Source: a virus
Reading direction: 5' to 3' (one strand)
IMG/VR virus record: IMGVR_UViG_3300042889_002881
Location: 1 to 27,720 of that record
DNA: 27,720 bases
Each line of letters starts with the position of its first letter. The stretch's first letter is position 1. Both the position numbers and the translations under genes were made by a program. Below are positions 1 to 27,720 of this stretch, piece after piece. The notes below the pieces were generated by a model. The model did not search any database and had not been told where the DNA came from. It worked only from the letters and a program-made list of their open reading frames with translations.

Positions 1-1234
1 CACAGAATTGCATAGCTTCTAATCTTTCTTCTTCAGTAAACTCTCTTCCAATCTGTTCTTTTGCTTGTTCAATATGGTTAGAATACAAATGAACGTCTCC
101 AAGGTTACCAATTAGTTCATCTGGAACCATATTAACTTCTTTTGCAATTATTTCTAATAACAATCCATAAGAAGCAATGTTGAATGGTAAACCTAAGAAT
201 GTATCTACTGAACGTTGATTCCACATTAAAGAGATTGCTCTGGTGGGGATGTTTCGCTCATCCAAACAATTTTTGATTTTTTTTCTTCTAACATTTTTGA
301 AACTTTGAACTTCCTCATAAATCAACCTTTGTTCATTTTGAATAAGAGTATTCATTCTTTCTTTCTCACTCAACTCTCTTGTATAAACTTGAAATCCATA
401 ATGACAAGGTGGCAAGACCATAGAATCCAACTCACCTACATTCCAAGCATTAACCATTAATCGTCTTGAGTCTGGATTTGTTTTAAGGTCGTTGATTAGG
501 TTTTGGATTTGGTCTATTTGAGTATGGTAACCATATGCTATTCCCATTTTTTTACTTCTTAATAAAGACATACAAAAAGTTTCAAAACTAGGGCCACATT
601 CCATACCATTTGATGATTTCCATATTTTTTGACTTTTCTCCCAAGCAGTATCAAAATCAAACCCTTTAGGCTCCATTCTTGGTACAGTCCAATTTCTCCA
701 TTGCTTACCATAAATTGGACCTAACTCACCCCACTTGTTAGCAAACTCATCATCTGTTTTGATTTTGTTGATGAATTCTTCTTGTGATAGTATCTTCTTA
801 CAGTCTTCCTCGATGTAGCATCCTTCATATTCACAAATTAAAATTGGAATTTTTTTAGATGTTCCGATTTCTTTTCTTTTACATACTGCGATAATATTTC
901 TTTTAGTATCTAAAAAAGTATCACCTTGTTTAATTACTTCCTTACCAATATTCTTACAATAATTCTTATAAGCATCACCATTCCAAATGTTACAACCATT
1001 ATCAACCAAATACTTAATATTCGTATCACCTCGTAAGAACCAAAGAAGTTCTGTTACGATTGTTTTGAATGGCATTTTTTTGGTGGTGAGTAATGGAAAA
1101 TTATTACCATTAAACTTAAACCTAATAGTTCTACCGAATACTGAGATTGTTCCACCATTTCTTGTTTCTTTTTTCACACCATTCTCTAAAATATCTTTTA
1201 AGAGGTTTTGATAATCTAAATCTAATTTATTCAT
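1..1234 (-). CDS. thyA: Thymidylate synthase ThyA, 3' end cut by the window edge
   Basis: Makes dTMP from dUMP with methylene-tetrahydrofolate, for phage DNA precursor supply. About 411 codons are visible from the ATG at 1234; the C-terminus lies beyond base 1. Family hallmarks read directly: an N-terminal ISVFGRTIRF stretch, LLWFLRGDTN, GPIYGKQWRNW, the nucleophile motif PPCHYGF (Cys277), RSVDTFLGLPFNIASYG for dUMP binding, and HLYSNH. The protein is longer than the usual 260-320 residues. It has an extra segment of about 45 residues between the NIW region and GPIYG (containing AVCKRKE and ICEYEGC), and an enlarged loop after the nucleophile that ends in AISLMWNQRS. No intron is needed to read it. 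The start overlaps the end of the upstream gene by 8 nt, so it is the last gene of the operon beginning at 2590. Confidence 0.95.
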   Translation of the reverse strand, partial: MNKLDLDYQNLLKDILENGVKKETRNGGTISVFGRTIRFKFNGNNFPLLTTKKMPFKTIVTELLWFLRGDTNIKYLVDNGCNIWNGDAYKNYCKNIGKEVIKQGDTFLDTKRNIIAVCKRKEIGTSKKIPILICEYEGCYIEEDCKKILSQEEFINKIKTDDEFANKWGELGPIYGKQWRNWTVPRMEPKGFDFDTAWEKSQKIWKSSNGMECGPSFETFCMSLLRSKKMGIAYGYHTQIDQIQNLINDLKTNPDSRRLMVNAWNVGELDSMVLPPCHYGFQVYTRELSEKERMNTLIQNEQRLIYEEVQSFKNVRRKKIKNCLDERNIPTRAISLMWNQRSVDTFLGLPFNIASYGLLLEIIAKEVNMVPDELIGNLGDVHLYSNHIEQAKEQIGREFTEEERLEAMQFC

Positions 1235-1481
1235 TTTCTTTAATTTTATATTTCCATTTGTATCCACCAGCAGTTCCTTGTTTACCTTTACAAACAGCGT
1301 TTATATTATATATTTTTAATTCTTTTTCAACTTTAGTAATACTTTCCCAAGCTTTAATAAAATTACCATCTAAATCAAGTTGGTCAACTTCTTTTCTTCT
1401 TTTTGAAGGTCCTGTTGATACTTCATATATTACAAAGACCCATGCTGCTGCAACGAATGCACCTAGTATATAAAGTCCCAT
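1227..1481 (-). CDS. Small membrane protein with a C-terminal NUMOD1-like domain
   Basis: 84 residues. A longer frame opens at 1517, but the Met at 1481 sits one base after the stop of the preceding gene and is the likelier start. Residues 1-20 form a single hydrophobic helix (MGLYILGAFVAAAWVFVIYE). The rest resembles NUMOD1, the DNA-binding module of intron and homing endonucleases: DLDGNFIKAWESIT, then a helix, then VCKGKQGTAGGYKWKYK, the typical ending. No GIY-YIG or HNH nuclease domain is present. It lies directly upstream of, and overlaps, thyA, a gene type often hosting introns and homing endonucleases in phages. It may be a relic of a homing endonuclease fused to a membrane anchor, or a membrane-tethered nucleic-acid-binding protein. 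Function unknown. Confidence 0.75.
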   Translation of the reverse strand: MGLYILGAFVAAAWVFVIYEVSTGPSKRRKEVDQLDLDGNFIKAWESITKVEKELKIYNINAVCKGKQGTAGGYKWKYKIKENE

Positions 1482-1482
1482 C

Positions 1483-1899
1483 TTAATTAACTGATTCTTT
1501 ATATTCAAAGGTAGCATCTTGAGTATGTACTCTAAATATTCCTATATCGTCAAACAACTGCATGATTATTTTTTCTTTTTTCTCATTACGAGTTTCAATG
1601 TATCTATATCGAAAATTATCTTTAGATAATCCACTGTATATCTTTCCAGTTTTGTAATATCTATCTACATGAACTGACATACCTGAATTAAAGAAAATAA
1701 GAATATCTCCTTTGTCATTACCACTAAACACAGCTGTTATATTTGTCGGTTCAGTTTCACCCAACACATGTGTAATTCTATCCGTTTTAGTAACAAAATC
1801 ATAATATTTAACAAATGTTTGAGCATTTAATGATGCTCCAATAAAAAATAATGAACATGTCATTATAATTAGTACTAAGGTTTTTTTAATTTTTTTCAT
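1483..1899 (-). CDS. Exported protein of unknown function
   Basis: 138 residues with a clear signal peptide: a lysine-rich start (MKKIKKT), a hydrophobic core (LVLIIMTCSLFFIGASL) and a cleavage-like NAQ at about residues 25-27. The mature part is polar and probably beta-rich. No family recognised. There is a Cys in the core region, but the spacing does not make a good lipobox, so secretion to the periplasm or surface is likelier than lipidation. It sits 12 nt after the KTSC gene and is followed almost directly by the membrane-NUMOD1 gene, in the thyA operon. Confidence 0.75.
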   Translation of the reverse strand: MKKIKKTLVLIIMTCSLFFIGASLNAQTFVKYYDFVTKTDRITHVLGETEPTNITAVFSGNDKGDILIFFNSGMSVHVDRYYKTGKIYSGLSKDNFRYRYIETRNEKKEKIIMQLFDDIGIFRVHTQDATFEYKESVN

Positions 1900-1911
1900 A
1901 ATTTTATTTTA

Positions 1912-2352
1912 TTATCCGTTAATTTTATCATAGTCAGCAATAGCTTCTCTAACCTTGTTTAATAATCCTGTCTCTACTTCTCCACTTGACTCGTAATATT
2001 TACTAACAGCTTTCATTTTATCTACCATAAATCCAACTGCGTGATTAATTTTAATTTTATCCTCAATATTTTTTATCGAATGTATTTCAACTAAAATATC
2101 TTTAACGTCAACTTTATCTAATTTTTGGTAAGAATATTTTTTTAAATGAGAATTGAAAACAGCACCTTGACTATCGGCCACTTCAAATCTTAAATAATCA
2201 CTTGATGATACATTTTCATAAATGTATTGACCACCGTTATTGAAAATAATAGTTAATGAACTATTAGATTTATCATAAATCGAAGCACATATATTTGATG
2301 ATTCGTAAATTGATTTTGTTTTGTTGTCTGTTTCTTGTTTTTTTAAAAGCAT
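1912..2352 (-). CDS. KTSC-domain-like protein
   Basis: 146 residues. The first half follows the KTSC domain pattern: SSNI followed by a short beta unit (ASIYDKSNSSLTIIF), NNGGQYIYENV, then a segment ending in GAVFNSHLKKYSYQKL. KTSC domains are small beta proteins of unknown function, named for their C-terminal motif and found alone or fused to nucleic-acid enzymes. The second half is helical and charged (EIHSIKNIEDKIKINHAVGF) and not recognised. It is the second gene of the operon that ends in thyA. Confidence 0.7.
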   Translation of the reverse strand: MLLKKQETDNKTKSIYESSNICASIYDKSNSSLTIIFNNGGQYIYENVSSSDYLRFEVADSQGAVFNSHLKKYSYQKLDKVDVKDILVEIHSIKNIEDKIKINHAVGFMVDKMKAVSKYYESSGEVETGLLNKVREAIADYDKING

Positions 2353-2374
2353 TTTTTTTATTTTTTATTAATTA

Positions 2375-2590
2375 TTATGATGTTTTATAACCTTTAATTT
2401 TATCTAAATGATATGGTGTTGATTCAAATTTCATACTATCATGTTTATCATGACTATTAAAAATTATATAATTACCAGATAAACTAATTGAAGAATTAAA
2501 ATAAGTAATCTTATTAGTACTTGGTATTGAAGTATCATATGTTGTTTTAAGTACTAATACTTCTATAACATCAAATATTTTATCTTTCAT
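2375..2590 (-). CDS. Small protein of unknown function, first gene of the thyA operon
   Basis: 71 residues, no recognised domain, probably mostly beta (SISLSGNYIIFNSHDKHDSM). The C-terminal half (a short strand followed by TPYHLDKIKGYKT) loosely recalls short KTSC-like repeats of the next gene, but this is weak. Support that it is real: the host-type promoter on the minus strand at 2634-2604 ends 13 nt before this ATG, and the gene runs collinearly into the KTSC gene with a 22-nt gap. Confidence 0.6.
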   Translation of the reverse strand: MKDKIFDVIEVLVLKTTYDTSIPSTNKITYFNSSISLSGNYIIFNSHDKHDSMKFESTPYHLDKIKGYKTS

Positions 2591-2603
2591 TATTTATTTT
2601 TTG

Positions 2604-2634
2604 CAAATATACGAATAATATTTTTAATAATCAA
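2604..2634 (-). promoter_or_regulatory. Host-type (Bacteroidota) promoter for the thyA operon
   Basis: On the minus strand TTG (2634-2632), a 20-nt spacer, then TATATTTG (2611-2604). This matches the Bacteroidota primary sigma consensus TTG / TAnnTTTG. It is back to back with the clpC promoter; the two TTG boxes are separated by 2 bp. Confidence 0.85.
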
Positions 2635-2636
2635 GG

Positions 2637-2667
2637 TTGTTTTATTAAAAAGAATGTAGTATATTTG
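2637..2667 (+). promoter_or_regulatory. Host-type (Bacteroidota) promoter for clpC
   Basis: TTG (2637-2639), a 20-nt spacer, TATATTTG (2660-2667), then C and an A-rich start region, 33 nt before the clpC ATG. Same consensus and spacing as the divergent promoter next to it. Confidence 0.85.
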
Positions 2668-2700
2668 CAAAAGAATAATTAAACAATTAAAAATTAATAG

Positions 2701-5700
2701 ATGAATAAAGACATCCATCCTAAATTAAAAGCAATTATAAATCAAGCAATAAAAGATTCACAATCTTTTGATGATTTAAAAGTTAGACCTGAACACTTGA
2801 TTCTATCAATACTTAGTGATAATGACAATGTATCAACTAAAATTATTAAATCATTAAAAGTTAATATTAATGATTTATATGATACAATATCTGATTATTT
2901 AAGAAAAACTGATTTAATCCCTAGAATTGCGGTAACAAATAAAAGAAAACCACCGTTTTCTGAAGAAACAAAAGCAATCTTTAAGTTAGTTGATAAAGAA
3001 TGTGAAAAACATAATGATAAAATGATTGATACTCAACATATCATGTTAACAATTTTATCATCAAAATTACCAATAAATGATTTATTAAATGAAGTCGGTA
3101 TTAATTATAACAGTTTTAAAAACAAAATGAAAGAAGAAATTAAAAGCAGTGCATTTGATGATTCAGATATGGATGATATAAATGACGGGTTTAAGAAAAA
3201 ACCAATTAAAAATGATACAAAAACTAAAACACCTGTTTTAGATAACTTTTGCAGAGATGTATCTAAAGCTGTTGAAAATGGCGAGATTGACCCAGTAATT
3301 GGTAGAAAAACAGAAATTAAACGTGTGTCTCAAATTCTTTCTCGTAGAAAGAAAAATAATCCAATTCTTATTGGTGAACCTGGTGTTGGTAAAGCACAAC
3401 CATTAGATGCTAAGGTATTAACACCTAATGGATGGACAACTATGGGTGAAATAAATATTGGTGATGAAGTATTAACACCAGAAGGTAAAACAACTAAAGT
3501 AATTGGTATATACCCACAAGGTGAAAAAGATATTTATAGAATTAGTTTTAAAGATGGTAGAAGTACTGAAGCTTGTGGTGAACACCTATGGAAAGTTTAT
3601 GGGGTACCAGTAGGTAAAGAAAGAAAAAAATCTTGGTCTATTCTTAACACACTTGATATTAAAGATAAATTAGAAAACACCAAATATAAATTAAAATTAC
3701 CTTTGGTATCTGAAAATATAATTAAAGATGAAAAATTAGATTATGTTATCGACCCTTATTTAATGGGATTATTATTAGGTGATGGTCATTTTGGTAAATA
3801 TGAACTTTCACTCACTACCGATGATATTGAAATAGCTGAAAATGTTGAGGAAATAATTGGGTCAGATTATAAATTAGCTATAAATGGTAATGGAGTAAAA
3901 ACAAATACGTTTAGAATTAATATATCTGAAGATAAATTAATTGAAAAAAGAACTAGATATTATAAAAATGATAGAATCCACCCATTGTTGGAAGAGACTG
4001 ATTTATTGCACTTAACCGAAACAAAATCAAATAATAAATTTATTCCAGAAAAATATAAAAACGGTTCGTTAACTCAAAAAATATCGCTAATACAAGGATT
4101 AATGGATTCTGATGGAACTGTTACAAAAACTGGTGCGTTACAATATTCTAGCGTTAGCTATAAGTTAATTAAAGATATGCAAGAATTAATTTGGTCTATT
4201 GGTGGTGTTGCAAGTATAAGTGATAAACAAAGCTCTTACACATATAAAGGTGTGAAAAAATTGGGTCAAGTATCCTATGTTTTATCTATTAGATATCACT
4301 CACCAAAAAACTTATTCTTATTAGAGAGGAAAAAAGGAAAAGCACCAACTAATTACCAATATTCTAAAACACTTAAAAATAATATTGTTAAAGTAGTGTT
4401 AGTTGGTAAAAAAGAGGCTAAATGTATAATGATTGAAGATGATAATCATTTATATGTTACAGATAATTATATTGTAACGCATAACACATCTATTGTTGAA
4501 GGTTTAGCTCAATTAATTAAAGATGGTACAGCACCTAGAACACTTCTTGGTAAAAGAATATTCACTTTAGACCTAGCTTCAATTGTTGCTGGAACAAAAT
4601 TCCGTGGACAATTTGAAGAAAGAATGAAAGCTATCTTACAAGAGTGTAAAGCTAATCCAGATATTATTTTATTTATTGATGAATTACATACAATCATTGG
4701 TGCTGGTAATGCTTCAGGTTCATTAGATGCTTCAAACATTTTTAAACCAGCATTGGCTCGTGGAGAACTTCAAGTAATTGGTGCAACAACACTTGATGAA
4801 TATCGTGAGAATATTGAGAAAGATGGTGCGTTAACAAGACGTTTTCAACAAGTACTTGTAGAGGAACCAACCCTTGAAGAAACAAAAACTATTTTGTTAA
4901 ACATCAAAGAAAAATATGAAAAACATCATAAGGTTAGATATAGTGATGAAGCTATTGAAGAATGTGTAAAACTATCTGCTAGATATATCATGGATAGAAG
5001 TATGCCAGATAAAGCAATTGATGTGTTAGATGAAGCTGGTGCTAGTACCAACGTTAGTATTGAGAAACCAGAAAAAATTAAAAAATTAGAAATAAAAATT
5101 GCTGAAATTATTGAGCAAAAAAGACTAGTTGTTAATAAACAAAAATACGAAGAAGCTGCAAAACTTAGAGATGAAGAAAAAAAGGTTGAAGAAACTTTAG
5201 AAAAAGCTATTGTTGAATGGAATGAAAGCTTAGATAAAGATGTTACTGAAATTGGTGTTGAAACTATTTCTGAAATTGTATCAATGATGACTGGTATCCC
5301 ATTAAATAAAATATCAACTCAAGAAGGTAAACGCTTATTAAATTTAGATAAAGAATTAAGTGGTAGTGTTATTGGTCAAGAATCTGCAGTTGTTAAGGTT
5401 GTTAAAGCAATTAAACGTAACCGTATTGGAATAAAAGATAAAAACAAACCAGTTGGTTCATTTATCTTTTTAGGTCCAACTGGAGTAGGAAAAACGCTTT
5501 TGGCTAAGTTATTAGCTGAACAAGTATTTGGTGATGCTGAAGCTCTTGTTAGAATGGACATGTCAGAATACATGGAAAAACATTCAGTATCTAGACTTAT
5601 AGGTCCACCACCAGGATATGTTGGTTATGACCAAGGTGGTCAGTTGACTGAAAAGGTTAGAAGAAAACCACACTGTGTAATATTATTTGACGAAATTGAA

Positions 5701-6285
5701 AAAGCACACGAAGATGTATTCAACTTATTATTACAATTATTAGATGAAGGTCAATTAACAGATGGTTTAGGTCGCAAGGTTAATTTTAAAAATGCTTTGA
5801 TTATTATGACATCAAACATAGGTGTTAAAGAAGCAAATTCATTTGGTAAAAATATGGGATTTGAAACTGATTCTAAAATTCTTTCTGAAGAAAATAAAGT
5901 TAGAGATATCATTGAGAAAGCTTTAAAGAAAAAATTTAAACCAGAATTTCTTAATCGTATTGATGAAGCAATTGTTTTTAATTCATTAAGTAGAGAAGAT
6001 ATTCATAAAATTATCTATGTTGAAATTGAAAAATTAAAAGGTAGAATCGAAGAAATGCATTATACTTTAAACGTAACAGAAGCTGCTATTGATTTCTTAG
6101 CTGAACAAGGATATAGCGAAGAATATGGTGCTAGACCACTTAATAGAGCAATTCAACATTATATTGAAGATTCCGTTGCTGATGAGATACTTAATGAAAA
6201 TATCAAAGAAGGTGAAATAATCAACATCGATTATGTTAAAGGTGAGATAGTTGTAAAGACAACAAAGAAATCAAAATCTAAATAA
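2701..6285 (+). CDS. clpC: ClpC-like AAA+ protein unfoldase, interrupted by an intein
   Basis: 1194 residues precursor; removing the 364-residue intein leaves 830, normal for ClpC/ClpA. Order: Clp N-domain repeats (residues 1 to about 145), first AAA module with Walker A GEPGVGK (225-231) joined after splicing to TS, Walker B ending D660-E661, then a short middle segment with a UVR-like helix (QKYEEAAKLRDEEKKVEE) typical of ClpC rather than the long ClpB coiled coil. The second AAA module has Walker A GPTGVGKT (925-932), Walker B FDE (D997, E998) and GPPPGYVGY. MGF at 1052-1054 occupies the position of the ClpP-docking loop (usually [LIV]G[FL]), so it may dock to a ClpP, presumably of the host since none is seen here. 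It is driven by a host-type promoter and followed by a strong terminator. Likely role: remodelling or degrading host or phage proteins. Confidence 0.95.
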   Translation: MNKDIHPKLKAIINQAIKDSQSFDDLKVRPEHLILSILSDNDNVSTKIIKSLKVNINDLYDTISDYLRKTDLIPRIAVTNKRKPPFSEETKAIFKLVDKECEKHNDKMIDTQHIMLTILSSKLPINDLLNEVGINYNSFKNKMKEEIKSSAFDDSDMDDINDGFKKKPIKNDTKTKTPVLDNFCRDVSKAVENGEIDPVIGRKTEIKRVSQILSRRKKNNPILIGEPGVGKAQPLDAKVLTPNGWTTMGEINIGDEVLTPEGKTTKVIGIYPQGEKDIYRISFKDGRSTEACGEHLWKVYGVPVGKERKKSWSILNTLDIKDKLENTKYKLKLPLVSENIIKDEKLDYVIDPYLMGLLLGDGHFGKYELSLTTDDIEIAENVEEIIGSDYKLAINGNGVKTNTFRINISEDKLIEKRTRYYKNDRIHPLLEETDLLHLTETKSNNKFIPEKYKNGSLTQKISLIQGLMDSDGTVTKTGALQYSSVSYKLIKDMQELIWSIGGVASISDKQSSYTYKGVKKLGQVSYVLSIRYHSPKNLFLLERKKGKAPTNYQYSKTLKNNIVKVVLVGKKEAKCIMIEDDNHLYVTDNYIVTHNTSIVEGLAQLIKDGTAPRTLLGKRIFTLDLASIVAGTKFRGQFEERMKAILQECKANPDIILFIDELHTIIGAGNASGSLDASNIFKPALARGELQVIGATTLDEYRENIEKDGALTRRFQQVLVEEPTLEETKTILLNIKEKYEKHHKVRYSDEAIEECVKLSARYIMDRSMPDKAIDVLDEAGASTNVSIEKPEKIKKLEIKIAEIIEQKRLVVNKQKYEEAAKLRDEEKKVEETLEKAIVEWNESLDKDVTEIGVETISEIVSMMTGIPLNKISTQEGKRLLNLDKELSGSVIGQESAVVKVVKAIKRNRIGIKDKNKPVGSFIFLGPTGVGKTLLAKLLAEQVFGDAEALVRMDMSEYMEKHSVSRLIGPPPGYVGYDQGGQLTEKVRRKPHCVILFDEIEKAHEDVFNLLLQLLDEGQLTDGLGRKVNFKNALIIMTSNIGVKEANSFGKNMGFETDSKILSEENKVRDIIEKALKKKFKPEFLNRIDEAIVFNSLSREDIHKIIYVEIEKLKGRIEEMHYTLNVTEAAIDFLAEQGYSEEYGARPLNRAIQHYIEDSVADEILNENIKEGEIINIDYVKGEIVVKTTKKSKSK
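3394..4485 (+). mobile_element. Intein with LAGLIDADG endonuclease domain, probable class 3
   Basis: Residues 232-595 of the clpC product, inserted between Lys231 and Thr596 of the first Walker A motif, a favoured intein site. It starts with Ala (AQPLDAKVLTPNGW) rather than Cys or Ser and ends VTHN before Thr(+1). Block B contains EHLW (His295, Trp297), block F has Cys575 (AKCIMIEDD), and Thr593 precedes His594-Asn595. Trp297, Cys575 and Thr593 form the WCT triplet that defines class 3 inteins, in which the block F Cys acts first instead of residue 1. The central part has two LAGLIDADG-type motifs: LMGLLLGDG (353-361 region, Asp361) and LIQGLMDSDG (463-472). Both splicing and homing functions therefore look intact. 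Confidence 0.93.
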
Positions 6286-6288
6286 TTT

Positions 6289-6318
6289 AAAAAACCCACA
6301 ATTTTTTGTGGGTTTTTT
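6289..6318 (+). terminator. Terminator after clpC
   Basis: Perfect 12-bp stem: AAAAAACCCACA (6289-6300), a 6-nt loop, TGTGGGTTTTTT (6307-6318). It ends in a T run and works in principle on either strand. An upstream Met at 6306 in frame with the next gene lies inside this hairpin and is therefore unlikely as a start. Confidence 0.9.
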
Positions 6319-6319
6319 G

Positions 6320-6328
6320 TATATTTAT
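6320..6328 (+). promoter_or_regulatory. Candidate phage promoter box (TATATTTAT)
   Basis: TATATTTAT ends 4 nt before the ATG at 6333, directly after the clpC terminator, so a new transcript must start here. No TTG is found at the -33 position. One of a set of such boxes in this window. Confidence 0.5.
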
Positions 6329-6332
6329 ATGT

Positions 6333-7199
6333 ATGGGTATAGAAAAAATCTTAATTGATAGATATGGTGAATTTTTAAATTGGTTAAAAATTCACGAAAC
6401 TAATACTAGTATTAAACTATCAACAATAATAATAAAAGAAGAAGCTAGAAATCTTGGTATTGGTACTAAAGTTATGTTAGATTTGATTAAATATGCCGAT
6501 AATAATAAACAAATAATTACCCTTACACCATCAAGTGAATTTGGTGGTGATAAAAATAGATTAACACAATTTTATAAAAAATTTGGATTTAAATTAAATC
6601 TAGGAAATAATGATTTTATTGATACAATGATTAGATATCCAAAATTACCAAGTATGAAAGAAAATATGAAACCTATTATTAAATCTCTTCTTAGAGAAGC
6701 ATTAGATAAAACAATTACATGTACTGAATGTGGATGGCATTGGAAAGAATCTGAATCTGATAAAAAGGATTTATATATTTGTCATGAATGTGGTCACGAT
6801 AATACACCAAAAAAAGAAAATCTTAACGAAAGGGTTCTAACTAAAAAAGAAAAAGACCTTAAAGTAATGGCAGCATTTGTAAATTTTGCTAAAAAAGAAT
6901 TAGGAATTAATGATGATATTAAAGTGGCTTTGGCTTACGAAAGAACTCCAGATATTAAAACAACCGCTTATTATAACCTAAATGGTTTTGTTAAGATTTA
7001 TGTAAAAGATAGAGCAATAATTGATGTAATGCGTAGCGTGGGTCATGAATTATGTCACCACAAACAAAATTTAGAGGGAAGGTTAAAAGACTCTATTAAA
7101 GATGGTGAAGATGGTTCACCAATAGAAAACGAGGCAAATGCTGTTGCTGGAAAATTAATTAGGATTTATGGTAGATTACATCCAGAAATTTATATATAA
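6333..7199 (+). CDS. GNAT-like / zinc-ribbon / HExxH metallopeptidase fusion, probable virion cargo
   Basis: 288 residues from the Met chosen because it follows the promoter box and clears the terminator. Residues 1-100 look like part of a GNAT acetyltransferase: EEARNLGIGTKVMLDLIKYA (acetyl-CoA loop and helix) and FYKKFGF. Residues 112-123 (MKPIIKSLLREA) form a basic amphipathic helix ending L-R-E, like a capsid-targeting and prohead-protease site. Then a zinc ribbon (CTECGW at 130, CHECGH at 150) and a metallopeptidase core: GHELCHH (His238, Glu239, His242) with Glu267 in IENEANAVAG as likely third ligand. The Met at 112 could be the ancestral start of the peptidase, the GNAT part being a later fusion. 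Its final 25 residues recur, diverged, in the mini-ORF at 7990. A homing endonuclease begins 3 nt after the stop. Confidence 0.75.
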   Translation: MGIEKILIDRYGEFLNWLKIHETNTSIKLSTIIIKEEARNLGIGTKVMLDLIKYADNNKQIITLTPSSEFGGDKNRLTQFYKKFGFKLNLGNNDFIDTMIRYPKLPSMKENMKPIIKSLLREALDKTITCTECGWHWKESESDKKDLYICHECGHDNTPKKENLNERVLTKKEKDLKVMAAFVNFAKKELGINDDIKVALAYERTPDIKTTAYYNLNGFVKIYVKDRAIIDVMRSVGHELCHHKQNLEGRLKDSIKDGEDGSPIENEANAVAGKLIRIYGRLHPEIYI

Positions 7200-7202
7200 A
7201 AT

Positions 7203-7985
7203 ATGAAATTGATTAAGACAAGTGGAATTTATAAAATAATAAATCTTATAAATAATAAAATTTATATTGGTAGTGCGATTAATTTTAATCTAAGATATAG
7301 AAAACATATTTCAGATTTAAAAAATAATAACCATTGTAATAAGAAATTACAAAATGGTTGGAATAAACACGGTGAAGGTTCATTTGATTTTGTAATTATA
7401 GAACAAGTTATCGATAAAACAAAATTATTAGAACGTGAACAATATTATTTAGACAATTTAAAACCAGAATATAATATATGTAAAATAGCTGGTAATACAT
7501 TGGGAGTTAAAGTTTCGGATGAAACTAAGAAAAAAATATCCGAAACTTTAACTGATAAATTTTCTGGTGTTAATTCGTTTAATTATAAAGGTGGTTATAC
7601 TAAACCTAAAAATAAATTAGAAATAAATAAAACAGATATTTACGTAGAAGAAGTTATCGAAACCAGACAATCATTAAAATCTGGAAAAACAATCCTTCAA
7701 TACGATTCAAATATGGTTTTAATTCAAGAATGGGTATCAATTAAAAAAGCATCTGATACGTTAAAAATAAGTAGAACGGCAATAAAAAGATGTTTCGAAG
7801 GTAAAGATAGACATGCTGGGTTTTTTATTTGGAGATTAAAAGGTGAAGAATTTGTTGTTCACAATTTTAGAGTAAATACAATATTACAATTGAACGAAAA
7901 ATTAAAAATAAATAGAAAATACATAGGTTTAGCAATTAAAACTGGGAAAACTTATTGTGGTTTTTATTGGAAATTAAAAAATTAA
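7203..7985 (+). CDS. GIY-YIG homing endonuclease with NUMOD3 and NUMOD1 modules
   Basis: 260 residues. GIY-YIG nuclease core: GIY at 8-10, YIG at 21-23, arginines at 30-33 (RYRKH), catalytic Glu within LLEREQYYLD (75-84), closing EYNI. NUMOD3-like helix VSDETKKKISETL (104-116). NUMOD1 at about 163-211 (ILQYDSNMVLIQEW, SIKKASDTL, HAGFFIWRL), and a second partial NUMOD1-like copy at 225-258 ending CGFYWKLK. This is the free-standing Seg/I-TevI type that cuts a related genome lacking the gene and spreads by repair. It starts 3 nt after the metallopeptidase and is followed by a mini-ORF carrying a second copy of that peptidase's 3' end, so it probably entered here with exchange of flanking DNA. 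Confidence 0.93.
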   Translation: MKLIKTSGIYKIINLINNKIYIGSAINFNLRYRKHISDLKNNNHCNKKLQNGWNKHGEGSFDFVIIEQVIDKTKLLEREQYYLDNLKPEYNICKIAGNTLGVKVSDETKKKISETLTDKFSGVNSFNYKGGYTKPKNKLEINKTDIYVEEVIETRQSLKSGKTILQYDSNMVLIQEWVSIKKASDTLKISRTAIKRCFEGKDRHAGFFIWRLKGEEFVVHNFRVNTILQLNEKLKINRKYIGLAIKTGKTYCGFYWKLKN

Positions 7986-7989
7986 AATC

Positions 7990-8118
7990 ATGCCATACGA
8001 AGTAAAAGAAGAATGTCTTTATAAAAAATATGAAAGTGAAATAGAAAATGAAGCCAATGCAGTTGCTGGTGTAATAATAAAAAAATGGGGAAAAAAGAAT
8101 CCAGACTTATATGTATAA
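7990..8118 (+). pseudogene. Chimeric 42-residue remnant: MPYKV-type start joined to a metallopeptidase 3' end
   Basis: ATG at 7990, TAA at 8116-8118. The first 13 or so residues (MPYEVKEECLYKK) match the start of the DUF5661 gene at 8977 (MPYKVKGQCIYKK), and the bases around the ATG match too. The rest (IENEANAVAGVIIKKWGKKN, then PDLYV and stop) matches the last 25 residues of the metallopeptidase ending at 7199 (IENEANAVAGKLIRIYGRLH, then PEIYI and stop). It thus looks like a recombination scar left beside the GIY-YIG gene. It might be translated, and it overlaps the next gene's start by 8 nt, but it has no complete domain. Confidence 0.75.
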
Positions 8119-8971
8119 TATTAAATCACTATTAACCGAAGAATTAATCCTTAATGATAAGAAAAATCAATTAAGTGAACATACACTAATGATGATTAGT
8201 GACCCAATGTATATTAAACATGTCTTAGGTATTGAAGTTCCTTTAAATGAGCATTATTCTTTAGCTTTGAGGAAAAAGATTATAGAAGAAGCATTATCAA
8301 TGCAAGGTGTATTGGCTTCTGCTAATAAATTTCTTGGTGCAGCTATTCAAAAAGGGAAAGAAAATGCTATTATAGTTATCGATACTGTAAAATCAACCAA
8401 AGATATTGTAATGTTATTTAGAGATGTTATATTATCACCTGAAAATATGGATAGAGCTAACAAAGCTTTAAATGGTGTTTGTAATAAATTAAATTTAGAA
8501 ATAGATAAGGTTATTACATTTTTAAATGAAAAATTAGGTGCAAGTATTGTAGGTTTTAGTGATAAAATGGTTAAAATGTTAATTCATATCAAAAATGTTT
8601 TAACCAATATAATGACAAGTAATGGGTGGTTAGGTTTCTTATCTAAGTTAGGTTTTACAATTATACTTACATTTGTTAAATTAAATTTCTTTGATAAAAT
8701 GATTAATATGGGTTTAGATTTTATCAAAGACGGTAATAATTTATTTAATGGTGTTGCAGCTTTGTTCGATATGTTTAAAAATTTTAAAGATTCAATTATT
8801 AATTCTATTGATGTATCTGGAATCATTTCATGGATAACTAGTATTGGAACACAAGCAGCATCAGCAAACATAACACTAGCTTTTGATATATTGGTAGCTG
8901 TAACAGCAGTTACTACACCAGTAATTAAATCAATGTACTGGCAACAAAAATTACAAAAAAATAAAAAATAA
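8111..8971 (+). CDS. Helical protein with hydrophobic segments, probable virion or ejected protein
   Basis: 286 residues, no family recognised. It begins with MYNIKSLLTEEL, a basic amphipathic helix with L-T-E, and has a second such site, LRKKIIEEAL, at 53-62. Both fit the [ILV]-x-E prohead-cleavage pattern seen in several neighbours. The remainder is almost all helix with two strongly hydrophobic stretches, about 174-194 (GFLSKLGFTIILTFVKL) and 252-274 (NITLAFDILVAVTAVTTPVI), which could span or disrupt a membrane. Packaging in the head and membrane insertion during DNA entry would fit, but this is inference. It follows the mini-ORF and precedes the DUF5661 gene by 5 nt. Confidence 0.7.
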   Translation: MYNIKSLLTEELILNDKKNQLSEHTLMMISDPMYIKHVLGIEVPLNEHYSLALRKKIIEEALSMQGVLASANKFLGAAIQKGKENAIIVIDTVKSTKDIVMLFRDVILSPENMDRANKALNGVCNKLNLEIDKVITFLNEKLGASIVGFSDKMVKMLIHIKNVLTNIMTSNGWLGFLSKLGFTIILTFVKLNFFDKMINMGLDFIKDGNNLFNGVAALFDMFKNFKDSIINSIDVSGIISWITSIGTQAASANITLAFDILVAVTAVTTPVIKSMYWQQKLQKNKK

Positions 8972-8976
8972 AAATT

Positions 8977-9417
8977 ATGCCATATAAAGTAAAAGGCCAA
9001 TGTATCTATAAAAAAGATGGTGGAGCCAAAGTAGGGTGCACCAAAGGTGATGTTAATAAATACTTAGCAGCATTGCATGCAAATGTTGATGAATCAGTTA
9101 AATTAACTGAAACAAATAAACTTAAAGGTGGTAAAGCAGATAAACTTACACCAGAAGATATCGCTAAAAAATTCAAGGTGAGTATATCAAGAATTCATGC
9201 TCAAATTCGTAAAGGAATCAAAGTTGAAATGGAACATACCAATGATAGAGAAAAAGCTAAAGAAATTGCAACTGACCATGTATCTGAATTCGCAGATTAC
9301 TATGATAGACTTAATAAGATGGAAGATAAAGCTGATAAATACTGGAAAGCTAAAGGTGTAACCGAGAGTACTAAATCACTTATTAAACGTCTTATACGTG
9401 AAAATTTAACAAAATAA
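8977..9417 (+). CDS. DUF5661-like phage protein with a C-terminal targeting-like helix
   Basis: 146 residues. The N-terminus MPYKVKGQCIYKKDGG with a nearby Cys (VGCTKGD) resembles short phage proteins of the MPYK type. The middle (about 70-115: RKGIKVEMEHTNDREKAK, then HVSEFADYYDRLNKME) follows the DUF5661 pattern, a helical domain of unknown function frequent in phages. The last residues, STKSLIKRLIREN, are a basic helix with L-I-R-E like the segments at the N-termini of neighbouring proteins, here C-terminal. It ends just before a bidirectional terminator. Confidence 0.75.
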   Translation: MPYKVKGQCIYKKDGGAKVGCTKGDVNKYLAALHANVDESVKLTETNKLKGGKADKLTPEDIAKKFKVSISRIHAQIRKGIKVEMEHTNDREKAKEIATDHVSEFADYYDRLNKMEDKADKYWKAKGVTESTKSLIKRLIRENLTK

Positions 9418-9419
9418 TA

Positions 9420-9438
9420 AAGAGCCGTAATGGCCCTT
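9420..9438. terminator. Bidirectional terminator hairpin
   Basis: AAGAGCC (9420-9426), loop GTAAT, GGCCCTT (9432-9438) with one G-T wobble; A/T runs on both sides. It ends the DUF5661 transcript on the plus strand and the GNAT 3' remnant on the minus strand. Confidence 0.7.
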
Positions 9439-9598
9439 ATTTATTTCCTATATATTCGTGACTGAAACAAACTCTCTTTGTATCAAAATAATGTTCCTTG
9501 AACATATCCTTGATTGTTACGTCTTTTCTTAATTTTCTATTCTTGCTAGTAGGTTTCCACAATTCTGATTTTTCAAAATAAAAACCAATTCTAGGATG
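9437..9598 (-). pseudogene. Detached second copy of the GNAT gene 3' end
   Basis: On the minus strand 53 codons and a stop, beginning HPRIGFYFEKSELWKPTSK and ending FSHEYIGNK. Aligned without gaps to the GNAT encoded at 10491-10339 (HPRIIYFFEDSKIWKPTSK to FEYIG), 31 of 51 residues are identical by my count. There is no start codon: the frame runs into a stop just upstream, next to the promoter box of the Vsr-like endonuclease. It keeps a normal stop and a terminator, so this is probably the original 3' end of the GNAT gene, cut off when the endonuclease gene arrived. The other copy, attached to the living gene, has an altered tail. Confidence 0.88.
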
Positions 9599-9614
9599 TT
9601 TTAACTTTTTTTCG

Positions 9615-9623
9615 TATATTTAT
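9615..9623 (+). promoter_or_regulatory. Candidate phage promoter box (TATATTTAT)
   Basis: TATATTTAT, 11 nt before the ATG of the Vsr-like endonuclease; no -33 TTG. Confidence 0.5.
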
Positions 9624-9634
9624 AATAAAAAGTT

Positions 9635-10381
9635 ATGGGTAGAAAAGTAACAACAGATGATTTCATAGTAAAATCTAAAATAATTCATGGTGATAAATAT
9701 GATTATTCATTAGTAAAGTATGTTAATGTAAAAACAAAAATAAAAATAATATGTGAAATACATGGTGAATTTGAATTATCACCGAATAAACATTTAGGTA
9801 AAAGAGGATGTCAAAAATGTAGTATCACTAATATGTGTAAATTAATTTCAAGTAATGATGAAGAATTCATAAAAAAAGCAATAAATATACATGGTGATAA
9901 ATATAATTATGATAAAATAAAATATACTGGTAATGGAGTAAAAATAGAAATAATATGTAATAAACATGGAATATTTAAACAAACACCACATAATCATTTA
10001 GCTGGTAATGGTTGTCCAATTTGTAGAGAATCAAAGGGTGAAAAAGAAATTAAAGAATTTTTAATAAGAAATAATATAATTTATACCCCACAAAAAAGAT
10101 TTATAGATTGTAGAAATATATTACCATTACCATTTGATTTTTATTTACCTGATTTTAATATTTGTATTGAATATCAAGGTATACAACATTTTAAACCAAG
10201 AAGTAAATTTGGTGGTGAAAAAGAATTTAATAAATTATTGATTCGTGATAATATTAAACTTAATTATTGTCTAATTAATAAAATTGAATTAATTATTATT
10301 AATTATAAAGATGATATCTTAGAAAAATTATTAGAACTACCGATATATTCAAAACTACCACATAAACGTTTATTATCATAA
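9635..10381 (+). CDS. Homing endonuclease with two zinc fingers and a Vsr/PD-(D/E)XK-like nuclease domain
   Basis: 248 residues. Two repeats of a zinc-binding unit, each preceded by a HGDKYxYxxxKY box: CEIHGEF...GCQKC (Cys40, His43, Cys59, Cys62) and CNKHGIF...GCPIC (Cys108, His111, Cys127, Cys130). Then a Vsr/EDxHD-type nuclease: GEKEIKEFL (Glu137), FDFYLPD (Asp168 to Asp172), IEYQGIQHF (Glu179, His185) and a later IRDNIK. This organisation occurs in phage-encoded free-standing homing endonucleases. The last 26 codons lie antisense over the C-terminal codons of the GNAT gene (10303-10381), so its C-terminal tail (KLPHKRLLS) is derived from the inserted-into gene. Flanked by two copies of the GNAT 3' end. 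Confidence 0.85.
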   Translation: MGRKVTTDDFIVKSKIIHGDKYDYSLVKYVNVKTKIKIICEIHGEFELSPNKHLGKRGCQKCSITNMCKLISSNDEEFIKKAINIHGDKYNYDKIKYTGNGVKIEIICNKHGIFKQTPHNHLAGNGCPICRESKGEKEIKEFLIRNNIIYTPQKRFIDCRNILPLPFDFYLPDFNICIEYQGIQHFKPRSKFGGEKEFNKLLIRDNIKLNYCLINKIELIIINYKDDILEKLLELPIYSKLPHKRLLS

Positions 10382-10746
10382 ATATGATTTTTATACATAT
10401 CTTTATCAGAAACATCACGTCTTATTTTTTTATGTTTAGATGTTGGTTTCCATATTTTTGAATCTTCAAAAAAATAAATTATCCTAGGATGACTAGTTCT
10501 TACAAAAAACTTATGACCTTGTTCTAAGTGGATTTGAGCGATTGTATCTATTAATCTAACACCTAACCCTATTCCTTGAAATTCGGGCAACACAACAGCT
10601 CTGTGCAATCGCCAGCCATTCTTTATTGTTCCACTTGGTATAGTAATTGTTGAAGCAAATCCAATGATTCTATCCTCCCATACAGCAACATAACATCTGG
10701 AAGCTTTATTTATGTTAGCACTTAAATAGTGATGGTCTTTAAACAT
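10303..10746 (-). CDS. GNAT acetyltransferase domain, second half of a COG2401-like ATPase-GNAT protein
   Basis: 147 residues from the first Met, but the frame is open and conserved-looking further upstream to 10821: RPRIDIQIYQTTYDKWE precedes MFKDHHYLS. GNAT features: HHYLSANINKASRCYVAVW, and the acetyl-CoA loop VVLPEFQGIGLG. In the COG2401 family an ABC ATPase and this acetyltransferase are one protein. Here the upstream ATPase is in the other frame, and a -1 shift on a run of nine T (10809-10801) would fuse them into about 370 residues. Alternatively it is translated separately from Met10746. The C-terminus is unusual: homology to the detached remnant stops at EYIG (10339), and the tail SSNNFSKISSL runs into the antisense of the endonuclease gene. 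Substrate unknown. Confidence 0.85.
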   Translation of the reverse strand: MFKDHHYLSANINKASRCYVAVWEDRIIGFASTITIPSGTIKNGWRLHRAVVLPEFQGIGLGVRLIDTIAQIHLEQGHKFFVRTSHPRIIYFFEDSKIWKPTSKHKKIRRDVSDKDMYKNHIYDNKRLCGSFEYIGSSNNFSKISSL

Positions 10747-11411
10747 TTCCCATTTATCATACGTTGTTTGATAAATTTGAATATCGATTCTTGGTCGGAC
10801 AAAAAAAAACCGTGAAGTAATTCACCTGTATCAGCATTTAATACCCAATCAGGTTCTAACCAATCTAATATATCATGATGACATGTTGAAACTACTATAT
10901 TTTCCAAGTCATTATTCTTTATGTATTTTGATAATGAGACACTGGCCGCTTTGGCTACATCTCTATCAACTACACTAGTAAATTCATCAATAACTGAATT
11001 TGATTTAATCTTACGAGCCAAATCAGCTCTAAACTTCTCACCATTGGATAATACATGATATGGTTTATACCAAGAAGGGATGGAATTTAATCCAACACTA
11101 CCTAATTTATTTATTGCATCATCTGGTGAATCAAAATGGGATACGATTGATTTATTTAGTTCCCATATTGGGAACTCTTCAGTTCCAAACTTTTTCAACA
11201 TAGTTGATTTACCAGAACCACTAGAACCTACGATTACACCTAATTTAAATTTTGTTGGGATTTGAGTTGGAAATTTCCATGGATAAAATTTTGATGTACC
11301 ATCAAAGATACAATCAAAAGCCTTCTCACTAGCAATGATAAATTCATCACGTTCTACGCTGGATACCAAAGGTGTGGTATCTCTTTCTAATTTTTCTATA
11401 ACTTTTTCCAT
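10722..11411 (-). CDS. ABC-type ATPase, first half of a COG2401-like ATPase-GNAT protein
   Basis: 229 residues as read. Complete ABC nucleotide-binding set: Walker A GSSGSGKST (62-70), signature LSNGEKFRADLAR (121-133), Walker B VIDEF (Asp142, Glu143), D-loop-like SVVDRD, and H-loop STCHHD. No membrane segments, so it is a soluble ABC ATPase and not a transporter. After GELLHGF (residue 201) the frame becomes unlike the family (LSDQESIFKFIKQ...), while the other frame continues as the acetyltransferase. The switch falls on T9 read as GGT TTT TTT TTG. The last 25 nt overlap the GNAT start codon region. A large hairpin lies between this start and the gene upstream. Confidence 0.9.
   Translation of the reverse strand: MEKVIEKLERDTTPLVSSVERDEFIIASEKAFDCIFDGTSKFYPWKFPTQIPTKFKLGVIVGSSGSGKSTMLKKFGTEEFPIWELNKSIVSHFDSPDDAINKLGSVGLNSIPSWYKPYHVLSNGEKFRADLARKIKSNSVIDEFTSVVDRDVAKAASVSLSKYIKNNDLENIVVSTCHHDILDWLEPDWVLNADTGELLHGFFLSDQESIFKFIKQRMINGKCLKTITI
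10800..10809 (-). promoter_or_regulatory. Candidate -1 frameshift or slippage site (T9 followed by G)
   Basis: On the coding (minus) strand GGT TTT TTT TTG in the ATPase frame, i.e. in-frame slippery heptamers T TTT TTT and T TTT TTG. A one-base backward shift, or one extra T from polymerase slippage, joins ATPase to GNAT exactly where COG2401-like proteins are continuous. A sequencing or assembly error in the homopolymer would look the same. Confidence 0.6.
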
Positions 11412-11421
11412 AAAACTATTT

Positions 11422-11473
11422 AAAATAAAATAGCTAGAGAAGCATGTAAAATGTCTCTAGCTATTTTTATTTT
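11422..11473. terminator. Long hairpin terminator, usable in both directions
   Basis: AAAATAAAATAGCTAGAGA (11422-11440) pairs with TCTCTAGCTATTTTTATTTT (11454-11473), with a 13-nt loop and one bulged T. It follows the stop of the gene at 11484-11702 (minus) and lies only 10 nt upstream of the ATPase start at 11411, so it sits in that gene's leader. Confidence 0.8.
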
Positions 11474-11483
11474 GTGATAAAAA

Positions 11484-11702
11484 TTACTTTTTACCTTCTG
11501 TTAATCTGTTAACGATTGCTTCTAATTTAGCAACTTTACTTTCTAAAACAGCTGTTTTGTTGGTAGCTTTTTTAGCTTGTTCATTAATCCACTCTTGTTT
11601 TTTAACTGCAACAGCTTCATTTACAATGTTATCGATTAAATCAACAAGGTCATTTTCGTTAATTTTAACTGTTTTTTTAGCAACTGGTTTTAAGTTTGAC
11701 AT
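11484..11702 (-). CDS. Small basic helical protein, possible virion cargo
   Basis: 72 residues, no catalytic family recognised. Residues 14-30 (KINENDLVDLIDNIVNEAV) have the alternating pattern and the I-V-N-E site seen in other presumed head-targeted proteins of this window. The rest is a probable coiled coil (LESKVAKLEAIVNRL) rich in Lys and Ala. Preceded by a box CATATTTAT 36 nt upstream of the start and followed by a strong terminator, so it is a one-gene transcription unit. Confidence 0.7.
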   Translation of the reverse strand: MSNLKPVAKKTVKINENDLVDLIDNIVNEAVAVKKQEWINEQAKKATNKTAVLESKVAKLEAIVNRLTEGKK

Positions 11703-11738
11703 ATTTTCTTGTTTTAAAATAAATTTATTTTCTTATTT

Positions 11739-11747
11739 ATAAATATG
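11739..11747 (-). promoter_or_regulatory. Candidate phage promoter box (CATATTTAT)
   Basis: Minus-strand CATATTTAT, 36 nt before the ATG at 11702; no -33 element. Confidence 0.4.
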
Positions 11748-11771
11748 TGATAAAAATAAAAAAGCCATAAA

Positions 11772-11927
11772 TTATCTAATAAATATATCTACATCAAAAA
11801 TTTCTAATAATTGTTTTGATGTAATTAGTTTTAATTTAGCAAATTTCTCACTTGCTTCATTTAAATCAAAGGCTGAAATTGTATTAATTACTTCACCGTT
11901 TTTATGTTTTAATGCATATCTTATCAT
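11772..11927 (-). CDS. 51-residue protein of unknown function
   Basis: Short gene in an otherwise empty gap. It reads MIRYALKHKNGEVINTISAF, then DLNEASEKFAKLKLI, ending FDVDIFIR. The two strands followed by an amphipathic helix would make a compact small fold; no family recognised. Support: codon use is like its neighbours, and a TATATTTAT box lies 15 nt upstream of the start. A start further upstream is excluded by the promoter position. Confidence 0.6.
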   Translation of the reverse strand: MIRYALKHKNGEVINTISAFDLNEASEKFAKLKLITSKQLLEIFDVDIFIR

Positions 11928-11942
11928 AAATTTTTGTTTATA

Positions 11943-11951
11943 ATAAATATA
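11943..11951 (-). promoter_or_regulatory. Candidate phage promoter box (TATATTTAT)
   Basis: Minus-strand TATATTTAT, 15 nt before the ATG at 11927; no -33 element. Confidence 0.45.
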
Positions 11952-11989
11952 GAAATTTAACTAAAAATGTAAATTTAAACGATAATAAA

Positions 11990-12520
11990 TTAACAAATTT
12001 TATCGGCAACATTGCTAGCGGCTGGTGCTTCTGGTTTTATTTTAAATTCATAACCCATACCTAAGATATAACCTACAGCTGATTGTAAAGCTTTATTAGA
12101 TTCATGTTTTGGGTCTGGATTAATATCGGCATGGATTTCTAAAGGTATTTCATATAAATCTAATAATTCAGCAACTTCAGCAGCAACTTCAATTGATTTA
12201 CCTACTTCAAATACCATTCTTTCATTAACTAACCCTTTATCTCTTTTTTTACCATCTAATTCTTTTTTCATAAAGTCATGGTTATATATTGCGGACACAA
12301 TCATACCACCACGACCCCAAATAACACCACCACCTAAATCTTCTGTACTAGTAATAAGAATTACTGTTGCAAATTTATATAGTGTTTTAGTTATTTTTTG
12401 TGAATCGGTACCAATAGATACTTTTAATTTATAATTTTTTTCTAATTGCTCATCAAACAATTTTTCTAAGTAATCTACTATTGATTCTTCAATTACTTTG
12501 TTGTTTCTTTTCCATTCCAT
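11990..12520 (-). CDS. YkuK-like (DUF458) RNase H-fold protein
   Basis: 176 residues, the full length of the family. VSIGTDSQ (Asp39) begins the first strand of the RNase H-like fold, then a central region with GLVNERMVFEVGKS (Glu100), HADINPDPKHESN (Asp132 to Asn142) and the closing SNVADKI. The family (Bacillus YkuK, DUF458) is predicted to bind or cut nucleic acid, but its substrate is not known. No Shine-Dalgarno and no clear promoter is seen ahead of the start; the 63 nt upstream hold the terminator of the preceding gene. Confidence 0.88.
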   Translation of the reverse strand: MEWKRNNKVIEESIVDYLEKLFDEQLEKNYKLKVSIGTDSQKITKTLYKFATVILITSTEDLGGGVIWGRGGMIVSAIYNHDFMKKELDGKKRDKGLVNERMVFEVGKSIEVAAEVAELLDLYEIPLEIHADINPDPKHESNKALQSAVGYILGMGYEFKIKPEAPAASNVADKIC

Positions 12521-12551
12521 TTTTTTAAAACTTAATCATGTGTTATAATAA

Positions 12552-12576
12552 AAAAGGCCCCTAAATGGAGCCTTTT
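12552..12576. terminator. Terminator after the LRR gene
   Basis: AAAAGGCCCC (12552-12561), loop TAAAT, GGAGCCTTTT (12567-12576) with one wobble pair. On the minus strand it ends in a T run, 8 nt after the stop of the gene at 12584. Confidence 0.85.
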
Positions 12577-12583
12577 AAAATTT

Positions 12584-13996
12584 TTATCCTAAAACAGTTG
12601 TTGGTAACAACTCTTTCAATTTTTTATAATTCTTTTCTCCTATTTCTTCTATATTCATAGCAATTCGCAATAACGAGCCACCATTAGATTTATCTAAATA
12701 CGCAATCGTATCTGGGAAATCCTGCATAGGGTTTCCAGATAAATTAATAAATTCTAATTTTTTTAATAAACCAATTTCTTTTGGTAATGCTTTAATACGA
12801 TTGTTTGTTAATACTAACATTTCTAAATTTATTAAATTTCCAACAGATTCATGTAATTCAACCATCTTAGCATCTGTAATGACAATTTGGTCAACATTTT
12901 TAAAACGACTAATATCTGGTAATCGTGGTATTTCTCTGTTCATAAATTTTATTGCTGGTGTTTGTTCATCCAATAATTCAAATAAGCTTTCTGCAAAACC
13001 AAATTGAATAAGATAATCCAAATACCTATTATTTTCCATTCCTTTTTTATGAGTTTTAGCCATAGCCATCAACTTCTCATAAAAGTAATTTGTAATACCT
13101 TCACTTTCTGATAATACATTTTCAAAGATACTTACATTCTGACCATTCTTTCTATCCTTTAATTGGTTAGACTCAAAATGTATTTGATAAATCTCATCAG
13201 ATTCTCCAGAAAAGAATTTGTTATTGATAATTATATAAATATCTGATTTTTTACCATTAGGTGTTGTATAATTTTCGGTATAGTTTTTAAACATACCATT
13301 TCCTGTTCTAGCAGTACACCAGTTAGCGTGTTTTTCAAAAACTACACTAGCATCAGTTGTTTTAGGTATATATAACATATACTTTCTATCTTGTACTGGT
13401 ATTTCAGCTTGACCCGTTTCAACAAATTTTAATAACGTTCTTTCAATAGCACTAGTATCCTTTTCAATAAAAGGGTCCACAGCATCAAATAATTGAGATA
13501 ATGATTTATATTGATTAATATCAGTTGGGTCTGTAATACCTTTTAGAATATAAGAACCATGACATAAATCTTTAAATTTTCTTTTACGTTTATTATCTTC
13601 AAAAATTGTTAAATAATTATTTGCTTGTGGTAAATCCTCATTAACAAAACGTATAGCTGATTCAAGACTTAATGTTTTACCATCTTTTATTAAACGTATA
13701 AATAAATTAAGCATCCATTGTAGATACATTTTATTTTCACTTGGGTCAGCAACAATCATTTTTGTAAAAACTTCAGAACAAACACTTACCTTTTTAAGTA
13801 TTCTTTCTTTTTCATTTGTTTTATAGGATGATATGGCAATTATAAAACCATCTGTAGTCATTACAGGTGATGAAATATAATTATCACGAGATAATAAATC
13901 TAATTTTTCACTTATTTGATTTTCATCATTACATTCAAAAACATCAAAACTTTCAGCTAAGAAACTTAATCTATCGGTTATGTTTTTTTCTTTCAT
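12584..13996 (-). CDS. WCTA-motif protein with C-terminal leucine-rich repeats
   Basis: 470 residues from Met13996. An ATG at 14011 lies inside the -7 box and cannot be used from this promoter. Residues 1-190 are helical and unrecognised, with ITDRLSFLAESF near the start. A conserved-looking core follows at about 206-300: MLYIPKTTDASVVF, HANWCTARTGNG (Trp226, Cys227), NYTENYTTPNGK, DIYIIINNK, IYQIHFESNQLKDRKNG. I have seen this WCTA arrangement in large-phage proteins, but its function is not known to me. Residues about 360-450 are two to three leucine-rich repeats (NLINLEMLVLTNNRIKALP, LEFINLSGNPMQDFP), a protein-binding module. It has its own host-type promoter and terminator. Confidence 0.8.
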   Translation of the reverse strand: MKEKNITDRLSFLAESFDVFECNDENQISEKLDLLSRDNYISSPVMTTDGFIIAISSYKTNEKERILKKVSVCSEVFTKMIVADPSENKMYLQWMLNLFIRLIKDGKTLSLESAIRFVNEDLPQANNYLTIFEDNKRKRKFKDLCHGSYILKGITDPTDINQYKSLSQLFDAVDPFIEKDTSAIERTLLKFVETGQAEIPVQDRKYMLYIPKTTDASVVFEKHANWCTARTGNGMFKNYTENYTTPNGKKSDIYIIINNKFFSGESDEIYQIHFESNQLKDRKNGQNVSIFENVLSESEGITNYFYEKLMAMAKTHKKGMENNRYLDYLIQFGFAESLFELLDEQTPAIKFMNREIPRLPDISRFKNVDQIVITDAKMVELHESVGNLINLEMLVLTNNRIKALPKEIGLLKKLEFINLSGNPMQDFPDTIAYLDKSNGGSLLRIAMNIEEIGEKNYKKLKELLPTTVLG

Positions 13997-14008
13997 ATTA
14001 TTTTTTTC

Positions 14009-14039
14009 CAAATATACGTAAAATAAATTTAATAATCAA
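14009..14039 (-). promoter_or_regulatory. Host-type (Bacteroidota) promoter for the LRR gene
   Basis: Minus strand TTG (14039-14037), a 20-nt spacer, TATATTTG (14016-14009). The start codon at 13996 is 12 nt after the box, nearly the same geometry as the promoter at 2604. It partly overlaps no coding sequence and begins right after the gene ending at 14043 on the same strand. Confidence 0.85.
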
Positions 14040-14042
14040 TAA

Positions 14043-14387
14043 CTATATGTAAAATCTTTTAAAAAAATCATCTTCCAAATATTCTTCGATTCTTCTTTTT
14101 AATAACCAGATAAGACCATCAACCTCATATACATTTCTTTCAATAAAATTAAGCAAAACTTCATTTAAATTTTCCCCATCAGTTACTCTATATTTCATCT
14201 CATCAATGTAATTATATTTCCCATTTTTAGACAATGAATCAACTATTAAATTATATGTTTCCCATCTCTCTTCTTCTTCTTCATCAAAACCTATAAAAGT
14301 ATTAACAATGTGCTTTTTATATGCTCTGTCTAATGTAGTTTTTCTAACTTGACTACTTTGTAATAATAAATATTTTTTAGCGTCCAT
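14043..14387 (-). CDS. Small acidic helical protein of unknown function
   Basis: 114 residues, no recognised domain, helical, with an acidic run (DEEEEERW) at about 35. The middle (WETYNLIVDSLS, MKYRVTDGENLN, LLNFIERN) aligns with the neighbouring product at 14468 (WATYNQVILELK, LQYNLTEDSNPN, CMKVIEEV), so the two are probably paralogues. A GATATTTAT box lies 31 nt upstream. Confidence 0.65.
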   Translation of the reverse strand: MDAKKYLLLQSSQVRKTTLDRAYKKHIVNTFIGFDEEEEERWETYNLIVDSLSKNGKYNYIDEMKYRVTDGENLNEVLLNFIERNVYEVDGLIWLLKRRIEEYLEDDFFKRFYI

Positions 14388-14418
14388 CAGTGTATTTTTA
14401 GTTAAATGTTATTTACTA

Positions 14419-14427
14419 ATAAATATC
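14419..14427 (-). promoter_or_regulatory. Candidate phage promoter box (GATATTTAT)
   Basis: Minus-strand GATATTTAT, 31 nt before the ATG at 14387; no -33 element. Confidence 0.4.
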
Positions 14428-14467
14428 TAGATAAGACTAATACACCTAACTTAAAGACAAATATTAA

Positions 14468-14788
14468 CTATAAATTTTTGATTTTTTCATATAATCTTGT
14501 TAATTCAGGCGTTATAGCCTCAACCTCTTCAATAACTTTCATACACTCTATATTTGGATTGGAATCTTCAGTTAAATTATATTGTAACTGCTTGACTTTC
14601 AAATTGTCATGTAAAGAAAATTTTAATTCTAATATAACTTGGTTATAAGTGGCCCAAGCTTTTTTTGTGTTATAATCACCTACTATAAGGTTTTCGGTTA
14701 ATTTATTTTCATATTCAATTTCTAATAATGAATTGAATTCACCATAATATTCTTTTAATACATTTCTTATTTTAAATTTGAGGTCCAT
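14468..14788 (-). CDS. Small helical protein, paralogue of the gene at 14043
   Basis: 106 residues from the Met at 14788, chosen because it lies 4 nt after the stop of the preceding gene; the frame itself is open to 14845 and would overlap that gene. It begins MDLKFKIRNVLKEYYGEF, a basic helix with V-L-K-E like the presumed head-targeting segments. The following part resembles the product of 14043 around WxTYN and YxxT. No function recognised. Co-transcribed with 14793-15182. Confidence 0.6.
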   Translation of the reverse strand: MDLKFKIRNVLKEYYGEFNSLLEIEYENKLTENLIVGDYNTKKAWATYNQVILELKFSLHDNLKVKQLQYNLTEDSNPNIECMKVIEEVEAITPELTRLYEKIKNL

Positions 14789-14792
14789 GACA

Positions 14793-15182
14793 TTAATATA
14801 ATGAAATATTTTTAGACAATGAATAATCATCGCTAATATTACCAAACATCCAATCAGTGATAACTTGTTTTAAGAATTCTTTAGTTGGTACCTTTTTAGA
14901 TGGGGTATCTTTTTCATCTATTACTTCTTCACCAATACCATGTTTAAATTTCATGTATTCATATAAATCTTTAACCGAAAGTTCTTCTTCATCAGTTAAA
15001 GATTTTACCATAGCAGTAGGAGTATATTCTCCACCCTTACGAACGTATTTTTCAATAGGTTCATAGTTCGAGTCTAATTCATTTTTTAGTTGCTTTACAA
15101 TTAAAGCATGAGTGTTTTCTTCGTTAAGTTTTATCTTTAAACGCTTTAACTGACTTTCTGTTATTATAAGTTTATTTTTCAT
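14793..15182 (-). CDS. Small protein with an ITESQLKRL targeting-like N-terminus
   Basis: 129 residues from Met15182, which lies 4 nt after a GATATTTAT box; an ATG five codons upstream (15197) would start inside the box. The N-terminus KLIITESQLKRLKIKLNEE is of the basic amphipathic type ending K-L-N-E. The rest is helical and charged (YTPTAMVKSLTDEEELSVKD, then KEFLKQVITDW). No family recognised. First gene of a two-gene unit with 14468-14788. Confidence 0.7.
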   Translation of the reverse strand: MKNKLIITESQLKRLKIKLNEENTHALIVKQLKNELDSNYEPIEKYVRKGGEYTPTAMVKSLTDEEELSVKDLYEYMKFKHGIGEEVIDEKDTPSKKVPTKEFLKQVITDWMFGNISDDYSLSKNISLY

Positions 15183-15186
15183 ATCT

Positions 15187-15195
15187 ATAAATATC
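15187..15195 (-). promoter_or_regulatory. Candidate phage promoter box (GATATTTAT)
   Basis: Minus-strand GATATTTATAGATATG: the box is 4 nt from the ATG at 15182, which fixes the start choice; no -33 element. It follows directly on the thioredoxin terminator. Confidence 0.5.
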
Positions 15196-15205
15196 ATATA
15201 AAATA

Positions 15206-15232
15206 AAAAAGGTCCTATTATCGGACCTTTTT
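15206..15232. terminator. Terminator after thioredoxin
   Basis: AAAAAGGTCC (15206-15215), a 7-nt loop, GGACCTTTTT (15223-15232). It ends in a T run on the minus strand as well and lies 1 nt past the thioredoxin stop. Confidence 0.9.
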
Positions 15233-15233
15233 A

Positions 15234-15554
15234 TTAATTTAATAATGCATCAATTTTTGTTTCTAACGCTAATTTTCCTTGAACTCCGACTGTTCTTTCA
15301 ACTTCAACACCATCTTTTAAAAATACAAGTGTTGGAATGTTTCTAACATTATATTTAACTCCAATTTCAGAATCGGAATCTACATTAACTTTTCCAATTA
15401 TTACATCTTTATCAGAATATTCCTCACTTAATTTTAACATAATTGGGGTTAACATTTTACATGGTCCACACCATTCAGCACTAAATTGTAATACTGTTAT
15501 ACTTTTTGCAGCTAATACCTCTGCTAGGTTTTCATTATTTACTTGTAACGCCAT
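15234..15554 (-). CDS. trxA: Thioredoxin
   Basis: 106 residues from Met15554 (an upstream in-frame ATG at 15599 gives an atypical extension through the promoter region). Classic fold and motifs: FSAEWCGPCK with the redox pair Cys29/Cys32, VNVDSDSEIGVKYNVRN, the cis-proline IPTLVFLKDG (Pro74), and a C-terminal helix. It is a cytosolic dithiol reductant. In phages it commonly supplies electrons to ribonucleotide reductase, which is not seen in this window. A box TATATTTAT lies 31 nt upstream, shared with the divergent gene at 15601. Confidence 0.95.
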   Translation of the reverse strand: MALQVNNENLAEVLAAKSITVLQFSAEWCGPCKMLTPIMLKLSEEYSDKDVIIGKVNVDSDSEIGVKYNVRNIPTLVFLKDGVEVERTVGVQGKLALETKIDALLN

Positions 15555-15577
15555 TTTTAATTCTTTTAATTTATTGT

Positions 15578-15594
15578 TATATTTAATAAATATA
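15578..15594. promoter_or_regulatory. Candidate bidirectional phage promoter box
   Basis: TATATTTAATAAATATA is nearly palindromic: TATATTTAT on the minus strand (15594-15586) faces thioredoxin, and TATATTTAA on the plus strand (15578-15586) faces the gene at 15601. No -33 element on either side. Confidence 0.45.
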
Positions 15595-15600
15595 AACAAA

Positions 15601-15918
15601 ATGAATCAAAAAATCAATACTGATAGAGAATTAATTATTAAATATAGAGAATTAGTTATTAAATCTTTGAATAGAGAATTTAAAGATGACCATCCAGCTG
15701 TGTATTTATACGTTTATGGTCATGCTAGAACAAAAAATACAGCAATATTTAATCTTATGAAATATGCTAGAATTGTTTTTTATAATTGTTTTGATGATGA
15801 TTATCTACAAAAACATATCATTGAATTTTTAGACTATAAAAAAGAACAACATGAAAATGGTGAAATTAAAGTAAAACCATTTTATTTTAATATGGAAACG
15901 CCATTTGAGTTAAAATAA
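15601..15918 (+). CDS. Small protein of unknown function
   Basis: 105 residues from Met15601. The frame is open far upstream, but that part is antisense to thioredoxin. No family recognised. It begins MNQKINTDRELIIKYRELVI, has an aromatic middle (AVYLYVYGHARTKN, KYARIVFYNCFDDDYL) and is largely helical. Its last 32 nt overlap the end of the convergent gene at 15887. Confidence 0.65.
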   Translation: MNQKINTDRELIIKYRELVIKSLNREFKDDHPAVYLYVYGHARTKNTAIFNLMKYARIVFYNCFDDDYLQKHIIEFLDYKKEQHENGEIKVKPFYFNMETPFELK

Positions 15919-16186
15919 CACATTTTTCAAATTCTCGAACTTTATCAGAACTAAAATAATCAAATAGATATTTTCCAGTTGTTTCAGCATCCATAGAATA
16001 TATTATATCTAACATTTCAATTATTTCACTCAAATCTCTGGTCTGTGATTTACCAATAACATTAGACCTTAACGCTAAAGCCATATGTGAACAATAATTA
16101 TAATAATTAATGAATTTTGATTTTTTAAAACACTCCATGGATACTTCACATATTGTTAAATAAATACGATTATCAAATTTACTCAT
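15887..16186 (-). CDS. Small protein of unknown function
   Basis: 99 residues, helical, no recognised domain. It has several cysteines (ICEVSMECFKKS, NYCSHMALALR, KCVILTQM). The segment IIEMLDIIYSMDAETTGKYL resembles NILKIVFNLDSETCKLVLKQ in the divergent neighbour at 16215, so the two may be related. The 3' end overlaps the convergent gene 15601-15918 by 32 nt. No NATATTTAT box is seen on its own strand. Confidence 0.6.
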   Translation of the reverse strand: MSKFDNRIYLTICEVSMECFKKSKFINYYNYCSHMALALRSNVIGKSQTRDLSEIIEMLDIIYSMDAETTGKYLFDYFSSDKVREFEKCVILTQMAFPY

Positions 16187-16193
16187 TTTTATT

Positions 16194-16202
16194 GATATTT
16201 AT
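16194..16202 (+). promoter_or_regulatory. Candidate phage promoter box (GATATTTAT)
   Basis: GATATTTATAATT, 12 nt before the ATG at 16215; no -33 element. Confidence 0.45.
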
Positions 16203-16214
16203 AATTAAAATGTT

Positions 16215-16457
16215 ATGGTGGAAATTAATACTATGGAAAAAATAATGATTAATTTTATAAGAAGATATTATCCAATATCTAGATATAAATTTAAAAACCG
16301 TTTTAAACGTGGTATCTTATTTGATGATGGTCACATTTATCAAATAAGTGATAAAAAAGAAATGAATATACTTTATTCTAAATTAATTAATATTCTTAAA
16401 ATTGTTTTTAATTTAGATTCAGAAACTTGTAAGCTTGTTTTAAAACAAGTTTTATAG
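16215..16457 (+). CDS. Small basic protein of unknown function
   Basis: 80 residues, or 74 if Met7 is used. Strongly basic in the first half (RRYYPISRYKFKNRFKRG), then FDDGHIYQIS and a C-terminal helix with NLDSETCKLVLKQ, similar to a stretch of the gene at 15887. No family recognised. Its 3' end overlaps the convergent small membrane gene by 50 nt, with a palindrome inside the overlap. Confidence 0.55.
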   Translation: MVEINTMEKIMINFIRRYYPISRYKFKNRFKRGILFDDGHIYQISDKKEMNILYSKLINILKIVFNLDSETCKLVLKQVL

Positions 16458-16593
16458 AAGATGATACCATAGAACCAATTGTTAATATGTATGTCTTAAA
16501 CACCAAGAAAATAGGCCCTATACCTAACATACATATCAAACTTGGATGACCTTCTCCACATAATCCAAATGTGTGTTTTATTATTTCTACCAT
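16408..16593 (-). CDS. Small membrane protein with its own host-type promoter
   Basis: 61 residues. After a short polar start with LCGEGH there are two adjoining hydrophobic segments (SLICMLGIGPIFLVFKTYIL and TIGSMVSSSIKLVL), so it should be an integral membrane protein. Support for being real: a perfect host-type promoter ends 17 nt before the ATG. Its role is unknown. Small host-promoter-driven membrane proteins of phages often act early, for example in superinfection exclusion, but that is only a possibility here. Confidence 0.65.
   Translation of the reverse strand: MVEIIKHTFGLCGEGHPSLICMLGIGPIFLVFKTYILTIGSMVSSSIKLVLKQAYKFLNLN
16423..16452. terminator. Hairpin with two alternative pairings inside a gene overlap
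   Basis: CTTGTTTT / AAAACAAG (16434-16449) is a perfect palindrome, and AAACTTGT (16423-16430) can instead pair with ACAAGTTT (16445-16452). It is located within the 3' overlap of two convergent genes and could end transcription from both sides, but the T run is short. Confidence 0.4.
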
Positions 16594-16610
16594 ATATTTT
16601 TATTTTATGG

Positions 16611-16641
16611 CAAATATACTAAATAATTTTTAAAACACCAA
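16611..16641 (-). promoter_or_regulatory. Host-type (Bacteroidota) promoter
   Basis: Minus strand TTG (16641-16639), a 20-nt spacer, TATATTTG (16618-16611). It drives the small membrane protein at 16593. Confidence 0.85.
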
Positions 16642-16646
16642 CATTT

Positions 16647-17078
16647 TTATTGAATATCTGTAATATCTAAAGGACCGTTAAAATCTTTAGTTATTTTATA
16701 TTCATCTTCTAAATCTGGAATTTTTTCAATACCAGATATTAATAAATGAATACTACTAATCTTGCCATTTAATTTCTCTTCAGTCCTATCAATTATTATA
16801 TCTAACCCTTCATCTGGTAAATCATCAATATAAGAATATGCTTGTCTAATCAAAATATGTATTTCATCTTCCATATTCATTAACATTCTATCTATTTGAT
16901 TAAAATCTATTTTTTCAGTTAACAATTCATATACACTTAAATTAATTAATTTGTCATATAAATTATTAACAATATCCGATTTAATGTTTACATACTGTTT
17001 TAATTTATCAATAGGGTTAATATCCTCTTTTAATAAGTTAAGTCTTTTGGCTTGTTCTTCTGTTATTTTTATTTTCAT
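16647..17078 (-). CDS. Helical protein with an ITEEQAKRL targeting-like N-terminus
   Basis: 143 residues from Met17078, 11 nt after the fibre stop; the open frame to 17126 would overlap the fibre gene. It begins MKIKITEEQAKRLNLLKED, the same pattern as the product of 14793 (IITESQLKRL), with L-L-K-E. The rest is helical and acidic (INPIDKLKQYVNIKSDIVN, LMNMEDEIHILIRQAYSYI). No family recognised. Placed as the downstream partner of the fibre gene, so it may be a virion or assembly protein. Confidence 0.7.
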   Translation of the reverse strand: MKIKITEEQAKRLNLLKEDINPIDKLKQYVNIKSDIVNNLYDKLINLSVYELLTEKIDFNQIDRMLMNMEDEIHILIRQAYSYIDDLPDEGLDIIIDRTEEKLNGKISSIHLLISGIEKIPDLEDEYKITKDFNGPLDITDIQ

Positions 17079-17089
17079 ATTTTTATTTA

Positions 17090-20000
17090 TTATAATGATA
17101 ATGGTTTCCATATTGTTCCTGTCCAACCAAAGAAATTTTTATTTACTGAATCAAATACTATTGTTCCTTCACCACCACTTGGTACTGGTGTTGTTGCACC
17201 ACTAGTTAAACTAGTATATGAATTTGAACCAACTGTAACCGCACCATTAACATGTAATGCTTCTAATGGATTAACTACGTTAATACCAATTCTACCTTGT
17301 GTTTGTGCACTTATACTTGGATTACCTGTTGTTCCTGAATATGTATTTTTTCCAAATAAAACACCACCCAAGTTTAAGCTATTTGTTGAACCTGATGGTA
17401 ATGATATACTAGTACCAATGATTATATTATTAAAACCAATTTTATTGTTAGTGAAAGCTAGACCAACATTAGCACCAAATAAATTTGAATAACTAGCACC
17501 TGTCGCACCATTACCTGCATTAGTACCAAAGAAATTTGAATCATTTGCATTTGTTGCTTGATAACCAGCACCAATACCAAAGAAATTAGATGCCCTAGCA
17601 TTTGTTGCGTTTTTACCAGCCCAATCACCAAAGAAATTTGAATATTCAGCAAGAATTGAGTCTCTACCAGCTTGAGCACCAAAGAAATTTGAATAACTAG
17701 CACCTGTCGCACCATTACCTGCATTAGTACCAAAGAAATTTGATTCATAAGCAATTGTTGCGTTTCGACCAGCACCATAACCAAAGAAATTTGAATTACT
17801 AGCACCTGTTGCATTATTACCAGCAAAATAACCAAAGAAATTTGAATATTGAGCTTCGGTTGCGTTATTACCAGCATATTGACCCATAAAGTTTGAATAA
17901 GAAGCACCTGTCGCACCATTACCTGCATTAAGACCAAAGAAATTCGAATCATTAGCATCCGTTGCACCATTACCAGCATTCTGACCAAAGAAATTTGAAT
18001 AATTTGCATTTGTTGCTAGATTACCAGCACTATAACCTATAAAATTTGAATCATAAGCACTTGTTGCACTATAACCAGCACTATAACCTATAAAATTTGA
18101 ATCATTTGCATTTGTTGCTTGATAACCAGCACCATTACCTATAAAATTTGATTGATTAGCATCTGCTGCAGCATAACCAGCATAAGAACCTATAAAATTT
18201 GATTGATTAGCACCTGTTGCAGCATAACCAGCACTTTCACCAAAGAAATTTGAATTACTAGCACCTATTGCACCATAACCAGCATATTGACCCATAAAGT
18301 TTGAATATTGAGCTTCGATTGCATAAGCACCAGCACTACTACCAAAGAAATTTGAATTAGATGCAGCTGTTGCACCATTACCAGCATTAGGACCAAAGAA
18401 ATTCGAATCATAAGCACTTGTTGCACTATAACCAGCACTATAACCTAAGAAATTTGAATTAGATGCAGCTGTTGCACCATAACCAGCCTCAGGACCAAAG
18501 AAATTTGAATAACTAGCATTTGTTGCAAATCGACCAGCCAATGACCCCATGAAGTTTGAATATCCAGCATCTGTTGCTTGATAACCAGCCCCTTCTCCAA
18601 TGAAATTTGATACTATAGCATTTACTGCTTGATAACCAGCATTAAGACCAAAGAAATTTGATTGACTAGCACCTGTCGCACCATTACCTGCATTAGTACC
18701 AAAGAAATTTGATTCATAAGCAATTGTTGCGTTTCGACCAGCACGATAACCAAAGAAATTTGAATTATTAGCGTTGGTTGCGTATTGACCAGCTAGCCAA
18801 CCAAAGAAGTTTGAACTAGGAGCATCTGTTGCACCCATACCAGCTTGATGACCCAAAAAGTTTGAATCATTTGCATTGGTTGCACCATAACCAGCTAGCC
18901 AACCAAAGAAATTAGATTGATAAGCATATGTTGCTTGAAGACCAGCATTAAGACCAAAGAAATTTGAATAATAAGCATTTGTTGCTAGATAACCAGCTTG
19001 TTGACCAAAGAAATTTGAATAATAAGCATTTGTTGCACCATATCCAGCTTGATTACCCATGAAGTTTGAATAACTAGCATTTGTTGCACCATAACCAGCG
19101 TAAATACTCATAAAATTTGAATATCTAGCATTTGTTGCTAGATATCCAGCTCGATTGCCCATAAAATTTGAGTCATTTGCACTTGTTGCTTCATAACCAG
19201 CTTGATTACCCAAGAAATTTGAATATTGTGCACTTGTTGCTTGATATCCAGCACCATAACCAAAGAAATTTGAATAAATAGCATTTGTTGCGTTTTGACC
19301 AGTTTGATATAATCCAGTTGAAAATAAACTTGAATTATTTACAATACTTATTGCTAAATTACTTGAACCTGTAACTACAACTACAACTCCATCTATATCA
19401 ATACCTAGAGTATTAAGACTAGTACCACTTGATAATGTTTTTATATTTAATCTGTCAACATAAGTTGTGTTTGATGTATTTCCAGTTATATTAGCACCTA
19501 ATACAATTGTATTGGTTCCATTTGCTTGTGATTGATTACCATAAACAAAACTTGTATCACCAAATGCAATACTTCTATATCCCCCAGCATGACTATTAAC
19601 ACCCATAAAATTAGTCGCTAAAGGATTTTGTAAATCATTTATGTCAGCAACTGTTGCTATTCCTCCAACACTTGAGATTGTTGTTATTCTATAAGCAGTA
19701 TTAGAAGCACCATTAAATGTTTCCATATATGTGTCATCAATTCCATTTGATACACCACTATTAGGATTAAATCCTCCAATATATGGATTTTCTTCAATTA
19801 TAATGTCAATAATTGTTGGATTATCTTTATAAAATAAATAATTATAAACTAAATTTGGTGTTCCACCTGTTGAACAATTAACATTATAATCATAATAAGT
19901 ACCTTCATATCTAACAACTAAAATATTACCACTATCAGTAAATCCAGTATATAAAGCACACATAATTCCATCATTATCATGGTCTGATTCATCACCATAT

Positions 20001-20845
20001 GTTGATAAAAATATCCCACCAAACCCAATTTCACTTGGTATGTCACTTGGAAAATTTAAACAACACGAATCGTTTCCACCACCAAAAGTTAAATAATTGT
20101 TTGTGGAAACATTTATTGATGAATAATCGACACCTAAAAAATTAACATCAAAATAAGTTGGTAACTCAATAAAAAAGTTATAATCATCATTTTCTCCACC
20201 AATATCTACACTATCAAACCCTGATTTATCAATTGGTGAATATGTTAATGAATCAATTGTAACTGTATATTCTGAAATAGGTATATCTAAAAGAATATTA
20301 AAATTAGGTTCAATATATTCTACAGATAAATATGGTGTAATTTCCCCATTTAATAATACACTCCCACTATTAAAATTACTTGTATAATCAACACCATCAC
20401 TTATAGTAACAACATTACCAGATAATATACTATTAAATGTACGATATCCAGTTATATTATTATAACCCTCAACAAAACTGTTTTCAGCATTTGCTATATT
20501 AAAATTACCAATACTAACTGAATTAATACCGTTTGTTTCATTATTTGTGTTTTTCGTTGTTAATGAATTTAAACCAGTACCAGCTGACCATAATAAATCA
20601 CCAATAGTAAAACCAGTTACACTATATGTTCCACCCGTATTGTTAGTAAAAGTAGCTATACCCGTAATTTCATTATAAGTACCACCAGTGGTAAATGTAT
20701 CTATATTAGAACCACTAGATGTAGGTATTTGTGAAAGTAAATAACCAAACGTTGTTTGTGATGTAACACTATTAGTAACAATAGGTATTATTGAATCTGG
20801 AGTTAAATCTCCAAAAGGTAATTCTGATACTTTTCTATCTGCCAT
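17090..20845 (-). CDS. Large tail fibre / adhesin with 36 tandem 17-residue repeats
   Basis: 1251 residues. The N-terminus (MADRKVSELPFGDL, then IIPIVTNSVTSQTTFGYLL) resembles attachment ends of phage tail fibres. Residues about 210-400 contain a beta-rich domain with a Cys pair (SCCLNF) and FDVNFLGVDYSSINVSTNNY, loosely like nidogen-type sandwiches. Residues 524-1135 are 36 perfect-length repeats of x-SNFFG-xx-AG-xx-AT-x-A-x. The last 116 residues have a fibre-like end: RIGINVVNPLEALHVNG, GTIVFDSVNKNFFGW, IWKPLSL. It likely forms a trimeric, elongated receptor-binding shaft. The repeats recall YadA-type head repeats in rhythm (SNFFG and AG steps), but the unit is 17 and not 14 residues. A GATATTTAT box is 17 nt upstream of the start. 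Confidence 0.88.
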   Translation of the reverse strand: MADRKVSELPFGDLTPDSIIPIVTNSVTSQTTFGYLLSQIPTSSGSNIDTFTTGGTYNEITGIATFTNNTGGTYSVTGFTIGDLLWSAGTGLNSLTTKNTNNETNGINSVSIGNFNIANAENSFVEGYNNITGYRTFNSILSGNVVTISDGVDYTSNFNSGSVLLNGEITPYLSVEYIEPNFNILLDIPISEYTVTIDSLTYSPIDKSGFDSVDIGGENDDYNFFIELPTYFDVNFLGVDYSSINVSTNNYLTFGGGNDSCCLNFPSDIPSEIGFGGIFLSTYGDESDHDNDGIMCALYTGFTDSGNILVVRYEGTYYDYNVNCSTGGTPNLVYNYLFYKDNPTIIDIIIEENPYIGGFNPNSGVSNGIDDTYMETFNGASNTAYRITTISSVGGIATVADINDLQNPLATNFMGVNSHAGGYRSIAFGDTSFVYGNQSQANGTNTIVLGANITGNTSNTTYVDRLNIKTLSSGTSLNTLGIDIDGVVVVVTGSSNLAISIVNNSSLFSTGLYQTGQNATNAIYSNFFGYGAGYQATSAQYSNFLGNQAGYEATSANDSNFMGNRAGYLATNARYSNFMSIYAGYGATNASYSNFMGNQAGYGATNAYYSNFFGQQAGYLATNAYYSNFFGLNAGLQATYAYQSNFFGWLAGYGATNANDSNFLGHQAGMGATDAPSSNFFGWLAGQYATNANNSNFFGYRAGRNATIAYESNFFGTNAGNGATGASQSNFFGLNAGYQAVNAIVSNFIGEGAGYQATDAGYSNFMGSLAGRFATNASYSNFFGPEAGYGATAASNSNFLGYSAGYSATSAYDSNFFGPNAGNGATAASNSNFFGSSAGAYAIEAQYSNFMGQYAGYGAIGASNSNFFGESAGYAATGANQSNFIGSYAGYAAADANQSNFIGNGAGYQATNANDSNFIGYSAGYSATSAYDSNFIGYSAGNLATNANYSNFFGQNAGNGATDANDSNFFGLNAGNGATGASYSNFMGQYAGNNATEAQYSNFFGYFAGNNATGASNSNFFGYGAGRNATIAYESNFFGTNAGNGATGASYSNFFGAQAGRDSILAEYSNFFGDWAGKNATNARASNFFGIGAGYQATNANDSNFFGTNAGNGATGASYSNLFGANVGLAFTNNKIGFNNIIIGTSISLPSGSTNSLNLGGVLFGKNTYSGTTGNPSISAQTQGRIGINVVNPLEALHVNGAVTVGSNSYTSLTSGATTPVPSGGEGTIVFDSVNKNFFGWTGTIWKPLSL
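17441..19276 (-). repeat. 36 tandem 51-bp coding repeats in the fibre gene
   Basis: 1836 bp equal exactly 36 x 51 bp with no phase break. Consensus unit: [YDNQE]-SNFFG-xx-AGYGAT-x-A-x. SNF is kept in 35 of the 36 units (SNL in the last), while the two residues after G and the residue before SNF vary most. The last unit decays (LAFTNNK). Some longer blocks are repeated nearly identically: the pair of units starting near 17700 recurs near 18670. Confidence 0.95.
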
Positions 20846-20862
20846 AATTTGTTTTGTTTTCT

Positions 20863-20871
20863 ATAAATATC
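20863..20871 (-). promoter_or_regulatory. Candidate phage promoter box (GATATTTAT)
   Basis: Minus-strand GATATTTATAG, 17 nt before the fibre ATG at 20845; no -33 element. Confidence 0.5.
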
Positions 20872-20921
20872 TTTACTTTATAATAAATTTTAATTAACTT
20901 TGAAAAAAAAAATATATACAT

Positions 20922-21446
20922 ATGGCAAATTTAAATTTTAACAAAGATTTAGCTCTAGGAAATCAAGGGGAAATAGTAATTAAAGGTAAAAAAACATATG
21001 GTAATAATTATAAAACAATTAATGCAACTGATTTAAAGATAGTACCTAAAATAATGGAAAAATTTGATATAACTTATGAAAAAAATTCAAAAACAAAAAC
21101 ATATTATCCACCTAATATTTTACTTTTTGAAAAAATGAGTGATGAATTGTTTTTATCATATTTAATTGGTTTTATCGATGGTGACGGCTCTATCTCTAAA
21201 GAAATTAATAATGGTAATTCTATAACTATAACATCACATAAAAATTGGGTTACTATATTAAACAATTGGTCATCTAGAATAGAAAAAATTTTTAATTGTA
21301 AATTAAGTGAAAAAAGTTTAAAAAAAGAAAAGGATTATTATAGATTAAAAATATATAACCAAAAAATAATAAAACCGTTAAAAGAATTTATTTTAAAAAA
21401 TAAATTAATTGTTAACGAAAATAAATGGAGTAGAATAAATGAGTAA
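20922..21446 (+). CDS. Single-motif LAGLIDADG homing endonuclease with a borrowed-looking N-terminus
   Basis: 174 residues. One LAGLIDADG helix, SYLIGFIDGDGSI (about 79-91), followed by the usual beta-sheet region (SITITSHKNWVTILNNW, DYYRLKIYN) and a C-terminal helix (IIKPLKEFI). With a single motif it would act as a homodimer. The first 17 residues, MANLNFNKDLALGNQGE, are unlike a homing endonuclease. They look like the start of another phage protein, possibly of nuclease type, so the gene may have captured or interrupted one. A TAACTTTG box (20895-20902) precedes the start but lacks a good -33 TTG. The 3' end overlaps the HNH gene by 8 nt. Confidence 0.88.
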   Translation: MANLNFNKDLALGNQGEIVIKGKKTYGNNYKTINATDLKIVPKIMEKFDITYEKNSKTKTYYPPNILLFEKMSDELFLSYLIGFIDGDGSISKEINNGNSITITSHKNWVTILNNWSSRIEKIFNCKLSEKSLKKEKDYYRLKIYNQKIIKPLKEFILKNKLIVNENKWSRINE

Positions 21447-22062
21447 ATCAAAATTAGAAATTGAGCTTATCCCCAAAACGTGTCATTTTTCAAATATTAG
21501 AAGTACAGTAACATCAGCAGAATGGGATAAAATAAGATTCATATCATATGCCGCTGCCAATAACAAATGTGAGATATGTGGTAGTGACGGTTTAAAACAA
21601 GGATATAAACATAAAGTTGAATGTCATGAAGTATGGCATTATGATGATAAAAATAAAATTCAAAAATTAATAAAATTAGTATCTCTTTGCCCCACATGTC
21701 ACCAAGTTAAACACATTGGCCGCTCAATAGCAATAGGAAAACAAGATGTGTGTTTCCAACAATTAGCTAAAGTAAATAAATGGACACAAAAAGAAATCGA
21801 AGAACACATTTCAAGCTCATTTCAACTACATAAAGAACGTTCCAAGTATCAATGGTCACTTGATTTGTCTTTGTTAACTACAGAGCCTTATAATATTGTT
21901 TTGAAGGAAACTAAAGAAAGGATATTCGAAGTCAAAAAAAAATATAAGAAAAAACCTAAGGTAGCAGGTGCACCCAAAAAAGTTCACCCAAAAGCTAAAT
22001 TAGCCGCAGCTCTTAAACCTAAAACAACTGGTAACAAAAAACCACCTAAGAGTAATAAATAA
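21439..22062 (+). CDS. HNH-type nuclease with a long Lys/Pro-rich basic tail
   Basis: 207 residues. Zinc-finger HNH core: CEIC (44-47), then HKVECHEVWHYDD (58-70) as the HNH-like beta strand with His63 and His67, and LCPTCHQVKHIG (83-94) giving the second Cys pair and final His. The core is bacterial or phage HNH in type and lacks NUMOD modules. From about residue 165 the tail is almost only Lys, Pro, Ala and Gly (KKKYKKKPKVAGAPKK), histone-H1-like and suited to non-specific DNA binding. It may be a packaging or recombination nuclease rather than a homing enzyme. It overlaps the LAGLIDADG gene at its start and the convergent phosphoesterase gene by 17 nt at its end. Confidence 0.8.
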   Translation: MSKSKLEIELIPKTCHFSNIRSTVTSAEWDKIRFISYAAANNKCEICGSDGLKQGYKHKVECHEVWHYDDKNKIQKLIKLVSLCPTCHQVKHIGRSIAIGKQDVCFQQLAKVNKWTQKEIEEHISSSFQLHKERSKYQWSLDLSLLTTEPYNIVLKETKERIFEVKKKYKKKPKVAGAPKKVHPKAKLAAALKPKTTGNKKPPKSNK

Positions 22063-22771
22063 TACTCCAATTACCATCCAAATCCTCAACCAAAGCTGAA
22101 TTAGATTCAACCCAATCACCAGAATTCATATATTCTAAACCATCAATGGTTTTTAATTCAGCTTTATGGATATGACCACATATCACACCATCACAATTTA
22201 ATGACTTTGCATGTGATACCATATTATTTTCAAAATCACCAATGAAATTAGTCGCTTCTTTAACACTAGCTTTAATTTTTTGTGATAATGAAAAATATTC
22301 TAAACCCCTAAATTCTCTATACTTATTATACCATTTGTTTAACCAAAGGGTAAAATCATATCCAATTGAACCAATCTTTGCTAACCATTTCATCTTATTT
22401 ACAAAAATATCAAAAATATCCCCATGCAAAATTAAATATTTATTCCCATTCAATCCAATATACTCCAAATCCTCCCTCAAAAGAATTTTACCAAAATTAA
22501 ATGGTATAAAATCATGTAAAAAATCATCATGATTTCCACGAAGCCAATAAACCTTTGTAGTTTTAGATTTTTTAATTAATTTTTGAATACATTTCATATG
22601 CGAATCATTCCACGTACCACCCCTCTTAAGAGCCCACCCATCAATAATATCACCATTAAGTATAAGAGTATCACATTTATTTTTAGATAAAAATTCTGTA
22701 ACATCCTTGGCTCTGGAATATGTTGAACCTAAGTGTAAATCTGATATAACTATTGTTCTATATTTCATCAT
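22046..22771 (-). CDS. Calcineurin-like metallophosphoesterase, LpxH-like
   Basis: 241 residues from Met22771 (two other ATGs, at 22777 and 22768, are possible). Complete two-metal site: SDLHLGS (Asp11, His13), NGDIIDGW (Asp41), RGNHDD (Asn80, His81), ILHGD (His117), CGHIHKAE (His200, His202). The overall pattern, with GDIIDGW and a helical cap around 125-175, is closest to UDP-2,3-diacylglucosamine hydrolases of lipid A synthesis and their Bacteroidota relatives. The substrate cannot be fixed from sequence. Its start overlaps the glycosyltransferase stop (ATGA), so the two are translationally coupled and may work together on surface glycolipids. Confidence 0.88.
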   Translation of the reverse strand: MMKYRTIVISDLHLGSTYSRAKDVTEFLSKNKCDTLILNGDIIDGWALKRGGTWNDSHMKCIQKLIKKSKTTKVYWLRGNHDDFLHDFIPFNFGKILLREDLEYIGLNGNKYLILHGDIFDIFVNKMKWLAKIGSIGYDFTLWLNKWYNKYREFRGLEYFSLSQKIKASVKEATNFIGDFENNMVSHAKSLNCDGVICGHIHKAELKTIDGLEYMNSGDWVESNSALVEDLDGNWSIIYYS

Positions 22772-23472
22772 AACCAATATCCAATGTCTTGTTTAAAGTA
22801 TTCTTTATTATTTTTTTTAAAGGTATTTTTGATAAAATACATTATCATATTAAAATAACCTAATTTCTTAAATCGTCTATCATCAGTATAAACATAACCA
22901 TCAAATAAAGAAAACTTTTTAGAACTAACCTCTTTGCTTAAAAAATAATCCTCACAATGCATCAAACTCTCATCAAATCCACCCAACTCAAAAAATTTAT
23001 CCTTCTTAATCATAAAATATGTTCCAACAACAAATGGTTTATCATATTTAGATAATTTAACAATAATATTACAGAAAAAATAAATTAACTTAACAAACAA
23101 ATTATTCTCAATGTTTAAATAACACCCCAATAATTCTAATTTATTTTTCTTGAATTTTCTAACAGAATGTCTTATTATCATATCATCCTTAAAATAAGCA
23201 TCAGCATCAATAAATAACAATGTATGACCCTTGGCAACACTAGCACCCAAGTTCCTACCTAAGCTAGGTAAACCACCCTCAATTACCTTAAGATTAGGTA
23301 ACTTAACATAATACGAATTAATAATGTCTAACGTCCTATCAATTGATTTAGCATCAGCTACTATTATTTCAAAACTCTGTGACAAATGTTGTTTATCCAA
23401 CGAATCCAATAATTTGCCAATATATCCTTGCTCATTTTTACAAGGAATTATAATAGATACATTTATTTCCAT
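22768..23472 (-). CDS. Family 2 glycosyltransferase
   Basis: 234 residues from Met23472, 4 nt after an AATATTTAT box; the frame opens 15 codons earlier but those lie over the box. GT-A fold: NVSIIIPCKNEQGYIG (nucleotide-binding start), IIVADAKSIDRT, FIDADAYF (the metal-binding DxD-type motif, 89-91), GGFDE and CEDYFLSK (acceptor and catalytic acidic residues, about 164-180). One hydrophobic stretch at 126-140 (FVKLIYFFCNIIVKL) may attach it to the membrane. It transfers a sugar from a nucleotide donor; the acceptor is unknown. Operon with the phosphoesterase suggests modification of host lipid A or other surface sugars. Confidence 0.9.
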   Translation of the reverse strand: MEINVSIIIPCKNEQGYIGKLLDSLDKQHLSQSFEIIVADAKSIDRTLDIINSYYVKLPNLKVIEGGLPSLGRNLGASVAKGHTLLFIDADAYFKDDMIIRHSVRKFKKNKLELLGCYLNIENNLFVKLIYFFCNIIVKLSKYDKPFVVGTYFMIKKDKFFELGGFDESLMHCEDYFLSKEVSSKKFSLFDGYVYTDDRRFKKLGYFNMIMYFIKNTFKKNNKEYFKQDIGYWL

Positions 23473-23476
23473 ATCA

Positions 23477-23485
23477 ATAAATATT
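23477..23485 (-). promoter_or_regulatory. Candidate phage promoter box (AATATTTAT)
   Basis: Minus-strand AATATTTATTGATATG: 4 nt from the glycosyltransferase ATG, which supports the shorter start; no -33 element. Confidence 0.45.
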
Positions 23486-23524
23486 CTATTTCTAACAAAT
23501 AAATAATCTTTAAACACAAAAACA

Positions 23525-23533
23525 AATATTTAT
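23525..23533 (+). promoter_or_regulatory. Candidate phage promoter box (AATATTTAT)
   Basis: AATATTTATATT, 13 nt before the ATG at 23547; no -33 element. Confidence 0.4.
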
Positions 23534-23546
23534 ATTAAAAACATAA

Positions 23547-24389
23547 ATGTTAATGAAATCCTATATAAAAAATAAACTAAATGAAGCCTTCTACGGAAAC
23601 AGAAATACTTCCAAAGCTGACATAGTTAGAACTCAAGAAAAAATTGATGCCGCTAGAACTTTCATTAATTCTAGACCAATAGAACAACAAAAATACTGGG
23701 AAACAATTACTCATGACCCAATTCAACAAGGTTTCAGAACATCAGCAGTATTAAGCCCACGTGGTGATATAAAAATTAGCACATATACCCCAGCAGCATC
23801 AGACGTATCACAAAATCAATTCGGTGTTAGAGGTGAAGATGATGATAAAATGGTATTCTTCGTTTCAGCACATCCTGGTATAGACCACCCTGGTTCACAA
23901 CACCGTAGCGGTTACGCAAAAACAAAAGGTGGAATAAATAATATTACCCCAGTAAGTAATGATGAATACGGGTCACCAGCTTCCGATGCTCAAATAAAAG
24001 CATATGCTTATTATGGTGAAGTTATAATTGATTTCCTTAAATCAAAAATGACAGGTATAGATTCTTATACCGATGGAAGCGGAGCAGAAATTGCAAACGA
24101 AATGGACCCAAGAGAAAAAATACTAAAATTAAATAAAGACCTAAAAACTAGACTTAGAAAAAATACAATACCACCAACTGAATGGCAAAGCTTTTTAAAT
24201 GCTCTTAGAAGAGTAGGTATCGATTTACAAAGCCTAGACTTTAGAAAAGACCTAGCAACAGATGAACAATGGGATGAAGTCCTTAAGATAGCTAGATTAA
24301 AACCAACAACTGCCCCACAAGATGATGAAGCAGCTTATAGAGAAAAATTAGCAGCAATGGATGCTCTCAAAGCAAGAAATAGAAGATAA
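23547..24389 (+). CDS. Probable virion protein with targeting-like N-terminus
   Basis: 280 residues (278 if Met at 23553 is used, which would give the cleaner start MKSYIKNKLNEAF). The N-terminus is a basic helix with K-L-N-E, as in several other proteins of the window. The body is soluble, with STPAASDV-like and GVRGEDDDKMVFFVSAHPG segments, a His/Gly-rich stretch (DHPGSQHRSG) and a charged C-terminal helical part. No family recognised. It has a single-gene unit structure: box upstream, bidirectional terminator 3 nt after the stop. Slightly richer in GC-ending codons (AGC, GAC, CTT) than most neighbours. Confidence 0.7.
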   Translation: MLMKSYIKNKLNEAFYGNRNTSKADIVRTQEKIDAARTFINSRPIEQQKYWETITHDPIQQGFRTSAVLSPRGDIKISTYTPAASDVSQNQFGVRGEDDDKMVFFVSAHPGIDHPGSQHRSGYAKTKGGINNITPVSNDEYGSPASDAQIKAYAYYGEVIIDFLKSKMTGIDSYTDGSGAEIANEMDPREKILKLNKDLKTRLRKNTIPPTEWQSFLNALRRVGIDLQSLDFRKDLATDEQWDEVLKIARLKPTTAPQDDEAAYREKLAAMDALKARNRR

Positions 24390-24391
24390 AA

Positions 24392-24414
24392 AAAGGGACC
24401 AATAAGGTCCCTTT
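24392..24414. terminator. Bidirectional terminator between convergent genes
   Basis: AAAGGGACC (24392-24400), loop AATAA, GGTCCCTTT (24406-24414); perfect 9-bp stem with A and T runs on either side. Confidence 0.9.
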
Positions 24415-24419
24415 GTTAT

Positions 24420-25688
24420 TTAAAATGGTAAGTCCTCAACTTCCCATAATTGATGTATTGTCTGTTGCTTTTGAAGGTTAATATGTGGTTCTATTTTAAT
24501 ATTAGGTAATTCTTCTTCATTAAATTTATCTAACACGTCTTGAACACAATTTACCAATTTAATTGGTGCTGAAGCATTTTTATACCCCTTGATTTGTCCA
24601 ACTTGTAATGTCTGCTGATTATTGGTTTTACCATATCTAAAATTTAATTCCATCGTATGACCACCAACCTTATAAATCGCACATTGACCCCTATTAACGT
24701 TATCAATATATGTGGCAACACAATGACTCATCATAAGCCCATCATGAACCAAATCAAAATTGGTTCGTAATAATTCATACCCAGAATACTCAGCAAAATC
24801 CTCATAGATGTGATAAATATTCAATTTGCTATTCTTTTGATTCAATAACAATACATTGCTTATCTCTTTTGCCCACGCATCATGCTCTTCTTTAAATCTC
24901 TTAAGACCCCATGAACAATTTATCTTCTGATTAACACTAGAAGCCATCTTGCATGCATCAATAAAACCATCATAACCAAATAACTCAAGCTTAAGATTTT
25001 CAACGTTAATCAATACCTTTTTTATCTCTTTCCATGACTTGACAAAATGAATAGGTGTCTGACCATTTCTATTATGTAATCCTTCCATCATCATTTCAAT
25101 AACTGGATATGGAATACCAAATACATGACGATAAATAGATTTAAGATTAAATAACTTTTTGCTAATGATTGTATTAAAAGCAACCTCATGTGATACTGAA
25201 TACTTATCTTCAGCCATGTTTCTAAGCCATGGCAACATTTTAAATATGTATTTTTTTATAGAGTCAGTTTCTAATGTGTGATAATAATGACTACAATTAG
25301 AAACAAAATTTGACATAAGACTATAATTTAATAATTTTATACCACTATTTGTTTTGCTATACCATTTGTTTGTTTCTTTCTTGTATATAAGAGCAGCTAT
25401 GTTCTTTTCTGATTGATACATCCTGTTTGTGATACTAATCCCAAAAGAATGTCTAAATTGAACAATATTAACATCACCATTTGGATACGTAAATGCAAGA
25501 ACTCTACTGCGTTGAAATTCTTGATTGTTTCCCTGCTTATATATAATCCTAGCATGTTGCGGATTCTCCTTGTAAAGGTCAATCAAACGATTAATTTTTG
25601 GATTGTCTTGCTCAAACAATAACTCCCAATCTGGTTTAACTTTCTTAGGATTCAATACTTCAATTTCTAATTTCTTAGCTCTTGCCAT
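24420..25688 (-). CDS. PcfJ-like protein
   Basis: 422 residues. The C-terminal third carries the PcfJ signature: MMSHCVATYIDNVNRGQ (His322, Cys323), AIYKVGGHTMELNF, then TLQVGQIKGYKNASAP (361-376). PcfJ-like proteins are encoded by conjugative plasmids, integrated elements and phages, and their function is not established. The N-terminal two thirds are helical, with RMYQSEKNIAAL and MLPWLRNMAEDKYSVSHEVA, not recognised. It has a host-type promoter with a 27-nt leader, and ends at a bidirectional terminator. In layout (an own host-type promoter, an internal HC/WC motif followed by a strand) it is comparable with the WCTA protein at 12584. Confidence 0.85.
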   Translation of the reverse strand: MARAKKLEIEVLNPKKVKPDWELLFEQDNPKINRLIDLYKENPQHARIIYKQGNNQEFQRSRVLAFTYPNGDVNIVQFRHSFGISITNRMYQSEKNIAALIYKKETNKWYSKTNSGIKLLNYSLMSNFVSNCSHYYHTLETDSIKKYIFKMLPWLRNMAEDKYSVSHEVAFNTIISKKLFNLKSIYRHVFGIPYPVIEMMMEGLHNRNGQTPIHFVKSWKEIKKVLINVENLKLELFGYDGFIDACKMASSVNQKINCSWGLKRFKEEHDAWAKEISNVLLLNQKNSKLNIYHIYEDFAEYSGYELLRTNFDLVHDGLMMSHCVATYIDNVNRGQCAIYKVGGHTMELNFRYGKTNNQQTLQVGQIKGYKNASAPIKLVNCVQDVLDKFNEEELPNIKIEPHINLQKQQTIHQLWEVEDLPF

Positions 25689-25714
25689 TTTTATATGTTT
25701 TAATGATTAGACCG

Positions 25715-25744
25715 CAAAGATATAACATTATTTCTAATATACAA
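25715..25744 (-). promoter_or_regulatory. Host-type (Bacteroidota) promoter for the PcfJ-like gene
   Basis: Minus strand TTG (25744-25742), a 19-nt spacer, TATCTTTG (25722-25715), 26 nt before the ATG at 25688. Confidence 0.8.
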
Positions 25745-25758
25745 AGTTTTTTTTACTT

Positions 25759-26361
25759 TTATTCAGAAAAAGTTCCAGGACCCAAATACTTGTAATGAAA
25801 ATGTGGATTAACCCACTCATTCCCACCAGACTTAATCATAGCAATCCTATCAACAATCAATTGACGATACTCAACACCAGATGCACTACCACCTCTATAT
25901 GGTGGCAAATACTTTCTAGCTTCTTCTTTATCAATCGGCATCCATTGACCATCTTCCAATACTGAATAATTAGAATTAGAACCCGTAGGCAATATCGGCA
26001 AATATAATCCACTCTTGCCAATCTCAGTTACCTTGAAACCCTCAACCTTATCATACGTTCCACTTCTTTTTCCAAATTCATAATCTGGATTGATTTTCTG
26101 AACAGCATCTTTATAAACATCAGCCCATCTAAACATAAAAAGTGTATTTTTAAATATCTTCCCATGCATAGGATTTGGAATCTTAATACCATCATCCCCT
26201 ATGATAAATTTATTCATAGTTACTGGTGCAGTATAATATGCAGATGCCATTGTACTTGATTTTGGGTCATGTGCCAAAAACTTAAAAAAGTCATCGATTC
26301 TGTCCTCTGTTAGTAATTGTCCTAACGCTTCTTTTAATTCTTTTAAAATAAATTCTTTCAT
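25759..26361 (-). CDS. Probable virion protein with targeting-like N-terminus
   Basis: 200 residues. It starts MKEFILKELKEALGQLLTED, a basic helix with two [ILV]-x-E candidate cleavage points (E-L-K-E and L-L-T-E). The body is soluble and rich in Gly, Pro and Tyr (YYTAPVTMNKFIIGD, KIPNPMHGKIFKNTLFMF, YLPPYRGGSASGVEY) and ends NPHFHYKYLGPG. No family recognised. A TATATTTAT box lies 20 nt upstream of the start. It ends 15 nt before the -33 box of the PcfJ-like gene on the same strand. Confidence 0.7.
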   Translation of the reverse strand: MKEFILKELKEALGQLLTEDRIDDFFKFLAHDPKSSTMASAYYTAPVTMNKFIIGDDGIKIPNPMHGKIFKNTLFMFRWADVYKDAVQKINPDYEFGKRSGTYDKVEGFKVTEIGKSGLYLPILPTGSNSNYSVLEDGQWMPIDKEEARKYLPPYRGGSASGVEYRQLIVDRIAMIKSGGNEWVNPHFHYKYLGPGTFSE

Positions 26362-26381
26362 AATTAAGTGTTTTTATATCT

Positions 26382-26390
26382 ATAAATATA
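26382..26390 (-). promoter_or_regulatory. Candidate phage promoter box (TATATTTAT)
   Basis: Minus-strand TATATTTATAGATAT, 20 nt before the ATG at 26361; no -33 element. Confidence 0.45.
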
Positions 26391-26398
26391 TAAAAAAG

Positions 26399-26429
26399 TT
26401 GTATATCTAAATTTTAATTAGTATTTTTG
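26399..26429 (+). promoter_or_regulatory. Host-type (Bacteroidota) promoter for the HNH homing endonuclease
   Basis: TTG (26399-26401), a 20-nt spacer, TATTTTTG (26422-26429), with the ATG only 4 nt further at 26434. The transcript would have almost no leader. Confidence 0.8.
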
Positions 26430-26433
26430 TAAA

Positions 26434-27006
26434 ATGGAAGAAAATTGGAAAATACACGAAGATTATGAAAACTATGAGTTCTCAAATTATGGGCGTTTCA
26501 GAAATGCTGAAACAAAAAAGATATTAAAAAATACAATAGATGATAAATCAAATAAAACAGAAAAAGGTGGTTATGTGATTTCATTCATTAAAAATTCTAA
26601 ACTAGGTATTAGAAAAAGAGTTAGAATACATAGAATGGTTGGATTATTATTTGTTCATAACCCAAAACCGTCAGAATATAATATCATAAATCATATTGAT
26701 GGAAATAAAACGAATAATCATTATTCTAATTTAGAATGGACAACAGTTTATGAAAATAATAAACATGCAATAATGAATAATCGTACAGTTATTGTTCAAA
26801 AATTAACCGATGAAAATGTTAAATTAATAAGACAAGATTTTTTAAATGATGTGAGTTCAATCAAAGAACTTAGTTTAAAATATAATGTACATAAAACAAC
26901 AATTAGTAATGTCATAAAATATGTTACATGGAAAAATATTGATGCTGATTTGGTTGAAAACTATTTAACTATGGTTAAAACTAAATATGAAATAAAAGGG
27001 GTCTAA
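26434..27006 (+). CDS. NUMOD4-HNH homing endonuclease
   Basis: 190 residues. NUMOD4 at 5-35 (WKIHEDYENYEFSNYGRFRN), a linking strand region with IHRMVGLLFVHNP, the HNH core INHIDGNKTNNHYSNLEW (85-102), then a C-terminal helix-turn-helix DNA reader (IKELSLKYNVHKTTISNV, 143-160). This is the common free-standing phage HNH type. Unlike the other homing genes here it has its own perfectly spaced host-type promoter, so it can be expressed as soon as the DNA enters. The gene it may target cannot be told from its flanks; a GGGGTCT direct repeat lies at its end (near 26998 and 27050). Confidence 0.93.
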   Translation: MEENWKIHEDYENYEFSNYGRFRNAETKKILKNTIDDKSNKTEKGGYVISFIKNSKLGIRKRVRIHRMVGLLFVHNPKPSEYNIINHIDGNKTNNHYSNLEWTTVYENNKHAIMNNRTVIVQKLTDENVKLIRQDFLNDVSSIKELSLKYNVHKTTISNVIKYVTWKNIDADLVENYLTMVKTKYEIKGV

Positions 27007-27228
27007 AAATTTTAACGAAAAAATATAAAAAAAAATTTTTGAAATAAGGGGGTCTCTTTTTTTATGTCATTTTTTTACCCAGGAAAATTTCGTGAACATC
27101 ATCATGCCCCACTTATTACTCCATATAGGAGGGCATACGGGAGGGTGATAACGGGAGGTCCTGGGGCACCCAGGGGGCTATATAAGCCACTATAACCTAT
27201 AAATGATATATTGATATACCTACAATAA

Positions 27229-27261
27229 AAAACGTGTTTTAAATAGCTTAAAACACGTTTT
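27229..27261. terminator. Perfect inverted repeat, probable terminator
   Basis: AAAACGTGTTTTAA (27229-27242), a 5-nt loop, TTAAAACACGTTTT (27248-27261). Perfect 14-bp stem. Confidence 0.75.
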
Positions 27262-27285
27262 ACTTATTTTCGATATAGGACAAAA

Positions 27286-27313
27286 AAAAAGCTATCGATT
27301 AAGATAGCTTTTT
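27286..27313. terminator. Terminator after the right-end gene
   Basis: AAAAAGCTATC (27286-27296), loop GATTAA, GATAGCTTTTT (27303-27313); on the minus strand a T run follows, 17 nt past the stop at 27330. Confidence 0.9.
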
Positions 27314-27329
27314 AGTTAGTTGGTTATTG

Positions 27330-27720
27330 TTACCTTGCATATTCTTCGCCAAAACATTTTAGGTATTTAATTTTGGCAATACCTAAAGTAATCATTCTAA
27401 AATCGTCTTCGATTGCTACACTACCACGACCACTTGTTTTTGTCTTATCTTTATCATAATAAGCAGGTGCAAATAAATCTAACTCTTTTGCGTTATCTTC
27501 GCTTATTTCGTTTCCGTTGTGGTAAAACGCCAAACGTTTAACACTTTCAGTTTTTAAAATTTTACCGTCTAAAAGTATTTCTTCGGTTTTATTCGATACC
27601 ACAAAAGTAGTTGAAACCCTTGTTTTACCTTTCATTTCGTGTGCCTCAAAATCTTTGTTATCGGTTAAATTTTGTACTTTGTTAGTGTAGTTATGGTTTA
27701 AGAATAAGTTACCGATAAAA
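27330..27720 (-). CDS. Unknown protein, 5' part outside the window
   Basis: The frame is open from the right edge to a TAA at 27330, so at least 129 residues; the Met at 27635 is internal (the sequence reads FIGNLFLNHNYTNKVQN before it) and need not be the start. No family recognised. It is rich in strands, with KRLAFYHNGNEISEDNAKEL and DKDKTKTSGRGSVAIEDDF, and ends LKCFGEEYAR. Codon use is less AT-biased (more AAC, ACC, CGT) than in neighbouring short genes, which may mean high expression or a different origin. Followed by a terminator. Confidence 0.65.
   Translation of the reverse strand, partial: FIGNLFLNHNYTNKVQNLTDNKDFEAHEMKGKTRVSTTFVVSNKTEEILLDGKILKTESVKRLAFYHNGNEISEDNAKELDLFAPAYYDKDKTKTSGRGSVAIEDDFRMITLGIAKIKYLKCFGEEYAR

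Follow-up and report, generated by a model that had tools for sequence, protein, structure and literature searches.

A homing endonuclease gene inserted in a phage acetyltransferase gene probably brings along a substitute for the end that it breaks

Results

Features of the GNAT locus

The window, that is, the whole stretch of viral DNA analysed (27,720 nucleotides; IMG/VR record IMGVR_UViG_3300042889_002881, positions 1 to 27,720), contains a GNAT acetyltransferase gene, a homing endonuclease gene and a second, detached GNAT 3' end. Related loci are designated by L numbers.

9420..9436, minus strand: original terminator-like hairpin of GNAT, now behind the remnant; colinear with L003 to window position 9413
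9437..9598, minus strand: remnant, the original GNAT 3' end, class G (HPRIG.., SKNRK, CFSHEYIG), matching the single 3' end of L003
9599..9634, plus strand: endonuclease leader with promoter-like TATATTTATAAT (TATTTAT motif)
9635..10381, plus strand: homing endonuclease gene (PHROG endonuclease families), last 79 nt antisense to GNAT
10303..10516, minus strand: imported GNAT 3' end, class I (HPRII.., SKHKK, CGSFEYIG), with the new tail SSNNFSKISSL
10303..10821, minus strand: GNAT reading frame, the working target gene (Pfam Acetyltransf_1, E 1.3e-9; 64 related loci)

The minus strand at 9437-9598 encodes HPRIGFYFEKSELWKPTSK through EYIGNK, followed by a stop. This detached piece extends from the insertion point to the original stop, beginning at 9598 with the CAT of HPR and ending with the stop at 9437, and it has no start codon near its beginning. 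It had been recognised in a sequence-only reading as a copy of the GNAT C-terminus with 31 of 51 residues identical over HPRI..EYIG, a count that we recovered (31/55 in the BLAST alignment), and the similarity was clearly significant (protein alignment score 189 vs. a maximum of 59 in 1000 shuffles). With GNAT as query against the whole record, the only matches were the gene itself and the detached piece (E 1.8e-20). The endonuclease gene lies between the two GNAT ends as that reading had placed it, although not exactly so, since its 3' end overlaps the GNAT frame in antisense by 79 bases (10303-10381); the new tail SSNNFSKISSL is indeed encoded by this overlap. A group I intron around the endonuclease was considered and rejected: no Rfam match was obtained in the window at gathering thresholds, and the target gene reads uninterrupted into its new end.

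The open GNAT frame continues 5' of the ATG at 10746 and overlaps the ABC ATPase gene. This extension is conserved across relatives (FFFVRPxIxI..MFKDHHYL), and a T9 run where the ABC ATPase and GNAT frames meet (window 10801-10809, minus strand) is kept in nearly all of them; L006 and L029 have ten T here and a single fused frame. From these alignments, an ABC-GNAT fusion is probably produced across the T9 run, by slippage or -1 frameshifting, with GNAT as its second half, and therefore the ATG at 10746 may not be the true start.

The endonuclease was modelled with high confidence (AF2, pLDDT 92.7). Its N-terminal part consists of two zinc-ribbon-like repeats with cysteine pairs, as judged from alignment and model, and the best structural matches of the C-terminal domain were Vsr (1cw0_A, Z 10.2) and I-Bth0305I (3r3p_A, Z 9.9, rmsd 3.0 over 92 residues). 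The predicted catalytic fold agrees with the Vsr-like assignment made earlier from the letters of the sequence. Foldseek was weak by itself (E 0.02) and a PDB sequence search with the endonuclease gave no match, the relation to Vsr and I-Bth0305I being seen through fold comparison only. Across 30 aligned relatives, E136, D168, H185, and D205 varied little or not at all; their putative correspondence to the EDxHD motif is by order, not by superposition. The motif TATTTAT was present upstream of 39% of the endonuclease family members vs. 17% of control ORFs, and in all GNAT elements at the insertion site of the window (site A, below). In the leaders of the family it often lies ~20-30 nt before the start codon, and it is possibly a late-type promoter.

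An empty allele reveals the original gene end

A search of viral contigs with GNAT yielded 64 loci, L003 being the closest. This nearest relative has no endonuclease at the GNAT place and a single GNAT 3' end. The window and L003 are colinear and 87.7% identical through three upstream genes and GNAT; the more upstream part of GNAT is nearly identical in both, and the 3' end of the window gene diverges abruptly at ~10516. The single end of L003 together with its terminator matched the remnant of the window (89.8% of nucleotides over 187 bases; 98% of amino acids over 53 residues in a local hit), which indicates that the remnant is the original end in place and that the working end was imported. 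The sequence-only reading had proposed that the 3' end of a related allele arrived with the endonuclease and that the old end was left as a remnant. L003 supports this proposal: as anticipated for an endonuclease-free relative, its single end resembles the remnant and not the working end of the window, and it carries no detached second end. Comparison of both ends with their homologues, also suggested at that stage, gave the same picture, the remnant being nearest to L003 (0.93) and the working end nearest to L004 and L005 (0.76), whose upstream parts are not the closest to that of the window.

The imported tract (10303..10516) was recognised by the sharp drop in identity with L003 at ~10516 and by a 3' class that departs from the upstream tree (see below). 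With the insertion at 10491, the tract begins ~25 bases ahead of that point, as expected of co-conversion. Judged from these alignments, the element is a point insertion inside the GNAT gene, consisting of a replacement 3' end, the endonuclease gene and a short leader. Other loci keep less of this structure: L040 and L041 have only an endonuclease tail and a short GNAT end fragment, and L038 only an endonuclease tail; we read these as decayed elements.

Two other differences in gene ends were observed among the relatives. At 5437-7131 of L003, a DUF5661 gene is prolonged by a long additional C-terminal part, at a place that in the window holds a short gene (8977-9417), and L040 has a similar long DUF5661 form near GNAT. 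In L013 (7595-7666) and also in L014, the last ~24 GNAT codons are copied ~2.2 kb downstream of the gene, and the interval holds other open reading frames and no endonuclease of the 9635-10381 family.

Further GNAT elements and two classes of 3' end

Profile searches over all GNAT loci revealed five more elements with the same layout, in L035 (two, nested), L045/L046, L067/L068, and L073. In L035, the gene is followed by an endonuclease, an end fragment that starts at codon 74, another endonuclease, and an end fragment that starts at codon 108; on this arrangement, one element is inserted into the replacement end of an older one. Two insertion sites were distinguished: site A (window, inner element of L035, L045/L046, and L067) and site B (outer element of L035 and L073), the latter near codon 71-74. 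The remnant starts at the identical base, CAYCC of the HPR codons, in all site-A elements. For L073, a colinear empty allele is provided by L042, at 93% on one side and 88.5% on the other, and 235 bases are doubled in L073 relative to it.

Most GNAT relatives have one 3' end only. The ends fall into class G (HPRMG.., SKNKK, CFSHEYIG) and class I (HPRMI.., SKHKK, CGSFEYIG). In the site-A elements the working end belongs to class I and the remnant to class G, and in L073 the classes are reversed. On an upstream tree built from the ABC ATPase and the N-terminal part of GNAT (47 rows), 13 class changes were needed (mean of 15.3 with shuffled labels; 70 of 500 shuffles as low), vs. 2 changes on the 3'-end tree, a tree of 55 columns (0/500 shuffles as low). 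This indicated that GNAT 3' ends have moved independently of the rest of the gene.

The alternation of two end classes independently of the upstream gene, and their reversal in L073, are also what would be seen if the detached end were a silent cassette and recombination switched the acetyltransferase C-terminus, with the endonuclease as the switching enzyme. We consider this highly unlikely, given that most relatives have one 3' end and no cassette, that elements nest and decay, and that unrelated genes show this layout too (those for virion-like proteins and an exonuclease, and an RNase H-like gene; see below).

A second element with a GIY-YIG endonuclease

Another detached gene end is found in the window, beside an endonuclease gene of a different type:

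6306..7199, plus strand: target gene with replaced 3' end; GNAT-like N-terminus, zinc-peptidase-like C-terminus
7203..7985, plus strand: GIY-YIG homing endonuclease with NUMOD domains (Pfam GIY-YIG, E 1.9e-12); absent here from L003
7977..8028, plus strand: 5'-end fragment of a DUF5661 gene, imported next to the GIY-YIG gene (78.8% against the beginning of DUF5661 in L003)
8027..8118, plus strand: remnant of the 6306-7199 gene, its original 3' end, with SEIENEANAVAGVIIKKWGKKNPDLYV and a stop (E 1.2e-7 against the working copy)

The piece at 8027-8118 is a detached copy of the last 27 codons of the 6306-7199 gene. The single end of L003 is colinear with this detached copy (87.3% over 974 nt) and not with the working end. 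In many relatives, DUF5661 lies immediately 3' of the peptidase-like gene. The simplest reading of the DUF5661 piece would be a one-sided repair, in which upstream-side homology only was used, the donor was copied through the GIY-YIG gene into the donor's next gene, and the copy was then joined to the broken end of the recipient. GIY-YIG genes were also found behind an RNase H-like gene, a homologue of window 11990-12520, in L008 (2711-3588), L012 (2835-3717), and L039 (948-1868); the last 12-13 codons of the RNase H-like gene are repeated past the endonuclease.

Duplicated gene ends beside related endonuclease genes

Scanning with the endonuclease also uncovered relatives outside the GNAT locus. 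The survey started from close relatives and does not amount to a census. Sites were scored for same-strand, protein-level duplication within 200 nt of both endonuclease ends, with mismatched flank pairs as control. An adjacent gene-end duplication was found at 19 of 125 testable distinct endonuclease sites, six of them GNAT elements, vs. 1 of 248 mismatched pairs; the weakest matches (E near 1e-4) may be due to chance. At the sensitivity used, adjacent duplication was undetected in the other 106 of the 125 family members. Targets other than GNAT included virion-like genes (L145, L082), a gene weakly similar to a head-tail adaptor (L074, with a similar end in L078), and 5'-3' exonucleases, where the N-terminus was duplicated (L141, probably also L216); at an RNA 2'-phosphotransferase gene (L080) the duplication was looser and more distant. 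In the clear cases, the endonuclease gene has its 3' end toward the working copy and its 5' end toward the remnant.

Empty alleles were also available for some of these targets. L239 lies on the same contig as L145. To either side of its insertion it is 98.7 and 99.6% identical to L240, which has one gene end and no endonuclease; the remnant of L239 is the same as the L240 end. The first codons past the insertion in the L239 working copy are AGC GAT GTT TTC ATT vs. AGT GAT ATA TTT ATT, the next ~85 bases are identical, and other changes occur at the tail only. Such codon changes would be expected of a recoded cut site. L243 (= L082) compared with L244, L245, and L247 represents another insertion at a 3' end. 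L248 (= L141) compared with L249-L252 is a 5'-end insertion in the exonuclease gene: the former N-terminal coding piece precedes the endonuclease, behind which the gene restarts with a rewritten N-terminus. In most elements the working and remnant ends differ over their entire length, with a weak gradient at the insertion point over all elements (34% near vs. 23% far), and local recoding at this point was clear in two young elements only, L239 and L082.

An endonuclease flanked by two diverged copies could likewise have arisen if the GNAT 3' end was first duplicated in tandem and the endonuclease later landed between copies that had diverged. Such an order of events is strongly disfavoured and, in our judgement, very improbable: L003 has a single copy and the remnant is the original end, still in place and followed by its terminator, independent elements share the identical remnant start base, and the otherwise near-identical L239 and L240 differ in duplication and endonuclease together.

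The insertion of a complete unit was also weighed against ordinary intronless homing, in which an endonuclease beside the gene cuts elsewhere and the remnant is a meaningless accident of imprecise repair. The T4 Seg endonucleases cut neighbours hundreds of bases off and co-convert them, and SegA, SegF, and SegG have cut sites that are hundreds to thousands of bases away from their own genes, according to the parts of that paper drawn on here (PMC2988022). The phage elements resemble this system, as there described, in having a free-standing endonuclease beside the gene converted, and the GIY-YIG element, with its piece of the donor's next gene, resembles one-sided repair. They differ in that T4-type insertions are between genes, whereas the present ones lie at a fixed base inside coding sequence and carry the end that completes it; a displaced gene end is not mentioned for Seg in the same parts of the source (PMC2988022). 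Together with a recurrence far above chance (19/125 vs. 1/248), these differences make accidental remnants of intronless homing unlikely, though less so than the two alternatives discussed above.

Endonuclease genes tested in eight cultured phages, including Klebsiella KP13-7, Salmonella Munch, FpV4, 121Q, and GAP32, showed no convincing adjacent duplication, and duplication matches in a Staphylococcus phage were discounted as they are located in repeated flanking sequence. The flanks of the other endonuclease genes of the window (20922-22062 and 26434-27006) showed no convincing duplication either. Elsewhere in the window, the frame of a Clp-family ATPase (2701-6285) has, by eye on its translation, an apparent intein-like interruption in the first nucleotide-binding domain near Walker A, and 17090-20845 encodes a 1251-residue protein consisting mostly, by eye, of a repeated YSNFFGxxAGxxAT-like unit, which is probably a virion fibre.

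Discussion

Homing endonucleases of phages are usually described in introns, in inteins or between genes. Taken together, the results indicate that the GNAT locus very probably contains a free-standing homing element that does without splicing and brings along a substitute for the gene end that it breaks. We infer that in sensitive alleles the endonuclease would cut within the coding sequence of the target gene, close to the insertion point or right at it. The break would be repaired from an element-bearing genome, so that the replacement gene end, the endonuclease and the leader are copied in, and the broken-off original end would stay behind, detached. Completed by the replacement end, the target gene keeps an open frame. 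The working gene should also resist recutting, since the imported end differs at the putative cut site. In later rounds, the remnant may act as a second homology arm, as proposed for the WHO elements of yeasts.

In the WHO elements of Torulaspora and Lachancea (Coughlan et al., 2020), the mobile unit comprises the endonuclease gene and an FBA1 3' end; homing replaces the FBA1 3' end and leaves the old one as a fragment, and repeated homing stacks decaying elements (PMC7282813). The 5' and 3' parts of the target give conflicting trees, and fragments of other genes occur in WHO10 insertions (PMC7282813). In the phage elements too, the endonuclease has the full-length target gene on one side and a detached copy of that gene's end on the other; the detached end is likewise the recipient's original and the working end is foreign (L003, L042, L240, L249), and the two parts of the GNAT gene have conflicting histories (13 vs. 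2 changes, the 3'-end tree having few columns). WHO elements reside in nuclear yeast genes and encode an intein-like nuclease with a zinc finger, whose cleavage was shown by experiment (PMC7282813). The elements found here reside in phage genes, have Vsr-like or GIY-YIG nucleases, involve several target genes, and occur in a 5'-end version as well. Descent from the WHO family of HO-related intein-zinc finger proteins was rejected, a Vsr-like restriction-endonuclease fold and, in the second element, GIY-YIG standing in place of the intein-like domain; thus, the nucleases being unrelated, the phage elements are not WHO elements by descent.

A similar structure is described for mobile ORFs of fungal mitochondria, in the Allomyces atp6 hybrid and in atp6, atp9, cox2, and nad3 of Glomus: a foreign C-terminal end and an endonuclease ORF are inserted, the native C-terminal end is displaced downstream, and the native end groups with relatives while the inserted one does not (PMC3630166, in the sections used here). 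The endonucleases are LAGLIDADG or GIY-YIG, and those sections mention neither a nested stack nor a 5'-end form (PMC3630166). I-Bth0305I and other EDxHD (Vsr-like) homing endonucleases share the predicted catalytic fold of the window endonuclease, which differs in its DNA-binding part (zinc-ribbon-like repeats) and in being a free-standing gene that carries the end of its target. In the open-access literature searched, no phage precedent for gene-end-replacing homing was found.

We consider it likely that phages host a general class of invaders of coding sequence that bring resistant replacement ends, on which at least two unrelated nuclease families (Vsr-like and GIY-YIG) would have converged, at 3' and 5' ends, and which would sustain an ongoing shuffling of gene ends between phages. 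The elements represent a further way to occupy coding sequence without splicing, in which a gene end is replaced and the old end is left behind. This would explain short gene-end fragments adjoining endonuclease genes, easily missed by annotation, as well as differing histories of the two halves of one phage gene. The natural pairs of empty and occupied alleles of one gene offer direct material for tests of cutting and immunity. Finally, in engineered home-and-rescue and cleave-and-rescue drives a nuclease is linked to a rescue copy of its target, as outlined in the portions of the reports used here (PMC7968924, PMC7951863); the phage elements, being natural, would be a natural counterpart to cleave-and-rescue gene drives.
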